Assembly: GCF_002157855.1 (NCBI RefSeq)
Contig: NZ_CP020880.1
Span: 620,001-684,000, forward strand
Length of the DNA stretch: 64,000 nt
Direction of reading: 5' to 3'
Source: Sutcliffiella horikoshii
GTDB lineage: Bacteria; Bacillota; Bacilli; Bacillales; Bacillaceae_I
Shown: piece after piece, positions 1-64,000 of the stretch
How the letters are laid out: every line of letters begins with the position of its first letter
Numbering within the stretch: position 1 is the first letter of the stretch
The notes under the pieces: generated by a model
Seen by the model: the letters and a program-made list of their open reading frames with translations, nothing else
Database searches by the model: none
What the model was told of the DNA's origin: nothing
Translations under genes and position numbers: made by a program

Positions 1-345
1 TCCGCTTACTACTTTCCTGCTCAAGTTGGTATAAAATTTGAGGTTCCTGATCTTCAAAAAGAGACCCCAAAATCTGCTGCTGAAATCAGCGAGACTTACA
101 AAACAGTAAGTCAGCGCTTTACACAAGCATTTTCTGAACAAATTACAGATGAAACGATGAATAAAATGGTCAATTTATTTGGTGGAGACATGCCACTTCA
201 GGCTGTTTTTCGTCTGCTTATCCAACATCAGGCACATCACCGCGGTCAATTGACGGTCCTTATGAGACAGGCAGACTTGAAAGTTCCTGGAGTGTATGGT
301 CCTAGTAAAGAAGAATGGGAAGCGATGAATGCTCAAAAGAGCTGA
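1..345 (+). CDS. DinB family protein, C-terminal part
   Basis: The frame is open from the first base, so this is the last 114 codons of a gene that starts outside the window. The motif HQAHHRGQ is the C-terminal metal-ligand helix of the DinB/YfiT four-helix bundle; the two histidines after HQA are the expected ligands. Members are damage-inducible proteins or putative metal-dependent thiol transferases, and the precise reaction cannot be told. A terminator follows. Confidence 0.8.
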   Translation, partial: SAYYFPAQVGIKFEVPDLQKETPKSAAEISETYKTVSQRFTQAFSEQITDETMNKMVNLFGGDMPLQAVFRLLIQHQAHHRGQLTVLMRQADLKVPGVYGPSKEEWEAMNAQKS

Positions 346-352
346 TATTAAC

Positions 353-380
353 AAAAAAGCCGGCGCCTGCCGGTTTTTTT
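353..380 (+). terminator. Rho-independent terminator after DinB gene
   Basis: A GC-rich stem (GCCGGC / GCCGGT with a short loop) is followed by a run of seven T and preceded by an A run. Confidence 0.85.
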
Positions 381-457
381 ATTTGTATAAAGGGTTTGTT
401 TACAGGTTAGCGAAGTTAATAAGGAACAGGAACAACAAGGATAATGGAGGAGATAAA

Positions 458-1147
458 ATGAAGGTTATTGGTCTTATTGGCGGAATGAGTTGGGAATCTT
501 CTGTGGAGTATTATCGGATAATCAATCAAGAGGTTAAGAGAAGATTGGGGGGATTACATTCAGCGAAATGTCTATTATACAGTGTCGATTTTCATGAAAT
601 AGAACGGTACCAATCAGGAGGCGCCTGGGATAAGGCCGGGGAAGTGTTAGGTGATGCTGCGCGTTCTTTAGAAATGGGGGGAGCGGACTTTATTGTCATT
701 TGTACCAATACGATGCACAAAGTTGTAAATGAGATCCAATCAAAAATAACTATCCCCCTATTGCATATAGCAGATGCAACCGCAGCACAAATTAAAGAGA
801 AAGGAATTAATTCGGTTGGATTACTAGGCACAAGGTATACAATGGAACAAGACTTTTATAAATCACGTTTGGAGATGAACGGCATAAAAGTTATTGTACC
901 AAGTGAACAGGAAAGAGAGATTATAAACAAAGTCATTTATGAAGAGTTATGTTTGGGTAAGATTCAAGAAAAATCAAGAGATTACTATAAAAAAGTTATC
1001 CATGGCTTAATCGAATCTGGTGCCAAAGGGATTATCTTAGGCTGTACCGAAATTGGATTATTGGTAAAACCGGGGGATTCAGATGTTCCTCTATTTGACA
1101 CGGCTTACATCCATGCTTTGGAAGCGGTGAATATGTCATTAGAATGA
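458..1147 (+). CDS. Aspartate/glutamate racemase family protein
   Basis: The 229-residue protein opens with the Rossmann-like motif IGLIGGMSWES, typical of cofactor-independent Asp/Glu racemases of the RacX/YgeA type. Two catalytic cysteines are visible, in CTNTMH near residue 82 and LGCTE near residue 196. It should interconvert L and D forms of an acidic or other amino acid by two-base chemistry; the substrate cannot be assigned. The ATG is chosen because it follows a strong GGAGGAG ribosome binding site; an in-frame upstream start at 329 would read through the preceding terminator. The ASCH gene follows 19 bp downstream and is probably co-transcribed. Confidence 0.85.
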   Translation: MKVIGLIGGMSWESSVEYYRIINQEVKRRLGGLHSAKCLLYSVDFHEIERYQSGGAWDKAGEVLGDAARSLEMGGADFIVICTNTMHKVVNEIQSKITIPLLHIADATAAQIKEKGINSVGLLGTRYTMEQDFYKSRLEMNGIKVIVPSEQEREIINKVIYEELCLGKIQEKSRDYYKKVIHGLIESGAKGIILGCTEIGLLVKPGDSDVPLFDTAYIHALEAVNMSLE

Positions 1148-1166
1148 GAAATTAGGGGTGGAAGAA

Positions 1167-1553
1167 ATGAAAAAAATGACGTTATGGGGAAGAGATGAAC
1201 ATGACGATAGATTGGTTTTAGAAGTCATTAGAGGAAAGAAAACTGCAACATGTACACCAAAAGTTTGGTATTATGATTCCCCAGAAGAACCACCCACAGA
1301 AGTAGGTGATTACGTAGCGGTATATGATCAACAGGGGAAACACAGGTGTACCATCTTGATTACCGAAAATTATGAGATACGTTTTGGAGATGTGGACGAG
1401 AAGATTGCGAAAGCAGAAAACACTAATTCAATAGAGGAGTTTCGCAAAGACCACGTCGTTAGCTGGGAAGATGCGTTACGACAAGAGGGTAATGGATTAG
1501 ATGATAATACGGTTATTGTAGTAGAGCACTTTGAGTTAGTGGAGAAATTGTAG
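1167..1553 (+). CDS. ASCH domain protein
   Basis: The 128-residue protein has the ASCH (PUA-like) features LWGRDEHDDRLVLEVIRGKKTA near the N terminus, VGDYVAVYDQ in the middle and VVEHFEL at the end. ASCH proteins bind RNA or modified nucleosides, and some hydrolyse N4-acetylcytidine. The start follows AGGGGTGGAAG. The TAG stop shares its last base with the first G of a GGGACAGG repeat copy, so the repeat begins exactly at the stop codon. Confidence 0.75.
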   Translation: MKKMTLWGRDEHDDRLVLEVIRGKKTATCTPKVWYYDSPEEPPTEVGDYVAVYDQQGKHRCTILITENYEIRFGDVDEKIAKAENTNSIEEFRKDHVVSWEDALRQEGNGLDDNTVIVVEHFELVEKL

Positions 1554-1668
1554 GGACAGGAACCGTGACCCATTCTTGGTTCGTCAAGGCATTATTTATC
1601 ATGCTTTAGTTAAAGGGTAATAGGCACGAGATTAATGAAAAAGTGGGTCGTCGTGCCTGTCCCCTCAG
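1553..1668. repeat. Interspersed repeat doublet 1 (GGGACAGG / CCTGTCCC)
   Basis: The left arm at 1553-1575 reads GGGACAGGAACCGTGACCC and the right arm at 1643-1668 reads TGGGTCGTCGTGCCTGTCCC. They are inverted with the TGGGTC ends facing inwards. The left arm abuts the ASCH stop; the right arm lies 5 bp beyond the stop of the minus-strand gene at 1674. Confidence 0.85.
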
Positions 1669-1673
1669 CACCT

Positions 1674-1922
1674 CTAAACCATCAAATAGTCAAAGGAAAT
1701 ACCAAATAGAATGATCGCAGCACCCAAACTAAAGTGAACCTTTTTTTCATTTACTCTTGTCTTCTCTAGTAGTGTAAAGATGATAACAATTAGGCCAATA
1801 AAAATAACACTATTAATGAGATAAGGAATGTTCACAAAAAAGAGGTGATGGAAAGTTTGAACAAATCCAGAGATAATTCCAAAACTACACAAGAGAAGAG
1901 GGATTCTTAATTTCCAATACAT
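1674..1922 (-). CDS. Small three-helix membrane protein
   Basis: The 82-residue hydrophobic protein has about three membrane segments, starting in WKLRIPLLLCSFGIISGF and ending near the C terminus. I do not recognise the family. The ATG is placed after TTAGGTGAT; the longer reading frame would begin inside an interspersed repeat and start MPVPQ, a typical artefact of that repeat. The gene is flanked on both sides by repeat copies in inverted orientation, like a one-gene cassette. Confidence 0.6.
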   Translation of the reverse strand: MYWKLRIPLLLCSFGIISGFVQTFHHLFFVNIPYLINSVIFIGLIVIIFTLLEKTRVNEKKVHFSLGAAIILFGISFDYLMV

Positions 1923-1949
1923 ATTATCACCTAACTTTCTTGAGGCTTG

Positions 1950-1975
1950 GGGGACAGGCACCGCGACCCATTTTT
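1950..1975 (-). repeat. Interspersed repeat copy 2
   Basis: The plus strand reads GGGGACAGGCACCGCGACCC and then a T run. It lies between the stop of the 1974 lipoprotein gene, which it touches, and the start of the 1922 gene, both on the minus strand. Confidence 0.85.
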
Positions 1976-2414
1976 ATTCCTCTACGCCTCCTGAAATCGA
2001 CAGAAAAGACGCCTCATTTCCATTTTGAAAAAGCTTAACTTTATCATATTCTTTGTTAAGATTTACTTTATAAAAGAGGCTATAATCCGATGACGAATCT
2101 GAAAAATCAGTTGTTTCTTCACTCTTATACATTAACTTTAGAATGTCCTCTTCGCTATCTACGTCAAAACCAGTGAAAGTTTCGGCTTTCTCACCTTGAA
2201 CTATATTTTCTCCATTTAGGTAAACTACCATGGAGTCATTCTCTTCATCAAAATACAGATGAGCTCCGTTTTCCTTTTTCACACTCTGAAAATATGACTG
2301 TGTTTCCTCGCTTAAATCCTCTTCACTTAACTCTGAATAGGTCAAAGAAGAAGAATTATTATTACATCCAGTCAAAACCAAGGTGCCAAACAGTAAAAGT
2401 CGTAGTTTATTCAA
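1974..2414 (-). CDS. Small lipoprotein, unknown function
   Basis: The 146-residue protein has a type II signal peptide: MNKLRLLLFGTLVLTGC with lipobox LTGC, so it should be lipid-anchored outside the membrane. The mature part is acidic and serine-rich. I recognise no domain. The start is TTG, about 9 bases after a GGGGGAA ribosome binding site. The stop codon touches an interspersed repeat. Confidence 0.65.
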   Translation of the reverse strand: MNKLRLLLFGTLVLTGCNNNSSSLTYSELSEEDLSEETQSYFQSVKKENGAHLYFDEENDSMVVYLNGENIVQGEKAETFTGFDVDSEEDILKLMYKSEETTDFSDSSSDYSLFYKVNLNKEYDKVKLFQNGNEASFLSISGGVEE

Positions 2415-2512
2415 CGTGTTATTCCCCCAGTCCCCAAAAATCCATACACCAATATATTAACATAAAATCCCATGAAATCTTTATGTAAAACTAAGCCCTT
2501 GCTAATAAAAAT

Positions 2513-2535
2513 AGGTCACCGTGCCTGTCCACTCG
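2513..2535 (+). repeat. Interspersed repeat copy 3
   Basis: The plus strand reads GGTCACCGTGCCTGTCCAC, a slightly degenerate single copy about 85 bp upstream of the metallo-hydrolase start. Confidence 0.75.
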
Positions 2536-2618
2536 ACTCCACTTCCACTAAAAAAATGTTTACCCTTCATCCCCTTAACAAATACTATCCAAGTACATAA
2601 AGAATAGGAGTGTTTAAG

Positions 2619-3455
2619 ATGTCTCAAGATATGAACTATAGCGATGACAACAAATTTATCCCAGTGACCTCCATCGCCTCACATAGTGGGAAACATGTCA
2701 CCTTGGATTTGTATTACTATACGAACCAAGTGGTGAATATTTGCATCTATGGAAACTCGGAGGGCTGGGTGCTGATTGATACAGGCATGCCGAAGTCTGC
2801 CGGAGAGATTCTTTCTGTGGTGGAGAACTATTTAGGAAAAGGTGCCCGCCCGAAAGCAATCATCTTAACGCACGGTCATTTCGATCATGTTGGGGCATCG
2901 GTGGAGTTGGTGCGGCATTGGGGAGTTCCGGTGTATGCGCATGAGCTGGAGCTTCCTTACCTGACCGGCAAAAGCGATTATCCTGAGCCGGACCCGAGTG
3001 TAGAAGGTGGACTCGTTGCGAAAGTGTCCTCCTATTTTCCCAACGAATCAACGGATCTTAGCGGACATATCCAGGCGCTGCCTGCGGATGGGACTGTACC
3101 GGGTATGGAGGGTTGGCGCTGGGTTCACACGCCAGGTCACTCGCCCGGGCACGTCTCCCTGTTCCGCGAGTCAGACCACATCCTCATCGCAGGGGATGCC
3201 TTTGTCACGGTGAGGCAGGACTCGCTCTATAAAGTGCTTGTGCAGCAACAGGAAGTATGCGGGCCGCCCAGGTATTTTACAACGGATTGGCACGCGGCAT
3301 TGGAATCGGTGAAAAAATTAGAATCATTAAATCCGCAAGTTGCTGTCACTGGTCATGGACCTGCTATGGAAGGGGAAGAGTTGGCCAATGGACTCACAAA
3401 ACTTGTACAAGACTTTGAATCAGTCGCCATCCCGGACTATGGAAAATATGTATAA
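2619..3455 (+). CDS. MBL-fold metallo-hydrolase
   Basis: The 278-residue protein has the zinc signature THGHFDHVG near residue 88, HTPGHSPGH near 175, a GDAF Asp ligand and a C-terminal TGHG histidine. These are the binuclear-metal ligands of the metallo-beta-lactamase fold. It resembles glyoxalase II-like or lactonase-like hydrolases, not true beta-lactamases; the substrate is unknown. The ATG follows AGGAG at good spacing. It lies 15 bp before the zinc alcohol dehydrogenase gene, so the two probably form an operon, perhaps oxidising an alcohol or aldehyde and hydrolysing a thioester or lactone product. Confidence 0.85.
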   Translation: MSQDMNYSDDNKFIPVTSIASHSGKHVTLDLYYYTNQVVNICIYGNSEGWVLIDTGMPKSAGEILSVVENYLGKGARPKAIILTHGHFDHVGASVELVRHWGVPVYAHELELPYLTGKSDYPEPDPSVEGGLVAKVSSYFPNESTDLSGHIQALPADGTVPGMEGWRWVHTPGHSPGHVSLFRESDHILIAGDAFVTVRQDSLYKVLVQQQEVCGPPRYFTTDWHAALESVKKLESLNPQVAVTGHGPAMEGEELANGLTKLVQDFESVAIPDYGKYV

Positions 3456-3470
3456 CAAAAGGAGAACATC

Positions 3471-4604
3471 ATGAAAGCAGTCACTTACCAAGGGAAAAAC
3501 ACAGTAGTCGTAAAAACAGTAGAAGCCCCGAAAATTCAAGACCGTGAAGACGTGATTATTAGGATAACGTCCACGGCCATCTGTGGATCAGATTTGCACC
3601 TGTATCAAGGGAACTTTCCGTTGCCAATCGGCTATATTATCGGGCACGAACCGATGGGGATTGTGGAGGAAGTGGGCCCGGATGTGACAAAGGTGAAAAA
3701 GGGCGACCGCGTTGTCATCCCATTTACCGTCGCGTGCGGGAGATGCCATTATTGCGAACAAGAGTTGGAAAGCCAATGTGATAACTCTAATCCGCACTAT
3801 GACTCTGGAGGCTATTTCGGCTATTCCGAGAAATTCGGAAATCACCCAGGAGGACAAGCAGAATACCTGCGGGTGCCGTTTGGCAACTTTACCCCATTCC
3901 TGATCCCGGAGGACTGTGAGCTGGAGGATGAATCACTCCTCCTTTTATCGGACGTTTTGCCAACTGCCTACTGGAGCGTGGTGAATGCAGGTGTGAAAGA
4001 GGGAGACACGGTCATTGTCCTAGGCTGTGGACCAGTAGGACTCATGGCTCAGCAATTTGCCTGGCAACAAGGCGCCAAACGAGTCATCGCCGTTGATTAT
4101 ATCGGCAACAGGCTCCAGCATTCCAAGCAACACATGCAAACAGAAGTCTTCGATTTCACCCAATACGACGACATGGGCGAAACCCTTAAGGAACTGACCA
4201 AAGGCGGAGCAGACGTTGTTATCGACTGTGTTGGGATGGACGGGAAAAAGTCTCCACTAGAGTGGGTGGAGCAAAAAATGAAACTCCAAGGCGGGACACT
4301 TGGACCGATTCAAATCGCAACCAAAGCGGTGAGAAAAGCAGGGACTCTGCAAATTACTGGTGTGTATGGTGGATTGTACAACATGTTCCCGCTAGGGCCG
4401 TTTTTCAGCCGGAACATCAATATCAGAATGGGGCAGGCGCCGGCGCGTCACTTTATGCCTCACCTATATGATCAAATTAAGAGTGGGAAGATTGATCCGA
4501 CTAAGATCATTACACATAAAATGTCGCTAGATGAAGCAGCACACGGATACGACATTTTTAACAAAAAAGAAGATGACTGTATTAAGGTGATTTTGAAGCC
4601 TTGA
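3471..4604 (+). CDS. Zinc-dependent alcohol dehydrogenase (glutathione-independent formaldehyde dehydrogenase-like)
   Basis: The 377-residue medium-chain dehydrogenase has the catalytic-zinc motif CGSDLHLYQG near residue 38 and GHEPMG near 60, and a structural-zinc loop CGRCHYCEQELESQC near 88-102. A GxGxxG nucleotide site, GCGPVGLMAQ, lies near 185. The DCVGMDG segment and long C-terminal half match the formaldehyde dehydrogenase/threonine dehydrogenase-like branch. It oxidises an alcohol with NAD(P)+; the substrate is not determinable. It follows the MBL hydrolase with a clear AGGAGAA ribosome binding site. Confidence 0.88.
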   Translation: MKAVTYQGKNTVVVKTVEAPKIQDREDVIIRITSTAICGSDLHLYQGNFPLPIGYIIGHEPMGIVEEVGPDVTKVKKGDRVVIPFTVACGRCHYCEQELESQCDNSNPHYDSGGYFGYSEKFGNHPGGQAEYLRVPFGNFTPFLIPEDCELEDESLLLLSDVLPTAYWSVVNAGVKEGDTVIVLGCGPVGLMAQQFAWQQGAKRVIAVDYIGNRLQHSKQHMQTEVFDFTQYDDMGETLKELTKGGADVVIDCVGMDGKKSPLEWVEQKMKLQGGTLGPIQIATKAVRKAGTLQITGVYGGLYNMFPLGPFFSRNINIRMGQAPARHFMPHLYDQIKSGKIDPTKIITHKMSLDEAAHGYDIFNKKEDDCIKVILKP

Positions 4605-4626
4605 TTATTTTCGGTAAAGGTGAAGT

Positions 4627-4661
4627 GGGTTGAGGGGAGAGGTTCCTTGACCCATTTTTTT
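4627..4661 (-). repeat. Interspersed repeat copy 4 (degenerate)
   Basis: The plus strand reads GAGGGGAGAGGTTCCTTGAC followed by CCA and a T run, 23 bp after the dehydrogenase stop. It has a GGTTCC instead of GGCACC centre. Confidence 0.7.
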
Positions 4662-4758
4662 GTTATCTGTGTGGTAGTATAGGTAGGTTCTTCTTACGAA
4701 TCATCGAAAAATGCACTTTTTTTCGAAAAAATAGCCATTTTTGGTAAGGAATTTTAGG

Positions 4759-4841
4759 TTCGGACAACTTTTCACAGGTTGAATTTTTGGTTCGGTCAAC
4801 TTTGGAAAAACTTCGGTCAAAATTGCGAAATCTTCGGACAT
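4759..4841 (-). repeat. Keyword array A: TTCGGTCAA at 21/32 bp spacing
   Basis: The 9-mer TTCGG(T/A)CAA begins at 4759, 4791 and 4812, with TTCGGACAT at 4833, giving intervals of 32, 21 and 21 bp. The spacer sequence is not repeated. Read on the minus strand the keyword is TTGACCGAA/TTGTCCGAA, the same as array B. The array occupies the 570 bp gap between the dehydrogenase and PadR genes, which holds no other gene. Confidence 0.8.
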
Positions 4842-5056
4842 TTACCTAAAAGGCATGCAAGTGACCACATAGATTACCTTTATTTCATCTATCACTCTGT
4901 TATTTTGAAATAACAAAAATTAAACAAACGTTGGTATAACCGAAAATTCATCTTTTAAATAATTGATTTTAAATCCATTCGTCAAAGCTCAACCATTTTT
5001 GCAATCTATACTAAAATAACATTCGTCAATCCATTCAAACAACTCCTTTCAAAACT

Positions 5057-5083
5057 GGGCCACCGTGCCTGTCTCCTCAACCC
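5057..5083 (+). repeat. Interspersed repeat copy 5
   Basis: The plus strand reads GGGCCACCGTGCCTGTCTCC followed by TCAACCC, ending 11 bp before the -35 box of the PadR gene. Confidence 0.8.
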
Positions 5084-5093
5084 AAAAAACCCC

Positions 5094-5152
5094 TTGCACA
5101 ATTATGTCACACCGTGATATAGTCAAACTACGACATATGTCACAACGCGACA
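5094..5152 (+). promoter_or_regulatory. PadR gene promoter with duplicated operator
   Basis: A -35 TTGCAC (5094-5099) and -10 TATAGT (5118-5123) are separated by 18 bp. Two near-identical 17-mers, TATGTCACACCGTGATA at 5103 and TATGTCACAACGCGACA at 5136, lie 33 bp apart. The first sits inside the promoter. They are probable autoregulatory PadR sites. Confidence 0.7.
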
Positions 5153-5177
5153 CACTCGAAGAACAGAGGTGACCACA

Positions 5178-5507
5178 TTGGATTTATCCAAAATTATAAA
5201 AAAGTACATACCCATGACAGAAACGGCGTTCTATATTTTGTTGTCATTGACAGAGCCGCGACATGGCTATGGCATTATCAAGCATGTTGAGGAAATCTCG
5301 TCCGGCCGAATCCGTTTAGGATCTGGAACCATCTATGGAACGCTGACAAAAATGCAAAAGGACGGCGTCATCACCGTATTTGCAGATGCCGAGCGAAAGA
5401 CGGTGTACGAAATCACCGATAGCGGAAAAGAGCTGATCACAGCAGAAATAGAGAGGCTAAAGGAGCTTCACGGAAACGCATTGAAGTACGAGGGGGAATT
5501 CCTATGA
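5178..5507 (+). CDS. PadR family transcriptional regulator
   Basis: The 109-residue protein is a PadR winged helix: TETAFYILLSLTEPRHGYGI, then LGSGTIYGTLTKMQKDGVI as the recognition helix and wing, and YEITDSGKE. PadR proteins usually repress their own operon, and paired direct repeats in the promoter fit this. The TTG start follows AGAGGTG; an upstream in-frame GTG overlaps that site. The stop overlaps the start of the DUF2812 gene by 4 bp, so the two are translationally coupled. Confidence 0.88.
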   Translation: MDLSKIIKKYIPMTETAFYILLSLTEPRHGYGIIKHVEEISSGRIRLGSGTIYGTLTKMQKDGVITVFADAERKTVYEITDSGKELITAEIERLKELHGNALKYEGEFL

Positions 5508-6697
5508 AATCAATCATTAAACCACTATGGAGTTATGATGTGCAAAAAACAGAACAATGGCTCACCGACCAAGCGAAGGAAGGTTATCACCTAAAAGAAC
5601 TGCGCCGCTTCAAACGACGCTTCACATTCGAAAAGTCCCTACCCAAAGACGTTACCTACCGAATCGGTTATGACAAAATAAAACCCGCAACCCTGTCCAA
5701 CACCATGCGCAACGACGGCTGGGAAAAAGTGACAAAAACCGGCAAGTGGTATGTCATCGCAAACGAGAGACCAGAGGGAAAAGTGACCACTTCCACTAGT
5801 CGCGACGCCATCATCAAACGAAACAACTTTATTTTTTACGGATTCATGGCTATACTCATCTACATAACAGGTGCAATGCTGATGAACCTCGCCCTCTTTA
5901 CAACAATCTATTTCGCAAGCAACGGAAATGTGGAAAGAGTGGAAAGTCCTTTTTGGATCATCACCTACATTGGCTCAGCGCTAGCAACCGCCTTCTACTT
6001 TTTCATGATCTACTCCGTCTGGAAAATAAAGAGGGCAAACAAAGCACTATCACAAGAGAGTCAAACAACCTATGCCCCACACCACACCCTAGAAAAGAAA
6101 AACCTTACCAAAGCAGAAGAAAAACAACTAAAACGGGAGGGATTGATCATCAAACGCCGTAAGTTCGGTTGGATGTACTCGCCGGACAAACTTGAAAAAT
6201 GGCTAGAGCAACAAGCTACTGAAGGAAACCGCCTTCACCGCGTCAACAAACTAGGCACCACATTCTATTTTAGAAAAGGCGAACCGCAACACATCAAATA
6301 CAGTGCCGACTATCAAAACCTCTCGAACGATACCTATTTCGAGATTCATAGACAAGCAGGTTGGAAGGATATATTCAGCTCCAAGGGTGCCATCCAAAAA
6401 TGGACCATCTGGAGCAAGGAATATGAAGAAGGCGAAACACCACCAGCCTTATACAGCGACAAAACACACAAGCTCAAACAGGCAAAGAAAGTCGCCCTTT
6501 CCTATACCGTTCTATTCCTGCCATTGGTGCTAATGTACCTCTTCATTGCCAGTATGAACATTAGCTACATGTTCCGAAAAGAAGAGGCCTGGACCTTACA
6601 TGATACAAATACCATTATGTTTTTCATCTGTATCCTCGTGTTTGGAACATTCATCACGAAGACTTGGATGTATTATATGAGGTTGAGGAGAGCTTGA
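5504..6697 (+). CDS. DUF2812 membrane protein, two domain copies
   Basis: The 397-residue protein carries two DUF2812-like domains, at about 1-90 (LWSYDVQKTEQWLTDQAKEG) and about 215-310 (YSPDKLEKWLEQQATEGN). Each has the pattern of a WL..QA.EG helix followed by F.F...P....Y. Two membrane pairs follow, at about 110-175 and 325-390. DUF2812 proteins commonly sit with a PadR regulator as here, and their molecular role is not established. The doubled domain suggests an internal duplication. Confidence 0.8.
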   Translation: MKSIIKPLWSYDVQKTEQWLTDQAKEGYHLKELRRFKRRFTFEKSLPKDVTYRIGYDKIKPATLSNTMRNDGWEKVTKTGKWYVIANERPEGKVTTSTSRDAIIKRNNFIFYGFMAILIYITGAMLMNLALFTTIYFASNGNVERVESPFWIITYIGSALATAFYFFMIYSVWKIKRANKALSQESQTTYAPHHTLEKKNLTKAEEKQLKREGLIIKRRKFGWMYSPDKLEKWLEQQATEGNRLHRVNKLGTTFYFRKGEPQHIKYSADYQNLSNDTYFEIHRQAGWKDIFSSKGAIQKWTIWSKEYEEGETPPALYSDKTHKLKQAKKVALSYTVLFLPLVLMYLFIASMNISYMFRKEEAWTLHDTNTIMFFICILVFGTFITKTWMYYMRLRRA

Positions 6698-6712
6698 AAA
6701 TAGAGGAAGAAA

Positions 6713-6755
6713 AAATGGCCATTAGAACCCACACGGTTTTAATGGTCATTTTAAT
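6713..6755. terminator. Terminator between convergent genes
   Basis: The arms ATGGCCATTA and TAATGGTCAT are separated by 17 bases and followed by TTTTAATA. It can serve the DUF2812 operon and possibly the opposing gene. Confidence 0.65.
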
Positions 6756-6760
6756 AGGTG

Positions 6761-6946
6761 CTATTCCTTTTTCATGATCCCTGCTGCCTGAAGCTTCGCC
6801 AATAACTCGTTAAAATCTGCGACTAACTCAGGTAGGGTGGTTGCCGTAGAGTTTGCTTGGTGCTCAATTTGAAAACTAACCTCATCTGGTACGATTTTAA
6901 CTAGGGTACCCAAACCTGGTATCAACTTTTTCGCCTCGTGTGCCAT
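6761..6946 (-). CDS. Small soluble protein, unknown
   Basis: The 61-residue protein has a good GGAGGAG ribosome binding site before its ATG. It has no membrane segment or recognised domain; the C-terminal half is predicted helical (LPELVADFNELLAKLQAAG). It follows the XRE-membrane protein pair on the same strand by 21 bp, so it is likely the third gene of that operon. Confidence 0.6.
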   Translation of the reverse strand: MAHEAKKLIPGLGTLVKIVPDEVSFQIEHQANSTATTLPELVADFNELLAKLQAAGIMKKE

Positions 6947-6967
6947 CGTGGTCTCCTCCTTTTTTTA

Positions 6968-7456
6968 TCAAAATTCTTCACTGCTTTTTTCCGGTGTCAA
7001 TGCAAATATTATCCCAATGGTGTTTGGTGGAACGCTGGCAAGCAGGAACCACCAGTTGCCGGTAGTAATAGATAGGATTGCAAAACAAATAACGGACAAG
7101 GCAACAATGAAAATACCGAATTTGACTTTAGAGGGTTTCAACGGCTCTGACATATTCATATTGATGGACAAAATCATGCCTGTAAAGCCCCAACTCGTCA
7201 TATGAACAACCATAATGACAGCAAGAACGATGGCGGGACTTAATTCCATACCGAACATGATCAACGTAAATAATAAATAAATGGAAGCGAGCGTGAAGAA
7301 CCAAGAAATTCCCCGAGCCTTTTGCCAAATATGAGCATGCAGTTCATCCAAACCACGTTGCTTTTTGGCCATACGGCGTCCAAACCACCAAGCTATAATA
7401 CCTATCACAGCCCCCCCATATAATCCGACCAATCCACCAATTTGTACCTCCATCAT
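6968..7456 (-). CDS. Membrane protein paired with XRE regulator
   Basis: The 162-residue protein has about four membrane segments ([19 protein letters not shown], a [18 protein letters not shown] stretch, a helix near residue 80, and a C-terminal pair). The ATG overlaps the stop of the XRE gene, a common layout for a small HTH repressor with a multi-pass partner such as DUF2178-like proteins. The function is unknown. Confidence 0.75.
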
Positions 7457-7659
7457 TCCTCTCCCCCTTCTTCTAAAATAAAGACCTCTTCAATGATGCA
7501 ATCGAATACCTTTGAAATGTTATATGCTAGTTCAAGTGATGGATTGTACTTTCCCGATTCAATCGCGATGATGGACTGTCTCGAGACGCCTACCTGTACA
7601 GCTAAGTCCTCTTGCGTCATCTTCGCAGCTTTGCGCAGATCTTTAATCCGATTTTTCAA
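7453..7659 (-). CDS. XRE-family HTH regulator (YozG/YgzD-like, short)
   Basis: The 68-residue protein is almost only a helix-turn-helix: [42 protein letters not shown]. Very short XRE repressors of this type pair with a membrane protein in Firmicutes. Three operator-like sites at 28 bp spacing lie just upstream, so autoregulation is likely. Confidence 0.88.
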
Positions 7660-7683
7660 CTTTTCTACACCTCAATTATTTTT

Positions 7684-7755
7684 GTAAAGCTAGCTTTACA
7701 ATCGGTTGTAAGTAAAGCGTACTTTACATTTGATTAAATGTCAAGGTCGCTTTAC
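7684..7755 (-). promoter_or_regulatory. Triple XRE operator
   Basis: Two 16-bp palindromes, GTAAAGCTAGCTTTAC (7684-7699) and GTAAAGCGTACTTTAC (7712-7727), and a degenerate third ending GGTCGCTTTAC (7740-7755) start exactly 28 bp apart. They occupy the promoter region of the XRE gene. Confidence 0.78.
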
Positions 7756-7781
7756 AAAATAGATGATTTAGAAAGAGCTGA

Positions 7782-7807
7782 GGGGACAGGTTCCTCGACC
7801 TACTTTT
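7782..7807 (-). repeat. Interspersed repeat copy 6
   Basis: The plus strand reads GGGGACAGGTTCCTCGACCT followed by ACTTTT, upstream of the XRE operator region. Confidence 0.8.
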
Positions 7808-7881
7808 CAGGAGAGATTAAGTTTATCAACCGATTTGTGAGGTTAAAATAAAGGCAAAAATGTATGAAGGTTTGATTAGCA

Positions 7882-8126
7882 ATGGAAGAAAGAATCAAGG
7901 AGCTAACACTCTTTTATTACTGTAATTAACATCGTGGGAAGAAAAGAATATAGGAGAAATGAGACGAAGTTGGAAAGGGTACGACTTTGATGCCTTAAAC
8001 CAATTAAGCGAACAGGACCTTCTCCGTGGAGGAACCCGTTCGAAATCCGTGTATCTAACAGAAGCGGGGATAGAAGAGGCAGAAAAATTAGTGAAAAAGT
8101 ATATTGGACAAATAGACAGCAACTAA
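7882..8126 (+). pseudogene. Decayed DUF6429-like gene
   Basis: A start region ATGGAAGAAAG encodes MEERIKELTL. After a one-base shift the frame continues LLL, an in-frame TAA, then LTSWEEKNIGEMRRSWKGYD and on to KYIGQIDSN with a proper stop. The combined product would be about 81 residues and matches the DUF6429 pattern (winged-helix-like, Y.FD.L..L...LL......SVYLT..G...A). One frameshift near 7910 and one nonsense codon near 7921 break it. A good terminator follows. Confidence 0.65.
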
Positions 8127-8132
8127 ACGGAA

Positions 8133-8170
8133 ACAGGGGCGGAGGAACTCACCACCGCCCCTGTCTTTAT
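8133..8170 (+). terminator. Terminator after the DUF6429 remnant
   Basis: The arms ACAGGGGCGG and CCGCCCCTGT form a perfect GC-rich stem followed by CTTTATG. Confidence 0.7.
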
Positions 8171-8180
8171 GTAAAATCTA

Positions 8181-8209
8181 TGGGCCGCCGTGCCTGTCCC
8201 TTAGCCCAT
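8181..8209 (+). repeat. Interspersed repeat copy 7
   Basis: The plus strand reads TGGGCCGCCGTGCCTGTCCC followed by TTAGCCCA. Confidence 0.85.
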
Positions 8210-8299
8210 TTCTTAAAAATACATTAGCATAAGTTTCCATTTTGATATACCATTAATACATAATATTTACAGATACATAGAATAAAAGGGGGCTTTACA

Positions 8300-8536
8300 T
8301 TGTACTTATTACTATCCATTTTTTTAGCACTAATTTTAGGGTATGCATTACTCCTGATGGGACCAATGGTTGGGGGATTCTTTGCATTCGCAATAATCAC
8401 CGGCACCTTATTTAGAGGACTGTATCTCCTAAATGACATCCACAGAAGGATCACTAAAGATATTCCCAAGCCTGATCCAGTCAAAGAAGCTTACGAAAAC
8501 TATTTGAAAGAGAAAGAAAGTAAAGTTCAAGGATAG
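8300..8536 (+). CDS. Small membrane protein
   Basis: The 78-residue protein has two membrane helices in the first 50 residues and a charged tail ending KEKESKVQG. TTG start after AAAGGGGG. I recognise no family. The next gene is preceded by a repeat copy, so co-transcription is uncertain. Confidence 0.6.
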   Translation: MYLLLSIFLALILGYALLLMGPMVGGFFAFAIITGTLFRGLYLLNDIHRRITKDIPKPDPVKEAYENYLKEKESKVQG

Positions 8537-8554
8537 GAGGATTCACCGCAAAAA

Positions 8555-8584
8555 TGGGTCGCGGTGCCTGTCCCCATGGAGGGG
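8555..8584 (+). repeat. Interspersed repeat copy 8, runs into a ribosome binding site
   Basis: The plus strand reads TGGGTCGCGGTGCCTGTCCC followed by CATGGAGGGG. The GGAGGGG is the Shine-Dalgarno of the next gene, 4 bases before its ATG. Confidence 0.85.
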
Positions 8585-8587
8585 TCT

Positions 8588-8767
8588 ATGAAAAAAATCG
8601 GTTTGTTCTTTGTTACATTCTTCATTTTAGCTTACATAGTGTTAGTTGTATTAGGAATCGGAGAAACTTTCACAAAAGGTCTCCATGTTTTCATCTTATC
8701 TGCTATTGTCACCACCATTCACTGGATGTGTAATAGTTTTAACACACTAACAAAACAGAAAAGGTGA
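8588..8767 (+). CDS. Small two-helix membrane protein
   Basis: The 59-residue protein starts MKKIGLFFVTFFILAYIVLV and has a second hydrophobic helix, with a basic tail NTLTKQKR. The ATG is chosen because GGAGGGG precedes it; an upstream GTG lies inside the interspersed repeat and would add MPVPMEGS. The family is unknown. Confidence 0.6.
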   Translation: MKKIGLFFVTFFILAYIVLVVLGIGETFTKGLHVFILSAIVTTIHWMCNSFNTLTKQKR

Positions 8768-8787
8768 GAGTAATGTACAACAAAAAT

Positions 8788-8822
8788 CGGTCGCGGTGCC
8801 TGTCCCCATGGACCAAAGGAGG
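8788..8822 (+). repeat. Interspersed repeat copy 9, runs into a ribosome binding site
   Basis: The plus strand reads CGGTCGCGGTGCCTGTCCCC followed by ATGGACCAAAGGAGG. The AAAGGAGG is the Shine-Dalgarno of the GrpB gene. The extension CCCCATGGACCA(A/G)AGGAGG is shared with copy 10. Confidence 0.85.
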
Positions 8823-8831
8823 ACGATTGTA

Positions 8832-9350
8832 TTGAGGAAAACCAACATTCAACCATGGACCAAAGAATGGGAAATCGCATATGACCGAGAACAAAAGCTG
8901 TTAAAAGAAATACTAAAAGATGAATTAGTAAACATCTTTCACATCGGAAGTACATCTTTACCGGCAATCGGTTATGCCAAACCCATCATTGATATGTTGA
9001 TAGTGGTAAAAGATATTGAAAAAGTTGATCGGTACAATGAAGCGTTACGAAAAGTGGGGTATGAACCGAAAGGCGAGAATGGGATCGCAGGGAGAAGGTA
9101 CTTCCCAAAAGGCAAGCCAAATAGAACACACCATGTACATATCTTTCAGGTCGGTAATGAACATATACAAACACATCTGGATTTCAAAATGTATCTAATG
9201 GCACACCCTGAAGACGCAAAAGCATATGGAGAATTGAAACTTAAATTAGCAAGGCAGTTTCCTGAAGACCATCATAAGTATCAAGAGGGGAAGCAGGAGT
9301 TTGTGAATGGGTTGGTCGAGAAGGCAAGGAGTTGGGGTGCGAGTAGATGA
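8832..9350 (+). CDS. GrpB family protein (UPF0157)
   Basis: The 172-residue protein has the nucleotidyltransferase-like signature HIGSTSLPAIGYAKPIIDML near residue 40, and HHVHIF...H...DF further on, as in GrpB/UPF0157 proteins. Members resemble minimal nucleotidyltransferases, some fused to CoaE; the reaction is not established. The TTG is chosen because AAAGGAGG lies 9 bases upstream and the product then begins MRKTNIQPWTKEW, the usual GrpB N terminus. The longer frame would start in the repeat. Confidence 0.88.
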   Translation: MRKTNIQPWTKEWEIAYDREQKLLKEILKDELVNIFHIGSTSLPAIGYAKPIIDMLIVVKDIEKVDRYNEALRKVGYEPKGENGIAGRRYFPKGKPNRTHHVHIFQVGNEHIQTHLDFKMYLMAHPEDAKAYGELKLKLARQFPEDHHKYQEGKQEFVNGLVEKARSWGASR

Positions 9351-9506
9351 ATGGGTAGTTACAAAGTATACGAATACCTGAAGACATAACCCTCTGATCG
9401 GGCAAAAGCATCATCAGCTACTGTATAGAAGTAAACCCGTTAATGTATTCTAGCAGGTTTATATATTTGGATAATACAGTAGTAATCTTATCTAAGGAGA
9501 ATGACT

Positions 9507-9959
9507 ATGGCTCAAATATCAATTCAAGAATTAACGACGAAAAACATGTATAAATGCCTAAAACTAAAGTTAGCGGAGGATCAAGTTAATCGAATTGCAC
9601 CTAATGTATATTCAATAGCAGAGTCTAAGGTGAATCCCAATTTTACACCGTACGCAATACATTTGGATGAGGAAGTTATAGGTTTTGTGATGACGGATTA
9701 TGATCCAAACGAGATTGAAGAGAGGAAGTATTGGATTCCTAGGTTTATGATTGATGTCTCTTATCAAAGTAGGGGACACGGGAAAGAGGCGATGCAACAA
9801 GTCGTAGAAATGTTCAAAAAGAATGATGATTGTCATTATATCGGCCTCTCAACAGAGCCAGATAATTATTCGGCACTTCGATTCTATGAGTCACTTGGAT
9901 TCGTAAACACAGGCGAGATGTTAGAGGAAAGTGAAGTTATTTTACTATTAAAAGTTTAA
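9507..9959 (+). CDS. GNAT N-acetyltransferase (spermine/spermidine-like)
   Basis: The 150-residue protein has the GNAT acetyl-CoA loop SRGHGKEAMQQVVEMF (motif A, R-G-x-G) and the C-terminal NYSALRFYESLGFVNTGE. IGFVMTDYDP and the long N-terminal helix resemble BltD/PaiA-type polyamine acetyltransferases. The second ATG is chosen because AAGGAGA directly touches the first. Monocistronic by context. Confidence 0.85.
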   Translation: MAQISIQELTTKNMYKCLKLKLAEDQVNRIAPNVYSIAESKVNPNFTPYAIHLDEEVIGFVMTDYDPNEIEERKYWIPRFMIDVSYQSRGHGKEAMQQVVEMFKKNDDCHYIGLSTEPDNYSALRFYESLGFVNTGEMLEESEVILLLKV

Positions 9960-10064
9960 ATTCATTAATAGGGAAAACCACCAAAAACTAAACTACTTAC
10001 ATAAGAACTGTCCAGGAAAGCCAAATAACAAGGTAGTTATTATTGTTAAAAAGGAAGTGGTACT

Positions 10065-10514
10065 TTGTCTGAAATCTTCATGATTGGAAGAAAAGTCATA
10101 GCAGCATTAACTTCTGGAATATTAATGATTGCGATGTATTCGATTTTTGGTGGAATCGGTACAGGAGTTTTCTATGGTATGTATCTGCTTCCAATTATTT
10201 TTGTTTATGGCATACCAAGTTCTATGTTATCTGACTACGCTACCAAAAGCCTGACGGGAACAAAGCGAATAGTCGCCTCCTTCCTCATTCACCTTTTCTT
10301 AGCAGCATTGTTCGTGCCAATCCCAAGTTTGATTTCAGGATACAAAATAGACACGTGGTTCACAGGGGTAACTGGTTTGCTAGATACTTTCTTCTTGATT
10401 AATGCATCGATAGCAGCCTTACTACTTTGGCTAACAGACGAATTAATGAAAAATAAAACCTGTCAAACAAAACGAAGAAAGTGTTTAAATTGGATTGGGG
10501 GTTTAAGGATATAA
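10065..10514 (+). CDS. UPF0715-like membrane protein
   Basis: The 149-residue protein has four membrane helices. The segments MYLLPIIFVYGIPSSMLSDY and the basic loop KSLTGTKR recall the YwlA/UPF0715 family of Bacillus. Function unknown. TTG start after AAAAAGGAAGTGG. An upstream gap of about 100 bp could hold its promoter. Confidence 0.7.
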   Translation: MSEIFMIGRKVIAALTSGILMIAMYSIFGGIGTGVFYGMYLLPIIFVYGIPSSMLSDYATKSLTGTKRIVASFLIHLFLAALFVPIPSLISGYKIDTWFTGVTGLLDTFFLINASIAALLLWLTDELMKNKTCQTKRRKCLNWIGGLRI

Positions 10515-10629
10515 CGATTAGTTAATCCGCATGAGAATTAATAGCTTATTTTAGGGATTTATAGATTATGAAATAATTGGTATTAAATAATTAAATGAGA
10601 TGAGAAAGAATTTAAATGGGGGTCTGGTT

Positions 10630-10785
10630 ATGTGGATAGGCATAGTTTTAGCTTTTATCGGCGGAGGTTTAACGCTATGGTTGGAGGGATTTGGGGGATT
10701 ATTTATTACAAATATTATGCTGGGGTTCTTAACTGGAATATTTCTTAATTTCTATCTGAACTATGTGGACGAAAACTTACAATAG
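10630..10785 (+). CDS. Very small membrane protein
   Basis: The 51-residue protein has two hydrophobic helices with glycine-rich turns (AFIGGGLTLWLEGFGGLF). ATG after GGGGGTC. No family recognised; the in-frame upstream start at 10600 would place the Shine-Dalgarno within the coding region. Confidence 0.5.
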   Translation: MWIGIVLAFIGGGLTLWLEGFGGLFITNIMLGFLTGIFLNFYLNYVDENLQ

Positions 10786-10846
10786 CTATTCAACTATTAT
10801 AGGGCGATAGCTGAAAAGTAATAAATTAATATATTGGGGCTGCTGT

Positions 10847-11713
10847 ATGGAAAAAACCGATAAAATTATTAATGTTTTAGAAAATGAAGGGTTGTTAGGG
10901 GACGCTGATATAGAGTTAATAAGGATGAATAGTGGTACTACCAGTGGAGTCTTATATACTCTTTTATTAGATAAAACTCCTGCGTATGTTATCAAAATGG
11001 ATGATCCGAAAATCATAAGTTCAACTAAAGATTTCCTGCGGGCATACAAAGAAATAAGTATATTACCTGATGTGGTTTATGCGGATGAAAATGATAAATA
11101 CTTGGTTTACACATACACCCTTGGAGAAACTCACAACAACCGAGGTTCTAAATTAGAATGGATGACCATTTTAACACGAGAATTATTTACTAAATATTAC
11201 AAGGTAAATGATGATATTTCGTGGGGCAGGGTTAATGGAAAACATAGAAATACATGGTCAGATTTTAACAACATTAGTTTCCAGCTTGCTCGAGAAAGCA
11301 TAGGAAATCACCTACCTTTTGATGACCATAAAAGAGTCGAAGGGTTAGTAGAAAAACTAAGAGAATATCATCACGAAGAAGAAAAGTATTATCTTCACGG
11401 AGACACAGGGGTCCACAATTTTGTCTATTCATCAAATAATCTAATTGGGGTTATAGATCCGTCACCTTTGATTGGTCCTAAAATTTATGATTTTACGTAT
11501 GCATTTTGCTCATCTCCAGATAGCCTGGATATAGAAACGCTTCTGCCATTATTTGCGCTTTGGAAGGGTAATACTCCCTTCGCTGAAGAACGCCTTATAG
11601 ATGAAGTGATTTTTCAACTGTATACCCGTATAGGTGTGTGTATAAAAGTACACCCACAGGACTTAAGGAGCTATATGAAAGTATGGAGTGAATGGCGAGA
11701 GTATATTAATTGA
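10847..11713 (+). CDS. Phosphotransferase enzyme family protein (APH-like)
   Basis: The 288-residue protein has the kinase-like fold of aminoglycoside phosphotransferases: a glycine/serine-rich N loop (MNSGTTSGVLYTL), the catalytic loop HGDTGVHNF near residue 184 and the metal motif GVIDPSP near 200. It should transfer a phosphate from ATP to a small molecule. Whether it modifies an antibiotic cannot be told. It stands alone. Confidence 0.85.
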   Translation: MEKTDKIINVLENEGLLGDADIELIRMNSGTTSGVLYTLLLDKTPAYVIKMDDPKIISSTKDFLRAYKEISILPDVVYADENDKYLVYTYTLGETHNNRGSKLEWMTILTRELFTKYYKVNDDISWGRVNGKHRNTWSDFNNISFQLARESIGNHLPFDDHKRVEGLVEKLREYHHEEEKYYLHGDTGVHNFVYSSNNLIGVIDPSPLIGPKIYDFTYAFCSSPDSLDIETLLPLFALWKGNTPFAEERLIDEVIFQLYTRIGVCIKVHPQDLRSYMKVWSEWREYIN

Positions 11714-11777
11714 CCAAAAATCGGAGATGAGGAAAGTTAGCCTCTGGCACAAATGCCTACACTGAAAAGGAGAAGGT

Positions 11778-12008
11778 ATGAATAGAAAAGTTGGTCTTTT
11801 TTTATTGGTTTTCTTTTGTTATTTAATATGGCTGTATCTTGCAATATATGAATCTTCGGTAAATGACTGGTGGACCGTTAATGAGATAAAAGAGAGAACG
11901 GAAGATACTATTGGGATAGGTGTATCAAATGTGAAGGTTATTGTTGGTACGGTGATTTTCATTATAGGTGGAGCGGTTCTCTACTTGTTGACAAGGAAAA
12001 GGAAGTAG
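11778..12008 (+). CDS. Small two-helix membrane protein
   Basis: The 76-residue protein has an N-terminal helix (VGLFLLVFFCYLIWLYLAIY), an acidic extracytoplasmic loop of about 30 residues and a second helix followed by TRKRK, so both ends are probably cytoplasmic. The ribosome binding site is GGAGAAGG. Family unknown. Confidence 0.6.
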   Translation: MNRKVGLFLLVFFCYLIWLYLAIYESSVNDWWTVNEIKERTEDTIGIGVSNVKVIVGTVIFIIGGAVLYLLTRKRK

Positions 12009-12104
12009 ATATTGATCCTGTTAAACCAAGAGCGATTGCAGTAAAGTGGCCCGCTCATGACATAAGAATTAATCAGGGAAAAATGAAAAATGGAGGTAAT
12101 ATAA

Positions 12105-12488
12105 TTGGATTTTGTCTACTTAGCATCAATCACTGTCGCAGTTTTTTGTATGTTCGTAGTTGTCTTTCAGGTGTTACTGTCACTTGGCTACCCTTTTGGT
12201 GAATTTGCAATGGGGGGACACTTTAAAGTATTACCTAAAAGGTTACGAATTGTGAGTGCGCTAAATGCGTTAATTCTCGTATTTATGGGCTTGGTTTTTC
12301 TGCAGCATACGAATGTTTTAACTAGTTTAGATTTTTTATCTACACATATATTAGTATGGATCATTACAATTTTCTTGGGATTTAATACATTAGCAAACCT
12401 AGTATCTCGAAGTAAAAAAGAGAGACTTTTTATGACACCGTTATCGGGTTTTATTTTCATACTATGTTTATTTATTTCTTTAGCATAA
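12105..12488 (+). CDS. Four-helix membrane protein, unknown
   Basis: The 127-residue protein has four membrane helices and the loop GGHFKVLPKRLRIVSALNAL. This layout resembles small uncharacterised Bacillus membrane proteins. TTG start after GGAGG. No function assigned. Confidence 0.6.
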   Translation: MDFVYLASITVAVFCMFVVVFQVLLSLGYPFGEFAMGGHFKVLPKRLRIVSALNALILVFMGLVFLQHTNVLTSLDFLSTHILVWIITIFLGFNTLANLVSRSKKERLFMTPLSGFIFILCLFISLA

Positions 12489-12583
12489 GAATGACAGAAG
12501 TTTAAAAGAAAGTAATTTAACTGAATGTGGGAAGTTTCAACATACCAGCAAAATAGAGAAGGTCTATATCATGCATCGTCAAA

Positions 12584-12619
12584 GTGGGTCACGGTGCCTG
12601 TCCCCATGGACCAGAGGAG
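12584..12619 (+). repeat. Interspersed repeat copy 10, runs into a ribosome binding site
   Basis: The plus strand reads TGGGTCACGGTGCCTGTCCC followed by CATGGACCAGAGGAGG. The AGAGGAGG is the Shine-Dalgarno of the DUF2500 gene. Confidence 0.85.
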
Positions 12620-12629
12620 GAGTGTTTAC

Positions 12630-13082
12630 ATGGTTGATCCATATCAAATGAGTACTGGTGGAGACCCTATGTTTCAGTTTGTACCAATTTTTATTGGCAT
12701 TATTTTTGTGATTGTTATCGGTAGTATCTTGATTTCGGTTTTCAAGGGCGTTGGGGAGTGGCAGAAAAATGAGCAATCTCCAAGGCTAAGTGTACCTGCT
12801 GTTGTTACATCAAAACGGATGGATGTTACGAAAAGGTCCAATATGCATCATCACAACGATACCCATCATCACCATTCTTCCAGCACCCATACAAAGTATT
12901 TTGTGACGTTCGAGTTTGAAAGTGGAGACCGTTCGGAGTTTCATGTTTCTGGTAAGGAGTATGGTTTACTCTCCGAAGATGACAATGGAGTATTAAGTTT
13001 TCAGGGGACGCGATATTTAGGCTTTGAGAGGAAAAAAGTGAGTATTTCGGGAGGAGAGGAGTATCAAGATGACTACAAGTGA
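12630..13082 (+). CDS. DUF2500 domain protein
   Basis: The 150-residue protein has one N-terminal membrane helix (PIFIGIIFVIVIGSILI), then an extracytoplasmic part with VPAVVTSKRMDV, a histidine-rich stretch (about ten His in 25 residues, near 72-88) and FVTFEFESGDRSEFHVSGKE, the DUF2500 pattern. The ATG follows repeat-derived AGAGGAGG. The His-rich loop may bind metal. The 3' end overlaps the ClbS/DfsB gene by 14 bp. Confidence 0.85.
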   Translation: MVDPYQMSTGGDPMFQFVPIFIGIIFVIVIGSILISVFKGVGEWQKNEQSPRLSVPAVVTSKRMDVTKRSNMHHHNDTHHHHSSSTHTKYFVTFEFESGDRSEFHVSGKEYGLLSEDDNGVLSFQGTRYLGFERKKVSISGGEEYQDDYK

Positions 13083-13599
13083 AAAAGACATTCTACTGAT
13101 GAATAGTGACCAAAACTTTCATAGATTACTTGAAATTATTGAATCCGTACCTAGTAGAAAAAGAGGCCTTTCCATTGAAACGCTAGAAAGAGATAAGAAT
13201 TTCCGTGATGTAGTCATGCACTTGTATGAATGGCATGCCATGCTGGAGAGATGGTATAGAGAAGGAATGAATGGGGATACCCCATTTATGCCAGCACCAG
13301 GTTATAAGTGGCGTAATATCGGGCTACTCAATATGCGAACATGGGAAAACTACCAAGATGTAACATTAAATCAAGCGATAAAGAAATTAAAGTTAAGTCA
13401 TGAGAGAGTAATGGACCTGATTAGATTACATACCAATGGAGAAATCATGACAAAAAAACACTATAAATGGACAAAAACAAGTAATCTATACAGCTATTTT
13501 GCAGCAAACACTTCCGACCATTACATTTGGGCGATAAAAAAATGTGAGGTTATTGAGAAGTCAATCAAAGGAGGGGAAGAGAAGCAGTTTGTAGACTAA
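13069..13599 (+). CDS. ClbS/DfsB family four-helix bundle protein
   Basis: The 176-residue protein has the family pattern: DVVMHLYEWHAMLERWY near residue 43, MPAPGYKWRNIGLLN near 75, and a late SNLYSYFAANTSDHYIWAIKK. ClbS is the colibactin self-resistance hydrolase and DfsB is a DinB-like stress protein; most relatives are uncharacterised. It overlaps the DUF2500 gene, so translation is coupled. Confidence 0.85.
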   Translation: MTTSEKDILLMNSDQNFHRLLEIIESVPSRKRGLSIETLERDKNFRDVVMHLYEWHAMLERWYREGMNGDTPFMPAPGYKWRNIGLLNMRTWENYQDVTLNQAIKKLKLSHERVMDLIRLHTNGEIMTKKHYKWTKTSNLYSYFAANTSDHYIWAIKKCEVIEKSIKGGEEKQFVD

Positions 13600-13657
13600 T
13601 GGATTCACACTATCGCTTTTCTTCCATATTATCGTTTAGAAATAGAAGGAGTTTATC

Positions 13658-14203
13658 ATGAAGATTAATATGAAGGAATTTTATGTTCGTAATTTACGTT
13701 ATATTATAAGATCAGCTAACGAGAAAGATGCAAAGGATTTGGCTGAAATAAGAGTGCAAATAGATGGCGAATCGGAAAATATGGATAGAGAAAAAGGCGA
13801 AGGATACATAGATGAGTTAGGATTCAAACAATTGATTAAGATAGATAATGAAACTTCACATAATCTTTTCTTAGTTTGCGAAATGAATGGAAGCGTTATT
13901 GGGTTTTCAAGGTGTGAAGGCAATCAGTTGAAAAGGATGGCTCATAAAGCTGAGTTTGGTGTTGGTGTTTTAAAGGATTTTTGGGGATATGGCATTGGTA
14001 CCAATTTATTAAAAGAAACAATAACATGGGCTGACACGAACGACATGATGAAATTGACGCTGAGTGTGCTTGAAACCAATGAAAAAGCAATAATGCTATA
14101 TAAGAATTATGGTTTCCAGGAAGAAGGAGTATTAAAAAAAGATAAACTGCTTTCAGATGGAAAATATTATAATACGGTATTAATGGCAAGGTTCAAGGAA
14201 TAA
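13658..14203 (+). CDS. GNAT N-acetyltransferase
   Basis: The 181-residue protein has a GNAT fold with the acetyl-CoA loop DFWGYGIGTNLLKE and the C-terminal ETNEKAIMLYKNYGFQEEGV. This fits the RimI-like small-molecule acetyltransferases. ATG after AGAAGGAG. Substrate unknown. Confidence 0.85.
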   Translation: MKINMKEFYVRNLRYIIRSANEKDAKDLAEIRVQIDGESENMDREKGEGYIDELGFKQLIKIDNETSHNLFLVCEMNGSVIGFSRCEGNQLKRMAHKAEFGVGVLKDFWGYGIGTNLLKETITWADTNDMMKLTLSVLETNEKAIMLYKNYGFQEEGVLKKDKLLSDGKYYNTVLMARFKE

Positions 14204-14387
14204 TGGCTACTTCTAATTGATTGGTAAAGTATGTTAAAATATCACAGTATAATTTATCTGAATTTTTCAAACAAAGGAGACAAGTCCAATGGTGAAAAAA
14301 TAATCCGAGAGAATCTATTAGAGTTAACGGAGCGTGTAGATTTTCTCATCTCTTAACTAATGAAAATAAAGGAAGAGGAGAACAAAC

Positions 14388-15242
14388 ATGCTAAATAAAG
14401 TTACGCCGGCTGTTTATTATTTATCAAATGACGATAGTAAAGAAAGACCAACTTTGGGGTTGGTTTGTGGAGATAAATTCAGTCTTATCATAGACTCTGG
14501 AAATTCAGTCCAGCATGCACAAGATTTTTTAAAGGAAATAGAGGCTCTAAATGTGCCTCCGGTAAAATATTTGGTTGTGACCCATGGGCATTGGGACCAT
14601 ATCTTAGGGATGAACGAATTTGGGGCTACCATCATCGTTAATAGCCTTACCAATCAAATACTAGAAGAGTGGCAAAACTATTCTTTTGATGATGAATCCC
14701 TTCAGAAGTATGTCGAGTCTAATAAAATGTCTTCTAAATGTATGGAAATCATAAAAAATGAAATACCTTTCAGAGACTCGTTTAAGTTAAACGCTGCCGA
14801 TATAATTTTTGAAAAATCCTTAACGATTGACCTAGGAAACAAGCTTTGTGTGTTGGAAACTATAAAGAGCACGCACAGTGATGATTCAACCATTGTTTAT
14901 GTTCCTGACGATAAAGTCCTTTTTTTAGGTGATAGTGCATACGGAACAACCACAAATTCTTTATTCCATTATAAACAATCGCTACTATTGCCTATGATCG
15001 AAGAGATTCAAAAGTATGATACCACTTCCTTCATACTTGGACATGAATCGCTTTGTGACGTAGAAGAAATGAATCTGTACTGGAAGGAACTTATTTCTAC
15101 CAGCAAAGCCAGAGATTCTACCTCTTTAGATAGAGCCATTGAATGTTTTGAGAGGGAGAATAATAGAACTCCCAATTCAAATGAAGATTTCTTTTTGAAA
15201 GCCTTTGTGAATGATCAAATAATTAGATCACAGCAGAGTTAA
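14388..15242 (+). CDS. MBL-fold metallo-hydrolase
   Basis: The 284-residue protein has the zinc motif THGHWDHILG near residue 66, a later STHSDDSTIVY histidine, GDSAYG as the Asp ligand and LGHES near the end. It is a metallo-beta-lactamase-fold hydrolase that lacks clear class B lactamase hallmarks. The ribosome binding site is AGAGGAG. The 180 bp upstream holds a 42-codon frame I do not support. Confidence 0.82.
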   Translation: MLNKVTPAVYYLSNDDSKERPTLGLVCGDKFSLIIDSGNSVQHAQDFLKEIEALNVPPVKYLVVTHGHWDHILGMNEFGATIIVNSLTNQILEEWQNYSFDDESLQKYVESNKMSSKCMEIIKNEIPFRDSFKLNAADIIFEKSLTIDLGNKLCVLETIKSTHSDDSTIVYVPDDKVLFLGDSAYGTTTNSLFHYKQSLLLPMIEEIQKYDTTSFILGHESLCDVEEMNLYWKELISTSKARDSTSLDRAIECFERENNRTPNSNEDFFLKAFVNDQIIRSQQS

Positions 15243-15258
15243 TAGTAATAATTTTTGA

Positions 15259-15295
15259 AAGCGATTCTTCTATATGGGGGATCGCTGATTTTTAT
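15259..15295 (+). terminator. Terminator after MBL gene
   Basis: AGCGAT and ATCGCT arms surround a 15-base loop, followed by GATTTTTAT. Confidence 0.5.
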
Positions 15296-15372
15296 ATTGA
15301 ATAAGGTCATACTATCATTTTATTGTAATGGAGAAAGATTCGTAAGATTATTGTTTTATAGAGGAGCTATTT

Positions 15373-15840
15373 ATGACTTATAAGTTTGAAATTATGACTC
15401 AGGCACAAGCGGAAGAGATTGCTCATAACTGGCACTATGATGGAGAATATTCTTTTTATGATATGGTAGCGGATGAAGAAGACTTAGCGGAATTTCTGGA
15501 TTGTAAAGCAAGAGATAACTCTATGTTTGCGGTAATGATGGACACTGAGTTGATTGGTTTCTTCAGTGTGAGCCAAGCTGCTGCTAATGTATACGATATA
15601 GGATTAGGAATGAGACCGGATTTAACTGGTAATGGCAGAGGGACGGAATTTCTACATGTCGGTATGGAGTTTGTCCAAGCAAGATTTACAGTAGATAAAT
15701 TTACGTTATCCGTGGCAACTTTCAATCAAAGAGCGATAAAAGTATATAGAAAAGTAGGGTTTAGGGATATGGATACTTTTATGCAGGATACTAATGGGGA
15801 TACATATGAGTTTTTGAGGATGGTGTATGAGTGTGAGTAA
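15373..15840 (+). CDS. GNAT N-acetyltransferase
   Basis: The 155-residue protein has the motif A loop LTGNGRGTEFLHVGMEF and the C-terminal NQRAIKVYRKVGFRD. The N terminus MTQAQAEEIAHNWHYDGEYSFYDM is typical of the YgfA/YkkB-like GNAT group (sometimes annotated ribosomal-protein acetyltransferase). Ribosome binding site GAGGAG. Confidence 0.85.
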   Translation: MTYKFEIMTQAQAEEIAHNWHYDGEYSFYDMVADEEDLAEFLDCKARDNSMFAVMMDTELIGFFSVSQAAANVYDIGLGMRPDLTGNGRGTEFLHVGMEFVQARFTVDKFTLSVATFNQRAIKVYRKVGFRDMDTFMQDTNGDTYEFLRMVYECE

Positions 15841-16043
15841 CTCAGTTCGTTGTGAGTTGGATTTTCTTATATAGAAAAACAAGATTGATAGATTAAAAGT
15901 AAAATTGCAAAATAGAGGTCCAGCTCAACTTTCCTTATATATTAGGCCGAACGGTTTCTATTCAACTAATTCTTTCTAAATGGTAATATTGTTATATGTT
16001 TCCATGAAACAGGGATAGATACTAGCAGAAGTGAGGGATAAGT

Positions 16044-16418
16044 ATGTTTGAATTTAAAATGTGTGAAGACGAAATGAATTTTGAGAATGAACAATATTTT
16101 ACTAGAATGATTGTTAATGCTAAAGGGGAAGGTCATGATAAAGGAGAACCTAGACTTAGGTGTGCAGTATCAATTACCCTACTGGTTAAAGAAAACCAAA
16201 AAGATCTAAATTTAAGAGCGAATATATATTGGGATGCCAAATACCCTAAAACCCACCCCATCTTTACTGGTGGCAGCTTGGTGAATTTTATTCAAGAACA
16301 AGGACACAACTATGATGAATTTAAAAAGTACTGGGATAAGGTTAAACGTCTAGCATCTAACGTTTTTACAGATGAAGAAATTCTTGAGTATCAGAAAAAG
16401 ATGCAGGTAATAGCATAA
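16044..16418 (+). CDS. Hypothetical protein
   Basis: The 124-residue acidic soluble protein has no recognised domain. The middle (YWDAKYPKTHPIFTGGSLVNF) looks globular. It ends in front of a strong bidirectional terminator that it shares with the convergent DUF4041 gene. An immunity or adaptor role is possible but nothing shows it. Confidence 0.55.
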   Translation: MFEFKMCEDEMNFENEQYFTRMIVNAKGEGHDKGEPRLRCAVSITLLVKENQKDLNLRANIYWDAKYPKTHPIFTGGSLVNFIQEQGHNYDEFKKYWDKVKRLASNVFTDEEILEYQKKMQVIA

Positions 16419-16441
16419 CCTTTATAGCCTTGTATTATAAA

Positions 16442-16476
16442 GAAGGTCAAGGAACTAAGTGTCCTTGACCTTTCTA
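16442..16476. terminator. Bidirectional terminator
   Basis: A perfect 10-bp stem AAGGTCAAGG / CCTTGACCTT has a 9-base loop and lies between convergent genes. Confidence 0.85.
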
Positions 16477-16517
16477 TATTAAGAAATAAAGATAGTTTTT
16501 CTATATGTTTTCAAATA

Positions 16518-17915
16518 TTAAACTACATGCAGGGCTTCCTCTTGAATACTTTGGCTTTGGCGATACTCTTCGGCAAGCAAGGTGGTTGTAAACTCAACTG
16601 TTGGATCAATATCTTGTACCAACTCTTGTAAACTTGCCACATCTGCATAAAAGAATTCTTTTCTTAAGTTGATTTTATTTACTCGCTTTTCTGCTAGTCG
16701 CTCATGTATTGCTTGCTCCAAGCCTACTGCATTATCACTAAATACCATGGCGTGGATGTCAAATCTGAACGGGACAGATGCATTTCCTAATTCATCTATT
16801 CGGTCTTGCGGATTTAAACGGCGGGTCATACCCACTTTAAACATTTGATTCCCAAAAGAACCGAGATTGGAAATTACATAGACATAACCAGCACGACCAT
16901 TTGCTCGTTTTACAATTTCCTCTTTTTGCTCCTCAAGTTGGTTTACTTGTTGTGTTAATTCTTCTAATCGCTCCGCTAGAGCCATTCGTTTTTCAGGGTC
17001 AGCTTCTTTCTCTAATAACTCTCGATTTTTAGCTAACTCTTGTTGATATTTTTCTGCTTCTTTCTCTAATTTTTTCTTTTCTTCTTCTAATATACGGCGC
17101 TCTTCTGCTTCTAGTTTCATTTGTTCTCTAATCAAACGTTGCTCTTCTTTTTCTTTTTCTTTTTGCACATAATACTTATATTCTATTTGAATTGCATTAT
17201 AGAATAAGGGTTCTAATTCGGTTAGGAACTTTGTGATAGTTGGAAGAATACTCGCATTTCCTTCCCCGCAAATGGTTAAGTATTTATCAATTAAAGCTTT
17301 TGCCTCAGACTCCATCTGGGTTAAGTTAGTGTATTTTAATTTATGCAGTATATTTTGTAATTCTGCTTTAAGCCCAATGACCATCAAGTGGTAGATGGTT
17401 TTATTTGCTTTCGTATTATATCTTCCTTCATATGCTTTTAGAAGCTTTGTAATTTCACGGTTGTTGGCTGTCATTTCTTTCTTTAATAACTTAGAATCTT
17501 GATGGTGCAAATTTAACTGTACTAATGTTTCTAGAACTCCTTCTCCTAAGGCACTCTCTAGAATTGATAATTCTTCTGCAATTAAATCGTAGTTTACTGC
17601 ATTTGGAAACTTATCTATTAGTGTTTTAATTCCTACGCTATCTGCTTTAAATTTTTTCGCAGCGTTTGTTAGCTTCGTAACTTTCTTTTCAACGGAACTA
17701 AGATTATCCATGGTTTCAGAAAGCTTTGAGTCAGCGGCAACCCTTTGTTGCACTAATAAATCCAACTCAGATTGAATAGAAGCCTTTGCTTCTAGCTTAA
17801 TAGATTCCACCAACTGCTCTTTTTGATTTAGTGTTTGTTCTAATTCTATTAAAAGGCGCTTTTTTTCCTCTAGTGAACGTTCTAAATGAAACCATTCTTT
17901 AATTTTTTTAAACAT
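16518..17915 (-). CDS. DUF4041 coiled-coil protein with C-terminal T5orf172 (GIY-YIG) nuclease domain
   Basis: The 465-residue protein begins with a long coiled coil (ERSLEEKKRLLIELEQTLN), then the DUF4041 region at about 90-230, a second charged coiled coil at about 240-335, and a T5orf172-type GIY-YIG domain from about 344. That domain shows GYVYVISN, MFKVGMTRR, LEQAIHERL and NLRKEFF. Phage T5orf172-like domains cut DNA, and the DUF4041 combination is frequent near defence genes. ATG after AGGAGGG. It is divergent from the NERD-helicase gene at the edge of the nuclease island, with its own promoter. Confidence 0.85.
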   Translation of the reverse strand: MFKKIKEWFHLERSLEEKKRLLIELEQTLNQKEQLVESIKLEAKASIQSELDLLVQQRVAADSKLSETMDNLSSVEKKVTKLTNAAKKFKADSVGIKTLIDKFPNAVNYDLIAEELSILESALGEGVLETLVQLNLHHQDSKLLKKEMTANNREITKLLKAYEGRYNTKANKTIYHLMVIGLKAELQNILHKLKYTNLTQMESEAKALIDKYLTICGEGNASILPTITKFLTELEPLFYNAIQIEYKYYVQKEKEKEEQRLIREQMKLEAEERRILEEEKKKLEKEAEKYQQELAKNRELLEKEADPEKRMALAERLEELTQQVNQLEEQKEEIVKRANGRAGYVYVISNLGSFGNQMFKVGMTRRLNPQDRIDELGNASVPFRFDIHAMVFSDNAVGLEQAIHERLAEKRVNKINLRKEFFYADVASLQELVQDIDPTVEFTTTLLAEEYRQSQSIQEEALHVV

Positions 17916-18068
17916 TCGTGTCCCTCCTGTGCTCCCATAAACTGTAAAACCTTTATTACTATATCATATAATTGTTTAATATATGTCTGTTTTTTGAAAT
18001 GCATATAATGGTAATGTCTTAGAGGCTTATAGAGTATTAGTTGAAAAATATTGAGTTTTTTGTAACTT

Positions 18069-18124
18069 TATGTAAAAACCCCAGTTCTTTTGCTATAATA
18101 AAAGTAATATTTTGTCGGTAGGTG
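18069..18124 (+). promoter_or_regulatory. Promoter of the NERD-helicase gene
   Basis: A perfect -10 TATAAT at 18094-18099 is preceded by a weak -35 (TATGTA, about 18069) at 19 bp. GGTAGGTG follows as the Shine-Dalgarno. The 215 bp divergent gap holds nothing else that I can name. Confidence 0.55.
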
Positions 18125-18130
18125 AAAAGG

Positions 18131-20059
18131 ATGGCTGTTACGGTTCCGGAAACAATTAGGAGCAGTGCTACTTCTGGGGAGAGGATTTTGTTCCGCACTT
18201 TGAAGGAGTATTTGCCGGATGACTATATAGTTTATTTTGAACCGGAAATCCAGGGGACTAGGCCGGACTTTGTGGTTATTGGTCCCGATCTGGGACTGAT
18301 TGTGCTCGAGGTAAAGGATTATACAAGAAATACGTTGTATCAATTGAATAAGGATGAGTGGACGATCAGAGATACTGGTGGAAATCTACATAGTGTGAAG
18401 AGTCCACTTAAGCAGGCAAGAGATTACGTGTTTAAGATAAATGATGTGTTGAAGAAGGATAAGAATTTGATTCAAACGGAAGGGAAGCATCAGTTTAAAT
18501 TAAAATTCCCTTATGGCTATGGCGTTGTTTTTACACGCCTTAACCAAAAGCAGGTTCTAGAGGACGGGATCTATTCTATCATTGATCCGGACAGCATGCT
18601 TACACGGGAAGAGATAGATCCTGATTACGAGGAGTTCTCGGAGGAAGTGCTTGCAGAGAAATTAATTAATATGTTCCAAGTACCTTTCAGGTTAAGAGAG
18701 CCGCTTACATATGAAGAAATTAATACGATTAGGTACTATCTATTTCCTGAGGTCCGAATTGGGGCTGAGTTTAAAGAGCCTGTTCCTTACCAGGATCAAC
18801 TGCTACTATCTTTAAGGGATATCAAAACAATGGATTTCCATCAAGAAAACATGGCCAAACAAATTGGCGATAAAAATAGGCTTATTCGAGGAGTGGCAGG
18901 CAGCGGGAAGACCATTATTCTGGCGAGTAGAGCAAAGATGCTTGCGAAAGAGAATCCTAATTGGAGAATCTTGATTTTGTGCTATAACATATCACTCTCC
19001 CAAAATATCGCGCAAATAGTAAGAGCTATGGCGTTGGAGCCTGATAATCTATTTGACTTTCATTTTGGTGATGGAGAAATACAGATCCAGCCAACTCCTA
19101 GGAATATTGAAGTGAGAAACTTTCATCAGTGGTTGAAAAATGACTTAAAGATGAGTGAGGGAATCATCGATACATACATTGAGAAGTTAGAGAAGGGAGA
19201 AGCAATTGCTCCTAAATATGACGCTATCCTTATTGACGAAGGACAAGACTTTGAAGCAAGCTGGCTTCATCTCGTTAGCTTATGTCTAAACCCTGAAACC
19301 AAAGCTCTACTTCTTGTAGAAGACCGTGCACAAACTATTTATCCAAGAAAAAGAAGCTATCTCAAAGACACAGGACTGGATTTCCGTGGTAGATCGAAAA
19401 TATTAAATATAAACTACAGAAACACATCACAAATCGTCAACTGTGCCTGGGACTTCTTCCAAAAGAATTCCTCGCTACAAAACAAGGTGGTAGTGGGCGA
19501 AACGGAAGGCGTAGAAATTATCTCTCCTAAAAGCACAAAACGCAAAGGTCCAGAACCAGCCATCTTGAAAGCAGAAAGCTTTGCAAAAGAAATGCATATT
19601 ATCGCAAGGCAAATACAACAGCTACACCAAGTGCGGAAAGTTCCGTACTCTGAAATGCTTATTCTATATCGAGTTAAACGCACGCATAAAGCAGATATTA
19701 TTGGTACCATACAAAAAGCGCTCCAAAAAGAAGGCATCCCTGCAACATGGATAACTGAAAATGAAGCTAGCAAAAGAGCTTTTAATAGAGAAGAAGAGAC
19801 CGTCAAGATAAGTACAATAGACAGTAGCAAAGGGCTGGACTTCCAAGCGGTGTTTATTGTGAAAGCGGATACCATGCCATTCCCGCTTGAGAAGGATAAA
19901 GAGCGCGAAGTATCGTTGATGTATATTGGGATGACTAGGGCGAAGGAGTATTTGTGTATTTCGTATTCTGGGGAGTCGGAGTTTACTTCTTATTTTGAAG
20001 AGTGGAAAGAAGAATTATTAACTAGTACACGAGAGAAAAAAGCTATTAATCGAAAGTAA
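18131..20059 (+). CDS. NERD nuclease domain fused to UvrD-type helicase
   Basis: The 642-residue protein starts with a NERD (nuclease-related) domain with a PD-(D/E)XK-like core: TRPDFVVIG with D46, then VLEVKDY with E60 and K62. The helicase part has Walker A VAGSGKT near residue 256, DEGQD (Walker B) near 371, and the superfamily 1 motif VI MYIGMTRAKEYL near 596. It should translocate on and cut nucleic acid; similar proteins occur in anti-phage loci. The ATG follows GGTAGGTG, and a GTG at 18122 overlaps that site. The RNase H gene follows by 47 bp on the same strand. Confidence 0.88.
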   Translation: MAVTVPETIRSSATSGERILFRTLKEYLPDDYIVYFEPEIQGTRPDFVVIGPDLGLIVLEVKDYTRNTLYQLNKDEWTIRDTGGNLHSVKSPLKQARDYVFKINDVLKKDKNLIQTEGKHQFKLKFPYGYGVVFTRLNQKQVLEDGIYSIIDPDSMLTREEIDPDYEEFSEEVLAEKLINMFQVPFRLREPLTYEEINTIRYYLFPEVRIGAEFKEPVPYQDQLLLSLRDIKTMDFHQENMAKQIGDKNRLIRGVAGSGKTIILASRAKMLAKENPNWRILILCYNISLSQNIAQIVRAMALEPDNLFDFHFGDGEIQIQPTPRNIEVRNFHQWLKNDLKMSEGIIDTYIEKLEKGEAIAPKYDAILIDEGQDFEASWLHLVSLCLNPETKALLLVEDRAQTIYPRKRSYLKDTGLDFRGRSKILNINYRNTSQIVNCAWDFFQKNSSLQNKVVVGETEGVEIISPKSTKRKGPEPAILKAESFAKEMHIIARQIQQLHQVRKVPYSEMLILYRVKRTHKADIIGTIQKALQKEGIPATWITENEASKRAFNREEETVKISTIDSSKGLDFQAVFIVKADTMPFPLEKDKEREVSLMYIGMTRAKEYLCISYSGESEFTSYFEEWKEELLTSTREKKAINRK

Positions 20060-20106
20060 GCGTTAGTTCAATATAAGATTACTCAAGGTTGCAATGAGGT
20101 GATACT

Positions 20107-20769
20107 TTGCCAAAAAAACTGAAAAAGAAATATTATGTTGTTTGGTCTGGGAAACAAACTGGAGTCTTTCGTACCTGGGAAGAGTGTAAGAGGCAAGTGC
20201 ATGGTATACCAGGATCGAGATTTAGGTCATATCCAACAGAAGAAGAGGCTCAACAAGCTTATGGGTCTGGTGGTCCAAAAGGTAGAATACGAGATGCGAA
20301 TGCTATACCCAAACATAAAGAACAACTTGATTTCTTTTCTAATGAAGTTAAATTACCAACTTTCGAAGAGGAGAGTATAAGCGTAGATGCTGCATGTAGT
20401 GGTAACCCTGGTATTATGGAATATCAAGGTGTATATACCAAGAATGGAAAGCAAATTTTTCACTTTGGACCAATCGGTCATGCAACTAATAACATTGGAG
20501 AATTCCTAGCAATTGTTCATGCTCTAGCACTACTTAAAGAAAAACAAAGCGATCTCCCAATCTATACAGATTCATTAACAGCGTTAAGCTGGGTTCGAAA
20601 CAAAAAGGTAAAGACAAATATCCAACAAATTGCCGCTACAAAACGGTTATGGTCTCTAATAAAAAGGGCAGAAAACTGGCTTCAAACAAATGATTATCCA
20701 AATAAAATTCTAAAGTGGGAGACAAAGGTTTGGGGGGAGATTAAGGCGGATTTTGGGAGGAAAGGTTGA
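20107..20769 (+). CDS. Ribonuclease H with N-terminal viroplasmin (RHBD) domain
   Basis: The 220-residue protein has a hybrid-binding domain at about 8-54 (YYVVWSGKQTGVFRTWEECK) as in eukaryotic RNase H1. An RNase H1 fold from about 90 follows with acidic residues D94 (SVDAACSGNPG), E132 (NNIGEFLA), D155 (PIYTDSLTAL) and D215 (IKADFGRK). All four catalytic positions are kept. It should cleave the RNA strand of RNA-DNA hybrids. In B. subtilis YpeP/YpdQ-like relatives are related. TTG start after TGAGGTGAT. It sits inside the nuclease island. Confidence 0.88.
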   Translation: MPKKLKKKYYVVWSGKQTGVFRTWEECKRQVHGIPGSRFRSYPTEEEAQQAYGSGGPKGRIRDANAIPKHKEQLDFFSNEVKLPTFEEESISVDAACSGNPGIMEYQGVYTKNGKQIFHFGPIGHATNNIGEFLAIVHALALLKEKQSDLPIYTDSLTALSWVRNKKVKTNIQQIAATKRLWSLIKRAENWLQTNDYPNKILKWETKVWGEIKADFGRKG

Positions 20770-20828
20770 GGTGTAATAGAAATATTGAATAATAAAGACA
20801 TTTCTAGTTAAATCTTCTTAAAAACTTG

Positions 20829-21362
20829 ATGGGGACTCTTATTGAAAATGTGGATTACTATTATAGATACTTGGGAGATGGTTTAATGAAATATGAGTAC
20901 GGTAGTGTCTTACTTTCTTTTGAAGATATATATGAAAGTTTACCAAAGCGACTAGATGAATTAATTAGTGCGCCTAAATATGAAATAAAAAATTTAACAG
21001 AAGGTACTATTAAGAAGCTTTTTGGAAAAGATAATTCACCAATAGAAGGTGTCTTTCTTATTACTAACCATACCGATAAAAAAATGCTCTATGTTGGCCG
21101 TTCTAGAAATCTAGCTACACGAATAGGTGTAGATTTACGAGCAACATCCAGAGAACAAGCAACTATCTCCTATAAACTAACTACATTAACAGATGATTAT
21201 CCTGACTTGGAAACAATTAGAGATGCTAGAGAGTTTATGTATAAACACTATTCTGTGCAAATGATTAAAGTACCAAATGAAAATGAACGCGCGATTTTTC
21301 AAATATATGCAGCTATGAAATTGGATACGATAAATGTATTTAATAGCTTTAGAGAAACTTAA
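20829..21362 (+). CDS. GIY-YIG-like nuclease protein
   Basis: The 177-residue protein has an N-terminal region of about 70 residues without known domain, then a GIY-YIG-like core: GVFLITN near residue 74 in place of GIY, LYVGRSRNLATRI near 87 in place of YIG plus the conserved Arg, and a C-terminal NENERAIFQIYAAMKLDTINVFN. The start is uncertain: there is no clear Shine-Dalgarno before the ATG, and a GTG at 20850 is possible with GATGGGG as its site. The next gene is a probable PD-(D/E)XK protein 41 bp away. No methyltransferase is near, so host protection, if this is a restriction enzyme, is unexplained. Confidence 0.7.
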   Translation: MGTLIENVDYYYRYLGDGLMKYEYGSVLLSFEDIYESLPKRLDELISAPKYEIKNLTEGTIKKLFGKDNSPIEGVFLITNHTDKKMLYVGRSRNLATRIGVDLRATSREQATISYKLTTLTDDYPDLETIRDAREFMYKHYSVQMIKVPNENERAIFQIYAAMKLDTINVFNSFRET

Positions 21363-21403
21363 TATCCTAATAGATAGTGGGGAGAAAGGTAGTAGAAATA
21401 AGC

Positions 21404-22000
21404 ATGAGTTATAACAGAGAATCTGAATTTAAAAAACGTTTTAACCAATTCATCTGTTCGAAAATTACCGGTGAGAATAATGATTATTATTCAAAGTTAT
21501 CAATAGAAGATTTTGTGGACATCAAAAGCACATTAAGTGATATTAACAATATAATTACATATAAGACTACAATTAGTTTTATGGATTGGTTAAGAGACCG
21601 CTTTTCGAATGTAGAAGAGAATTATCAACTTTATTTGGAAGGTGTTTTAAAAGTAAAACCAAGTGTTAATGGTTACGATATTATGGTCACTGGAAAGGAA
21701 AATATTTTAGCAGAAATTAAATGCAATAAACCAATTAATAATGGGTATAAGTTTGGTTCTGCACAAAAGAACGGTCTAATTAAAGACATTCAGGGTTTAT
21801 TAGAGGGGAAAACAAAAGTGAAGTTTGATCCGATTCATGCTTACAAGTTCCTTGTAATGTATGATTTTGGAGACCATACGTTAAAAGCAACTGAACATTT
21901 AATAAAAAATATTCCTTCAATTTATAAAGGGAAAGTTGAGATATTCAAGGACCATACCCAATTGAAGAAAGATAAAATATATGTAGTTTTTATTAAATAG
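21404..22000 (+). CDS. Predicted PD-(D/E)XK-type nuclease, unknown family
   Basis: The 198-residue protein has a helical N-terminal part and then the pattern NGYDIMVTGKENILAEIKCN: D92, E104 and K106 are spaced as in PD-(D/E)XK nucleases. A conserved-looking helix follows (SAQKNGLIKDIQGLL), as in restriction-like endonucleases. A downstream HAYKFLVMYDF strand is consistent with the fold. I do not recognise the family. The ATG is chosen over the GTG at 21377, which lies in the presumed Shine-Dalgarno GGGAGAAAGG. It ends before a strong terminator, so it closes the unit that starts with the helicase or the RNase H gene. Confidence 0.65.
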   Translation: MSYNRESEFKKRFNQFICSKITGENNDYYSKLSIEDFVDIKSTLSDINNIITYKTTISFMDWLRDRFSNVEENYQLYLEGVLKVKPSVNGYDIMVTGKENILAEIKCNKPINNGYKFGSAQKNGLIKDIQGLLEGKTKVKFDPIHAYKFLVMYDFGDHTLKATEHLIKNIPSIYKGKVEIFKDHTQLKKDKIYVVFIK

Positions 22001-22014
22001 AGTTATGTAGTGCC

Positions 22015-22056
22015 AAAGTCGATTCTTGAAAATATAAGAGAATCGACTTTGTTATT
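22015..22056 (+). terminator. Terminator ending the first nuclease unit
   Basis: AAAGTCGATTCT and AGAATCGACTTT form a perfect 12-bp stem, followed by GTTATTATTG. Confidence 0.8.
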
Positions 22057-22159
22057 ATTGTAAAATGTTCCTTATACCAGAAGTGTCTTTTAGCAGGGAA
22101 ATGCTGGTTTTTTGTCGAAAATGATAAGAAGAGAAAAATAGTAGAAGGAGATTACTTAA

Positions 22160-24727
22160 TTGCTCACAAAAATATTACTTGAACTATTAAATAAAGTTAA
22201 TACAATCCACACATTAACCTCCAATCGACCAAATAAAATAGTCCGAACCGATTCTAACGGAATTTATGTAGAATCCGAAGCTTCCAGAAGAAAGTTTGAA
22301 AATAATGAAACAACTAATCCTCATGCATACATCCCCTTCGAGTTTTTAACCACAGCATGGGAAGAATTTATTCAACAAAGAATGGTTTCAGCTAATGATT
22401 TCACCAAAACTAGAGGTAGATCATCTTTTATAATGGCTTTGTTTGCAAAACTTCCATATATAGAAGTAGTGAATGAACCAGCTGGAACAAAGATAAAGCT
22501 TAAAGAATTCAAAACGGATCAGCTTCCATGTGAACAGTTTCATAAGGTACTACCATTTTTAGATCAGGTCACCGAGGGTACCTATGACCCTCCAACTTTA
22601 AGCAAACAAGCAAAAAATGATAACGAATATAGAATCCTTTCTAGAGCTAGGCAGGACTTAAGGCTTCTCGGTTTGTTAAATGATGTAAATCAAAAAAGTG
22701 AGAAATTCCATGCCTATGAGGCCTCGCCTAATAAACTAGCATTTATTAGAGACCTTGTACTTGAAAAAGAATATTTTCAGATAGCTCTTTTTGTTCTGCA
22801 ATTATTAGAAGCATATCCTAAAAGCGAAAAGAAAGTTGCTCTTATTGAGTTAGGTATGCTAATTGTCCGTAACTCTCAAGGCGAAAATTTGATGGTGGAG
22901 TCGGTTGCTAAGGAACGTACACATAATCTATTAATGTGGCTAGAAAAATTAGAAGTAATTGATAGTAGTTGGTCACCTATAGAAGAGATAATTATGGAGG
23001 AAAACACAGTGAGTACTAGATTAAGAGATCAATTCTTACATATCATGAACCATTACCCACAAGCCAAAACCCAACCTTTTGGAGGTCATGAATTAGGTTC
23101 CTTCGTACGGAACGATGTTACAGACGAGCTAAAAAAGCTGCCGTTTGTTAATGGACAATATGTAGTAACTGGCTCCGTGGGCCAAGGAAACTGGGCTAGT
23201 GTTCCTTGGATTGCCATAATGAATAAGGAGGTCACTACCTCTACACAAAGAGGGTATTACATAGTTTACTTGTTTAGTGAAGATATGCAGGAGCTCTACT
23301 TGACGTTTGCGCAAGGTGTTACAGAAACGTCAAAGGAAGAGATGCAGAGAATTAAAGAGGCAATTAGAAGTGAAATTGGGATGGATGACCGGTTTCAAAA
23401 GGACGATAACATCTATCTTGGACCTTCCAAACGAGCAAGAGACTATGCTGCCTCAACTGCGGTGTATGTGAAATATAAACTGGAGGATTTCCCTTCTGAA
23501 GACGTATTAGTAGGAGACCTGGAAAAAATGGTGAGGTACTATGAGGAGTTTATTACCTTAAATGAAGGTGTTAACTATAAACCAACTGAACCACCTAAGG
23601 TTGTCTCCATGCCAAAGGCTGATTATATGAGCAATCAGGCACTCGTGGAACATATTTACCAATACATAAAAAGTAAGGGATTCTTTTATGAAAAGGAAGA
23701 AATAACAAATCTTTTCCTATCATTAAAGACAAAGCCCTTTGTCATTATTTCTGGTATTTCAGGAACAGGAAAAACAAAAATTATTGAGTGGTTTGCTGAA
23801 AGTGTTGGGGCGACGGAAGAAAATGGGCAGTTCGCCTTGATTCCTGTGAGACCGGACTGGAGCGATGGCTCTGATTTGATTGGCTACAAGGATATTAAGG
23901 GTGACTTTGTGGAAGGACCTTTAACGAAAATAATGCAAAAGGCTCTCGATAATCCAACCAAACCTCATTTTGTTCTTTTGGATGAAATGAACCTTGCTCG
24001 TGTGGAGTATTACTTTAGTGATCTGCTTAGTGTGATGGAGAGTAGGAACTGGAGGGATGGGAAGATTGTTTCCTCTGAGATTTTGGACAGTTCCATGGTA
24101 GGAAGGTCTATTGGTTTTCCGGAGAACATGTACATTGTTGGTACGGTTAATATGGATGAGACAACACACCCTTTTAGCAAAAAGGTATTAGATCGTGCGA
24201 ACACCATTGAATTTAATCGTGTGCAGTTGGATTATTTGGATTTCCTGCAAGGGGCCACTGAAGCTATGGAACCGAAGTATATTGAAAATGGCATGCTTCG
24301 AGCTGACTATCTTTATCTAAAGGACCTAGCCTCCAAGCACATGGAATTAATCAAGGAGACCTCTTTAACGCTAGTTGGCATAAATGAAGCTCTAAAACCA
24401 CTTGGTGCACAGGTTGGGTATCGAGTACGAGATGAAATATGCATGTATCTTGCCTATAACCAGGAAGGAAAGTTATTTTCCAAGGAGGATGCTTTTGATT
24501 ATTGCTTAGTTCAGAAGATCTTACCGCGAATATCTGGTAGTGACAGTAGAGTAGAACACACGATAAAGGAATTATTTAAGCTCCTTACCAATCAAGAATT
24601 ATCAGAGGATATAGAGGATTATTCTGCGTACATTAAGCTCTCTAAGTACCCACGCAGCACAGAAAAGCTGGTGGAGATGCATAGGAGGTTAATGCATGAT
24701 GGCTTTACCTCTTTCTGGATTAGCTAA
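22160..24727 (+). CDS. McrB-like AAA+ GTPase with MrcB-N (DUF3578) domain
   Basis: The 855-residue protein has an N-terminal region of about 270 residues of unknown fold, a DUF3578/MrcB-N segment at about 290-450 (GSVGQGNWASVPWIAI, YYIVYLFSEDM), and an AAA+ domain with Walker A GISGTGKT near 536, Walker B LLDEMNLARVEYYFSDLL near 602 and the McrB-type NMDET motif near 663. McrB proteins hydrolyse GTP and drive a partner nuclease in type IV (modification-dependent) restriction. TTG start after GAAGGAG. It overlaps the partner gene by 32 bp. Confidence 0.88.
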   Translation: MLTKILLELLNKVNTIHTLTSNRPNKIVRTDSNGIYVESEASRRKFENNETTNPHAYIPFEFLTTAWEEFIQQRMVSANDFTKTRGRSSFIMALFAKLPYIEVVNEPAGTKIKLKEFKTDQLPCEQFHKVLPFLDQVTEGTYDPPTLSKQAKNDNEYRILSRARQDLRLLGLLNDVNQKSEKFHAYEASPNKLAFIRDLVLEKEYFQIALFVLQLLEAYPKSEKKVALIELGMLIVRNSQGENLMVESVAKERTHNLLMWLEKLEVIDSSWSPIEEIIMEENTVSTRLRDQFLHIMNHYPQAKTQPFGGHELGSFVRNDVTDELKKLPFVNGQYVVTGSVGQGNWASVPWIAIMNKEVTTSTQRGYYIVYLFSEDMQELYLTFAQGVTETSKEEMQRIKEAIRSEIGMDDRFQKDDNIYLGPSKRARDYAASTAVYVKYKLEDFPSEDVLVGDLEKMVRYYEEFITLNEGVNYKPTEPPKVVSMPKADYMSNQALVEHIYQYIKSKGFFYEKEEITNLFLSLKTKPFVIISGISGTGKTKIIEWFAESVGATEENGQFALIPVRPDWSDGSDLIGYKDIKGDFVEGPLTKIMQKALDNPTKPHFVLLDEMNLARVEYYFSDLLSVMESRNWRDGKIVSSEILDSSMVGRSIGFPENMYIVGTVNMDETTHPFSKKVLDRANTIEFNRVQLDYLDFLQGATEAMEPKYIENGMLRADYLYLKDLASKHMELIKETSLTLVGINEALKPLGAQVGYRVRDEICMYLAYNQEGKLFSKEDAFDYCLVQKILPRISGSDSRVEHTIKELFKLLTNQELSEDIEDYSAYIKLSKYPRSTEKLVEMHRRLMHDGFTSFWIS

Positions 24728-27146
24728 AGGTGATGTGGAACTGGTCAAAATTGAAACAGCAGACTTTTCTTTGGTGATAAAAGGGAAGCCATATCATGAG
24801 AGGTATATAGGATTACAGCAATACCGCAATCTTGATTTCCACGATGAAATGCGGTTCAGTGTAGTAGGGGACCATGAGGAGGTAAAGGTTTTTGATGTCG
24901 AATCTTTGGAACAGGTAGACCTTCACACCCATCGACCGATCTTCTTCGAAAATGGTGTGTACACGGTTATGGTGTCTCCTAAAAACGGTAAGGAATTGAC
25001 TTTCTATCATGAGCATCCAGTTTTTCGGAACGCTATTGGCCGCGTGGAATTTGGGCAGTCTTACGTACTGCTCGGAAATTTACATTTTCAGAATGAAATC
25101 GGCTATTCTACTTTTGAGATTAGAGAAGGGAAACGGACGTTGCTAGAGGTAACAATAGAGGTTTTCCCAACAAAGCTCAACTACAAGGAGGACTATCGAA
25201 AGCTTTTAGATGAAGTAAACGATGAGATCTATAATTTGGCGTTTCACTTTTTAAAGAAAACGTTCCTTAGTGCGCAAACGAAATTAGAAGGTTCGCCGTC
25301 TTCTGCTGAATTTTTCCGTTTGATCACTGTTTATTTTAGCGCTTTCCTAAAAGCTGTCGAACAAATTGAGCGACAGCCACATCATAAGCTAGTCAAGACT
25401 CATGAGATAGTCAGAGGGGATCGAATTAAACTGCTCGATGCAAAAGGACGAAATTATTTGCGGAAGAACAGCCACCTTTTCCAAGAAGTAAGCCACGGCA
25501 TCCCAATTGGGGACAAACAATTTATGTCGAGTAAGGGAATGACCGTCAATAAGCAAATCACCTTTCATACCCTTGAAAATCGTTTTGTGAAATGGATGAT
25601 GACGCGTCTTGCTAGTAAACTAGAAGACTTACTTTCAAGGTTTAATAACAATCGCTGGAATAAGGCAGACCAAGATCCTGAGTTATTGAGCTCCATTGAA
25701 GGAATGAAACGAGCGCTTACTAGGAAGCTTAGCAACCCTTTCTGGCGAGAGCTTTCCTTACCAGATAGAACCGTTCAAAGTCTCGTGATGCAGCTAGCAC
25801 CTGGCTACCGGGATGCCTATCAGATCTTCCTAACCGTTTCCAAAGGGTTAGCCCTTCAAAACGGCATGTACAAAATGTCAGTGAAGGACGTAGCCACCCT
25901 TTACGAGTATTGGACTTATTTAAAATTAGGGCAAATCCTAAACAAGAAATACGAGATGATTAGCCAGGACATCATTAAGGTGGACCGAAAAGGTCTTCAT
26001 GTAAGTATGGAAGCAAATCGCCGCGCCACTCGTGTTTATAAGCATCCCGTTACGAAAGAGAAAATCACCTTAACCTATCAGAAATACGTGAGTAAGCTCC
26101 CAACCACCGCGCAAGTTCCGGATACCATGCTCAGCATTGAGAAAAAAGGAGAAAGCTACACCTTCAACTATGTCTTTGATGCAAAATATAGAATTGACTT
26201 CGCGCTTGAAGGAAGTTATTACGGGAATAAATACCAAGCCCCAGGTCCTATGGAAGATGACATAAACACTATGCACCGTTACCGAGATTCCATCGTAGCC
26301 GAACAAAACGGTCCTTACGAGCGAACCGCATTCGGTGCATACGTTCTTTTCCCATGGAACGAAGAACAGATCTATCAGGATCATCACTTTTACAAAAGTA
26401 TAGGAAAAGTAAATATTGGAGCACTCCCATTCCTACCGAATGCTACCGACCTTGTGGAACGATTTATTGAGAATCTCATTGATAAGAGTCCTGAGGATAT
26501 TCAGAAGGAAGGCATTTTACCGAGGGGGTCTCTGCAAAACTGGCAAGAGAGCGTGGAGGAGAAAGTGCTGGTTGGAGTGGTTTCATCAGAAGAACAATAT
26601 AGGGGAGCTATGAGATCAGCCAAATACACGCTGTCAGCTTCCGTGTTGAGAAAAGGTTGGCAGGAAGCTCAGTATGTAGCACTCTATCTGACAAAAGAAG
26701 TTGGCATGGAAAACGGCGTTGTTTGTTTTGGTAAGTTGCGCGCTGTGGAGGTTTCAGGCGATACAGTAACATTTTCAGTAGAACATTGGTCGAGATTGAA
26801 GAAAGTAATCGTTCCTGTAGGATACGGGTTTGCTCATTATATGATGACGACCTTGCGAAGTTTAGAAAACTCCACGGAGTTACCGGAGTTATTCATGAAA
26901 TCTGAAGAAGAGAAGATTGTTTGGCAGATGCTGAGGCGGGTGTCTGATCGGATTCATATAGAGCTGGATAATCAGAAAATGGATCAGGCAGAGCGAGTTG
27001 AGAAATATACCATAAAAAATGCGACGGTTAATTTTGATAGGGAAAGTGAAGTTGTGGAGATAGATAAGGCAGGCACTGTGCAGACAGTAACTTTTGAGGA
27101 ATTTAAAAGTGACCGCGTGAAATTATTTAGGTATTTGGTTGATTGA
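24696..27146 (+). CDS. DUF2357 / DUF524 nuclease, McrC-like partner
   Basis: The 816-residue protein has a DUF2357 region in the first third and a PD-(D/E)XK-type motif YVFDAKYRIDF near residue 494, as in DUF524 nucleases. A C-terminal RNA/DNA-binding-like part follows with SAKYTLSASVLRKGWQEAQY. Pairing with an McrB-type GTPase is the usual context of this family, so it is the likely DNA-cleaving subunit. The ATG follows AGGAGG and lies within the end of the McrB gene. Confidence 0.85.
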   Translation: MMALPLSGLAKGDVELVKIETADFSLVIKGKPYHERYIGLQQYRNLDFHDEMRFSVVGDHEEVKVFDVESLEQVDLHTHRPIFFENGVYTVMVSPKNGKELTFYHEHPVFRNAIGRVEFGQSYVLLGNLHFQNEIGYSTFEIREGKRTLLEVTIEVFPTKLNYKEDYRKLLDEVNDEIYNLAFHFLKKTFLSAQTKLEGSPSSAEFFRLITVYFSAFLKAVEQIERQPHHKLVKTHEIVRGDRIKLLDAKGRNYLRKNSHLFQEVSHGIPIGDKQFMSSKGMTVNKQITFHTLENRFVKWMMTRLASKLEDLLSRFNNNRWNKADQDPELLSSIEGMKRALTRKLSNPFWRELSLPDRTVQSLVMQLAPGYRDAYQIFLTVSKGLALQNGMYKMSVKDVATLYEYWTYLKLGQILNKKYEMISQDIIKVDRKGLHVSMEANRRATRVYKHPVTKEKITLTYQKYVSKLPTTAQVPDTMLSIEKKGESYTFNYVFDAKYRIDFALEGSYYGNKYQAPGPMEDDINTMHRYRDSIVAEQNGPYERTAFGAYVLFPWNEEQIYQDHHFYKSIGKVNIGALPFLPNATDLVERFIENLIDKSPEDIQKEGILPRGSLQNWQESVEEKVLVGVVSSEEQYRGAMRSAKYTLSASVLRKGWQEAQYVALYLTKEVGMENGVVCFGKLRAVEVSGDTVTFSVEHWSRLKKVIVPVGYGFAHYMMTTLRSLENSTELPELFMKSEEEKIVWQMLRRVSDRIHIELDNQKMDQAERVEKYTIKNATVNFDRESEVVEIDKAGTVQTVTFEEFKSDRVKLFRYLVD

Positions 27147-27168
27147 CTGATGTTTAGGAGGAATGCTA

Positions 27169-27492
27169 ATGCCGGTTTACAACAAGCTAGTCCGGGACAA
27201 AATTCCACAGATAATAGAAGGAACAGGGAAGAGGTATACCTCTAAAGTTTTGAGTGATGAAGATTACATAAAGTATCTCAAGTTGAAGAGCTATGAGGAA
27301 CTTGATGAGTACTGTGCAGCGGAGACGAATGAGGAAGCTGTAGAGGAACTCGCGGATCTTTTGGAAATTGTTCGGGCGCTTGCAGGTTACCACGGATCTT
27401 CTATGGAAGAAATTGAGGAGGTTCGTAGGGAAAAAGCAGAGAAGCGTGGTGGATTTGAGGAGAAGGTATTTTTGGTTGAGGTGGAAAATTAG
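27169..27492 (+). CDS. MazG-like nucleotide pyrophosphohydrolase
   Basis: The 107-residue protein starts VYNKLVRDKIPQIIEG, the hallmark of the phosphoribosyl-ATP pyrophosphatase-like (MazG superfamily) proteins. It shows EELDEYC and EEAVEELADLLEIVRAL, the EExxE...ExxD metal-binding pattern. It should hydrolyse a nucleoside triphosphate to monophosphate. The second ATG is chosen by spacing from AGGAGG. It follows the McrC-like gene by 22 bp and ends at a terminator, so it is probably the last gene of that operon. In that position it may act on nucleotides made during phage attack. Confidence 0.82.
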   Translation: MPVYNKLVRDKIPQIIEGTGKRYTSKVLSDEDYIKYLKLKSYEELDEYCAAETNEEAVEELADLLEIVRALAGYHGSSMEEIEEVRREKAEKRGGFEEKVFLVEVEN

Positions 27493-27502
27493 TTTGGTAG
27501 TA

Positions 27503-27585
27503 AAAAGGCATGTATAGGGCATGTCTTTTTATTGTGGAAATTAAAGGATGTTGTAGGTTTTTGTAGAATTTTTAATATAGAGAAG
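27503..27585 (+). repeat. Duplicated terminator-promoter segment, copy 1
   Basis: A hairpin AAAAAGGCATG / CATGTCTTTTT is followed by a stretch at 27534-27585 that is almost identical to 28711-28768, including TAAAGGATGTTGTAGG and TTGTAGAATTT. TTGTAG and TAATAT at about 16 bp may form a promoter. Confidence 0.75.
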
Positions 27586-27591
27586 TAAAAC

Positions 27592-27698
27592 ATGAAGAAA
27601 ATCGCGAAAGAAAGAATTGCAGTTCATCATAAAGTGGATATAAAAGCTGTATTGATAAAGAGGGTGAAAGAATACTTCACCTAACAAAAACAGTATAA
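27592..27698 (+). pseudogene. Decayed paralogue of the 28797 small gene
   Basis: ATG AAG AAA ATC gives MKKIAKERIAVHHKVD, matching MKKIMKERNTVHNEVD of the gene at 28797. A frameshift follows, after which DKEGERILHL (compare DKEGNRILQI) runs to a TAA. It is preceded by the same terminator-promoter segment as its intact paralogue. Confidence 0.72.
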
Positions 27699-27771
27699 GT
27701 ATAGAAGGTAGTGACGAAATCACTTTATCATCTGGTACGATTTGATTCAAGTTTTGACGAGGAGGAACAAA

Positions 27772-28641
27772 ATGAAAAAAATAATTGGTATTATTATTGC
27801 TTGTATTCTCATTACATTAGTGGGGTGTGCTGGAGATTCAGGACATGAAGGTGAAGCAAAAACACCGTCAGGTTCAAGTGTACAAGAAGGTAGAGATTAC
27901 CAAGAGGTTGTTGATGAATTTAAAGAAAAAGGATTCAATAACATTAAAACAGAAAAGCTGGAAGATTTAATAACAGGTTGGTTGACAAAAGATGGCGAAG
28001 TTGAATCTGTTTCGGTTGATGGAGATAAAGACTATTCTCCAGATGTATGGTACTCTAACGATGTAGAAGTAGTCATTACATATCACACCTTCCCAGAAAA
28101 AGAAAAAAGTGACAAAGAATCTTCCGAAGAAGAAAGTTCTGAAGAAGAACAATCAACGAATGATACAACTGAGGAAGATGAACAATCAGCTAATGATACA
28201 ACTGAGGAAGATGAACAATCAACCAATGATAAGACTGAGGAAAGCAACGAGGAAATATTAACGGTAGAAAATAATAAAGACCTAGCTGCTCTCTTGGCAG
28301 TAAAGAATGAAAATGATCCAACTGTTGGTGAATTTGCAAAAAAATATGCTGGTAGAACCATTGAATTTGATGGAAATATTGCACATATGATGCCACATGG
28401 TAGTTATAAAACAAGATATGACATTCTAATTTTTGCTGGTGATTATAGTGAAACCACTTTTAGTGGACCTAATTTTAAGTTCGAAGATGTCAATATTATT
28501 AATGATTTAAATCTTACTGGTTCTAACATACCAGACACCATTGGAATGGGTCAAAATCTTCATATTACTGCTGTAGTAGAAGAGTATGATGAAAATTCTG
28601 GACTTTTCTTCCTTGAACCAATTTCTACTGAAATTAGATAA
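27772..28641 (+). CDS. DUF4839-like lipoprotein with acidic repeats
   Basis: The 289-residue protein has a lipoprotein signal, MKKIIGIIIACILITLVGC. A PASTA-like region follows (DYQEVVDEFKEKGFNNI...). Then comes an acidic linker with three 11-residue repeats (EQSTNDTTEED), encoded by three 33-bp direct repeats at about 28141-28241. The C-terminal domain (AKKYAGRTIEFDGNIAHMM) resembles DUF4839/OB-fold domains. The protein should be exposed on the cell surface; role unknown. ATG after GGAGGAAC. Confidence 0.8.
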   Translation: MKKIIGIIIACILITLVGCAGDSGHEGEAKTPSGSSVQEGRDYQEVVDEFKEKGFNNIKTEKLEDLITGWLTKDGEVESVSVDGDKDYSPDVWYSNDVEVVITYHTFPEKEKSDKESSEEESSEEEQSTNDTTEEDEQSANDTTEEDEQSTNDKTEESNEEILTVENNKDLAALLAVKNENDPTVGEFAKKYAGRTIEFDGNIAHMMPHGSYKTRYDILIFAGDYSETTFSGPNFKFEDVNIINDLNLTGSNIPDTIGMGQNLHITAVVEEYDENSGLFFLEPISTEIR

Positions 28642-28689
28642 GGTCTATGAAAATCATTTTGCTATTTTGTTATCACTAAAGAAACTACT

Positions 28690-28771
28690 CAAAAAGACAT
28701 GTTATGCATGTCTTTTTGTTGTGGAAAATAAAGGATGTTGTAGGTTTTTGTAGAATTTAAATAATATAGAA
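28690..28771 (+). repeat. Duplicated terminator-promoter segment, copy 2
   Basis: A hairpin AAAAAGACATG / CATGTCTTTTT is followed by the same sequence as at 27534-27585. It serves as terminator of the lipoprotein gene and leader of the 28797 gene. Confidence 0.75.
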
Positions 28772-28796
28772 ACAATTTTTATTATAGGGGAAGTAA

Positions 28797-29033
28797 ATGG
28801 CTTTAATTAAAGGGAGTATGAAAAAAATTATGAAGGAAAGAAATACAGTTCATAATGAAGTGGATAATACATATACGAGTTTTATAGACAAAGAAGGGAA
28901 TAGAATTCTTCAGATAGATACATATGGATCGAACCAAAGAGAATTTCGTGGGAAGATAAGTCAATCTATTCAATTTGATAAGGATTCAGCTCAAGAGTTC
29001 TTGAAAGTAATAAAGAAAGAATTTAACATTTAA
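28797..29033 (+). CDS. Small conserved protein (TYTSFIDKEG family)
   Basis: The 78-residue protein has the pattern KERNTVHNEVD, DKEGNRILQIDTYGS and GKISQSIQFD. Similar small proteins are scattered in Firmicutes accessory regions, and from memory they are sometimes named after methionyl-tRNA formyltransferase without good reason. It is too small for that activity. A decayed tandem copy lies at 27592. ATG after AGGGGAAG. Confidence 0.65.
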   Translation: MALIKGSMKKIMKERNTVHNEVDNTYTSFIDKEGNRILQIDTYGSNQREFRGKISQSIQFDKDSAQEFLKVIKKEFNI

Positions 29034-29058
29034 TTTTAACTAGAAGGGTTTGAATAAT

Positions 29059-29703
29059 ATGAATAAACCACACCTTAACCTCATGCAGTTCTTTGATGGG
29101 TTTGTAATAAACTATAGGAAATTAAACTTAAATACGCAACATAACAGGTCCATGTTTACGCAGAAAGAAATTAATTATTTTGCAGATTTAGGGGAGATGC
29201 TGGGGTTTGATAGCTATATAGAAGATTCAAAGTTTGATAAGTCAAAGAATCGTTCGCGTCCGATGGATCTGGCTTGGTGGAAGTGGGACAAGCGAGAGGA
29301 TCCGGAGAATTATCACTATCTTGCACTTCATCTAGAAAGAGAAAGTCTTCCAATGAAGGATGAAGAAACAATTGAAAAGCTGTTTTCTGAAACGGAAGAA
29401 GGCTGTATTCCTAATGACGTCGTGGGAATTCAATATGTTGATTCGGATGAACGTATATCCTTTTTAAACAAACTGGTCTTACATAAGAATAAGCAACAGA
29501 AATCTAATGCGCTAATGGTGTATAGGTTTTTTGATGAAAGCTTACAGGTGCAGAAAGTATTGGCGTATCACTTTTCAGCTGAGGGAATGGTGGTAGAAAG
29601 GAAAGCGATTTGTAAGGAAGATGAATTTGGTTATTTTAGTATGATTTTTGAGGAAGAGTTTGCAGCGAGTGGAGTAGAGATGAGTTGCATTAATAGCAAA
29701 TGA
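29059..29703 (+). CDS. Hypothetical protein
   Basis: The 214-residue soluble protein has no recognised domain. It contains a DLAWWKWD stretch, a feature of proteins that describe a nuclease-like or host-takeover fold only weakly, so no function is given. The ATG follows GAAGGG. It lies 26 bp after the 28797 gene and 24 bp before the EEP gene, so the three may be one operon. Confidence 0.65.
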   Translation: MNKPHLNLMQFFDGFVINYRKLNLNTQHNRSMFTQKEINYFADLGEMLGFDSYIEDSKFDKSKNRSRPMDLAWWKWDKREDPENYHYLALHLERESLPMKDEETIEKLFSETEEGCIPNDVVGIQYVDSDERISFLNKLVLHKNKQQKSNALMVYRFFDESLQVQKVLAYHFSAEGMVVERKAICKEDEFGYFSMIFEEEFAASGVEMSCINSK

Positions 29704-29727
29704 GTTTTCAATAAAAGGGGCATTTCG

Positions 29728-30459
29728 ATGAAAATTATCACCTGGAACTGTGCGATGTGCTTTAGAGAGAAGATAGACCATGTACTTCCTTTGAATGCTG
29801 ATATTCTAGTCATTCCTGAGTGTGAGTCGCCTGCAAAGTGGAAGGGGAAAGATAAGGTGAAGGGGATACATGATTTTCTTTGGGAGGATGATAGGTATAA
29901 TTTCAACAAAGGGCTTGGCGTTTTCAGTATGAACAGTTCTTTCCATATTGAACGTTATGATCCGGTTAATGAAGACTTCAGATATATAGTTCCTTATAAA
30001 GTAACCGGGAAAGAAAATTTCATACTCCTTGCAGTTTGGGCACAGCGAGCATCAACGAGGTATGAGAGTTATATAGGGCAGGTTTTTCATGCCATAGAAT
30101 ATTATAAAGATTTGTTCAAACAACCATGTATCATTGTGGGGGATTGGAACAGCAACCAAAAGTTCGATTACATAAAAAGAGTAGGCAACCATACTACAGT
30201 TGTGAACATGCTTCAAACTGATGAGATAGAAAGTGGGTATCATCATTTTTTTAATGAAGAACATGGGATGGAAACAAAGCCAACTCACTATTTTTGGCGG
30301 AAGAAAGAGAGGCCGTTTCATTTGGACTATCTATTTGCCTCTCGCTCCTTCTTGGAAAGAATGAAGCATTTTGAAGTGGGAAGGTATGAGGATTGGATAA
30401 AGCTAAGTGATCATATGCCAGTTATAGCGGAATTCGATGTATGGAGAAAGAGGACTTGA
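29728..30459 (+). CDS. Endonuclease/exonuclease/phosphatase (EEP) family protein
   Basis: The 243-residue protein keeps the EEP active-site series: ITWNC near the N terminus (Asn), VIPECE (metal Glu) near residue 32, VGDWNS near 138 and the C-terminal HLDYLFAS and SDHMPV pair. It should cleave phosphodiesters or phosphomonoesters with a divalent metal, on DNA, RNA or a lipid headgroup. Ribosome binding site AAAGGGG. Confidence 0.85.
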   Translation: MKIITWNCAMCFREKIDHVLPLNADILVIPECESPAKWKGKDKVKGIHDFLWEDDRYNFNKGLGVFSMNSSFHIERYDPVNEDFRYIVPYKVTGKENFILLAVWAQRASTRYESYIGQVFHAIEYYKDLFKQPCIIVGDWNSNQKFDYIKRVGNHTTVVNMLQTDEIESGYHHFFNEEHGMETKPTHYFWRKKERPFHLDYLFASRSFLERMKHFEVGRYEDWIKLSDHMPVIAEFDVWRKRT

Positions 30460-30546
30460 TGGAGAAGCGGTTTGATCGGGTGAGATTTACGTTGCAGTGT
30501 TTTTAATATAGAAATTCTATGTAAAAGAAACACAGGAGGGGAATGA

Positions 30547-31596
30547 ATGCTTACACAATCAGAGCGTGATTCATTATTGGACACTTTGTCAGAGAATCAA
30601 AAAGAGTTTATCGTGCACTTTATGAAGAGAGGAAAGAGGACACAATTCTCTAACCTTATTGCTAAATGGAAAGCCGAATCGAAAAGTGAAGAGGGTACTG
30701 AGGATACAGCGAGTAATTGGGAGTTAATTGATTATATCGATGCAGGACCAGATTGGAGCGCGGCAGGATTGCAATGCGAATGTGGGAGAAAGCTCCGGAG
30801 GCAATATATTGTATCTAACAAAATAACTGGGGTAACGCATAAATTTGGCAGAGATCATTTTCAGGATCACACAAATATATCACCTGAATTAGCGAAGTCC
30901 ATCATAAAGGGCTTCGACAAAATTGATTTTGAAATGGATGAAATTTTAATAAAGATATTGGATGGTTGGTCATTAGAGAATGAGTGGTTGCCATCTATTC
31001 CAGATAATATGGTCTTTCCGAAGGACATTGCAGAGCATTTGGAGAATGATATTCCTTTGCTTGAAAGACAAGTAAATAGGCTCCGTGATGAAATTAGAAA
31101 ACATTTAAAAGAACGCGAAGATAATGAGCAAGCTAAAAGATTCAGGGAGCAAAAGAGATTAAAGGCTATAAAACGTGTACCTATAGAAAATATCTTAAGT
31201 GAAGTTACGCAAGAAAACCCGTATGAACATAGTGAAAAAGGACAAGCAGAACAACCTATACCTAATCGCAACATGAAATCAGTAGACTTCAATAAAATGA
31301 GACTCTCCCTTCCCAAAGAACATCAAGATGCTGTCAGAAACATTATTAACAAGTGGCCTTCAAACGACATAAGCACGCTCGCTATCTGCTGGGAATTAAT
31401 AAATAACTATGGTGCCAATAGCGAAATGTATGCAACAAACAAGAAGCCAAAAATTTATATGGATGTTCAGTTAATGATGAATAGATTAGTAGAGGAAGGT
31501 GTACTTCAACTAACTTCTAAAAGTCTGGATAATTGCTTGTACTCTATTCTATCAGCTGTTAAGTCTGTGGAAGATCAGCAATTAAATTTGTTTTGA
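30547..31596 (+). CDS. DUF3895-like protein with zinc-ribbon-like segment
   Basis: The 349-residue protein has an N-terminal region NQKEFIVHFMKRGKRTQFSN, a C-x-C segment (LQCECGRKLRRQY near residue 78) that may be half of a metal site, a charged helical middle and a C-terminal repeat of the N-terminal theme (LPKEHQDAVRNIINKWPSNDIS). DUF3895 is the nearest pattern I recall. Function unknown. ATG after AGGAGGGG. Confidence 0.65.
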   Translation: MLTQSERDSLLDTLSENQKEFIVHFMKRGKRTQFSNLIAKWKAESKSEEGTEDTASNWELIDYIDAGPDWSAAGLQCECGRKLRRQYIVSNKITGVTHKFGRDHFQDHTNISPELAKSIIKGFDKIDFEMDEILIKILDGWSLENEWLPSIPDNMVFPKDIAEHLENDIPLLERQVNRLRDEIRKHLKEREDNEQAKRFREQKRLKAIKRVPIENILSEVTQENPYEHSEKGQAEQPIPNRNMKSVDFNKMRLSLPKEHQDAVRNIINKWPSNDISTLAICWELINNYGANSEMYATNKKPKIYMDVQLMMNRLVEEGVLQLTSKSLDNCLYSILSAVKSVEDQQLNLF

Positions 31597-31607
31597 GGAG
31601 GAGTAAT

Positions 31608-31730
31608 GTGTTGAGAGTTTTAGAAAAAGAGAATTTTGAAAAGTTGAAAGACGCTGGAGAAGGTTACATCGTAATAACTGATAAACCTACAAAACAACAA
31701 GAAAAATGCAGTGTCAGAAACGAATGCTGA
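31608..31730 (+). CDS. Short ORF after the DUF3895 gene
   Basis: GTG after a strong GAGGAGG gives a 40-residue product, VLRVLEKENFEKLKDAGEGY and so on to SVRNEC. It starts 11 bp after the preceding stop. It may be a small gene or the N-terminal stub of a truncated one. No family recognised. Confidence 0.4.
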   Translation: MLRVLEKENFEKLKDAGEGYIVITDKPTKQQEKCSVRNEC

Positions 31731-31878
31731 TGAATGCTTAGTTTGTATCGAATAATATGATTAGAACAGGAGGAATGGTCTATTAGGCTACTTCTCTCTT
31801 TTTTTGAAAAGGAAAAAACAGGCTTAATGCAAGTTGTGTCGAAAGGTGAAATATAGAATCCCAATAAAGAGGTGCAAA

Positions 31879-32454
31879 GTGATTACATACATCGGAACAC
31901 CACAGATTGAAACAAATCGATTACTCTTAGAGAAGTTTGTGCTCAGTGATGCCCAGAAGGTGTTTGATCACTGGATTTCAGATGAGCGGGTGACAGACAA
32001 TCGAGTGAGTGCGGCGCATACAGATGTTTCGCAGACGGTGGAGAGAGTGGCGGGTATTGTGTCGCAATATGAGAAGGAAGATTTTTGTTATTGGGCAGTG
32101 AAGTTGAAGGATAGTGGAGAGCTGATTGGCGAGATTGATTTGTATGACTTTGATGAGGCGACCGGAAATTGCGAGGTGAGTTATTCCCTCGGTTACCGGT
32201 GGTGGAATCAGGGGTATGGCACGGAAGCGCTGCGAGCTGTGATTGAATTTGGCTTTCGGCACATGAATCTTCATAAGGTTGCTGCTGCACACAACACCGA
32301 CAACCCAGCGTCCGGCCGCATCATGAGCAAGGTAGGGATGGTGCAAGAGGGGATTGTGAGAGATATGATCCGGAATTCCAAAGGGCAGTATAAGGATTGT
32401 GCGATTTATGGGATTTTGGAGGGGGAGTATTTTAGTAAGGGGGATGGATTTTAA
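31879..32454 (+). CDS. GNAT N-acetyltransferase (RimJ/RimL-like)
   Basis: The 191-residue protein starts with the family signature TPQIETNRLLLEKF. It has SYSLGYRWWNQGYGTEALRAVI (acetyl-CoA loop) and NPASGRIMSKVGMVQEGI. RimJ/RimL-type enzymes acetylate N-terminal or small-molecule amines. The GTG is chosen because AAAGAGGTG precedes it; the frame extends upstream without a start of similar quality. Its stop overlaps the next ATG by one base. Confidence 0.87.
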   Translation: MITYIGTPQIETNRLLLEKFVLSDAQKVFDHWISDERVTDNRVSAAHTDVSQTVERVAGIVSQYEKEDFCYWAVKLKDSGELIGEIDLYDFDEATGNCEVSYSLGYRWWNQGYGTEALRAVIEFGFRHMNLHKVAAAHNTDNPASGRIMSKVGMVQEGIVRDMIRNSKGQYKDCAIYGILEGEYFSKGDGF

Positions 32455-33287
32455 TGTGGGAACAAAGATTTATAGATACAGAACGAGGTACCTTTGAATA
32501 TTTCACTGCGGGGCAAGGAGATCCATTAGCTATAACACATTTATATATGGCATTTGATGATCGTGGCAGTTTGTTAGCTAACCCGTACACGAAGCATTAT
32601 AAAGTTTACTTAATTAATACGAGAGGTGCGGGTAATTCTGTAAAAGCTGAAGTGAAAAGTCAGCTTAGTATGAAAGAAGCTGTAAAAGATTTAGAGGCTA
32701 TCCGGACAGCATTAAGATTGAAGCAATGGGCTTTTGCGGGACATTCAACAGGGGGAATGTTGGCATTGCAATATGGAATTGATGCCCCGCACTCATTAAC
32801 AAAATTAATTGCAGGTTGTGCCGCAGCAAGTAATGAATACGGTGCTCACAAAGATAGTATTTATTGCACAGAAAACAAGCATTTTCAACGAATCGTGGAA
32901 ATAATGGACGCATTGAACGATCCCAATACCCCGCAAGAAGAACGTCAAAAACTAGGTTATGAATGGGCATTGATGTCCTATTATTCAGAGGACAAATTAA
33001 AAGAGGCTATTAATCGTCCAAACAGTGGCCGAACTGTTGGAGAAAACCTTGATTATTTTAGAAAAGTTGAAGTAAAGAACTTTGACCTTCGCACTCAGTT
33101 AAAGAACATAAATGTACCTAGTCACATATATGCAGGCAGACACGATGCCCAATGTCCAGTGGATTTTAGTATGGAAATGGCGGAACTTATTCCGCAATCA
33201 AAACTATTTATTTTCGAGGAATCAAACCACAATCCATTCATCGAGGAAGAAGAAAAGTTTAAAGAGTTTGTGAAATTAACTTTATGA
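32454..33287 (+). CDS. Alpha/beta hydrolase, proline-iminopeptidase-like
   Basis: The 277-residue protein has the nucleophile elbow GHSTGGML near residue 98, the late acid in GRHDAQCPVD near 227 and the catalytic His in ESNHNPF near 260. A VYLINTRGAGNS oxyanion segment is typical of the prolyl-iminopeptidase/haloperoxidase branch. Substrate not determinable. Translationally coupled to the GNAT gene. Confidence 0.85.
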   Translation: MWEQRFIDTERGTFEYFTAGQGDPLAITHLYMAFDDRGSLLANPYTKHYKVYLINTRGAGNSVKAEVKSQLSMKEAVKDLEAIRTALRLKQWAFAGHSTGGMLALQYGIDAPHSLTKLIAGCAAASNEYGAHKDSIYCTENKHFQRIVEIMDALNDPNTPQEERQKLGYEWALMSYYSEDKLKEAINRPNSGRTVGENLDYFRKVEVKNFDLRTQLKNINVPSHIYAGRHDAQCPVDFSMEMAELIPQSKLFIFEESNHNPFIEEEEKFKEFVKLTL

Positions 33288-33297
33288 GGTGTCCAGC

Positions 33298-33735
33298 ATG
33301 CAAGCGAAAAAAGACTGCCTAGGCTGCCGATTAGCCAACAAAAACGAAACCATCTATATGGTCTACGAAGATGACTATGTCACATGCTTCCTAGACCATG
33401 ACCCGTTTAACGAGGGTCATACCTTAATCCTGCCGAAACAACATTTCCTAGATGCCGACGAACTCGATGAGGAGACCGCCAATGCTATTATGAGAGCTTC
33501 TATTTTAATATCCAAAGTGTTGAAGAGCCTATATCAACCGGATGGCATTACCATTAATCAAAATGGTGGGGTATTTAATGAGTTGAATCATTACCATATG
33601 CATGTGGTGCCGAGGTATGAGGGGCAATGGTTTGGAGAGTTTTATAGGGAGGAAGATGTGGGGGAAGTGGATGTTAGGGAGTTGGAGCGGGTAAGGGAGA
33701 GGATGGTGGAGGCTGTGAATGAGCTAATGATATAG
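33298..33735 (+). CDS. HIT family protein
   Basis: The 145-residue protein has the histidine triad HYHMHVVPRY near residue 98 and the N-terminal CxxC of the metal-binding HIT group (KKDCLGCRLAN). HIT proteins hydrolyse nucleotide-AMP or related conjugates. The ATG is chosen over the GTG at 33289, because GAGGTG is the likely Shine-Dalgarno. Confidence 0.87.
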   Translation: MQAKKDCLGCRLANKNETIYMVYEDDYVTCFLDHDPFNEGHTLILPKQHFLDADELDEETANAIMRASILISKVLKSLYQPDGITINQNGGVFNELNHYHMHVVPRYEGQWFGEFYREEDVGEVDVRELERVRERMVEAVNELMI

Positions 33736-34135
33736 AAAGTTCTTGAAGAGATTATGATTTTCTATGACATAACAAACTAGCTTTCTGTGAAAGAAATTCA
33801 TATTAATTGCCGTAGCTCAAAATATGATTAGCTATGGTTTTTTATGGAACTTTTCAACTTCTAAACCGTATATTATCCAAATCACTTCAGTTCTTTGAGT
33901 TTCGATTTAGTAATGTTGCATTCATTACAAGCATTGTCGCTGCGTTTATCACGTATAGTGGTGGACCTTCTAAATTTGGTGATGCCACTGTGGCAGTAAA
34001 GACGTTAGGCAAATTTGTTCCGTCCTCTAATGATGACAAAATGAGTTACATAAACCCCTTTTTCTTTTATTAAATCCATACCAAAACAGAAACAAGCATG
34101 AGGCGACTTAAGCCTCATGCTTGTTGCTTGCAACC
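33736..34135. other. Gene-free stretch with two hairpins
   Basis: This gap holds a terminator at 33810-33844 (CCGTAGCT / AGCTATGG then six T) and a bidirectional hairpin at 34091-34125 (ACAAGCATGAGGC / GCCTCATGCTTGT) serving the ABC-F gene. A 79-codon frame at 33834 starts inside the terminator, has no ribosome binding site, and looks like a fragment (GPSKFGDATVAVKTLGKFV). Confidence 0.6.
33810..33844 (+). terminator. Terminator of the GNAT-hydrolase-HIT operon
   Basis: CCGTAGCT and AGCTATGG with a 12-base loop are followed by TTTTTTAT. Confidence 0.8.
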
Positions 34136-35614
34136 TCAGATATTTACCCTTTTCGTCGCGATTTTTTCCTGAAACGTTTGGTCATGCTCGACAAAAATCA
34201 TGGTTGGCTGGAAGGTCTGAATCAGTTCTTCGATTTGCATACGGGAGTATACATCAATGAAGTTTAATGGTTCATCCCAAATATATAGGTGAGCTTTTTC
34301 GCATAAGCTCTTTGCGATAAGCAGCTTCTTTTTCTGCCCGCCTGAATAATGGCTGATATCTTTTTCGAACTGTATCCGATCGAAATCCATTTTTCGCAGA
34401 ACGGATTTGAATAAAGTCTCATCGAGCTGATGTTCCTCGATGAAATCCGCAAGGTCTCCCTTTAAGTGGGAGGTGTCTTGCTGAACATAGGAAATGATGA
34501 GATTGGACCCGGCATGAAGGGTGCCTGTATATTGTATGTCATCGCCTAGGATCAGTTTCAATATACTGCTTTTTCCACTGCCATTCTTCCCATCCAATAC
34601 GATTCGATCTCCTTGTTCCACCTTGAAGCTTATCGGTTCATTTACTGTTTGTCCGTCATACATAATGGAAACGTCAGTCAATTGAAGCAGTTCCTTTGTT
34701 TTCGGTTCCACTTGCGTTAATTGTAACGAATCCATTTTTTCCACGTTCTTTAATAGCTTTGATTTTTCCTCGATCGCTTTTTGCTGTCTGGTCTCAAGGT
34801 TCTTAGAGCGCTTCATCATTTTTGCGGCTTTATGCCCGACAAAGCCTATGTCTAATTTCGATCCGGAGTTGGTTGTTCCGTTCTTGGAGGCTTCCACTCG
34901 ATTCGACCAGCCTGCTGATTGTTTGGATGCCTGCTTTAACCGGCCGATATCCTTTTGCAAGCGTTCGTTTGTCGCTTCTTCATGCTCTTGCTGACGGTCA
35001 AAGTTCAATTTCCACGAAGAATAATTTCCACTTTGTACCTCGATATTGGCCTTGTTTATCGATAAAATATGATCCACGCAGCCATCCAAGAAGTTACGGT
35101 CATGGGATATTAAAATAAATCCTTTTTTCTTCTTCAAATAACTAGAAACCAGCTTTCGTGCTTCCGTATCTAAATGGTTCGTTGGCTCATCGATTAATAA
35201 AAATTGTCCTTCGTTTAAGAATAGCGCAGCAAGCAGCACCTTCGTTTGTTCGCCATTGGATAAGGTGTCAAATGGACGATACATGGCCTCTGCCTCTACC
35301 TCTAAATACGCAATCTCCCGAAGAAACTCCCAATCCTCAGCCTGCGGGCAAATTTCCTCGAGCACCTCATGGGTATTTTTACTTTTATCCTGTACCGGAT
35401 ATGGGAAGTAATTAAACTCGACGGCACTCGAGATCTTCCCGCTATATTCAAACTTTCCCAATAACAAGTTAAAGAAGGTGGTTTTCCCGCGGCCATTCCT
35501 GCCGATGAAGCCCAGCTTCCAATCTGTATCAATCTGAAAGCTTACATCCTCAAAAATAGGATCAAAGCTGCTTGGATAAGAAAAAGTTAATTGTTGTACT
35601 TGTATCATTGACAT
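34136..35614 (-). CDS. ABC-F ATPase, Lsa-type ribosomal protection protein
   Basis: The 492-residue protein has two ABC domains and no membrane segment: Walker A GRNGRGKTT near residue 40, the degenerate signature LSNGEQ, Walker B LLIDEPTNHLD near 140, a linker of about 80 residues, then GKNGSGKSS, YSGGQKKKLLI and a final IWDEPLNF. The N terminus MSMIQVQQLTFSYPSSFD matches the Lsa/Vga-like antibiotic resistance ABC-F proteins that displace lincosamides, streptogramins A and pleuromutilins from ribosomes. The leader region (terminator, leader peptide, hairpin over the Shine-Dalgarno) supports drug-inducible expression. Confidence 0.88.
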   Translation of the reverse strand: MSMIQVQQLTFSYPSSFDPIFEDVSFQIDTDWKLGFIGRNGRGKTTFFNLLLGKFEYSGKISSAVEFNYFPYPVQDKSKNTHEVLEEICPQAEDWEFLREIAYLEVEAEAMYRPFDTLSNGEQTKVLLAALFLNEGQFLLIDEPTNHLDTEARKLVSSYLKKKKGFILISHDRNFLDGCVDHILSINKANIEVQSGNYSSWKLNFDRQQEHEEATNERLQKDIGRLKQASKQSAGWSNRVEASKNGTTNSGSKLDIGFVGHKAAKMMKRSKNLETRQQKAIEEKSKLLKNVEKMDSLQLTQVEPKTKELLQLTDVSIMYDGQTVNEPISFKVEQGDRIVLDGKNGSGKSSILKLILGDDIQYTGTLHAGSNLIISYVQQDTSHLKGDLADFIEEHQLDETLFKSVLRKMDFDRIQFEKDISHYSGGQKKKLLIAKSLCEKAHLYIWDEPLNFIDVYSRMQIEELIQTFQPTMIFVEHDQTFQEKIATKRVNI

Positions 35615-35629
35615 GTTTCATTCCTCCTT

Positions 35630-35660
35630 TGTATATCACTCGCATCATACAAAGTCGGTA
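35630..35660 (-). promoter_or_regulatory. Hairpin next to the ABC-F Shine-Dalgarno
   Basis: On the minus strand CTTTGTAT and ATACAAAG form a stem whose 3' arm runs into AAAGGAGG, the ABC-F ribosome binding site. It could hold down translation. Confidence 0.55.
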
Positions 35661-35672
35661 TATCCATCTCGT

Positions 35673-35753
35673 CTACTCTGCTCCGTATAAGTGTGATGGA
35701 GTATAACGACCTATACGGAGTACTTCATGCGTAACCTCCAGCTCCATAGACAT
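35673..35753 (-). CDS. Leader peptide upstream of the ABC-F gene
   Basis: A 26-codon frame, starting MSMELEVTHEVLRIGRYTPS, has its own strong Shine-Dalgarno (AAAGGGGGAG). It ends about 60 bases before the ABC-F start. An internal inverted repeat CTCCGTAT / ATACGGAG lies within its codons, so ribosome stalling could change the fold. This resembles leaders of inducible ABC-F genes. Confidence 0.6.
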   Translation of the reverse strand: MSMELEVTHEVLRIGRYTPSHLYGAE

Positions 35754-35770
35754 ACTATCTCCCCCTTTCC

Positions 35771-35810
35771 TGAAAAATAAAAATCCCTCCACACAATGAT
35801 GGAAGGATGT
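35771..35810 (-). terminator. Attenuator-like terminator before the leader peptide
   Basis: On the minus strand ATCCTTCCA and TGGAGGGAT form a stem with an 8-base loop, followed by TTTTATTTTT. It lies upstream of the leader frame, within the presumed 5' untranslated region. Confidence 0.7.
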
Positions 35811-36038
35811 AGTAAATCATATTTAAAGTCGCCAATATTAATAAACATCGAACCGACTTGTAAAAATGACCAGACTAATCCTATCCCCTATAAAACCGCA
35901 AAATATTAACATGCATAGGTTAAGAATTAGAGAATCATTAGTATAAGGTCAGTCCTTTCTTAATCGTCATATATTTCTACTAAAGGATAACATGAATACC
36001 CACCATTTGCATCTCCCTAATTTTAGGAGGTTAGGTTG

Positions 36039-36120
36039 AGGGGAAGTGGTGGCCACTGAAAAAAGACTTTAGTAATCAGTTTCATGGTGTTGAAGATATC
36101 CGCAAACGGCTTCGAATATC
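36039..36120 (+). repeat. Fragment of the second repeat family
   Basis: GTGGCCACTGAAAAAAGAC, ATCAGTTTCATGGTG and ATATCCGCAAACGGCTTCG match parts of the longer element at 54945-55142 in reverse order. It is a partial copy downstream of the VOC gene. Confidence 0.5.
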
Positions 36121-36124
36121 TCCT

Positions 36125-36568
36125 TTATACATCCTCAATCACCAACATATTCGATTCATCGAACTCCCAAAACTCCCCGTAGGCAACTTCCCAGTAGTAA
36201 CCGTCAAGATCGGTAAAGTACCCGCTATAGCCGCCCCAGTCCGTTTTCTGTGGCTTTTTCTGAATGGTCGCTCCTGCTGACTCCGCTTTCTTCATGACTT
36301 CATCCACTTCATCTATGGATTTTGTATTATAAGCGAGGGTGATTCCGGGAAAACCTTTTTCGGTCTCAGGAGGTTGCTGCTCGTTCACGTCTTTCGCTAA
36401 TTCATCTACCGGATAAAGCGCGATGCGTGTGCCTTCATTTTTAAAGAAGATAATGGCTGGTGCGGATTCTGGTCCTCTGATGGACGTGTCAAAGCCTAAG
36501 TCTCTGTAAAACTGATGTGCCTTCATGATGTCCTTTGTGCCAAGTGTGATGATATTTAATCGGTTCAT
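36125..36568 (-). CDS. VOC (glyoxalase-like) family protein
   Basis: The 147-residue protein has the paired beta-alpha-beta modules of the vicinal oxygen chelate fold: LNIITLGTKDIMKAHQFYRDLG at the N terminus and a second module ending in YSGYFTDLDGYYWEVAY. The second metal Glu (WEVAY) is kept. It could be a metal-dependent isomerase, dioxygenase or a binding protein for drugs. ATG after GGAGGAAC. Confidence 0.82.
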   Translation of the reverse strand: MNRLNIITLGTKDIMKAHQFYRDLGFDTSIRGPESAPAIIFFKNEGTRIALYPVDELAKDVNEQQPPETEKGFPGITLAYNTKSIDEVDEVMKKAESAGATIQKKPQKTDWGGYSGYFTDLDGYYWEVAYGEFWEFDESNMLVIEDV

Positions 36569-36787
36569 TGTAGTTCCTCCTTTGTGGTCCCAATAAGTGA
36601 ACTATTCTACATAGAAGTGGGAAACCCTTTTTGGGATAAAGGGTAGACGACATTTTCTCTTACAATAGCGCTTTTCTTTAGGTCAAATCTCTCATTTTGC
36701 AATTCTATGCAGGAATTTCTCCAAACAGGTCGAAACGTGATAGTTATGTATATACAGTATTTGTAAAATGATAGCGAGAGGAGGGGA

Positions 36788-38710
36788 ATGATGAAGGTTT
36801 TAGATGTGTCATCTCTGTATGAGGGGATAAGAGGGATGACCCAGCAACTGTCGCAATTAGAAAAACAATTAAATGGCGTGGAAAATAGCATTCGGTCTTT
36901 TGTAGCTTCAAAGGATTCCTTTCGTGGAAAGGGTGCCAACGCGATTAGACGGTTTTATGAATACGCGCATCTCCCATTTTTATAGTTCTTCCAATCGTTT
37001 CTCACAAATTTTCAATCGAAGCTTCAACAGCTTCAATTTGAGATGGAAGGGCTGGAGGGAGATTCCCGCGGATTTATCGATGAATCCTACCTGACGAGTG
37101 AACTGGAGGACGGCTTGAACCAAATCAACCGGATGGTGGCAGAACTGACAGGGGAGGCGAACGCCCAACTCAGTCGTGTGAGTGATATCGTTTATCTGCC
37201 AAGGTTGCAGGATTACCAGTTCCACGAAGGCATCCAGCAAGCCAAACAGTCAGCAAGGAAAACAGTGGACATGCTACACCAGTTCGATCACCAACAAACC
37301 CAGTCGTTTACTGCTTTGTTCGAGGACTTAACGTTAATCAAGCATTACATAGAGGAAATGAACCAGCAGTTTGAATCTGGTAAGATTAATGTGAAGAGCT
37401 TTTCACCGGTGATGTTACAGGATTTGGAGACGTATGGGGAGTTGCAGACGCGGCTGTATAATCAGACGGTGATGCAGCGGTGGAATAGTCAGCACTATCC
37501 GGAGCTTGGGGTGTTTTATCCGGTGGGGCATGCGGCGTCGTTTGATAAGTGGGTGAATCCTAGTTGTGCGAGGCCGGAGCCGAAAGGTGTAGTGGAATCT
37601 GGCATAGATTTTACTAAAGGTCTTTTTAAAGGTGGATTTGCTGTCCTCAAGGAAACGGTAGAATTTGCAGGAAGAGTTCTAACCGAACCAGAAGAAGTAC
37701 TTATTGAAACAATAGATTTTGTGGCAGCTGTTAAAGACGACCCTAAAATACTCCTGGAAATTACTCAATCTTTAGTAGATTCATTCAATGATCAAGTTAT
37801 TTACGGAACTGCGGAGACGCGTGGAGAATGGTTTGGCTACGCCCTTGCTAGTGTGGCGGGAGGAAAAGGGATTACTTCCATTCCCAAAATAGCGAAAGCT
37901 GGAAAGCTAGGGAAGCTCGGAGGCGGTCCTGGAAGGCAAATGCAACATAAAGTGCAGCTGATGATAGAGAGTCAGAAAGCCAAACTCAAAGAATTTTCTA
38001 CCTCAGTGAAACGCACTATTGATACCCAGCAAGCAGCTATTAAAGGCGCTGCCACAGCCCTTAAAACTACAGGGATAAATAAAGTACGTGAACTTATGAA
38101 GGATTTCCTTCCTCCTAACAACCAATCGCAACTAGCACTTGCTGGGGTGCCATATAATGCGATTGATGGTCCGAGTGTTAGGAATCAACTTGAAGAATTT
38201 AAGAATAAAACTTTAAATAGGATAGAAGTTGAAGGTGGGAACTATAACCAGCATTTCACCAAAATTAAGGGAAAGAAAGTATTAAAACCCAATATAGAAT
38301 ATAAAACAAAAGAAGGTTACCATTATAAGACGGATAGTGATGGAAGAATATCAAATGTAGAAGCAACGTTACAACTTGGGAAAGCAGACCGCAATAATTA
38401 TGCACAAAGAATAGTTGGTGGAGTAGATAGATTACCAAATGATGATGGTGGTCATTTAATAGCTTCTATTTTCAAAGGTTCAGGTGAAATTGACAACTTA
38501 GTACCAATGAACTCCACTCTTAACAGGAAAGAATACAAATTATTAGAGAATTCGTGGAAAAAGGCTTTAAATGAGGGTAAAACAGTTGAGGTTAATATCG
38601 AACCTATTTATAAAGGAAATTCATCTCGTCCAGCAAAGTTTGAAGTAGAGTACAAGATAAATGGTAAGAAGTATGAAGTGAATTTAATTAATTATGATGG
38701 AGGAAGTTAA
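36788..38710 (+). pseudogene. LXG polymorphic toxin with nuclease C terminus, interrupted by an in-frame amber codon
   Basis: The frame runs from ATG (after GAGGAGGGGA) for 65 codons, meets TAG at 36983-36985, and continues in the same frame to 38710, about 640 codons in all. The N-terminal part (MMKVLDVSSLYEGIRGMTQQ) and the region across the stop align with the LXG gene at 56487 (HLPFL*FFQSF against HIPFLTYYLSV). The C-terminal toxin domain has NDDGGHLIASIFKG and NLVPMNSTLNRKEY, the DNA/RNA non-specific endonuclease pattern (YeeF-like). Restart at an ATG at 37043 is possible but removes the LXG N terminus needed for type VII secretion. It is probably a dead or readthrough toxin. Confidence 0.8.
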
Positions 38711-38712
38711 AA

Positions 38713-39132
38713 TTGGAGACAAAAAACATGGAAATCATTTATCAGAAAGTAGCAAATATTTTAGTTGAGATGATACCAGAAGAATGGGAAAAGGTATTAT
38801 TATACGCTGAAGTCAGGGAAGGTTTTTCTCAAGTTTTCTTCTATTATTTTCCATTAAATCAACAACAACCAGTATATAGTTTGGATATTGTAGATAGTTT
38901 TAATGTAGAGAAAACCTCCCATAAAAAATTAAAACAAGAACTTTATGAATGCTTTGAAAACCTTTGGAATGAATTTAAGATTCAAGACCAAGAACAATGG
39001 ACAAACTTAACATATTTATTGGATAATTCCGGTCGAATGAAACTTAACCACGGGTATGACGATATATCAGAATTAAGTCCTGATGAAAAACAAGACAAAT
39101 GGGAAGCTGAATACTTAAAATTAAAACAGTAG
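38713..39132 (+). CDS. YezG-like (DUF600) immunity protein
   Basis: The 139-residue acidic protein matches the YezG/DUF600 pattern: NMEIIYQKVANILVEMIPEE, VREGFSQVFFYYF and WEAEYLKLKQ. Tandem DUF600 proteins protect against YeeF-type LXG nucleases. It starts at TTG 2 bp after the toxin stop, with GGAGGAAG within the toxin end. It appears intact although the toxin is broken. Confidence 0.85.
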   Translation: METKNMEIIYQKVANILVEMIPEEWEKVLLYAEVREGFSQVFFYYFPLNQQQPVYSLDIVDSFNVEKTSHKKLKQELYECFENLWNEFKIQDQEQWTNLTYLLDNSGRMKLNHGYDDISELSPDEKQDKWEAEYLKLKQ

Positions 39133-39180
39133 AATGTTAGGAGAAATATAGGTAAATTTCCCATTAAAACAAATGAGTGA

Positions 39181-39228
39181 ATTTTAAGATTCACTAAAGG
39201 TGGGACAACAAAGCCTAGAATGGATTGA
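39181..39228 (+). pseudogene. Possible remnant of a toxin C terminus
   Basis: A 15-codon tail in frame, ILRFTKGGTTKPRMD then TGA, ends 6 bp before the next gene. Such tails end some polymorphic toxin domains. The sequence is too short for certainty. Confidence 0.25.
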
Positions 39229-39234
39229 ATATTA

Positions 39235-39711
39235 ATGAGGTTGTACTTTCTGGAACCAGAAGTTTCTGGTGGCCATGGTGAACAAACAATATATGGAACC
39301 GAAGAAAATGTGAGAAATGATGGCATATCCGGTCAGGTTGAATTTTTGCATTATGAGTTTGAAGGCTGGCTAGGAGACGACCTTATAGAGTCCACACCTA
39401 CTTTCATAATTTCTAATAATCTAAAAAATAAACTATTAAAGAGCGATTTTAGGGACTATAAGCTGGAAGATTGTTTAGTAACAACCTCAGATGAATTTGA
39501 GGAATTGTATCCTAATAAAAAGCTACCTTCTTTTTCTAGATTTATTCCACTTGGAACAATAGAAATTGAAGGGAAGAGCTTTAAAAATTGGTCAGGACAT
39601 CATTTTTCTCTATCACTAAAAGGAGAATTAGTGGTTACACAAAAGGCTTTGGATTTTTTAGAGAAATTCTCAATAGAAAATTGTGATATTACTAGACTGA
39701 AAAAATCATAA
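39235..39711 (+). CDS. Probable orphan immunity protein
   Basis: The 158-residue acidic soluble protein begins MRLYFLEPEVSGGHGEQTIYG and has no recognised domain name. Its length, acidity and place after an LXG toxin-immunity pair fit an immunity protein of a lost toxin cassette. The ribosome binding site is weak. Confidence 0.5.
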   Translation: MRLYFLEPEVSGGHGEQTIYGTEENVRNDGISGQVEFLHYEFEGWLGDDLIESTPTFIISNNLKNKLLKSDFRDYKLEDCLVTTSDEFEELYPNKKLPSFSRFIPLGTIEIEGKSFKNWSGHHFSLSLKGELVVTQKALDFLEKFSIENCDITRLKKS

Positions 39712-39820
39712 GAGTAGAATTGTGACATCTTATAAATTAGAAGAATTTAAAAAGGAGCGCAATCCGCACTCCTTTAATTTCTATATTAACAGTTTAATCA
39801 GCCATACAATATTGCAAGTA

Positions 39821-40171
39821 CTAGTGTGCTTCCCTTTTTTCCTGTTGCCATCTACGGTATAGGCGAATACAATCTACTATCCCGATAGTGGTTACAACGC
39901 CGAATACGAAAAATCCAAAAGGATCCATCTGATCTGTCAAGTACATCACTAGTAGCAATAAACCTAAGAAAATTGGCGCCATCCACAAGTTGCGTATTAA
40001 TTTTCTACGTGTGCTAAGTTTGTGGTAGACAAGTGCCATGCCTTTGTCTACTTTCGGTTGGTTTCGGTATTTTCGATATATCACGATGTTGAGGATGATT
40101 GCTAATCCCAACAAAAGAATACTACCGATTAACAGTTGTGGTATGGTTATTGTCGCTATCCATTCTTTCAT
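39821..40171 (-). CDS. Small membrane protein
   Basis: The 116-residue protein has three hydrophobic helices (IPQLLIGSILLLGLAIILNI, LWMAPIFLGLLLLVMYL, GFFVFGVVTTIGIVDCI) and basic loops. ATG after GGGGGGA. It resembles CcdC-like/uncharacterised Bacillus membrane proteins, but I do not recognise the family. Confidence 0.65.
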   Translation of the reverse strand: MKEWIATITIPQLLIGSILLLGLAIILNIVIYRKYRNQPKVDKGMALVYHKLSTRRKLIRNLWMAPIFLGLLLLVMYLTDQMDPFGFFVFGVVTTIGIVDCIRLYRRWQQEKREAH

Positions 40172-40262
40172 AATAAATCCCCCCTGATTAAGCATAAAGG
40201 AAGCAGAGGCGTAAATTCAAGAATTTTCCTGTGGGTGCCACCTTTTTAAAGACACATGCAAA

Positions 40263-40306
40263 GAAACCATTTCGTGGAGAAACATGAGATGGTTTTCTTC
40301 TTTTCT
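40263..40306. terminator. Hairpin upstream of the riboswitch region
   Basis: AAGAAACCAT and ATGGTTTTCTT arms surround an 18-base loop, followed by CTTTTC. Confidence 0.5.
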
Positions 40307-40330
40307 ATGAGTAGTGCTTAAAACTATTGG

Positions 40331-40361
40331 TGGGTCGCCGTGCCTGTCCCCTCAACCCACC
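40331..40361 (+). repeat. Interspersed repeat copy 11
   Basis: The plus strand reads TGGGTCGCCGTGCCTGTCCC followed by CTCAACCCACC. Confidence 0.85.
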
Positions 40362-40475
40362 CTCAACCCACCAAAGACGAACATTAAAATAGGTATTTAT
40401 AATTAATATTCGGATTTTCGTTGATATTCCAATGTGCATTTGTTATATTAGGATAGTAGTAAAATTAAATATATT

Positions 40476-40548
40476 TACTCGTATATACTCGGTAATATGG
40501 TCTGAGTGTCTCTACCCGGTTCCCATGAAAGAACTGGACTACGATTGA
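40476..40548 (+). promoter_or_regulatory. Guanine-type purine riboswitch
   Basis: The aptamer shows P2 ACTCGG / TCTGAGT around TAATATGG, the conserved TCTCTACC, P3 CCGGTTC / GAACTGG with loop CCATGAAA, and the J3-1 strand GACTACG. The pyrimidine that pairs with ligand is C (GACTACG, not GATTA), so guanine or hypoxanthine is the expected ligand. It lies 170 bases before the nucleosidase start, and T-rich hairpin sequence follows as expression platform. Confidence 0.88.
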
Positions 40549-40722
40549 AAGTATAGGGAAATTCCGCTTTTTTGCTGATTCCAACTTTTGATGCAGGGCT
40601 ATTTCTCTGCGTCGTTATTTATACTTGAACTCGTAGGTGTAGAGGGTAGAAATTATTCTATTTTCTAGGCCTTTTTCTTTTGACCAGAGCAGCAAAAAAA
40701 TACTACTTAGGAGAGATTATGT

Positions 40723-41610
40723 ATGAAAAACATCATGGTAAGAAAATTCGTTTCATTAACATTGATTGCGGTACTGTTAGTGTCGGTATTTGCAGGCTGC
40801 AGTTCTACGACCGAATCAGCAGGTAAGGAAAAGGAAACGCAAAGGCCAATCATGGTTCAAGGGCCGATGCCAATTGAAGCAGAAAAATTTGCAGATAGAC
40901 TTGAGAACGTGAAGGAAGAAAAATCAGGATCGTTTGTTTTTTACATAGGGACTTTAGATAACTACCCGGTCATCGTTGCAAAAACCGGTAAAGGGATGGA
41001 AAATACGGCAGCAGCTACTGCAGTTGCCATTGAGCGATACAATCCGATTGCCATCATCAACCAAGGAACATCTGGCGGACATGATGCGGATCTAAATGTT
41101 TTTGATATCGTCTTAGGGGAAAGAACGACCAACCTTGGTTCGTTAAAGACAGCGGACAAGGATGAAAACCAAGGGATTGATCCAACTGTATGGAAACCGA
41201 TGGACTTAATGGCTTCTGAAGGAAGTGCAGGGGAAGATCCTAATGCCGAAAAGATTCGCTACTATGAGGGAGACAAAGAACTGCTCGCAGCTGCCAACGC
41301 CGTGATAGATACGTACACGGAAGGGAAAATTGTTCAGGGGACAATCGGCTCTGCAGATGTCTGGAATAATGAAGTAGATCGGATCAAATGGTTCCATGAA
41401 AAATACGGCACATCCGTAGAAGAAATGGAAGGAGCCGCAGCTGCTCAAATCGCCGAAGCATATGACATAGCTTTTTTAGGCATAAGAATACTATCTAACA
41501 ACAAAGTGAACGGAGGCAAATACAACCCGGAAACAGCAGCAGCCAACCAAGGATATGTGTATGAAGTGGTGAAAGAGTACATCGGCACGTTGGGTGGTAA
41601 TGAGGAATAA
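40723..41610 (+). CDS. Surface lipoprotein nucleosidase/phosphorylase (PNP/MTAN superfamily)
   Basis: The 295-residue protein has a lipoprotein signal (TLIAVLLVSVFAGC) and then a PNP_UDP fold: VAKTGKGMENTAAATAVAIE, INQGTSGGHDADLNVFDIV and VEEMEGAAAAQIAEA, the ribose-binding Glu motif. The position of the catalytic Asp is IRILSNN, with Asn. The protein should be anchored outside the membrane and release purine bases from nucleosides there. The guanine riboswitch upstream fits a purine-salvage role, switched off when guanine is present. Confidence 0.85.
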   Translation: MKNIMVRKFVSLTLIAVLLVSVFAGCSSTTESAGKEKETQRPIMVQGPMPIEAEKFADRLENVKEEKSGSFVFYIGTLDNYPVIVAKTGKGMENTAAATAVAIERYNPIAIINQGTSGGHDADLNVFDIVLGERTTNLGSLKTADKDENQGIDPTVWKPMDLMASEGSAGEDPNAEKIRYYEGDKELLAAANAVIDTYTEGKIVQGTIGSADVWNNEVDRIKWFHEKYGTSVEEMEGAAAAQIAEAYDIAFLGIRILSNNKVNGGKYNPETAAANQGYVYEVVKEYIGTLGGNEE

Positions 41611-41639
41611 ACGGATGATCAAGAGCTATACTTGTAAAA

Positions 41640-41670
41640 GGCCTCCATTTAATGGGGGCCATTTTATGTA
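41640..41670 (+). terminator. Terminator after nucleosidase gene
   Basis: GGCCTCCATT and AATGGGGGCC form a stem followed by ATTTTATG. Confidence 0.8.
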
Positions 41671-41743
41671 TGTGGAAGTTCTCTTCGTGCGAGGGGACAT
41701 GTCACTCCATCCATGAAGCGGATAGTTCTCAGTCCTTAGTCAA

Positions 41744-41952
41744 ATGTCCGAAGATTTTCGATTTTTGACCGAAGATTTCGAAAAGTTGGCCGAAGTTTCA
41801 GCAGAGTTGACCGAAGATTGACGGTAATTGACCGAACGAAATTTTAGGGTGTCCAAAGGTGGTCAAAAGTTGACCGAATGTCGCGTTGATTTGTCCAAAC
41901 TCCTCATTATTTACCTTCTTAATTGTCCGAAGCATGAGGATAATTGTCCGAA
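41744..41952 (+). repeat. Keyword array B: TTGACCGAA/TTGTCCGAA at 20-21 or 32 bp
   Basis: Units begin at 41744, 41765, 41786, 41807, 41828, 41850, 41870, 41891, 41923 and 41943, giving intervals of 21, 21, 21, 21, 22, 20, 21, 32 and 20 bp. The keyword is TTG(A/T)CCGAA (two units TCCAAA). The 11-12 bp between keywords differ. It lies in a 500 bp gene-free gap between the nucleosidase terminator and the convergent nuclease gene. A 71-codon frame from 41828 is a shadow. Confidence 0.85.
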
Positions 41953-42112
41953 CCAAATTTTACTCACAAAAAAAGAGTCATTTTCTTTAAAAAAGTTGTA
42001 TTTTACTAACAGAAAAGCAGTGGAAGCGAAGGAGGTACCTTGACTGCACAAACGCAAGTCTCTAATAAAAAAAGAACAGAACCCCTAAAGAGTTCCGTCC
42101 CTCTACACCCCC

Positions 42113-43285
42113 CTACCAAATCATCTCCGCAAATTCTGGGTGGTCGATGAATGGATTGCGGTTTCCTTGATAGTTTTCGAATATAATGTTGTTGCGGCGG
42201 ATTTCTCTTGCGTCCACTGGGTCTTCTGCATGCCATTGCAGCAGGACGGACAGTTTGCCGTGGTAAGGGGCACTACCGTTATTTACTAAGTTATTAATTT
42301 CTAAATCTAGCTCCCCGCTGTCTCCCTCATAGCGAACCGCCATATAGAAGATCATGCGGGCTACGTCGCCTTTTACTTCATCACGTGGTTCCCAAGAATC
42401 ATTGTCATAATAGTTTCCTGGTGCTTCTCCATGCTGGCTTCCACCGTTATCAAAGTCGAGATTTCCTCTGGAGGAGTTAACGGTCACATCCGTTGGGCGA
42501 AGGTGGTGAAGGTCTGTTCCAGGGCCTTGTGATGTACCGAAGTCTCCGTGGGATTTTGCCCAAACGTGCTCGCGGTTCCAGTCATTTACTCCGCCACCGT
42601 TTGTGGTCTTAGATTGAGAACGGCCGGAATAGAGTAAAAGAACATTATTGGTGTTTGCTGGATCTTCATCTGTATTTCGCAACGCATCCCACACTGCACT
42701 ATAGGAGAGTGTCTGGTGATCGTCGATGATGTTATGGAGTGCTATTTTCAATGCGGATCCTGTTTTACCTTCTGCAGAACTGTAATACTCATCGTAGCTT
42801 GGTGGTGGGTCTGTAGGATCAGTAGGGTCCGTTTGTCCTCCATCCACTACCTCAAAAGCAGAAGCATCTTTAACACCTGAATGAGAGAAGTAGGCTGTTA
42901 AAGAACCAGTAACCTTCAATTTTTCCCCCATTAGATCTGAGTTGCTCTTCAATCCATAGTCCGAACGGAAGGAAGATGGAATCTGGACATAAATCATATT
43001 GGATGTGTTTGTTTCAGACGGGCTGTCTGCTAACGCTAATGCGTAGTCATTAGGAAAATTGCTCGTAACAACTGTATTGGTTGCGGTCGGTTGCCCCACT
43101 ACATAGCCTTCGACAGTCTGAGTTGAACCGTTTTGATTGGAGTTTGCTTGACTGACAGTAAACGGAGAGCTCCAAGTACCAGAACCTGCAGCGCTCATCG
43201 TATCAGGTACGGCATGGGAGCATGCTAGGGTAAAAGCAAATAGAAAAATAAATAAGCCGCTAACTTTTTTGTTTAATCGATTCAA
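42113..43285 (-). CDS. Secreted endonuclease I family nuclease (Bsn/YhcR-like)
   Basis: The 390-residue protein has a signal peptide (KKVSGLFIFLFAFTLACSHA), an OB-fold-like DUF6359 region at about 38-150 (TVSQANSNQNGSTQTVEGYV), a Pro/Asp-rich linker, and an endonuclease I domain from about 170: NREHVWAKSHGDF, LHHLRPTDVTVNSSRGN and GDVARMIFYM, with the His-Arg-Asn metal centre of the family. TTG start is chosen because AGGAGG lies at codons 2-3 of the longer ATG frame. A PhoP-type box upstream suggests induction on phosphate starvation. Confidence 0.87.
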   Translation of the reverse strand: MNRLNKKVSGLFIFLFAFTLACSHAVPDTMSAAGSGTWSSPFTVSQANSNQNGSTQTVEGYVVGQPTATNTVVTSNFPNDYALALADSPSETNTSNMIYVQIPSSFRSDYGLKSNSDLMGEKLKVTGSLTAYFSHSGVKDASAFEVVDGGQTDPTDPTDPPPSYDEYYSSAEGKTGSALKIALHNIIDDHQTLSYSAVWDALRNTDEDPANTNNVLLLYSGRSQSKTTNGGGVNDWNREHVWAKSHGDFGTSQGPGTDLHHLRPTDVTVNSSRGNLDFDNGGSQHGEAPGNYYDNDSWEPRDEVKGDVARMIFYMAVRYEGDSGELDLEINNLVNNGSAPYHGKLSVLLQWHAEDPVDAREIRRNNIIFENYQGNRNPFIDHPEFAEMIW

Positions 43286-43339
43286 ACCGTTTCTCCTCCT
43301 CATGGTTGCTTGCTTACATAAATAGCGTACAACACGAGG

Positions 43340-43377
43340 TTTAGAAATTGTGTAAAAATTGTGTAAAAGGCGGTAAA
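43340..43377 (-). promoter_or_regulatory. PhoP-type box upstream of the secreted nuclease
   Basis: On the minus strand four 6-mers are spaced 10-11 bp apart: TTTACC, TTTACA, TTTACA and TCTAAA (plus-strand starts 43372, 43362, 43351, 43340). Two of four match the TT(A/T/C)ACA PhoP repeat exactly. They lie about 55-92 bp before the TTG start. Confidence 0.7.
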
Positions 43378-43403
43378 TGAGGCTTTTAGCATGGGGGAGT
43401 CGT

Positions 43404-43470
43404 GGGGACAGGCACCGTGACCCATTTTTGTCGGGTGAATTACGATTAGTGGGTCGAGGAACCTGTCCCT
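43404..43470. repeat. Interspersed repeat doublet 12/13
   Basis: The left arm at 43404-43430 reads GGGGACAGGCACCGTGACCC; the right arm at 43449-43470 reads TGGGTCGAGGAACCTGTCCC. The inward TGGGTC ends are 18 bp apart. The right arm supplies the last seven codons and the stop of the DnaA-N gene. Confidence 0.85.
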
Positions 43471-43811
43471 TCTAACCTCCTCAACCTTTCCTCTAGTGCC
43501 TTCATACTTTTTTCCAGGTCCGTCACTTTTTTTCTTAATGTGTCCATGTCGTCGACGGACCCTATTAGGCTGTCTTTCGATTTTACTTCAAAGTAGATCT
43601 CGTATGTCTGTCCTGTGATGACCTTCACTGTATGGAAAATAAGATCTATATATTGCTTTTCAAGCCAATCGCGTTGATATTCGTTATCGCAGTAAATGAT
43701 TAGATCATCCTCATTAATGGCAGCCAGCGTATTCTCAATCCAGGTTTTATATGATTGTTTTTCCATCTCTTCTCTAAGTCGCTCTTTAACGCTTGTCCAG
43801 ATTTGTGACAT
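43446..43811 (-). CDS. Stand-alone DnaA domain I-like protein
   Basis: The 121-residue protein begins IWTSVKERLREEMEKQSYKT and continues WIENTLAAINEDDLIIYCDN then EYQRDWLEKQYIDLI, the pattern of the DnaA N-terminal domain (domain I). A short coiled coil follows (LRKKVTDLEKSMKALEERLRR). There is no AAA+ domain or DNA-binding domain IV. The last residues GTGSSTH are encoded by an interspersed repeat. Domain I mediates DnaA self-assembly and contacts with DnaB or regulators, so this protein could modulate initiation, but that is inference. Confidence 0.8.
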   Translation of the reverse strand: MSQIWTSVKERLREEMEKQSYKTWIENTLAAINEDDLIIYCDNEYQRDWLEKQYIDLIFHTVKVITGQTYEIYFEVKSKDSLIGSVDDMDTLRKKVTDLEKSMKALEERLRRLEGTGSSTH

Positions 43812-43906
43812 GATATCACTCCTTATAACAATTCCTCTAGTGTGAAAAGCTCGCTTTCTAGCTTAGGTTGGTTTTTAATTATAAGTATTACTTTAGTTGG
43901 TTGCAA

Positions 43907-43933
43907 GGGGACAGACATGGCGACCTAATTTTA
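43907..43933 (-). repeat. Interspersed repeat copy 14 (degenerate)
   Basis: The plus strand reads GGGGACAGACATGGCGACCT followed by AATTTTA, upstream of the DnaA-N gene. Confidence 0.75.
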
Positions 43934-43946
43934 CCTGTTAAGGAAA

Positions 43947-43982
43947 CATAAAGAGACATGTCGATTTAACATGTCTCTTTGT
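43947..43982. terminator. Hairpin terminator
   Basis: AAAGAGACATGT and ACATGTCTCTTT form a perfect 12-bp stem with a 6-base loop, followed by GTGTT. It lies after the Ltp gene on the minus strand. Confidence 0.75.
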
Positions 43983-44026
43983 GTTAGTAGGTAGAGGAAC
44001 TGAAACCTATATTCACCATAACAAAA

Positions 44027-44929
44027 CTACAATCCGACTTCATCCACCGCATAAGTAGCATCCTCATTACTGAATCCTTCAAATTCTAGCTGTTGGATTA
44101 AGCCGCTTCTTGAGAATGCAGTGTAATCAAGGTAGTCTTGTGCCATTATAACTGCTTGGGCTCTCCAGTCTACTTGGAGATTATCTACTGCATAAGTAGC
44201 ATCTGCATTGCTGAACCCTTCAAACTCAAGCTGTTGGATCAAGCCAGTTCTTGAGAATGCACTGTAGTCCAGGTAATCTTGAGCTGTTTGGACTGCTTGG
44301 GCTTGCCAGTCTACTTGAAGCTTATCAACGGCATAAGTAGCATCAGCATTACCGAACCCCTCATATTCTAACTGAGCAATTAAGCCGGGTCTTGAAAATG
44401 ATGTATAGTTAAGGTAATCTTGTGCCATTTGAACTGCTTGGGTTTGTGACATTGTTTCTGCATTTCTTGCTGCTTCCTCGGCCTCTTTTTTAGCTTGTTC
44501 TTCTGCCTCTTTCTTGGCCTGTTCTTCGGCTTCAATCTTAGCTTGCTCTTCTGCCTCTATCTTGGCCTGCTCTTCGGCCTCTTTCTTGGCTTGTTCTTCC
44601 GCATCTATCTTAGCTTGCTCTTCTGCCTCTTTCTTGGCTTGTTCTTCCGCATCTATCTTAGCTTGCTCTTCGGCCTCATTCTTAGCTTCTTCTTCAGCTT
44701 GTTCCTCTGTCTCTATTACTTCGCTCTTTACTGCAATCTCCTTTGTGGGTGGTGTGGTTATTCCAAATAAAATGAAAAATGCTACTGTTGCAGTTCCAAA
44801 ATAAATCACCACATACTTTCTTTTTCTTTTGGCTTCGGGAGACCACGATAAAACTATACCGGGCTTAATCATGCCAATAACAAATGCTAAGAATGAAATA
44901 AGAGATAAAATTAAGAAGAAATCATCCAT
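44027..44929 (-). CDS. Membrane-anchored triple Ltp-domain protein
   Basis: The 300-residue protein has two N-terminal membrane helices (LILSLISFLAFVIGMIKPG and YFGTATVAFFILFGI). A linker with nine EEQA units of 8 residues (EEQAKKEA, EEQAKIDA, EEQAKIEA) follows at about 80-155, then three 45-residue Ltp (PF07553) repeats, each AVxMAQDYLxYxxFSR, LIxQLExEGF and DATYAVD. Ltp proteins of Streptococcus phage TP-J34 block DNA injection of superinfecting phage. The helix pair is an Ltp HTH-like unit. The orientation and rod-like linker suit an extracellular display. Confidence 0.85.
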   Translation of the reverse strand: MDDFFLILSLISFLAFVIGMIKPGIVLSWSPEAKRKRKYVVIYFGTATVAFFILFGITTPPTKEIAVKSEVIETEEQAEEEAKNEAEEQAKIDAEEQAKKEAEEQAKIDAEEQAKKEAEEQAKIEAEEQAKIEAEEQAKKEAEEQAKKEAEEAARNAETMSQTQAVQMAQDYLNYTSFSRPGLIAQLEYEGFGNADATYAVDKLQVDWQAQAVQTAQDYLDYSAFSRTGLIQQLEFEGFSNADATYAVDNLQVDWRAQAVIMAQDYLDYTAFSRSGLIQQLEFEGFSNEDATYAVDEVGL

Positions 44930-45002
44930 CCGTTCCCCTCCTAACGATTAATATATATACCAATATACGTTAATGTCTTTCGGGATATGAAAAGACGGGT
45001 AG

Positions 45003-45145
45003 AGGGGACAGGCACGCCGGCCCATTTTTTTATCTTGAACGATATACGAAAGAGACATAGGGGGCAACTTGTCTCTTTCGTGCGGTGAGGGATAGAGGGT
45101 ATTCCCTCGATTGCTGGATATTTGTGGGTCGAGGAATCTGTCCCC
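45003..45145. repeat. Interspersed repeat doublet 15/16
   Basis: The left arm at 45003-45031 reads GGGGACAGGCACGCCGGCCC; the right arm at 45124-45145 reads TGGGTCGAGGAATCTGTCCC. Between them is another perfect hairpin at 45047-45080 (CGAAAGAGACA / TTGTCTCTTTCG). The right arm touches the stop of the GNAT gene. Confidence 0.82.
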
Positions 45146-45146
45146 T

Positions 45147-45590
45147 CTACACAAGTTCTAAATTATAGTGGTAAAACTCCTCATCTCTCTTGTATCCATT
45201 TTTCTCATATAAGCGCTGAGCTGCTTCATTATCAGGTGTTGTTTCCAACGTTATACTTTTAGCACCTGTCTCACTAGCAAACTCCTTTGCTTTCTGTAAA
45301 AGTTGTTCCCCGACTCCTTGTTTTCTCGCCTTAGCATCTACAAACATGTCATTTAAGATCCACGCTCGTTTCATTGAAATGGATGAAAAGGTGGGATAGA
45401 GTTGGGTGAACCCGACGTATTCGTGGTTAGATTTTGCTATGAATATAACGGAATCCTCGTTTTCTAAGCGACTCTTTATAAAAGCCTTCGCTCCATCTAG
45501 ATCAGTTGTTTGTTGATAGAAAGTGCGATACCTATTAAATAATTGGGCAACAGCTTCTAAATCTTTTATGGTAGCTTGATAGATCTCCAT
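45147..45590 (-). CDS. GNAT N-acetyltransferase
   Basis: The 147-residue protein has the pattern MFVDAKARKQGVGEQLLQKA (acetyl-CoA loop) and PDNEAAQRLYEKNGYKRDEEFYHY. This matches small YvbK/YkkB-like acetyltransferases. The TAG stop is within the TAGAGGGG end of an interspersed repeat. ATG after GGGAG. Confidence 0.87.
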   Translation of the reverse strand: MEIYQATIKDLEAVAQLFNRYRTFYQQTTDLDGAKAFIKSRLENEDSVIFIAKSNHEYVGFTQLYPTFSSISMKRAWILNDMFVDAKARKQGVGEQLLQKAKEFASETGAKSITLETTPDNEAAQRLYEKNGYKRDEEFYHYNLELV

Positions 45591-45745
45591 TTTTTGTTAT
45601 CTCCCTTGCTTTAGATTAGTTCTATTTTATCGATTTGGTGGCGATATTTACATAATCATTTGAAGGTATTTCATTCAATTGGCTTGTAATTTTATTATAA
45701 TAATAGAATATTACTTTAATTTTAAAAGGTAGGATGGGAAGTAGC

Positions 45746-46168
45746 ATGGATGAGATAGATCAAAGTATTCTTCGTCATCTTCAAGAAAATGCTAGAATGT
45801 CGATGACAGAACTGGGTAAGAGGGTTGGGCTTTCCACGCCGGCAACCAATGAACGGGTGAAAAAGCTTGAAGATAAAGAGGTGATAATGGGGTACAGAGC
45901 GATTGTGGATCCCGAGAAACTTGATAAGAATGTGACAGCCTTTATTCTCTTTGATACCAAACAAGGGAAGAAGTTTAGAGACCTTTGCAGGGAGCATCCG
46001 GTTGTGGTGGAGTGCCATCGACTGGCAGGTCAGTATAGTTATTTGGTGAAAGTAGTGGGGGAATCGGTTAAAGAGCTCGAGGAATTCATTGATGCGACTT
46101 TGCCGTTTGGTGAGCCGTCTACTTTGATTAAGTTGTCTTCTGTGGTGGAGTTTAAACCGGTGGTGTAG
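45746..46168 (+). CDS. Lrp/AsnC family transcriptional regulator
   Basis: The 140-residue protein has the N-terminal HTH IDQSILRHLQENARMSMTEL followed by GKRVGLSTPATNERVKKLED, and a RAM ligand domain (GYRAIVDPEKL, VVECHRLAGQYSYLVKVVG). Members respond to amino acids. It is unlinked to a biosynthetic gene here. The ATG at 45746 is chosen for its place after GGATGGG. Confidence 0.88.
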   Translation: MDEIDQSILRHLQENARMSMTELGKRVGLSTPATNERVKKLEDKEVIMGYRAIVDPEKLDKNVTAFILFDTKQGKKFRDLCREHPVVVECHRLAGQYSYLVKVVGESVKELEEFIDATLPFGEPSTLIKLSSVVEFKPVV

Positions 46169-46170
46169 AT

Positions 46171-46192
46171 GGGGACAGGTTCCATGACCTGT
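46171..46192 (-). repeat. Interspersed repeat copy 17
   Basis: The plus strand reads GGGGACAGGTTCCATGACCT, 2 bp after the Lrp stop. Confidence 0.8.
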
Positions 46193-46369
46193 TTATAGTG
46201 TACGTTTCACTTCTCTCTCATCTATTGTTGTTTTATGGAAGTCTAGCTAAAAGGATATTTGGTAGGGGAGATGGATTATTTATTGGAAAAAGGGATTAGT
46301 AGAAGTATTTATTACTAGTATTTTCGGATAAAATAGAATGGTATACAATAAATACTAGGGGTGAAGAGT

Positions 46370-46783
46370 TTGTCTGTAGATGTTTATCTTGTATTTGATG
46401 GGAATTGTAGAGAAGCGGTTGAATTTTATGCAAAGGTATTTCAAGCAGAGGCACCGCAGATTATGACTTTTGGCGAAAGCCCGCAACATCCGGATTATCC
46501 TCTTCCAGAGGAGGCGAAAGAACGCATCATGCATACCCGTCTCTCTATAGATGGAAGCAATGTGATGTTCTCCGATACCTTCCCAGGGCAAGAATATATT
46601 CAAGGCAACAATGTTACACTGGCTTTGGTAAGTCACAACACAGATGACTTAACTTCATGGTTTGAACAATTGAAAGAAGGCGGCAAAGTAGACATGGAAC
46701 TGCAAGAAACCTTCTGGAGCAAGCTTTACGGGCAAGTCACAGATAAATTTGGCGTGCACTGGCAATTGAATTATGAAAATTAA
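46370..46783 (+). CDS. VOC protein, PhnB-like
   Basis: The 137-residue protein has the PhnB/DUF899-like opening VYLVFDGNCREAVEFYAKVF, the variable EAPQIMTFGESP, and KFGVHWQLNYEN, as in DUF3303-like glyoxalase superfamily proteins. No catalytic function is known for most members. TTG start, as AGGGGTG lies 6 bases upstream. Confidence 0.83.
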   Translation: MSVDVYLVFDGNCREAVEFYAKVFQAEAPQIMTFGESPQHPDYPLPEEAKERIMHTRLSIDGSNVMFSDTFPGQEYIQGNNVTLALVSHNTDDLTSWFEQLKEGGKVDMELQETFWSKLYGQVTDKFGVHWQLNYEN

Positions 46784-46793
46784 TATTTAATAG

Positions 46794-46822
46794 AATGTCT
46801 TCGTAATCTGAAGGCATTTTTT
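46794..46822 (+). terminator. Terminator after PhnB-like gene
   Basis: AATGTCTTC and GAAGGCATT form a stem followed by TTTTTGTTG. Confidence 0.75.
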
Positions 46823-46866
46823 TGTTGTGGAAACATTCCAGGTGCCTTTCCCTATAATTCTTTCCC

Positions 46867-46921
46867 TTGACAATAAAAACCAGTTGTTTATAATTTAATT
46901 AGTTAAGTAATTACTTAAATA
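46867..46921 (+). promoter_or_regulatory. SdpRI-like promoter and operator
   Basis: A consensus -35 TTGACA (46867-46872) and -10 TATAAT (46889-46894) with 16 bp spacing are followed by the perfect 16-bp palindrome TTAAGTAATTACTTAA (46903-46918) and a further half site ACTTAAG. The palindrome would be the operator for the ArsR-family gene. Confidence 0.82.
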
Positions 46922-46942
46922 CTTAAGGTGGAGGTCAAGTAG

Positions 46943-47227
46943 TTGGGCATCAATGGATTGTTTAAAGCGTTATCTGATGAAAACAGAAGAAAAATATTGG
47001 ATCTTTTGAAGGAGGGAGATTTAACTGCAGGTGAGATTGCAGACCATTTTGAGATGAGTAAAGCTGGGATTTCGCAGCATTTGTCTGTACTTAAAAATGC
47101 AGATTTAGTTTACGCAGTGAAAAGGGGGCAGTATGTGTACTATTCGTTAAATGCAACTGTATTTCAAGAGGTGCTGAAGTGGGTTGTTCAATTTCAGTCA
47201 CCATCAAAGGGGGAAAATGAAAGATGA
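46943..47227 (+). CDS. ArsR-family repressor, SdpR-like
   Basis: The 94-residue protein has a winged helix: FKALSDENRRKILDLLKEGD then LTAGEIADHFEMSKAGISQH and LSVLKNADLVYAVKRGQYVY. No CXXCX metal motif is present. SdpR of B. subtilis represses the sdpRI operon until SdpI is occupied by the SdpC toxin. TTG start after GGTGGAGG. It overlaps the next gene by 4 bp. Confidence 0.87.
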   Translation: MGINGLFKALSDENRRKILDLLKEGDLTAGEIADHFEMSKAGISQHLSVLKNADLVYAVKRGQYVYYSLNATVFQEVLKWVVQFQSPSKGENER

Positions 47228-47793
47228 AAAAGCTGGGTATGTTTATGTTAGTTGTCGTTTCTTTTGCTGTGAGCATTTTTGTATTGTTTAGTGGTGGAAT
47301 GGATGCAGCGGCTGAAGGGATGGTTGTTACCTTATTTAGCATTCCATTTGCGATGGGTTTGGTTATCATCAGCTTTTTGGCAATACCTAAACAGAGTGAA
47401 TTTGAACGGTATCGAAAAGGATTGGAAAGTATATTTTTTGTATTGATTCTTGTTCTGACCATCATTCATAGTGGCTTGGTATTTTATCTCATGGATAGTG
47501 GATTTCCTATCATGATGCTTGTTCCACTTGGTGTGGGACTTGTACTAATTGCCACTGCCAATACACTTCCAAGATTTCAACTAGAGACTCCTCCTGCATC
47601 CTCGGAATACACACAATCAACTCATAACGTTTGGAACAAAGGATTGCGACCTTTCTCGCGTCCGCTAATTATTGGGGGACTTGCGATGTTATTGTGCACT
47701 TTCCTTCCGCAGCATCTCATTTTGATTGGGTTTTTGACTGTTTTGGCTTGTACGTTACTTACAGCGGTATACTTTGCGATTCGGACTTCATAA
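47224..47793 (+). CDS. SdpI-like membrane protein
   Basis: The 189-residue protein has about six membrane helices. The end VWNKGLRPFSRPLIIGG recalls the W..T.RFSG...GG motif of SdpI, although the motif is diverged. SdpI confers immunity to the SdpC cannibalism toxin and signals to SdpR. No toxin gene is present here, so it may be an orphan immunity and sensing pair. Coupled to the ArsR gene. Confidence 0.72.
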   Translation: MKKLGMFMLVVVSFAVSIFVLFSGGMDAAAEGMVVTLFSIPFAMGLVIISFLAIPKQSEFERYRKGLESIFFVLILVLTIIHSGLVFYLMDSGFPIMMLVPLGVGLVLIATANTLPRFQLETPPASSEYTQSTHNVWNKGLRPFSRPLIIGGLAMLLCTFLPQHLILIGFLTVLACTLLTAVYFAIRTS

Positions 47794-47805
47794 AAAAGAG
47801 TTAAA

Positions 47806-47897
47806 GGGACAGGTTGCTCGACTCGTTTATAGTAGGACGAAACGCCTGGCCCTTCTGCTTAAGCAAAATGGGTCAGCGTGCCTGTCCCCTCAGCCCT
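47806..47897. repeat. Interspersed repeat doublet 18/19
   Basis: The left arm at 47806-47826 reads GGGACAGGTTGCTCGACTC; the right arm at 47869-47897 reads TGGGTCAGCGTGCCTGTCCC followed by CTCAGCCC. It lies between the SdpI-like stop and the CDF stop. Confidence 0.85.
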
Positions 47898-48767
47898 TTA
47901 GTTTGGTTCCACATGTACATGCACATCATGAACACTATGTTCCTTCATTAAAATTGTTTCCACACGAGTTGCAATATCATGTGCCTCGACAATATCCAGG
48001 GTGGATTTTACCAGAATGACGACGTCTATCACTTCGTTGTTTCCGTAGTTACGTCCTCGGATTTCTTTCACACCTTTTACCCCGTCAAGTTGTAGGATGA
48101 TAGTTCGGTAGTGTTGAATCTTCTCTTCATCAAACCCATCAGATAGCTCATGGGAAGCTTCACGAAAAATTCCCCATGCAGTTTGGCAGATCAACAAACC
48201 AACAATAATGGCAGTCACCGTGTCTAACCAAGGCATATTTAGTTGAGAGCCGACTATCCCAATCGCAGCCCCTATACTAACCCACGCGTCGGAGATATTA
48301 TCTTTTGCCGCGGCCATCACGGACTTACTTTGAATTTTTAAAGCAAGCTTCTTGTTATAGCGGTATACCAAGTACATGACAACAGCGGAAAAAACAGCAA
48401 CATATGCTGCCATCACATCTGGGGCTTCATTGCCTCCTTCAAACATAGTGCGAAAAGCATCTAAGACCACTTGAATTCCGACTGCTGCCATAATAAAAGA
48501 AGCAATCATAGCGGCAATGGTCTCACTTTTCCAATGGCCATAACCATGATCTTTATCTGGAGGTCTTTGTGAGAGTTTAAGTCCTATGAGAACTGCAAGA
48601 GATGCGATGATATCGGTTGTATTGTTAAGTCCATCTGCTTTTAAGGCAGCGGAGTTCGTCATAAACCCAACCGCCAACTTCAAAATGGACAAACATATGT
48701 ATGCAATAATGCTGATGATAGCTCCGCGTTCACCTAGTTTAAGATTATTATATTTTTCTTGTTCCAT
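47898..48767 (-). CDS. Cation diffusion facilitator (CDF) exporter
   Basis: The 289-residue protein has six membrane helices in the first 210 residues, with metal-site motifs ALKADGLNNTTD (D-x3-D on helix II) and VSIGAAIG in helix V, and a cytoplasmic ferredoxin-like C-terminal domain (GVKGVKEIRGRNYGNNEVID and HVHVEPN). CDFs export divalent cations such as Zn, Mn, Co or Fe against protons. The ATG follows GGGAGGAAA; the longer frame would start MGQRACPYT in a repeat. The arms that flank the gene are perfect complements. Confidence 0.88.
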   Translation of the reverse strand: MEQEKYNNLKLGERGAIISIIAYICLSILKLAVGFMTNSAALKADGLNNTTDIIASLAVLIGLKLSQRPPDKDHGYGHWKSETIAAMIASFIMAAVGIQVVLDAFRTMFEGGNEAPDVMAAYVAVFSAVVMYLVYRYNKKLALKIQSKSVMAAAKDNISDAWVSIGAAIGIVGSQLNMPWLDTVTAIIVGLLICQTAWGIFREASHELSDGFDEEKIQHYRTIILQLDGVKGVKEIRGRNYGNNEVIDVVILVKSTLDIVEAHDIATRVETILMKEHSVHDVHVHVEPN

Positions 48768-48901
48768 TGGTTTTCCTCCCTGATTTGCACTTACATATAA
48801 TAGCAAGCGGGAATCGAGTGGGTCTAGAGCAACCTTTTTGCCCTGCGGTATATGAATGGGAGGATTGCAAATAAGTTGAATGAGGGAAAAATTTGGGGTG
48901 T

Positions 48902-48948
48902 AGGGACAGGCACGCTGACCCACTCGTGGGTCGCCGTGCCTGTCCCTA
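48902..48948. repeat. Interspersed repeat doublet 20 (perfect hairpin)
   Basis: GGGACAGGCACGCTGACCCA (48903-48922) and TGGGTCGCCGTGCCTGTCCC (48927-48946) are separated by 4 bases. The unit directly abuts the histidine kinase stop codon. Confidence 0.9.
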
Positions 48949-50325
48949 CTAACTCATCAGTACCTTAACGGTTGTTCCGCAACCAAGCTCACTTGTTATG
49001 GTGACTTTTCCGCCATGTGCTTCGACGATATCTCTTGCGATGGCCATTCCGAGTCCGGTGCCACGAATGTTTTGGGTGTTTGTACCGCGGTAATATCGCT
49101 CAAAAATATGCTCTAAGTCGTGTGATGGGATTCCTTTTCCGGTATCGGAAATCAGGATGCCGTCTGACATAACTTGTATGCTCACTTCAATATCATCTTC
49201 ATTATGAATGAGGGCATTATAAATAAAGTTAAGTATCGCCCTCTTCATTAAATGGCGATCCATTTTCCAGTTTGATTCTGGTGAACTACTCTCAAAAGAA
49301 ATATGGTATTTGCTGAATTGAGGGTCATTCAATAGGTCAATTACAATCTCTCTTACAAAGCTCTCGATCCGTGTTTCCTCTAAATCTAGAGGCATCTCTT
49401 GATTCCTCAGTCTTGTTGTGAGATTAAAGTCATCAAGCAAATCCTTCATATAGATGGATTGACGTTCGATTACTTCTGCATATTCCAACCGCTCTTCTGG
49501 TGTTAAATCCTGATAGCGGAGTAATTCTGCATAACCTCTTATGGAAGCAAGTGGTGTTTTTAAATCATGAGAAACGTTGCTGATCCAATCATCTCTCAAT
49601 TTCTCGAGCTTTGTTCGTTCATTTTCATGGGCTTGGAGAGTCTTGGATACATCATTCAGGTTGGTGAATACAGGCTTGAAAATCCCCATTTTCTTCATTT
49701 CCCATACGGAAAAATTGCGCTTTTTCAGTTGTGTTATACGGTCGATCAGTCTTGTTATAGGCTTTGTTAATATAGAACTGAACAGTAACCCTACAATAGA
49801 TGCAATGATCAGGTCAACAATAAGAATGACAAGTAAGGATTTAGAAAGAAAAGCGAAAATAGATTCAGCTTCAAGCATGAAGACGACACGTTGCTCTTTA
49901 GAGTCTGGAACTCCGACTAGATAGTCATAGGGTTCAAACTCACCAATAAAATATGTGACAAACTCATTATCCATGTATTTATAAATATGAATAAGTTCCA
50001 AGGGACTATAGTGTTCAGGCGCATTTTCGGGAGCTAAGGCAGAGGTGACGACATGCCCGTTGGTATCAAGGATTTGAATCCATGCACCAAAAGATTGCAA
50101 AGCTTCAATCCCTTCTTCCGATACGGCAGGCTGCCCGTTTTCCATCACTAAGTACTTATTGAAATGACGGGAAAACACCTCTCCGGAATCGCTTGAAACA
50201 TCATCCATTCCTTGACCTTGTTGCTGAATGAACATCCCAATAAGAATGACGGTGTTAATGATTATTACAATAAAGACAATGATGAGTACAGATACTAAAT
50301 AACGTCCGGTCAGTTTCCATTTCAC
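48949..50325 (-). CDS. Sensor histidine kinase with extracytoplasmic domain
   Basis: The 458-residue protein has two membrane helices (about 10-32 and 163-185), an extracytoplasmic domain of about 130 residues, a HAMP-like region, the HisKA box VSHDLKTPLASIRGYAELL near 252, N box NFIYNALIHNEDD and G boxes DTGKGIP and GTGLGMAIARDIVEAHGG. Its GTG start follows GTAGGTGAG, overlapping the end of the regulator gene. The large sensor domain is unlike the intramembrane-sensing BceS/YxdK kinases. Confidence 0.88.
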   Translation of the reverse strand: MKWKLTGRYLVSVLIIVFIVIIINTVILIGMFIQQQGQGMDDVSSDSGEVFSRHFNKYLVMENGQPAVSEEGIEALQSFGAWIQILDTNGHVVTSALAPENAPEHYSPLELIHIYKYMDNEFVTYFIGEFEPYDYLVGVPDSKEQRVVFMLEAESIFAFLSKSLLVILIVDLIIASIVGLLFSSILTKPITRLIDRITQLKKRNFSVWEMKKMGIFKPVFTNLNDVSKTLQAHENERTKLEKLRDDWISNVSHDLKTPLASIRGYAELLRYQDLTPEERLEYAEVIERQSIYMKDLLDDFNLTTRLRNQEMPLDLEETRIESFVREIVIDLLNDPQFSKYHISFESSSPESNWKMDRHLMKRAILNFIYNALIHNEDDIEVSIQVMSDGILISDTGKGIPSHDLEHIFERYYRGTNTQNIRGTGLGMAIARDIVEAHGGKVTITSELGCGTTVKVLMS

Positions 50326-50335
50326 AAGTGCTCAC

Positions 50336-51046
50336 CTACTTTGGGATGAATCGATAACCAAGCCCTTTTACAGTAATGATATAAGTTGGCTTGGACGGTG
50401 TATCCTCTATTTTTTCACGTAAACGTCTGATATGTACCGTTAATGTATTGTCTGCACCGTAAAATTCTTCCCCCCACACTTTATTAAAAAGTGTCTCTTT
50501 ACTAATAATATGATTTGGATTTCTCATGAAGCATGCCATTAACCCAACTTCCTTGGCGGTCAATTCTAGCATCTTCCCATCTTTCATCACTTCTGTTTCC
50601 TCCTGATTGATGGAAAAGAAACCAACGGAAATCACCTTTTCATTTTTGTTGGAAGTTGATGCACCAACCGTGCTGTAGCCTGCACGTCGAAGCTGAGCCT
50701 TTACTCGAAACGCCACTTCCTTTGGGCTGAATGGTTTTGAAATATAATCATCGCCGCCAATTGCAAGCCCCAAAATTTTATCGACTTCTTCTGTTTTGGC
50801 TGATAAAAATAACACAGGTACCCGCGAAATCTCCCGTATTTTTTTGCATAAATCATACCCCTCACCATCAGGTAACATGACATCCAGAATGACGATGTTA
50901 GGATGGAAGTCGTTGAACTCGTTCCACCCCTGATTAACCGTCCCAGCTATTCTTATTTCAGAAAATCCTTCTTTTATCAGAGCAGTTTTAATTAATGTAC
51001 ATAAATCCTTTTCATCATCCACTATTAATATTCGTGGTTTGTCCAT
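50336..51046 (-). CDS. OmpR-family response regulator
   Basis: The 236-residue protein has a receiver domain with acidic pocket VDDEKD and phosphoacceptor D55 (VILDVMLPDGEGYDLC), a KPFSP loop and a C-terminal winged helix (ELTAKEVGLMACFMRNPNHI, TVHIRRLREKIED). It is the partner of the downstream kinase; the ABC transporter divergent from it is the probable target. ATG at 51046 follows AAAGGAGGTGA. Confidence 0.9.
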   Translation of the reverse strand: MDKPRILIVDDEKDLCTLIKTALIKEGFSEIRIAGTVNQGWNEFNDFHPNIVILDVMLPDGEGYDLCKKIREISRVPVLFLSAKTEEVDKILGLAIGGDDYISKPFSPKEVAFRVKAQLRRAGYSTVGASTSNKNEKVISVGFFSINQEETEVMKDGKMLELTAKEVGLMACFMRNPNHIISKETLFNKVWGEEFYGADNTLTVHIRRLREKIEDTPSKPTYIITVKGLGYRFIPK

Positions 51047-51163
51047 TATGCCAGTCACCTCCTTTAACTTTTATTGATCCACCAATCTCATTTCTACTAG
51101 TATAAATCAATGCCTGAACTAAATGTATGTCTTTTCCACCTGTTTTACCTAATTTAAGGATTT

Positions 51164-51207
51164 TGTAAGGTACCGTTGATTTTGATGTAAGGTTGGCCCG
51201 GTATAGT
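51164..51207 (+). promoter_or_regulatory. Promoter of the ABC transporter with TGTAAGG direct repeats
   Basis: TGTAAGG occurs at 51164-51170 and 51186-51192, 22 bp apart, with the -10 TATAGT at 51202-51207. These could be response regulator sites overlapping a -35 region. Confidence 0.5.
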
Positions 51208-51238
51208 ATGGACATACGAAAGAAAGAGGTGCATATAA

Positions 51239-52006
51239 ATGGAACCATTATTAGTGGTAGATAAAGTACAAAAAATATATGGCAAGGGAACAAATACCTT
51301 TAACGCGCTTCAGGATATCTCATTTGAGATTCATCCTGGGGAGTTTGTTGGGGTGATGGGTCCGTCTGGTGCTGGGAAATCCACATTGTTAAACGTCTTG
51401 GCGACAATTGATTCTCCGACCAAGGGAGATATCTTCCTTGGAGAAGAAAATATTTCAAAGCTGAAGGATGAATCACTAGCCGATTTCCGTCGTGATCATC
51501 TGGGGTTCATTTTTCAGGACTACCATCTGCTTGATTCCCTAACAGTAAAGGAAAATATTTTGCTGCCATTAGCGATTGCAAAAAAGCCGGTAGCCGAAAT
51601 AAAGAAAAGGGTAGAGGCGATGGCAGATACATTTGGTATTTCTTCCTTATTAGATAAATATCCTTATCAGCTGTCAGGCGGGCAAAAGCAAAGGACTGCC
51701 GCAAGTCGTGCTCTTGTGACAAATCCTAAGCTAATCTTTGCAGATGAACCAACAGGTGCGCTTGATTCCAAGTCTGCTTCGGATTTACTCACAAGCTTAA
51801 GTAATCTGAATGAAGAACAGGAGACGACTATCATGATGGTGACGCATGATGCGTATGCAGCCAGCTATTGTCGCAGAATTTTGTTCATAAAAGATGGTGA
51901 ATTGTCTAAGGAGCTATATCGCGGTACGAAGTCGCGTAAGGAGTTTTTTCAACATATATTAAGCGAGCTCGCTACATTAGGCGGTGACGTCCATGACGTT
52001 ATTTGA
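51239..52006 (+). CDS. ABC transporter ATPase (BceA/YxdL-like)
   Basis: The 255-residue protein has Walker A GPSGAGKST, Q loop FQDYHLLD, signature LSGGQKQR, Walker B LIFADEPTGALDSKS and H loop MVTHD. The sequence matches the peptide-detoxification ATPases BceA/YxdL. The last codons overlap the permease gene by 14 bp. Confidence 0.9.
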   Translation: MEPLLVVDKVQKIYGKGTNTFNALQDISFEIHPGEFVGVMGPSGAGKSTLLNVLATIDSPTKGDIFLGEENISKLKDESLADFRRDHLGFIFQDYHLLDSLTVKENILLPLAIAKKPVAEIKKRVEAMADTFGISSLLDKYPYQLSGGQKQRTAASRALVTNPKLIFADEPTGALDSKSASDLLTSLSNLNEEQETTIMMVTHDAYAASYCRRILFIKDGELSKELYRGTKSRKEFFQHILSELATLGGDVHDVI

Positions 52007-53855
52007 TTTAGCATTAAAGAATATCCAACGCAATGTAAAGAGCTATGCCCTTTATATTGGTACCACCATCTTTTCCATCGTCATCTACTTTACATTTGTG
52101 ACGCTTAAATATAGCGGGGACATTAGTGCCCTTGCAGAAACATCAAAGCAAATCCAAGGAATCATGAGTGCCTCAGCATTTGTCTTGATGATATTTGTGG
52201 CCATCTTTATTATTTATTCCAATTCATTTTTTATGAAAAAGAGAAAAAAGGAAGTAGCCCTCTATTCATTATTGGGTGTACGCAAACGTTCAATTGGATT
52301 TTTGCTCTTTTTTGAAAACATGGTGATAGGCGTATTGTCGCTAGTAGTCGGAATCGGACTCGGCTTTTTACTTTCCCGTGTCCTGCTGTCGATTTTGATG
52401 AAATTAATGAATACGGACATGTTTGTCGGTTTCGCGTTTTCGATGGATGCTGTACTGAACACGTTGTTGGTGTTCTTCGTTATTTTTCTATTTACATCGT
52501 TGCAAGGATATCGTGTTATGTATCAATTTAAACTTATTGATCTCTTTCATGCTGAAAAAAAGGGAGAGGAGATACCAAAGGCACGAATTATTCCAGCAAT
52601 ATTGGGAATTGGTGCTTTAGCTGGAGCGTACTGGCTTGCTCTTCAGGATCTTATGACATCAGAAGCATGGCGTACTCTTGGACTAGCAATGCCGATCGTT
52701 ATTATCGCTTTGACCGTCATTGGGTCTGGTCTTATTTTCCATAGTGTCCTGGTGTATATATTATCCTTCTTACAAAAGAGGGAGTCTTGGGCTTGGAAAG
52801 GGCTTAATCTGATGACTGTCTCACAGCTGCTCTACAGAATCCGTGGAAATGCCAAGACTCTTACGATCATCGCCATATTAAGTGCCACCACCATTACTGC
52901 AGGTGGAGCGGTCTTTGGCATTTACTATAATGCGGAAAAAAGCGTCCTGGAAAATGCACCGTTCACCTTTATGTGGGAGGGTGATCCAATTTCGATTGAT
53001 GCCGGTGTAATCGAGCATGAAGATACCATCACAATTAAAGCGATACGTGTAACAGAGGACGGGTATGAAAGGGAATATTCGGTCATCAATCAGTCTACGT
53101 TTGAAAAGGTTGCAGGCTATCTTGAGTGGAGCGACCTGCATACCATCAAGGAAGGCGAAATCCTGATGATTGACGCCTTTTATGATGAAAGGTGGTCCAT
53201 CAAACAAGAATCGGTTGTCATTGATGAAAAAAAGCATACAATCGTCAAGCAATACGACAAAGCATTATTAAATACCTTTTCCTTTGGAAGCATTACTATT
53301 GTAGTAACAGATGAAGAGTATAGTAGCATCGACTCTGATGAGCGAACTTTTCAAGCGGTGCAGGTTGAGGATTACAAAAATCAACTAGCTTTGTCAGAGA
53401 AATTAGAGGCTTCAGCTGTTTCCGGAAATTTCTCTAGTGCCACAAAGGATTATAAAGAGTCAATTGAAGCATTTGGCTCGCTCCTGTTTGTAGGAAGCTT
53501 TTTAGGATTGGTATTCCTAGTAGCGACAGGAAGTATCATCTTTTTCAAAATGATGACAGAGGCAGAAGAAGATAAAGAAAAGTATGCGATGCTTCATAAG
53601 CTTGGGGTTTCAACCCGGGAACGAAAACGCACCGTTCGCAATCAAGTGGCGGTTATCTTTACGGCACCGCTCGTGTTAGGTCTGCTCCACGGTGGGGTTG
53701 CCCTGGCGGCATTTTCCAAGCTGTTCATGATGGATCTGCGGGTTCCTGTTGTCCTTTGGATGCTTGCATACACCGCCATCTATACCATTTACTATTTTGT
53801 GACTGTTAGAGGCTTTAATAAAACTATTCAACAACACTATATGGGGGAATCTTGA
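51993..53855 (+). CDS. FtsX-type ABC permease (BceB/YxdM-like)
   Basis: The 620-residue protein has about ten membrane helices, starting with SYALYIGTTIFSIVIYF, and an extracytoplasmic domain of about 200 residues (about 320-500) between helices VII and VIII, the hallmark of BceB-type transporters. KKRKKEVALYSLLGVRKRSI and the late HKLGVSTRERKRTVRNQ are FtsX motifs. These transporters remove or sense membrane-active peptides, with a two-component system such as the divergent one. ATG at 51993. Confidence 0.9.
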   Translation: MTLFDLALKNIQRNVKSYALYIGTTIFSIVIYFTFVTLKYSGDISALAETSKQIQGIMSASAFVLMIFVAIFIIYSNSFFMKKRKKEVALYSLLGVRKRSIGFLLFFENMVIGVLSLVVGIGLGFLLSRVLLSILMKLMNTDMFVGFAFSMDAVLNTLLVFFVIFLFTSLQGYRVMYQFKLIDLFHAEKKGEEIPKARIIPAILGIGALAGAYWLALQDLMTSEAWRTLGLAMPIVIIALTVIGSGLIFHSVLVYILSFLQKRESWAWKGLNLMTVSQLLYRIRGNAKTLTIIAILSATTITAGGAVFGIYYNAEKSVLENAPFTFMWEGDPISIDAGVIEHEDTITIKAIRVTEDGYEREYSVINQSTFEKVAGYLEWSDLHTIKEGEILMIDAFYDERWSIKQESVVIDEKKHTIVKQYDKALLNTFSFGSITIVVTDEEYSSIDSDERTFQAVQVEDYKNQLALSEKLEASAVSGNFSSATKDYKESIEAFGSLLFVGSFLGLVFLVATGSIIFFKMMTEAEEDKEKYAMLHKLGVSTRERKRTVRNQVAVIFTAPLVLGLLHGGVALAAFSKLFMMDLRVPVVLWMLAYTAIYTIYYFVTVRGFNKTIQQHYMGES

Positions 53856-54211
53856 TGAAAAAATTCATAATTTTTGTTAGTGGTATGTTCGTTCTTCTTG
53901 TTGGAATCGTCCTTGTCTTGTCAAACATTGATTTCAATAGACTAGCAAAAGATAATGCATATGTTCAAATTACAAAGCCCACTTCTGTGGAGGAAATGAA
54001 GTTGGATTCCGGTGAAATTATGACAACCTACTGGTACACATTGCCCGCATATCATGAAGACGGAAGGATGATAGAAGTAGAATTCTCCGCTAGTAAGGAA
54101 CTGCGTGAAGAAGCCTACCTCATGCTATACCTAACAAATGAAGACAACGTAACCTCATACGACGAAGTTACCTATGAGGTCTACCAGAGAGCTGTTGGGG
54201 GAGGGGCGTGA
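53855..54211 (+). CDS. YxeA family (DUF1093) protein
   Basis: The 118-residue protein has one N-terminal membrane segment or signal (IIFVSGMFVLLVGIVLVLS) followed by an OB-like part with TTYWYTLPAYHEDGRMIEVEF. YxeA lies at the end of the B. subtilis yxdLM operon, which this arrangement matches. The ATG overlaps the permease stop. Confidence 0.87.
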   Translation: MKKFIIFVSGMFVLLVGIVLVLSNIDFNRLAKDNAYVQITKPTSVEEMKLDSGEIMTTYWYTLPAYHEDGRMIEVEFSASKELREEAYLMLYLTNEDNVTSYDEVTYEVYQRAVGGGA

Positions 54212-54229
54212 GTGGACAGTAAAAGAAGT

Positions 54230-54283
54230 GACGGTACTTCGCTCCATGGAAGACATGGATGCGGAGGTACCGTCTTTTTTTGT
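54230..54283 (+). terminator. Terminator of the ABC operon
   Basis: GACGGTAC...CGC...CCATG and CATGG...GCG..GGTACCGTC form a long stem followed by seven T. Confidence 0.85.
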
Positions 54284-54300
54284 GGTGAAGGGGATGGATG

Positions 54301-54342
54301 TGGGTCATGGTGACCCAGTTCGGTGCGGCGTGCCTTTCCCTA
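54301..54342. repeat. Interspersed repeat copy 21 (diverged)
   Basis: GGGTCATGGTGACCCAGTTC and GTGCGGCGTGCCTTTCCC form a degenerate doublet. The TAG stop of the C1q-like gene is at its end. Confidence 0.65.
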
Positions 54343-54891
54343 TGACACCTTAAATGCTTCGAAATTGGAGCTGAATCCGAAGTTTGGAATTTCGATGTCG
54401 GGTTCGATGTCACCGTCGGTAGTGCTTTGGCCGAAAATTTCAACGAGGTCTCCAGCTTGCAGTTGGAGGACGGCTGAAACATTGACGACGTTAAGGTTTG
54501 TTAGTTGATCCCAGTAATCATTATCGACTTGAACGGTGATGCCGTTTACGACAATGTCTGCTCTTGTTCGATACGGAACATTTTCTTCTGGTGCAAAGGT
54601 AAAGCTTGCTGCTACATAATAGACTCCACTTTCACGAGGTACAAACGTAGAGTTAGTAGAGTTGTAGATGTTACCGATATCGAACTGCTCTTCTTCAAAC
54701 GTGATTTTACTTGATTGACCTGCTACTAGTGGTTGAATGCCTGTTTTTAGTGCGCGGAATGCTGGTGTCATGCGGTCTCGACCACCTTCACCGCATTTTA
54801 CGTTGATGGTAATGTCTTTAGAGTCTTTTTTATGATGGTGGAAAGAAGCAGTAGCGGGCGTTTCATCACTCTTGTAATGATAGTATTTCAA
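54340..54891 (-). CDS. C1q/TNF-like jelly-roll protein
   Basis: The 183-residue protein has a short N-terminal charged region and then a C1q-like domain: IGNIYNSTNSTFVPRESGVY followed by YVAASFTFAPE, then VVNVSAVLQLQAGDLVEIFG. This is the jelly-roll pattern found in spore-surface proteins (BclA tip) of Bacillus. It could be a spore or cell-surface protein. TTG start because AAGGAGGTGAG precedes it. Confidence 0.78.
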   Translation of the reverse strand: MKYYHYKSDETPATASFHHHKKDSKDITINVKCGEGGRDRMTPAFRALKTGIQPLVAGQSSKITFEEEQFDIGNIYNSTNSTFVPRESGVYYVAASFTFAPEENVPYRTRADIVVNGITVQVDNDYWDQLTNLNVVNVSAVLQLQAGDLVEIFGQSTTDGDIEPDIEIPNFGFSSNFEAFKVS

Positions 54892-54944
54892 TTTTCTCAC
54901 CTCCTTATCGTTTCTATTAATATATGCATGCGGTGATAGATTTG

Positions 54945-55130
54945 ATTGGGTTGAGGGTATAGACACCGCTGTTGATTTCCGCAAATGGCTTCGCTTTCCG
55001 CTGGGAACTTTGAGCCTCCTCGGGCTGCGCCCTGCGGGGTCTTAACATTGTCGTTACTCCCCCGCTGGAGTCTTCGCCATTTGCTCCAATCCACAGCTCG
55101 AAATCAACAAGCACTATATGAAATCAGTTT
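54945..55130. repeat. Second interspersed repeat family, near-complete copy
   Basis: Segments such as GATTTCCGCAAATGGCTTCG, CTTTCCGCTGGGAACTTTGA, GCCTCCTCGGGCTGCGCCCT, GCGGGGTCTTAACATTGTCG and CCCCCGCTGGAGTCTTCGCC match a GC-rich repeat that I recall from intergenic regions of Bacillaceae. It is richer in GC than the flanks. It ends with CAGTTTTTCAGTGGCCAC, also found at 36049. Confidence 0.7.
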
Positions 55131-55142
55131 TTCAGTGGCCAC

Positions 55143-55201
55143 GGACAAGCACGCTGCCCCATTTTGAATGGTAGGGAAGTGGGGCGGGGTGCCTGTCCCT
55201 A
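55143..55201. repeat. Interspersed repeat doublet 22
   Basis: GGACAAGCACGCTGCCCCAT and TGGGGCGGGGTGCCTGTCCC are inverted with a 16-bp spacer. Confidence 0.8.
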
Positions 55202-55271
55202 CGACGTCGGTATAATTTCTCTTATCTTTTTCATACTAAGATCGAAAACGAAAAAAGGAGGGATACTTACC

Positions 55272-55454
55272 ATGGCGAAAAGAAACGGCAAAACAGATGC
55301 GGAACAAAAGAATAAAAAAGGCTTTGACGCAAGCCAAACAGACGCTGAATTTTCTAAGGAATTAGGAAGTGCGGCAGCTAACCAAGCTCATAAAGAGAAA
55401 GCCAAAAAAGAAAAGTCCTCTAAGAATCAAGGGGAATGGAACGGAATGAATTAA
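55272..55454 (+). CDS. Small hydrophilic protein, spore-protein-like
   Basis: The 60-residue protein is rich in Lys, Ala, Asn and Gln: MAKRNGKTDAEQKNKKGFDA then SQTDAEFSKELGSAAANQ. The composition and length recall small spore proteins (YfhD, SspO-like), but the family is not certain. ATG after AAAAGGAGGGA; the frame from 55164 would start in a repeat (MNGREVGRGACPYD). Confidence 0.65.
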   Translation: MAKRNGKTDAEQKNKKGFDASQTDAEFSKELGSAAANQAHKEKAKKEKSSKNQGEWNGMN

Positions 55455-55475
55455 TGGCCGTTCCTTTGTAAGAAG

Positions 55476-55517
55476 AAAAGCTTTCATTCCTAGTTCGTTT
55501 AGGAATGAAAGCTTTTT
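55476..55517. terminator. Bidirectional terminator
   Basis: AAAAGCTTTCATTCCTA and TAGGAATGAAAGCTTTT form a perfect 17-bp stem with an 8-base loop between convergent genes. Confidence 0.92.
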
Positions 55518-55519
55518 CC

Positions 55520-56086
55520 TTAATTAGCGTTCTTATAATAAACTAAATGGTCGGTCCACTCGTCATTCTCATATATAAAGCCTTTCCGAACACATTCAAA
55601 TTCCATGCCAACACTTTCTGCTAATTTTACAGAAGGAGTATTATCCAAGTTAATGTGGGCTTCTATCCGGTGGAAGTTCAATTGTTGAAAAGCGATGGAT
55701 AGGGCTGCATTTACTGCTTCTCTGCCGTAACCTAATCTCCAATACTGATTATGTATCGTATATCCTATCCTTCCCCAATGGAAATCATCTCTTGCAAGAG
55801 TGGAAAAATCAATCATACCTATGTGCGTCCCATCATTTTTTCTAAACACACCAAATATATGAGCACTGTCTGATACGCCCAACTCTTGATGCTTATCAAC
55901 AAGGTTGTGAAACCATTCCATTGTACAAATACTCATATCCAATTTTCCTTCATCATGACGATGTTGGGAGGGTAACCGGTTTTCATATTCATTTAACCAG
56001 TTTTGATAGTCGTTTTTGTTTAACGGTCTTATTAATAATCTATCAGTTTCTGAAAAACACTCGAATCTTCCCTCTTTTGTGGTCAA
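55520..56086 (-). CDS. GNAT N-acetyltransferase (RimJ/RimL-like)
   Basis: The 188-residue protein has SETDRLLIRPLNKNDYQNWL at the N terminus, IGYTIHNQYWRLGYGREAV as the acetyl-CoA loop and NTPSVKLAESVGMEFECVRK. Probable amine acetyltransferase. ATG after GAGGAGAT. Confidence 0.87.
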   Translation of the reverse strand: MTTKEGRFECFSETDRLLIRPLNKNDYQNWLNEYENRLPSQHRHDEGKLDMSICTMEWFHNLVDKHQELGVSDSAHIFGVFRKNDGTHIGMIDFSTLARDDFHWGRIGYTIHNQYWRLGYGREAVNAALSIAFQQLNFHRIEAHINLDNTPSVKLAESVGMEFECVRKGFIYENDEWTDHLVYYKNAN

Positions 56087-56116
56087 TGTAACATCTCCTC
56101 AGGGTGCTTTATCTAT

Positions 56117-56230
56117 TTTATAGTCCAAGTTTTTGATTTATAATCCAACTTTTTGTTTTATAGTCCAAGTTTTTGATTTATAAGCCACTTTTTCATTATA
56201 TAGTCCATTTGGGGTCATATAAATGCCATT
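56117..56230 (-). repeat. Keyword array C: TATAGTCCA at 20 bp
   Basis: The CC pair of TATA(G/A)TCCA recurs at 56125, 56145, 56165, 56185, 56205 and 56226, giving intervals of 20, 20, 20, 20 and 21. Some spacers are alike (AGTTTTTGATT). It ends with AAATGCCATTTG. It lies in the 400 bp divergent gap between the GNAT and LXG genes; the remaining 250 bp hold presumably the LXG promoter. Confidence 0.85.
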
Positions 56231-56486
56231 TGACAAAATATGATGGGAAAATTTAGAGTTTCAGCTTTTCATAAATTGGGAATGTGAAAAAAAGGAAGTA
56301 TACTAGAGCGAATGTTGTGTGAAAACGTGGAATTCCGTGTATTGAGATGGGAGAAAAGTTACAGATTTTGGAGTAGGAGCTTGCTATCTAGATAAAACAT
56401 AAACCATAACACCTATTCTAAACAAGTTGGCAAATTGGTAAAATTAAACTAACTGTTTATAAATGAACGTGGGTGGTGATTGCGAA

Positions 56487-58163
56487 ATGAAAATTTTAGA
56501 AGTAGAATCGCTTCATATGGAACTTCAGTCCATGCTTGAAAAGTTGGAGTTGCAGAAGGAAGCAGTGGAAAAGATACATAATGATGTCATGGGGATAGTT
56601 GGTCTGGAAGATGCCTTGAAGGGGCAAGGTGGACAGGCAATTCGAGCATTTTATCAGGACTGCCATATTCCATTTTTGACCTACTATCTATCCGTGCTTG
56701 ATGAATTCAAGAACACGTTAAATGGAATGAAAAGTGCTCTCCAGTCGGTTGAACCATCAAGTTCAGGCTATATTAATGAAAGCTTTTTGCAAAACGATTT
56801 GCCGCGCGCACTGGATAATGCAAGGCGAATGACAACAGATTTAGCAAATGAAACAAATCAGGTTCTCTATTCTGTAAGCGACATTGTTTCCTTGCCAAAC
56901 TTAAGGGAAGATGGTTTTGTCGATCAGGTCCGGGTGGCCGAAAAGGATGTTGATCAAACGCTCGAGAAACTGCATGTATTTGATCAGGAGCAAACCAGGA
57001 AACTAGATGCTGTTTCAGAGAGTAGCCAGGTTGCATCCGGTTATATTGAGCAGATTAATTCCATGTTCACTGCGAAAAAAATCAGCATTAGCGGGTACGA
57101 ATCGGGTTCGTTGCTGGAGAAGTTGGCGAATGAAGCGGTGGGGGCTGGGGTGAATGCACCTGGTAGTGCTTCGGGTACGGCGCTGAATGGGAATTCGATT
57201 AGCGAACGTGCACTGAATTTATTGTTGTCGCATGAAAGTAATATGAGTGCGGATGGACCGGGTACGGAAGGTGAGTCTAAAAGCCTTTTCCATGCCATTA
57301 AGGATGGCGCCTTTGATTCCTTCGCTCCTCTTGCGGTGTTAGTGGCAGCGCATAAGTCTAATCTTCTTCGTATTGAATACACCAAGAAGAAGAATCATTA
57401 TACGTTTAAGTATAATAGGAAGGTTTTGCACTTTCTTAAAGGGAAAATTGGGCCTGAATGGACAAGGAAGCTCATTCAAAAGTTTAATAGAACATCGAAA
57501 AGCTATAGAAATATAGAGAAAACACTAAAAGCTCAAAAGGCGAGTGTTTTAAAGCGCAAGGAATTTAAGGATCCTAGAACTGCGAGTCAGAAGGTAAAGG
57601 GCGGTGTTTGGAAGTTAGCAACGCAAAACCGGTCTCTCCATGAAAATGTTAAAAATAAGATAGTTAAACACTCCTCACGAGAAATGGTCATTCCAAAGGA
57701 AGCCTTTAAGAAAGTGGCGGCAAAGGCCTCAGGTGTCGGAGCTGCAATAGTTGGCACCTACTCTGCGGTTACTAGTATAAGCGACAGGTGGAGCGAAGGA
57801 GACGGCTTGCAAGGTAAGGAAAAATATAATGTACGCGGACGAGTGGTTGCAGAAGAGGTTAACAAAGTAGCAGGTAATGTAACTGGCGCAGCTGTCGGGG
57901 CTTACGCTGGGGCAGCAATTGGAGGTCTACTTTCTGGTCCGTTTGCACCATTTGGAGCTGCAGCAGGAGCTGTAATCGGTAGTGCCATAGGGGCCACAGT
58001 CGGCGAATGGGCCTCAAAGTACACTAATAAATGGGCAAGTGATGCTGGTGCTGCCGTTGGCGAAAAAATTCATGATGTTAAGGAAAAAGCCAAAGATGCA
58101 CTGGATGGAGCAAAAAATGCACTAAGTGATGCAAAAGATTCATTGTTCGGTTGGATGGGTTAA
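56487..58163 (+). CDS. LXG-domain polymorphic toxin with glycine-zipper C terminus
   Basis: The 558-residue protein has an LXG domain over about the first 210 residues (KILEVESLHMELQSMLEKLE, FYQDCHIPFLTYYLSVL), predicted to be secreted by a type VII (ESX) machinery. A basic middle follows, and from about residue 461 to 507 a Gly/Ala-rich hydrophobic region GNVTGAAVGAYAGAAIGG and further GAAAGAVIGSAIGATVGE, then an amphipathic helix. This is a glycine-zipper, as in the pore-forming TelE type of LXG toxin. ATG after GGTGGTGA. Three small membrane proteins follow as candidate immunity. Confidence 0.85.
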   Translation: MKILEVESLHMELQSMLEKLELQKEAVEKIHNDVMGIVGLEDALKGQGGQAIRAFYQDCHIPFLTYYLSVLDEFKNTLNGMKSALQSVEPSSSGYINESFLQNDLPRALDNARRMTTDLANETNQVLYSVSDIVSLPNLREDGFVDQVRVAEKDVDQTLEKLHVFDQEQTRKLDAVSESSQVASGYIEQINSMFTAKKISISGYESGSLLEKLANEAVGAGVNAPGSASGTALNGNSISERALNLLLSHESNMSADGPGTEGESKSLFHAIKDGAFDSFAPLAVLVAAHKSNLLRIEYTKKKNHYTFKYNRKVLHFLKGKIGPEWTRKLIQKFNRTSKSYRNIEKTLKAQKASVLKRKEFKDPRTASQKVKGGVWKLATQNRSLHENVKNKIVKHSSREMVIPKEAFKKVAAKASGVGAAIVGTYSAVTSISDRWSEGDGLQGKEKYNVRGRVVAEEVNKVAGNVTGAAVGAYAGAAIGGLLSGPFAPFGAAAGAVIGSAIGATVGEWASKYTNKWASDAGAAVGEKIHDVKEKAKDALDGAKNALSDAKDSLFGWMG

Positions 58164-58213
58164 ACTAATTATAAAAATATAAAAAGGTAGTGTTAAGGGA
58201 TGCTAGATACGTA

Positions 58214-58522
58214 ATGGGAGTTATTGCAACTATTTTTGGGATACTAGGAACATTTTTATTATTTAATTTCCTTTTTGCCCTCTTATATACACTTAGCAAA
58301 AAAGCAGGAAACGGCTTTTATCGCTGGATTACTCATGACCTTGAGTTCCTGATGATCCTATCTGCTCCTCTATTTGGGTTGACTCAGTTAATTGCCAGCA
58401 GCACATATGGGCGATTTAATTGGTTTGTAGCAAGGGTGCTACTATTCTTATACGCCATTTTAGTATTTGTTTTAGCAATTGTTTGCTTTATAGCATTTGG
58501 GCATTTTGCGGATATGCAGTGA
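58214..58522 (+). CDS. Membrane protein, tandem paralogue 1 (candidate immunity)
   Basis: The 102-residue protein has about three helices: TIFGILGTFLLFNFLFALLY and two more. Motifs GFYRWITHD, PLFGLTQ and FNWFVARVLLFLYAIL recur in the next two genes. The ATG is chosen by alignment with the other copies. It lies 51 bp after the LXG gene. A membrane location fits protection against a membrane-acting toxin. Confidence 0.8.
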   Translation: MGVIATIFGILGTFLLFNFLFALLYTLSKKAGNGFYRWITHDLEFLMILSAPLFGLTQLIASSTYGRFNWFVARVLLFLYAILVFVLAIVCFIAFGHFADMQ

Positions 58523-58562
58523 TTGAGTATACAAAGTTAGTCTTTAAGGGTGTTAGAAGATA

Positions 58563-58871
58563 ATGCAAATTCTTGCGGTTTCTTTTGGTTCTCTGGGGGC
58601 ATTTATATTATTAAATTTTATCTTTGCTCTCTTATATATACTAAGTAGATCAGCAGGAAATGGATTATACCGTTGGATTACTTTTAGTTTAGATTTTTTG
58701 GTGGTTTCCTTTGCCCCGTTATTTGGGTTAACTCAATGGGCGGCTAATAGTTTATATGAGCGATATAATTGGTTTGTGGCAAGAGTTTTCATGGTTTTTT
58801 ATGCCATATTTATATTAATTCTTTCATTACTTTGCTTTAGCATGTTTGGTTATTTTACAGATCGGATGTAA
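58563..58871 (+). CDS. Membrane protein, tandem paralogue 2 (candidate immunity)
   Basis: The 102-residue protein is nearly the same length as the first and shares FALLYILS.SAGNG.YRWIT, PLFGLTQWAANS and YNWFVARVFMVFYAIF. Spacing to copy 1 is 40 bp. The segment LGAFILLNFIFALLY aligns without gap. Confidence 0.8.
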   Translation: MQILAVSFGSLGAFILLNFIFALLYILSRSAGNGLYRWITFSLDFLVVSFAPLFGLTQWAANSLYERYNWFVARVFMVFYAIFILILSLLCFSMFGYFTDRM

Positions 58872-58951
58872 TTAAAGTTTAGATATTTTGAAAAATTAAT
58901 AGCTGATAGCAAAAATTCATAAAGGTAGCGTTGTGGGGTGATTAAAAACCA

Positions 58952-59257
58952 GTGGAACTAATTGGAACTATCTTATTTGCCCTCGCTGCATTTTTATTAT
59001 TTAATGTCCTGTTTGCCCTCTTATATATACTTAGCAAATCTGCAGGAATTGGCTTTTATCGATGGATTACTCATGACGGCCTTCTGGATATCTTATCTTT
59101 TCCTATAATAGGTTTGACTCAATGGGCGGCAAGCAGTATATATGAGCGGTATAATTGGTTTATTGCCAGAGTGCTATTAATCTTATACACAATATTAATA
59201 TTTATGTTATCAATCGTTAGCTTTATAGTGTTTGGTTATTTAGAGGATATTAGGTAA
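58952..59257 (+). CDS. Membrane protein, tandem paralogue 3 (candidate immunity)
   Basis: The 101-residue protein has a GTG start and shares AAFLLFNVLFALLYILSKSA, FYRWITHDG and YNWFIARVLLILYTIL with copies 1 and 2. The intergenic distance of 80 bp is larger. Divergence is concentrated in the loop before GLTQWAAS. Confidence 0.8.
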   Translation: MELIGTILFALAAFLLFNVLFALLYILSKSAGIGFYRWITHDGLLDILSFPIIGLTQWAASSIYERYNWFIARVLLILYTILIFMLSIVSFIVFGYLEDIR

Positions 59258-59320
59258 TTGAGTTTGGATTCGTTAAATGAAAACTATTCAACGAGCCTGA
59301 AAAAGAAAGGAGTTACTCAT

Positions 59321-60025
59321 ATGACGTATACTCTAACTGCGGAAGAATACATATTATCGCTTTTATTGCTTGATGGGGCGGAAGTGGCAGCTTCAATCAA
59401 GGATGAGGTGTTCGGTGATATTTCCGATCAACTATTGGAGTGTCGGCTGGATAGTGCGACAAGCGGCCTGATCTCCAAAGGGTTATTGTTGGTGGACGGT
59501 AGTCAAGAAAAGGTGGATGAACAGTTCCAGAACTTTTTGATGGGCCTGACAAAGGTTAAACGTATTATTCGCTGTCAAATTGCTACTGATGAAGGTGCCA
59601 GTACGGTGTCGTTATTTTGTGATAAGGATTTTACTGTTCAACAATCATTGTATGATAATCGTGTCTTCAAGTTGTTTGGTGAGTCGGATGAGCAGAAACT
59701 GGGCAGGTTGATGGACCTGAGTTTTAATCGAGTGGAAGGTCAGGCATTTTCTGTGAAGGAGCCACAGTTTGAAAAGGTTGTGGACAAATTGTTGGCTGGT
59801 AGGGAGCTTACTGCAGAAGAGTCCAGTTTGTTTGATCCGCATTTTTTAGACGTGCTTGTGGCGAAGAAAGGCAAGTTGAATTCGTTGTATGATTATCGTC
59901 TTGGGGAGCAGGTAGCCATTGGTGCCCTGTTGTATATTAGTAGTGGGGAGCAGACATGGTTTATCGAAAACAATGAGGATAATTTGATCATTGCACCGTT
60001 TTCGTTTGGGGATTTGTTTGAATAA
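59321..60025 (+). CDS. LXG-locus companion protein, unknown
   Basis: The 234-residue soluble acidic protein begins MTYTLTAEEYILSLLLLDGA. The two halves have similar patterns (LLSKG, LLLVDG; later GELTAEESSLFD). It could be a chaperone or adaptor of the EspG/SseB-like kind that T7SS loci often carry, but I cannot assign a domain. ATG after AAAGGAG. The stop lies 8 bp before an interspersed repeat. Confidence 0.65.
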   Translation: MTYTLTAEEYILSLLLLDGAEVAASIKDEVFGDISDQLLECRLDSATSGLISKGLLLVDGSQEKVDEQFQNFLMGLTKVKRIIRCQIATDEGASTVSLFCDKDFTVQQSLYDNRVFKLFGESDEQKLGRLMDLSFNRVEGQAFSVKEPQFEKVVDKLLAGRELTAEESSLFDPHFLDVLVAKKGKLNSLYDYRLGEQVAIGALLYISSGEQTWFIENNEDNLIIAPFSFGDLFE

Positions 60026-60033
60026 TGAGTTTT

Positions 60034-60080
60034 AGGGACAGGTACGCCGACCCGGTTGGGGGCTGGCGTGTCTGTCTCTA
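60034..60080. repeat. Interspersed repeat doublet 23
   Basis: GGGACAGGTACGCCGACCC and GGGGGCTGGCGTGTCTGTCT are inverted with a short loop just after the 59321 gene. Confidence 0.78.
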
Positions 60081-60087
60081 TCACTAA

Positions 60088-60126
60088 GTGCGACTCCGTA
60101 GATTTTTAGGCGGGGTCGTTTTTTGT
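60088..60126 (+). terminator. Terminator of the LXG operon
   Basis: CGACTCCG and CGGGGTCG arms are followed by TTTTTTG. Confidence 0.8.
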
Positions 60127-60161
60127 TGGTTTTTGTCGCTTCGCTTGTATTGGGGGGAGTT

Positions 60162-60270
60162 TGGACAGTAAAGTGGGGTTAACGGACAGTATTTTCATTT
60201 TTGCGACAGTATTGTGGTGATTTCCGACAGTAAAGGGGTGTGTTTGGACAGTAAGTGGAATCAGACGGTA
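60162..60270 (+). repeat. Keyword array D: GGACAGTA at 20-21 bp
   Basis: GACAGTA starts at 60164, 60185, 60205, 60226 and 60247 (intervals 21, 20, 21, 21), and GACGGTA at 60264. Spacers differ. The first unit, GGACAGTAAAGTGGGGTTAAC, lines up with array F read on the other strand (GGAAAACAAATTGGGGCTAAC). It fills the gap before the MFS gene. Confidence 0.85.
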
Positions 60271-60428
60271 TAAGCTGAGATGAAAAATTGCAAGAAGCCC
60301 CCAATCTACATCTAAAGTCGCACCTCCGCCATCACAAAGCAGTACTTGAACTTCCTTCCTTTGCTGAATGTTGCCAAATTCTTCTTCCTTTATGATAAAA
60401 GTATCAAAGATGAAGAGGGAGATCAGCA

Positions 60429-61652
60429 ATGAACAGTTTATATAAAGATAGCAGGTTTCAGTATATCATTTTAGCAAATGTGGCCTCAGCTATTGGGAGC
60501 GGGATCACCATGATCGCAATTCCGTGGCTGTTGGTGACGAGCGATAATGGCAATGAAGTGTTTGGTTATGTGGCAATTTGTATGACTATCATCAATTTTA
60601 TCTTGACGCCGTACTTAGGGTATTTGATTGATAAAATTTCTAGGAAGAGAATGCTTGTAAGCAGTAAGGTGGTCAGTCTCCTTGCATTGGCTTTATTTTC
60701 GGGAGCCGGTTTTCTTGGAGTGGATTATGAGCTGTGGCACTACATTGTCATCTTCATGATTGGCAGCTTGTACTACACCATTTTCTATCCGACGATGTTT
60801 GCTTTAAATCAGGAGTTGTTTTCTAAAGATCAATTTAAGGTATTGAACGGAACAATGGAGGTGCAGGGGCAGTTATCAAGCATGCTGGCTGGAGCGATTG
60901 CGAGTGTACTTCTTTTAAAGTGGGACCTTCATTACATTTTGCTTTTGGATGTGTGTACGTACGCGCTTGCGATTTACTTTTTTGTGAAGATTCCTTATGT
61001 GAGGAAGCGTGCAGGGGGAGGAGTTTCCGAGGGTTCAAAGAGAAGCGCATTTGCGGCCATTGATTTTATGAAAAGGGAGCCAGCGATGTTCCTGTTTTTG
61101 ATGGCCTCGACCTTGCCGTTCATTGGGGTGATGCTCACAAACTATCTTTTTCCTGTTTACTTGGCGGATGTGTTGAAAGTGGAGGGGGATATTTATGGCA
61201 TTCAGGGGATGGTGTATGGTTTGGGTGCCGTATTAGCTGGGATTTTCGTTCCGGTTGCGGCGCGGAAGTTTGGAGATGAAAAGCTAGTTGCAGCGACGAT
61301 GGTACTTTTTACGGTGGCGATTTCGGTCATGGTGTATCTACCTGTTGGCGGCTATCTGTTCATGATGCTGTTGATCGCGCTTGGTAACGGTGGGGCAAGG
61401 GTTGCGCGGAATGCCTTCATGATGGAGCGGATTCCGAATGAGATTATAGGTAGGGTCGATGGCTTGCTGAGGGCAGTGGGGCTGTTGTTGCGGATTGTGT
61501 TGTTGGGAATGTTCACGGGGCTTGTTTCCATGGGGCAGATATTGATGTGTTTTACTATTTTGGCAGGGATTCTGGTGGTCGCTTCGAGTTTTGTGGTCGT
61601 TTTTTCGCGGAAAAGTGTTGGAATGGCTGGGCGGGAGGTCGTTAAAGTGTAA
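60429..61652 (+). CDS. MFS transporter
   Basis: The 407-residue protein has 12 predicted membrane helices and the MFS motif A-like loop GYLIDKISRKRMLV after helix 2. The second half repeats the pattern (ARKFGDEKLVA). A bulky periplasmic-facing NGGARVARNAFMMERIPNEI is as in macrolide or peptide exporters (MefE-like/BcbE). It exports drugs or metabolites with proton antiport; substrate unknown. ATG after GAGGGAGA. Confidence 0.87.
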   Translation: MNSLYKDSRFQYIILANVASAIGSGITMIAIPWLLVTSDNGNEVFGYVAICMTIINFILTPYLGYLIDKISRKRMLVSSKVVSLLALALFSGAGFLGVDYELWHYIVIFMIGSLYYTIFYPTMFALNQELFSKDQFKVLNGTMEVQGQLSSMLAGAIASVLLLKWDLHYILLLDVCTYALAIYFFVKIPYVRKRAGGGVSEGSKRSAFAAIDFMKREPAMFLFLMASTLPFIGVMLTNYLFPVYLADVLKVEGDIYGIQGMVYGLGAVLAGIFVPVAARKFGDEKLVAATMVLFTVAISVMVYLPVGGYLFMMLLIALGNGGARVARNAFMMERIPNEIIGRVDGLLRAVGLLLRIVLLGMFTGLVSMGQILMCFTILAGILVVASSFVVVFSRKSVGMAGREVVKV

Positions 61653-61684
61653 AAGGAGCCGAAATGCATGGCTCCTTTGGTTTT
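61652..61684 (+). terminator. Terminator after MFS gene
   Basis: AAAGGAGCC and GGCTCCTTT form a perfect 9-bp stem followed by GGTTTTG. Confidence 0.8.
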
Positions 61685-61703
61685 GATTGGGGTGGCGTGG
61701 TGA

Positions 61704-61800
61704 TTTATCAACCAACTCTTGAATTTATCAACCACTTTTTTAGGTTTATCAACCAACTTTCAAAAATATCAACCACTTTGGGCAATTTAAATGCCATTCG
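61704..61800 (-). repeat. Keyword array E: TTTATCAACCA at 20-21 bp
   Basis: Units start at 61704, 61724, 61745 and 61765 (AATATCAACCA), with a final AATTTAAATGCCATTC at 61784. Intervals are 20, 21, 20 and about 20. The final unit matches the corresponding end of array C (ATATAAATGCCATTTG), although the keyword differs. Confidence 0.83.
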
Positions 61801-61850
61801 GCAAATACCGACAAATATAACACCTAATTTTAATGGAACTCCCTACCACC

Positions 61851-61881
61851 TGGGTCGGCGTGCCTGTCCCCTCAGCCCACC
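61851..61881 (+). repeat. Interspersed repeat copy 24
   Basis: The plus strand reads TGGGTCGGCGTGCCTGTCCC followed by CTCAGCCCACC, upstream of the VOC gene. Confidence 0.85.
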
Positions 61882-61969
61882 CCGAAACTAGTTGTTGAAC
61901 CCTTGTCCATCGATGACTTATGATAGAAAGGTAAGTAATGAAAGCATTTTATCCAATAGGAGGGGTACG

Positions 61970-62365
61970 ATGGGGAGATTAGTTCATTTTGAAATTCATG
62001 TGGATGACATGGAGCGTGCGAAGGGGTTTTATGGAGAGGTGTTTGGTTGGTCGTTTCAAGATTGGAGCGAATATGCTGGGACGCCGTATTTCGGTGCTGT
62101 GACAGGTGACGAAGGGGAGCCTGGAATTAATGGTGCCTTGATGCAACGAAAAGGTGCTGCGCCTGAGGCCAATCAGCCTTTAAATGGATTTGCCTGCACG
62201 ATGGGTGTGGAAGAGTACGATGCCACGGAAAAGTTGATCCTTGAGCATGGCGGAAAAGTGGCCGTGCCAAAATATGCGTTGCCTGGAATGGCGTGGCAAG
62301 GATATTATGTGGACACCGAAGGCAATGTATTTGGTATCCACCAGCCAGATCAGCATGCGAAATAG
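61970..62365 (+). CDS. VOC family protein
   Basis: The 131-residue protein begins VHFEIHVDDMERAKGFYGEVFGW, the first VOC module with metal His, and ends YYVDTEGNVFGIHQPD. It resembles the glyoxalase/bleomycin-resistance proteins common in bacilli and actinomycetes (DUF-like PhzC). Role unknown. ATG after GGAGGGG. Confidence 0.87.
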   Translation: MGRLVHFEIHVDDMERAKGFYGEVFGWSFQDWSEYAGTPYFGAVTGDEGEPGINGALMQRKGAAPEANQPLNGFACTMGVEEYDATEKLILEHGGKVAVPKYALPGMAWQGYYVDTEGNVFGIHQPDQHAK

Positions 62366-62376
62366 ATAGATTGCGA

Positions 62377-62408
62377 GACAAGACCTGACGTGCGGGTCTT
62401 GTTTTTTC
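62377..62408 (+). terminator. Terminator after VOC gene
   Basis: ACAAGACC and GGGTCTTGT form a stem followed by TTTTTCTT. Confidence 0.85.
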
Positions 62409-62508
62409 TTTATGAGCTAGAAATTTTTGAGAATCAGCGAGTTTGCTAGTTTAGGCGGGAAATTAAGGCACAAATTGATGACGAGCTCCCGGAATCGAGG
62501 AGGATATG

Positions 62509-62660
62509 GTCCGTTCGGGCGAATTATTTTCCGGTCACGTGATTTTATTTCCCGTTAGCCCCAATTTGTTTTCCAAACTTACCGATATATTTTCCGTTAC
62601 GCCCGTTTTATTTTCCAAAGTCACCAATTTATTTTCCGTTACACCAAATTTACCTTCCAT
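62509..62660 (-). repeat. Keyword array F: TATTTTCC(G/A) at exactly 21 bp
   Basis: The CC of TATTTTCC falls at 62531, 62552, 62573, 62594, 62615, 62636 and 62657, six exact 21-bp steps, with a possible extra unit at 62511. Keywords alternate between TTTTCCGTTA and TTTTCCAAA. The frame 62506-62793 that would encode heptapeptides such as LFSVTPN is not supported as a gene. Confidence 0.88.
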
Positions 62661-62680
62661 TCTTCCTAAAACAAACAAAC

Positions 62681-62710
62681 CGGGTCACCGCACCTGTCCC
62701 CTCAGCCCAC
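62681..62710 (+). repeat. Interspersed repeat copy 25, inside a gene end
   Basis: The plus strand reads CGGGTCACCGCACCTGTCCC followed by CTCAGCCCAC. Its complement supplies the last codons and TGA of the TetR gene. Confidence 0.82.
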
Positions 62711-63254
62711 GGTTTAAAAACTCATTCAACAACCCCGCCATCTCCTTGGGCGTTTTGTTCATCCCACTCTCCAACCAATTTTTAATCATATAAATACTCC
62801 CGCTAACAAAGAATATACTTAGGTATTCAAAGGTTTCAGCGTCGACTTGTTTATGAGGAATGAAATTTTTAAGTATATATTCCTTCGCGATCATCATGCC
62901 TTTTTTTTGAAACTGCACTTCGGTGTTTTCGCTCAATAAAATCCTGCAAATGTCACTCTTAGAGGCGATGTATTCGAAGATTTTCTCGGTCATTTGGTAT
63001 GCCTCGTCTTCTTTTGAGAAATTATATTGGTTAAGCGTTTTGACCATGTCTTCGGTGAATTCGTCGTCAATAGAATCGAGCAGGTCGTATTGACTGGAAT
63101 AGTGGGCGTAAAAGGTGGAGCGGTTAATATCGGCTTTTGTACATATTTCTTTTATCGTAATGCTAGCTATGGATTTTTCTTTTAACAAATCTAACAAACT
63201 TTCCTTTAGCACCATGCGTGTGTATTGCTTTCTTCTATCCATTTTTTCGCTCAT
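62685..63254 (-). CDS. TetR/AcrR family regulator
   Basis: The 189-residue protein begins MSEKMDRRKQYTRMVLKESL and has the HTH SIASITIKEICTKADINRST then FYAHYSSQYDLLDSI, typical TetR. The C-terminal half has no recognised ligand domain. It is divergent from a transporter gene and is the likely repressor of it. ATG after GTGAGGAAG. The last eight residues (RGLRGQVR) come from an interspersed repeat. Confidence 0.88.
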   Translation of the reverse strand: MSEKMDRRKQYTRMVLKESLLDLLKEKSIASITIKEICTKADINRSTFYAHYSSQYDLLDSIDDEFTEDMVKTLNQYNFSKEDEAYQMTEKIFEYIASKSDICRILLSENTEVQFQKKGMMIAKEYILKNFIPHKQVDAETFEYLSIFFVSGSIYMIKNWLESGMNKTPKEMAGLLNEFLNRGLRGQVR

Positions 63255-63315
63255 CTTCCTCACTGCCTTTCTTAAAAAACAACACAATAGAATGATTTGT
63301 TGTCTAACTAACATA

Positions 63316-63362
63316 CGGAACACAACTGTTTGTTGTATACCCAACACTGTGTCTAATATAAT
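63316..63362 (+). promoter_or_regulatory. Promoter of the MMPL gene with candidate TetR operator
   Basis: -35 TTGTAT at 63333 and -10 TATAAT at 63357-63362 have 18 bp between them. The imperfect dyad ACACAACTGTTTGTTGT and CAACACTGTGT lie around the -35. They are candidate TetR sites. Confidence 0.55.
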
Positions 63363-63402
63363 AATAAGATGAAAAGGGGTACGACACAAGAGAGGATGAA
63401 CA

Positions 63403-64000
63403 ACGATAAATATTGCATCACGTATTATAAAACATAAAAAAGCTGTTTTAGTTGTGTTTGCGTTGGTGACCATCATCTCGACCGTGGCGCAGTTTTTTGT
63501 CTCGGTCAATTATAATATGGTAGATTATTTGCCAGATGATGCCCAGTCGACAAAGGCAATGGAGATCATGGAAAAAGAATTTACGGGCTCTGTACCGGAT
63601 ACGCGGGTAATGATTTCCGATGTGACGATACAGGAAGCCATTACGAATAAAGAAAAACTAGAAGCCATTGATGGAGTGGCAGAGGTAATTTGGCTCGATG
63701 ATGTGGTCGACTTGAAAACGCCGCTTGAAATAGCGGATCAAGAGATGGTCGAAAGCTACTACAAGGATGGCAATGCCTTGTTTTCCATCAGCGTCCGCAG
63801 CGGGGATGAGGTAGCTATTACGGATGCTGTTTATGAATTGATTGGGGAAAATGGTGCGATTGCTGGGGAAGCAATCAATACGGCAACCTCGCAAAAAATG
63901 GCGGGGAACGAATCGATGTATGCTGCCATGCTGCTTGTGCCGATCATCATTTTCATTCTGATCATCTCCACCACCTCATGGGTGGAGCCGATTTTCTTCC
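63403..64000 (+). CDS. MMPL/RND family transporter, N-terminal part
   Basis: The frame is open to the window end: about 199 codons, beginning INIASRIIKHKKAVLVVFAL (first membrane helix) then VSVNYNMVDYLPDDAQSTKA, the MMPL/RND extracytoplasmic domain start, and a second helix MLLVPIIIFILIIS. In this frame there is no ATG, GTG or TTG before TM1: codons upstream are TGA, ACA, ACG, ATA, AAT, ATT. AGAGAGG is the Shine-Dalgarno and ACG at 63403 has the best spacing, perhaps a mutated ATG. The protein would export lipids or drugs under control of the divergent TetR. Confidence 0.8.

Follow-up and report, generated by a model that had tools for sequence, protein, structure and literature searches.

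Why should an intergenic stretch of a bacterial chromosome spell much the same nine-letter word ten times over, at intervals close to whole turns of the double helix? The question is raised by array B, which lies in the window, i.e., the whole 64,000-nucleotide stretch of Sutcliffiella horikoshii DNA analysed here. In direct reading and in a script re-check, its words start at 41744, 41765, 41786, 41807, 41828, 41849, 41870, 41891, 41923 and 41944 on the + strand, so that the interval is 21 bp eight times and 32 bp once. The first-pass annotation had reported ten copies of TTG(A/T)CCGAA at intervals of 20, 21, 22 or 32 bp; ten words are indeed present, but only six are exact, the others being ATGTCCGAA, TTGGCCGAA, GTGTCCAAA (two mismatches) and TTGTCCAAA, and while the steps of 21 and 32 bp stand, those of 20 and 22 bp are absent. 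Array A bears out its earlier description as an inverted array with the same keyword at 21, 21 and 32 bp: by reading and by script, its words start on the − strand at 4841, 4820, 4799 and 4767, three of these match TTGWCCGAA exactly, and the first is ATGTCCGAA. Both arrays open with AAATGTCCGAAGATTT, a common start that had also been pointed out, and the spacers between words do differ, as had been claimed. The window contains nine exact TTGWCCGAA against 1.0 expected, a count reached by 0 of 100 dinucleotide shuffles (maximum 3), and TRF reports at these arrays short, imperfect 21-bp arrays and nothing more. Arrays A and B are thereby confirmed as real phased word arrays. The genes flanking array B are convergent and encode a phosphorylase-superfamily protein and endonuclease I; array A has a zinc-type dehydrogenase gene on one side and a PadR/DUF2812 pair on the other. 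Near array B, a purine riboswitch (RF00167, 78.3 bits; 40459-40561) lies just upstream of the preceding phosphorylase-superfamily gene, and a short protein at 43446-43811 matches a stand-alone DnaA N-terminal domain (PF11638, E 3.5e-15). Elsewhere in the window, 44027-44929 encodes host surface-exposed lipoprotein repeats (PF07553), found in three stretches and accompanied by coding repeats of 24/48 bp.

Table 1. Phased word arrays in the window and their tails, with strand and basis of delineation.
Feature	Positions	Strand	Basis
Array B: ten F1 words, nine steps (21 bp seven times, 32, 21)	41744..41952	+	direct reading and script re-check
AT-rich tail of the F1 element after array B	41953..42020	+	alignable in orthologous copies; consensus
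Array A: four F1 words (21, 21, 32 bp), short copy of the F1 element	4759..4841	−	direct reading and script
Presumed tail of array A	4700..4758	−	position relative to F1 consensus
F2 array: TTTAT-AGT/AAT/AAG-CCA at 20 bp, tail ending ATATAAATGCCATTTGACAAA	56117..56225	+	
F3 array: TTTACTGTCC(A/G)AA and variants (GGACAGTA on the + strand), 20-21 bp	60160..60258	−	
F4 array: word TTTATCAACCA at 20-21 bp, tail ATGCCATTCGGCAAA	61703..61810	+	
F5 array: TTTATTTTCC(G/A) and variants, 21 bp, alternating spacers (42-bp dimer)	62524..62660	+	

The two arrays are not independent assemblies: both are copies of a single dispersed element of fixed architecture, F1, whose presence at a given locus varies among relatives, and the inversion of A relative to B across 37 kb looks incidental. 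The F1 word pair gives 19 matches at about eleven loci in the own genome. Of 16 genomes from the genus, 13 contain it, and the reversed pattern has no match. Since the matches per genome within the genus range from 0 to 71, nothing essential depends on F1. A stricter pattern returned 83 stretches from a named genome collection, 82 of them in S. horikoshii or close kin (Bacillus sp. RO1, RO2 and CHD6a, and B. horikoshii); the remaining one, Geosporobacter L065, is apparently a coding repeat of heptads and was excluded. When 100 F1 arrays from fetched loci were anchored on their first word, with word variants allowed, common offsets emerged at 0 (100 arrays), 21 (96), 42 (95), 63 (89), 84 (89), 105 (70), 126/127 (43/28), 148 (42, with a further 18 at 147), 179/180 (28/34) and 200/201 bp (27/31). 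These fall near multiples of 10.5 bp; for most loci the search pattern held one 21-bp step, so that the first step is built in and the later offsets are free, and the sample includes orthologues, 103 elements reducing to 39 independent sites. The consensus begins with AAATGTCCGAAG, continues with TTGACCGAAG at 21-bp steps separated by GWTTT...AAG spacers, and passes through TGACCGAAC/TGTCCGAAC words into an AT-rich tail; all words share one orientation, with inverted words absent from the consensus. None of the 100 arrays lies within an ORF of at least 450 bases, and the flanking genes, both on the + strand in 24 and both on the − strand in 27 of 83 cases, reveal no preferred strand. At locus B, where the intergenic DNA beside the gene was read in ten relatives, the array is full in three, truncated in one and absent in six; in the orthologues that lack it, the whole intergenic stretch differs and a clean junction is not seen at this one locus.

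Several side observations concern F1 copies elsewhere. Head-to-tail pairs 323 bp apart occupy orthologous places in three genomes (L041:6308 and 6631, L102:2262 and 2585, L152:1153 and 1476), each copy having its own spacers. In Bacillus sp. RO2, what looks by eye like one and the same foreign sequence (GGAGGTAGTAT... or its inverse) interrupts three arrays (the array ends of L040 and L062, and L043:3884-4057), perhaps an insertion into F1. Ten of the about eleven F1 loci in the own genome (C1, 210-1599 kb and 2745 kb) lie on one replication arm, with arms assigned from the GC skew of sampled stretches (origin near 0, terminus near 2.05 Mb); this was not matched in other genomes among the matches listed, and no bias is claimed.

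Phased arrays in this DNA extend beyond F1. A scan of the window blind to word identity returned five intergenic arrays, all with steps of 20-21 bp or multiples thereof, whose words are those of F1, TATAGTCC, GGACAGTA, TATCAACC and TATTTTCC; the remaining matches, near 17008, 28147 and 44512, lie inside ORFs. Distances between repeated 7-mers were then compared with ten first-order simulations per segment over 624 kb of the own genome, of which 111 kb is intergenic with ORFs of 100 codons masked. Distances of 19-21 bp were observed 76 times against 22 expected, those of 41-43 bp 70 against 21, and those of 51-52 bp 273 against 12, and all others pooled amounted to 411 against 387. With the F1 and TTTAT arrays (described below) removed, 61 against 20 (19-21 bp) and 57 against 22 (41-43 bp) remained. 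A stricter mask (70 codons, 76 kb) gave 38 against 16 and 43 against 13, and removing the F1 and TTTAT arrays under this mask shrank the excess to 28 against 16 and 36 against 14. The genome scan that the first-pass annotation had proposed for two- and three-turn spacings thus yields an excess at two, four and five turns but none at 30-32 bp (23 observed, 21.1 expected), which ties the three-turn step to F1 and not to the genome at large. One locus of the own genome, L173:4643, reads LKSDVST... and is coding-like; it was set aside, gene masking having already excluded it from the distance counts.

Several words in the window fit a common pattern, TTTAT-NNN-CCR. Of 397 genomes from the order, 53 contain three such words at steps of 19-22 bp; they span 24 of 135 genera and include 12 of the 15 Sutcliffiella genomes in this draw, whereas triples at steps of 24-27 bp occur in 0 of the 397; the comparison with relatives that the annotation had called for therefore favours its view of a helical phase. 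The reversed pattern matches in two of the 397 genomes. A phylum-wide draw gave 2 matching genomes of 398, both within the order, and hence 0 of the 391 outside it. The word count per array is often high, e.g., 28 in L274. By eye, a tail resembling CC(A/G)TTC..CAAAA..CGACAAA follows the last word on the 3' side of TTTAT arrays (L204-L277 and the window); it accompanies several Sutcliffiella TTTAT arrays and a few in other genera (e.g., L210, L213 and L214).

Are words and spacers maintained alike? Orthologous F1 copies were paired by their flanking DNA, with word positions taken from the family consensus; pairs from the same locus were dropped, as were those whose matched flanks all exceeded 97% identity and those in misregister, recognised by a difference of more than 20% between the early words. 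In the 87 remaining pairs, which overlap in species and loci and hence are not independent tests, the first five words, used for detection, differ at 3.9% and the early spacers at 15.7%, while divergence is 8.7% in the late words, which were not used for detection, 22.4% in the late spacers and 35.4% in the tail. In 78 of the 87, the late words diverge less than the late spacers. Words are thus better conserved than spacers at orthologous loci, and the arrays do not align as ordinary tandem repeats with conserved spacers, the outcome that the first-pass annotation had named as contrary to its proposal; that proposal, selection on the keyword and its helical phase, held in most of the tests it had suggested.

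The same data bear on replication slippage, by which the arrays would be ordinary tandem repeats whose period reflects the mechanism. Some arrays do bear the marks of recent expansion of 41-42 bp dimers, e.g., in G008 and in the large arrays of G025, and spacers are more than 0.85 identical in 4 of 79 bacterial TTTAT arrays. Across the 79, however, spacer identity is 0.51 at a core identity of 0.87, compared with 0.87 and 0.92 in eight matches from viral contigs, six of which are plain tandem repeats with alike spacers, and off-phase arrays occur in 0 of 397 genomes. Slippage is accordingly disfavoured, to the point of being extremely improbable. A coding repeat was also considered and rejected: a 21-bp step is seven codons long and an ATG lies in the first word, yet the 32- and 22-bp steps shift the frame, translation of array B from its first ATG runs into an in-frame TGA within the fourth spacer, the spacers carry stops, and column conservation shows no third-position pattern by eye. 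A CRISPR array was likewise rejected, the words being 9-11 bp long and the spacers about 8-12 bp and partly conserved.

The variable NNN core of the TTTAT words proved to follow the genome. Cores, typed from the first match per place, were tallied for 123 arrays in 34 genomes among the matches listed, the ten arrays without a majority core being dropped from the pair counts of majority cores. Among these matches, the majority core is equal in 141 of 227 same-genome pairs, in 107 of 854 same-genus pairs from different genomes and in 269 of 5247 cross-genus pairs. Word-by-word agreement over all arrays gives a similar gradient among the matches listed, 0.45 within a genome, 0.11 within a genus and 0.044 across genera, and the within-genome value was reached by 0 of 2000 shuffles (shuffle mean 0.068). 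CAG is the core at 5 of 5 G011 loci and TGT at 5 of 5 G159 loci, TAT is the majority core at 10 of 10 G118 loci and GTG prevails in G025, again among the matches listed. Scattered arrays of one genome thus often share a core. The own genome, G000, contains several cores together (AGT/AAG, CAA, CCG, TTT), as do G004, G319 and G343, and one binder per genome is therefore too simple.

Two orthologous loci reveal how cores change. The F2 locus adjoins an acetyltransferase gene, and its spacers and tail can be aligned between genomes; the first core base is A in 5 of 5 words both of G000 and of G006 (AGT, AAT, AAG) and T in 4 of 4 words both of G010 and of G012 (TGT, TAT, TAG). At the F4 locus, TTTATCAACC with a CAA core in G000, G006 and G008 is set against TTTATTGTCC and its kin, with TGT and related cores, in G010 and G012, the tail being shared as ATGCCATTCG or close variants. 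At both loci, word cores have changed in concert across the whole array. The simplest cause of such a concerted change would be an altered recognition surface acting in trans.

From these patterns we infer that the arrays probably are cooperative one-face binding platforms for a fast-diverging, putative DNA-binding protein. Each array would be a platform of double-stranded DNA and each word one site for the sequence-specific protein; sites two turns apart (three turns once in F1) would bring the bound subunits to the same face of the helix, where they could assemble cooperatively. The recognition surface of the putative binder would diverge fast and drag the words along. The role of such a platform would be chromosome-level work such as loading, anchoring or segregation, like that of a centromere or an iteron array, rather than control of neighbouring genes. 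Genome-specific words that are phased, present at many loci and altered in concert are the trace expected of a fast co-evolving DNA-binding system, and the words themselves could serve as bait for their own putative protein in a direct experiment.

Among the closest known counterparts are the iteron arrays of plasmid origins and plasmid centromere arrays, in which short direct repeats about two turns apart are bound cooperatively on one face. The F1 offsets and TTTAT steps share with them direct repeats on one helical face; the present arrays differ in being chromosomal, dispersed at many loci and without a recurrent rep- or par-like cluster, for no such cluster, nor one of replication initiator genes, recurs beside the arrays at 39 F1 and 20 other sites. 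DnaA-box clusters consist of 9-bp sites in intergenic DNA, and TTATNCACA partly resembles the DnaA box TTTATNNNCC; here, however, the core varies by genome and the words end in CCR, whereas DnaA boxes end in CACA. REP/BIME elements, which are dispersed intergenic palindromic repeats with species-specific sequence and a cognate protein, RAYT, are alike in being dispersed, intergenic and species-specific, but they are palindromic whereas the present words are direct and phased. Among Bacillus-group families, bcr1-bcr18 of the Bacillus cereus group are interspersed intergenic repeats, some of them MITE-like, and phased words do not figure in the passages of PMC3446304 that concern them.

The main rival to a binding platform is a mobile element: the arrays would be element ends or non-autonomous copies, their words IS21- or Tn7-like transposase sites, spread in trans. 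Dispersal with one fixed architecture, presence or absence by locus between relatives and tandem copies 323 bp apart also suit such an element, and the first F1 word contains TGT. As described in PMC10122671, IS21-family ends carry multiple spaced copies of element-specific words, terminal repeats to which IstA binds cooperatively; the present arrays differ in often having many more words, in a single orientation and with no opposite end. Of ten IS21 loci, four (L111, L280, L288 and L289) have istA on the + strand and so show the side upstream of it. Repeats are discernible in L280, the left end of an IS21 in G118, where several stand about 21 bp apart, and in L111 as well as L110 (G014/G004), where two stand about 22 bp apart, all with words unlike those of the arrays. 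The transposase search, which covered the IS21 family (NF033546), took in the genus and 14 other array-bearing genomes; it gave some match in 10 of the 14, five of them above the cut-off, but no match in the own genome, G000, or in the remaining four (G085, G159, G319 and G156). IS21 ends as such were rejected: G000 has no istA match, the words run one way, and inverted left and right ends were not seen. The F1 consensus has no inverted partner end and, by eye, none of the terminal inverted repeats that characterise MITEs, no transposase-like cluster recurs beside the arrays, and F1 has no match in viral contigs (one exact pattern) or plasmids (blastn). An element read by a transposase explains dispersal and fixed architecture but not orthologous conservation, since words kept better than spacers are unexpected of dead ends. 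We therefore regard a mobile origin as unlikely, albeit worth serious weight.

Could the arrays instead be decoys, that is, chromosomal copies of plasmid or phage replication or partition sites that confer immunity by titrating an initiator, much as iterons cause incompatibility? The iteron-like phasing, the occurrence of several words in one genome and a patchy distribution accord with this, yet the plasmid search, which covered the F1 words in 72,556 records, was as empty as that of the viral contigs, and most viral TTTAT matches are the plain tandem repeats noted above, which makes decoys quite improbable. A search for a phage or plasmid origin gave nothing convincing, nine phage records covering 12% of the query at E 0.2-0.7.

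A further alternative, that the words are repeated transcript motifs of a sponge or an untranslated region, draws on the intergenic position of the arrays, where read-through transcription is possible. None of six folds carried a structure signal on either strand (z-scores −0.79 to 1.01), Rfam 15 has no match at the arrays and in the whole window finds only the riboswitch at 40459-40561, no strand preference relative to flanking genes exists, and RNA offers no obvious reason for a helical spacing; we consider an RNA role very improbable.

The gene neighbourhood yielded no binder candidate: across the neighbour-gene clusters at arrays, no telling neighbour or transposase-like cluster recurs at the 39 F1 sites or at 20 sites of three other genera. 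At the former, the only clusters found at more than three sites are frames that run through the arrays and a broad ABC-ATPase cluster (nine sites); the latter gave an ABC-ATPase cluster (six loci) and a membrane-protein cluster (three). Genes beside four large arrays encode a response regulator with an ArlS-type sensor, lipoate ligase, PTS, a membrane transporter, NERD, GGDEF/EAL and similar proteins. Divergent intergenic placement was found for F1 in 10 of 83 cases (orthologues included) against 70 of 306 in the background and for 1 of 29 TTTAT arrays of other genera against 41 of 184; a second count gave 4 of 18 for F1 and 2 of 13 for Sutcliffiella TTTAT arrays, so the depletion is not firm.

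More broadly, and tentatively, the binding platforms may belong to a chromosome-wide system of this order, in which dispersed phased arrays are read by a fast-diversifying putative protein, words and protein co-evolve, and each species has its dialect of TTTAT-NNN-CCR with NNN set by the genome, the arrays serving as anchoring, loading or segregation platforms. F1 would then be a further, genus-restricted dialect, each array having a fixed layout of about ten sites. If true, such a system would account for some of the intergenic DNA that otherwise lacks annotation in these genomes. To our knowledge, no such word-dialect system has been recognised on bacterial chromosomes. Among the matches listed, the open-access full-text literature returned no description of such arrays, and of 178 papers containing one of six word strings, the 30 listed have titles on other matters.

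Two minor observations are added. An LXG-domain protein (PF04740, E 9.7e-63) is encoded at 56463-58163, adjoining the F2 array. Tandem arrays with a period of 52-53 bp, i.e., five helical turns, and with a sequence differing by locus, occur in the own genome at L164:14679, L167:16148, L172:11570, L173:9150, L174:421 and 4382, L177:8971 and L179:986, amounting to eight in 7 of 20 stretches; more were seen at L107:6623 and L155:560-880 and, in other genomes, in L323, L328, L329, L336, L340 and L349. They are also found in another genus (G319) and in G015, which has no F1 or TTTAT match but contains one 21-bp array besides several 52-53 bp arrays and hence is no negative control. Several of the 52-53 bp units hold an inverted repeat, e.g., GTCTTCAT...ATGAAGAC and ATTGTCCTCGT...ACGAGGACAAT.

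What the first reader, a model, noticed from the sequence alone, without database searches (positions are those of the whole stretch)
41744..41952. Helically phased keyword array B and its inverted relative A
TTG(A/T)CCGAA occurs ten times with intervals of 20, 21, 22 or 32 bp. These are close to 2 or 3 DNA turns (21 and 31.5 bp). Array A (4759-4841), 37 kb away and inverted, has the same keyword at 21, 21 and 32 bp, and both begin with AAATGTCCGAAGATTT. Within a simple tandem repeat the spacers would be alike; here they are not. That argues for selection, or an unknown process, acting on the keyword and its phase.
Basis: seen in the sequence. Interest (0 to 1): 0.92.

Follow-up and report, generated by a model that had tools for sequence, protein, structure and literature searches.

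The report
Phased keyword arrays between bacterial genes
Between the genes of this Bacillus relative lie copies of a roughly 210-base element in which a short word recurs about every two turns of the DNA helix; evolution keeps the word and mostly its spacing while the letters in between drift, which suggests a docking strip for a DNA-binding protein that has not been identified.

Summary
Array B (41745-41952) holds ten keywords TGNCC(G/A)AA at intervals of 21 (seven times), 32 and 21; array A (4840-4759, minus strand) has four at 21, 21, 32. They are copies of a dispersed intergenic element (F1): 18 loci in this genome, 13 of 16 genomes of its genus, by inference Sutcliffiella. Of 83 distinct copies, 53 share one layout: ten slots in 207-210 bp near multiples of 10.5 bp. 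Over 11 orthologous loci the keyword core differs at 4.9% of compared sites, spacers at 19.6%, flanks at 19.7%: purifying selection on the word. Evidence for selection on phase is weaker. No clear RNA fold was found. A second class, TGG-NNN-RTAAA every 20/21 bp, has four arrays in the window and occurs in 11 of 46 genera examined. Readings as TnsB-type transposon ends, Spo0A-paralog sites or structured RNA were tested and not supported. Best reading: a protein docking array with an unknown reader. By form it is nearest to staphylococcal STAR elements.

The parts
41742..41962 (+). F1 element, array B: full-length copy, ten keyword slots
   Evidence: Sequence; layout shared with 53 of 83 distinct copies; ten keywords spanning 208 bp
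41745..41952 (+). The ten 8-bp keywords of B, starting at 41745, 41766, 41787, 41808, 41829, 41850, 41871, 41892, 41924, 41945
   Evidence: Intervals; core positions constrained across orthologous F1 loci
4759..4843 (-). F1 element, array A: shortened copy, four keywords at 21, 21, 32
   Evidence: ortholog in G013 (L182) has nine keywords over 198 bp
56107..56235 (-). Second-class array, keyword TGG-NNN-RTAAA (triplets ACT, CTT, ATT), 20-bp period, head TGTCAAATGGCATTTATATG
   Evidence: orthologs in G001, G002 and G007
61703..61803 (-). Second-class array, triplet TTG in four units, 20/21-bp period, head TGCCGAATGGCATTTAAATTG
   Evidence: orthologous place in G008 and G009 carries other triplets
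62505..62659 (-). Second-class array, keyword (T/C)GGAAAATAAA, 21/42-bp period
   Evidence: orthologs in G004, G008, G009 and G012
60160..60256 (+). Second-class array, keyword GGACAGTA or CGACAGTA, 21-bp period
   Evidence: read by eye; not in the set and not tested on orthologs

Best explanation
F1 is a dispersed intergenic element of about 210 bp that acts on double-stranded DNA as a docking strip. An unidentified sequence-specific protein reads the 8-bp word TGWCCRAA at up to ten sites spaced by two helical turns (once three), so that bound molecules sit near one face of the DNA and can touch along the strip. Shown: the fixed layout, selection on the word, spacers drifting at the flank rate, intergenic position, no clear RNA fold. 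Arrays probably arise by tandem amplification of a roughly 21-bp unit, after which the spacers drift and the words are kept.
For: Word constrained, spacers not: core 114/2312, spacer 708/3605, flank 3122/15810 over 11 loci, bootstrap of core/spacer 0.087-0.388 and of core/flank 0.072-0.485. Same layout in 53 of 83 distinct copies. Keyword distance unchanged in 371 of 409 ortholog comparisons. The ortholog of A in G013 has a 31-bp interval at a place where B has none, an on-lattice one-turn step. All four orientations relative to neighbouring genes occur among 73 arrays. Flanking genes show no common function: 25 flanking proteins of 14 of the 18 loci scanned. A sister-genus array has the same word with nearly uniform spacers, as expected of a young array.
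Against: No reader was found. F1 is missing (no pair hit) in 3 of 16 genus genomes, so it is dispensable. Presence at a given place is patchy: in the 700 bp inspected no array follows the B flank in any of six relatives, and one (G010) shows a near neighbourhood without it; the A array is seen in one of five relatives, although one search gives an ortholog of B in L118. Two loci are less clear: core 0.104 with flank 0.124 (group 13), core 0.147 (group 12). Gap runs of 29-30 and 86 bp also occur in the array alignments, five each. The spacing periodicity is not sharply 10.5: resultant 0.90 at 10.5, 0.90 at 10.67, 0.89 at 11.0 and 0.81 at 10.0, and is dominated by the inherited 32-bp class. The second class has 20/21-bp units, which would not stay on one face over many units.
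Confidence: 0.6

Rival explanations
1. Transposon-end remnants: the arrays are solo ends of Tn7-, Tn5053- or Mu-like elements and the keywords are binding sites of a TnsB-type transposase.
For: Four of eight TnsB-like loci in the genus (L134-L137) carry 20-bp direct repeats with other keywords beside the transposition genes. Second-class heads often read TGTCG, which I recall as a common end of such elements. F1 arrays lie within a few kb of two of these loci (L136, L137), but between ORFs whose size and order suggest glmM and glmS, beside the insertion and not at its end.
Against: None of the eight TnsB-like loci has F1 or second-class keywords at the repeats beside its transposition genes. 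PF09299 is found in 0 of 6 genomes chosen for second-class hits, including the three richest (57, 47 and 19 pair hits); the tool warns that nothing rang there and that this does not prove absence, though the same model finds 8 matches in the genus. Keyword constraint at orthologous sites is not expected of decaying ends.
Confidence: 0.1
2. Ordinary minisatellites: tandem 21-bp repeats of no function whose uniform words reflect recent duplication.
For: Unit gains and losses of 20-23 and 40-42 bp occur. A sister-genus array has nearly uniform spacers. Units of the own CGG array are near-identical.
Against: In F1, orthologous spacers diverge about four times as much as the words; duplication or conversion of whole units would keep spacers as well. 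Fifty-three copies at unrelated places keep one ordered layout.
Confidence: 0.07
3. RNA-level element: the array acts in a transcript, as sites for an RNA-binding protein or as a 3'-end signal.
For: The 5' neighbour lies on the same strand in 49 of 73 arrays.
Against: Fold z-scores average +0.33 and +0.47 for the two strands (25 of 53 full-length copies, 40 shuffles each); the consensus fold of 40 copies has no pair forward and only 14 pairs at -1.4 kcal/mol in reverse. Ten of 73 arrays are antisense to both neighbours and 14 lie in divergent gaps. Rfam's curated thresholds give only a purine riboswitch elsewhere in the window.
Confidence: 0.1
4. Regulator sites: tandem operators of a known type of regulator, such as Spo0A (box recalled as TGTCGAA).
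For: Letter similarity only; the second-class head often contains TGTCGAA (the 0A box is recalled).
Against: Spo0A_C has one match in 15 of 16 genus genomes, including G005 and G010, which have no F1 pair hit, and none in G011, which is 80% complete. The F1 word has one base more than the box. Neighbouring genes have no common theme and many arrays are not upstream of a gene.
Confidence: 0.08

Closest known systems
STAR elements of Staphylococcus (PMC3532100; abstract and passages seen)
   Same: Interspersed intergenic direct repeats; conserved short word with locus-specific spacers; copy number of units varies; function and reader unknown; authors suspect purifying selection.
   Different: STAR word is a GC-rich 14-mer with at least 40 bp between copies, giving repeats of about 50 nt; F1 has an 8-bp word every 21 bp, a fixed ordered layout, and word-against-spacer rates measured between species.
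End repeats of Tn7-like (TnsB-type) elements
   Same: Direct repeats of about 20 bp read by a DNA-binding protein (recalled); such repeats are seen beside four TnsB-like loci in this genus.
   Different: Different keywords; F1 is not at the ends of these loci; no TnsB-type protein detected in six genomes with second-class arrays.
Plasmid iterons and centromere-like repeat arrays (recalled, not looked up)
   Same: Direct repeats near two helical turns that carry a protein array.
   Different: Those sit at one replication or partition site; F1 is at 18 chromosomal loci.
REP, BIME, ERIC and MITE elements (recalled, apart from listings)
   Same: Short, intergenic, many copies.
   Different: Those are built on inverted repeats; the repeat search found no inverted pair around array B, and F1 shows no clear fold.

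Membership tests
STAR element | 14-bp word T(G/A/T)TGTTG(G/T)GGCCC(C/A) | tested here: not met
   F1 word is TGWCCRAA; STAR consensus from PMC3532100
STAR element | At least 40 bp between words | tested here: not met
   Start-to-start 21 bp in most intervals
STAR element | Intergenic, dispersed, locus-specific spacers | tested here: met
TnsB-type transposon end | Array bounds an element with TnsB-type transposase | tested here: not met
   Eight PF09299 loci of the genus inspected over 20 kb each; own end repeats differ
TnsB-type transposon end | TnsB-type protein present where arrays abound | tested here: inconclusive
   0 of 6 genomes, with the tool's warning that no control genome rang
TnsB-type transposon end | Target-site duplication or clean empty site | tested here: inconclusive
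   Neighbourhoods of A and B in relatives are rearranged or unalike; no clean empty site
Structured RNA or riboswitch | Stable or covarying fold | tested here: not met
   no Rfam match at the arrays at curated thresholds
Spo0A regulon site | Extra Spo0A-type protein in F1-bearing genomes | tested here: not met
   One Spo0A_C match in 15 of 16 genus genomes
Protein docking array | Word under purifying selection, spacers free | tested here: met
Protein docking array | A protein that binds the word specifically | not testable with these tools
   Needs binding experiments

The most novel reading that the evidence does not exclude
F1 and the TGG-NNN-RTAAA arrays belong to one widespread system of chromosomal address strips: a fixed scaffold plus a variable word, read by a fast-changing family of DNA-binding proteins. 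In the second class the inner triplet differs by species and locus (CTT/ACT, ACA/CTA, TTG, CTG, CGG) while scaffold and period stay. At two orthologous places the triplets differ between species across the array (TTG against CTA/CAA/ACA; CGG against CTT), and in some arrays the head carries the same triplet as the units (L052 CTG, L134 CAA). That would be a cis code co-evolving with its reader, as in self/non-self marking or an arms race. Unit amplification or array replacement could also make units uniform and is not excluded.
Probability: 0.2. Interest if true: 0.92.

Novelty: new variant of a known kind. Interest (0 to 1): 0.72.

Why it matters
Bacterial intergenic DNA is usually assigned to promoters, terminators, small RNAs or mobile debris. 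Here a multi-copy element shows selection on a short word, and probably on its helix-scale spacing, while everything between drifts. That points to an undescribed architectural or marking protein in relatives of Bacillus.

Tried and rejected
Transposon-end reading: PF09299 in the genus, eight 20-kb loci inspected, and six other genomes; not supported. RNA reading: not supported. Spo0A reading: not supported. Viral link: the exact F1 pair pattern and one second-class head (20 exact bases) gave 0 stretches in viral contigs; looser forms were not tried there. Replication link: GC skew of the sampled stretches changes sign near 2.2 Mb; 15 of 18 F1 loci of this genome lie in the first arm and 13 of 18 read against the leading strand, but nine loci read by eye from the G002 rows are not one-armed, so nothing is claimed. 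Common function of neighbours: none seen among 25 flanking proteins of 14 of 18 loci; four loci were not scanned. Clean empty site: not found.

Literature: eight searches showed no report of these arrays; the library lacks most subscription journals and all preprints. Only PMC3532100 was opened, by term search (abstract and passages). All other papers were seen as listings.

Weak points. L061-L123 were fetched with an exact two-keyword pattern and so favour clean 21-bp units; units matching that pattern were left out but not. From the ortholog test three loci with duplicated arrays (L019, L071, L119) were dropped; of 18 groups (55 sequences) the 11 with three or more members (41 sequences) were used. 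Pairwise counts and the indel comparison (Fisher p 0.0004) are not independent. Second-class rates come from two orthologous arrays only. In the triplet test only the third base exceeds every within-genome shuffle (71 of 85; mean 58.9, largest of 2000 70); the whole triplet (43; mean 36.0, largest 47) and the first two bases (46; mean 38.9, largest 51) do not; neighbouring pairs share units; 85 of the 90 own-genus rows were used, five identical repeats within a genome being dropped. Eleven of the 20 stretches were chosen for keyword clusters, which biases. Gene calls are longest-ORF guesses; they missed a small gene beside the six-species locus, which affects those rows; glmM, glmS and rpmB are my reading, not search results.

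Full report
WHAT WAS CLAIMED AND WHAT IS THERE. Array B has ten keywords TGNCC(G/A)AA at intervals 21,21,21,21,21,21,21,32,21, and array A has four at 21,21,32 on the other strand. Exact TTGWCCGAA occurs nine times in the window, 1.01 expected, at most three in 100 shuffles. A chain of ten at such spacing compares with one or two in 200 simulated windows. In the window's intergenic DNA identical 8-mers recur at lag 21 twenty times (21.3 per 10,000 positions) and in coding DNA four times (0.78); lags 20, 40-42 and 63 stand out too, and so does lag 11 (12 times). Tandem Repeats Finder on 332 kb of this genome (window plus 20 stretches, 11 of them chosen for clusters) gives 148 non-coding rows, most often of period 21 (26 rows), while the 281 coding rows favour multiples of three.

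A DISPERSED ELEMENT. In this genome the 21-bp pair pattern hits 68 times at 18 loci, the reversed control 0 times. Among 61 genomes a looser pair pattern is found in 13 of 16 of the genus, in one sister-genus genome, and in none of the other 44; the reversed control hits once, in one of those. A scan of one genome per species in GTDB 220 returned 63 stretches, all titled Sutcliffiella horikoshii, Bacillus horikoshii or Bacillus sp. CHD6a, RO1 or RO2. Contig C9 of same-genus genome G008 has the length, 40,454, of an S. horikoshii CH28_1T contig in that list, so I take the genus to be Sutcliffiella; this is an inference. Of 83 distinct copies, 53 measure 207-210 bp from first to last keyword, with slots near 0, 21, 42, 63, 84, 105, 126/127, 147/148, 179/180 and 200/201. 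The consensus starts AAATGTCCGAAG, moves from CCGAAG to CCGAAC in later units, and ends TGTCCGAACCATTTTT.

SELECTION ON THE WORD. Orthologous arrays were aligned and keyword positions taken from a third species. Core positions TG-CC-AA differ in 114 of 2312 comparisons (0.049), the two degenerate positions in 135 of 781 (0.173), spacers in 708 of 3605 (0.196), flanks in 3122 of 15810 (0.197), over 11 loci; bootstrap over loci gives core/spacer 0.087-0.388 and core/flank 0.072-0.485. The core is below the spacer at every one of the 11 loci, but two are weaker: group 13 (core 0.104, flank 0.124) and group 12 (core 0.147). So spacers drift at the flank rate and the word does not.

SELECTION ON SPACING. 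Between keywords shared by two orthologs the distance is the same in 371 of 409 cases, changed by 1-2 bp in 23, by 21-23 in 8, by 42 in 3, by 74-75 in 3 and by 17 in 1. Gap runs of 3-20 bp number 6 in arrays (31 of 1-2 bp) and 195 in flanks (233 of 1-2 bp); runs of 29-30 and 86 bp, five each, also occur in arrays. Intervals in 85 arrays (81 distinct) are mostly 21 (412) and 22 (37), then 32 (53), 42 (34), 43 (14) and others near 10-11, 31, 52-53, 63 and 74-75; a few (8, 19, 29, 60) fall off. The lengths of 30 shortened copies fit 10.5 bp steps (resultant 0.78; 0.22-0.51 for five other periods), but losing end keywords gives that in part by itself. The ortholog of A in G013 has a 31-bp interval at a new place. 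Much of the 32-bp class comes from one inherited layout, so phase is less secure than word.

TURNOVER. Loci are not fixed. In the 700 bp inspected no array follows the flank of B in six relatives found, and array A is seen in one of five relatives inspected; an ortholog of B exists in L118, and one locus is shared by six species.

SECOND CLASS. Four more arrays in the window have the form TGG-NNN-RTAAA, or a near variant, at 20 or 21 bp. The pair pattern occurs in 23 of 61 genomes and 11 of 46 genera with no control hit. Across the phylum it is at noise level: 4 of 149 genomes including this one, the other three with one hit each, and two control hits. Rates again differ: in one array core 32/414, triplet 7/207, spacer 178/589, flank 328/2795; in another core 0/144, triplet 2/72, spacer 36/192, flank 199/1619. 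The third triplet base agrees in 71 of 85 neighbouring pairs; within-genome shuffles give a mean of 58.9 and a maximum of 70; the whole triplet and its first two bases do not exceed the shuffles. At two orthologous places triplets differ between species. Unit amplification or array replacement could explain that, so a co-evolving reader remains a possibility only.

MECHANISM. Shown: fixed layout, constrained word, free spacers, mostly retained spacing, intergenic position, all orientations, no clear RNA fold. Inferred: a protein reader, cooperative along the strip. The neutral-repeat rival fails on unequal rates, the RNA rival on fold and orientation, the transposon-end rival and, less firmly, 56. 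The 20/21-bp class shows that strict one-face geometry is not general; the unit may equally be one protein footprint.

COMPARISON. By form it is nearest to STAR elements, which also have a conserved word, locus-specific spacers and unknown function (PMC3532100, abstract and passages). It is not a STAR element: word, spacing and layout differ. I rate it a new variant of a known kind, interest 0.72.

Noticed in passing
window 60035-60056 (+), 61851-61870 (-), 62681-62700 (-); pair 4626-4659 / 5051-5084: Another short intergenic repeat, GGGACAGG...GACCC, recurs near several arrays; at 4626/5051 a related inverted pair lies on both sides of array A.
   Followed up: no
G000:C1:216074-216342 (L009): Six exact copies of TTGACCGAA at 52-bp steps on the minus strand belong to a clean 52-bp tandem repeat with uniform spacers, unlike F1.
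   Followed up: no
L029 (sister-genus genome G016), about 1390-1620: Intergenic array with the F1 word every 21 bp but nearly uniform spacers, as if recently amplified.
   Followed up: partly
own genome, F1 loci: 15 of 18 F1 loci lie in the first replication arm (arms from GC skew); unexplained and not seen among nine G002 loci.
   Followed up: partly
L019 3654-4185; also L071 and L119: Two F1 elements in tandem, about 300 bp apart, at what looks like one locus in three genomes.
   Followed up: no
L136 4411-4619, L137 14964-15150, L134 14847-14917: The gap before a probable glmS gene holds an F1 array in two genomes and a second-class array in a third, each beside a Tn7-like insertion.
   Followed up: partly
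window 40459-40561 (+): Purine riboswitch, Rfam RF00167, 78.3 bits.
   Followed up: no
window 44042-44695: Coding tandem repeats with 141-bp and 24-bp units inside the ORF 44027-44929.
   Followed up: no
window 56463-58163 (+): ORF with an LXG domain next to a second-class array.
   Followed up: no
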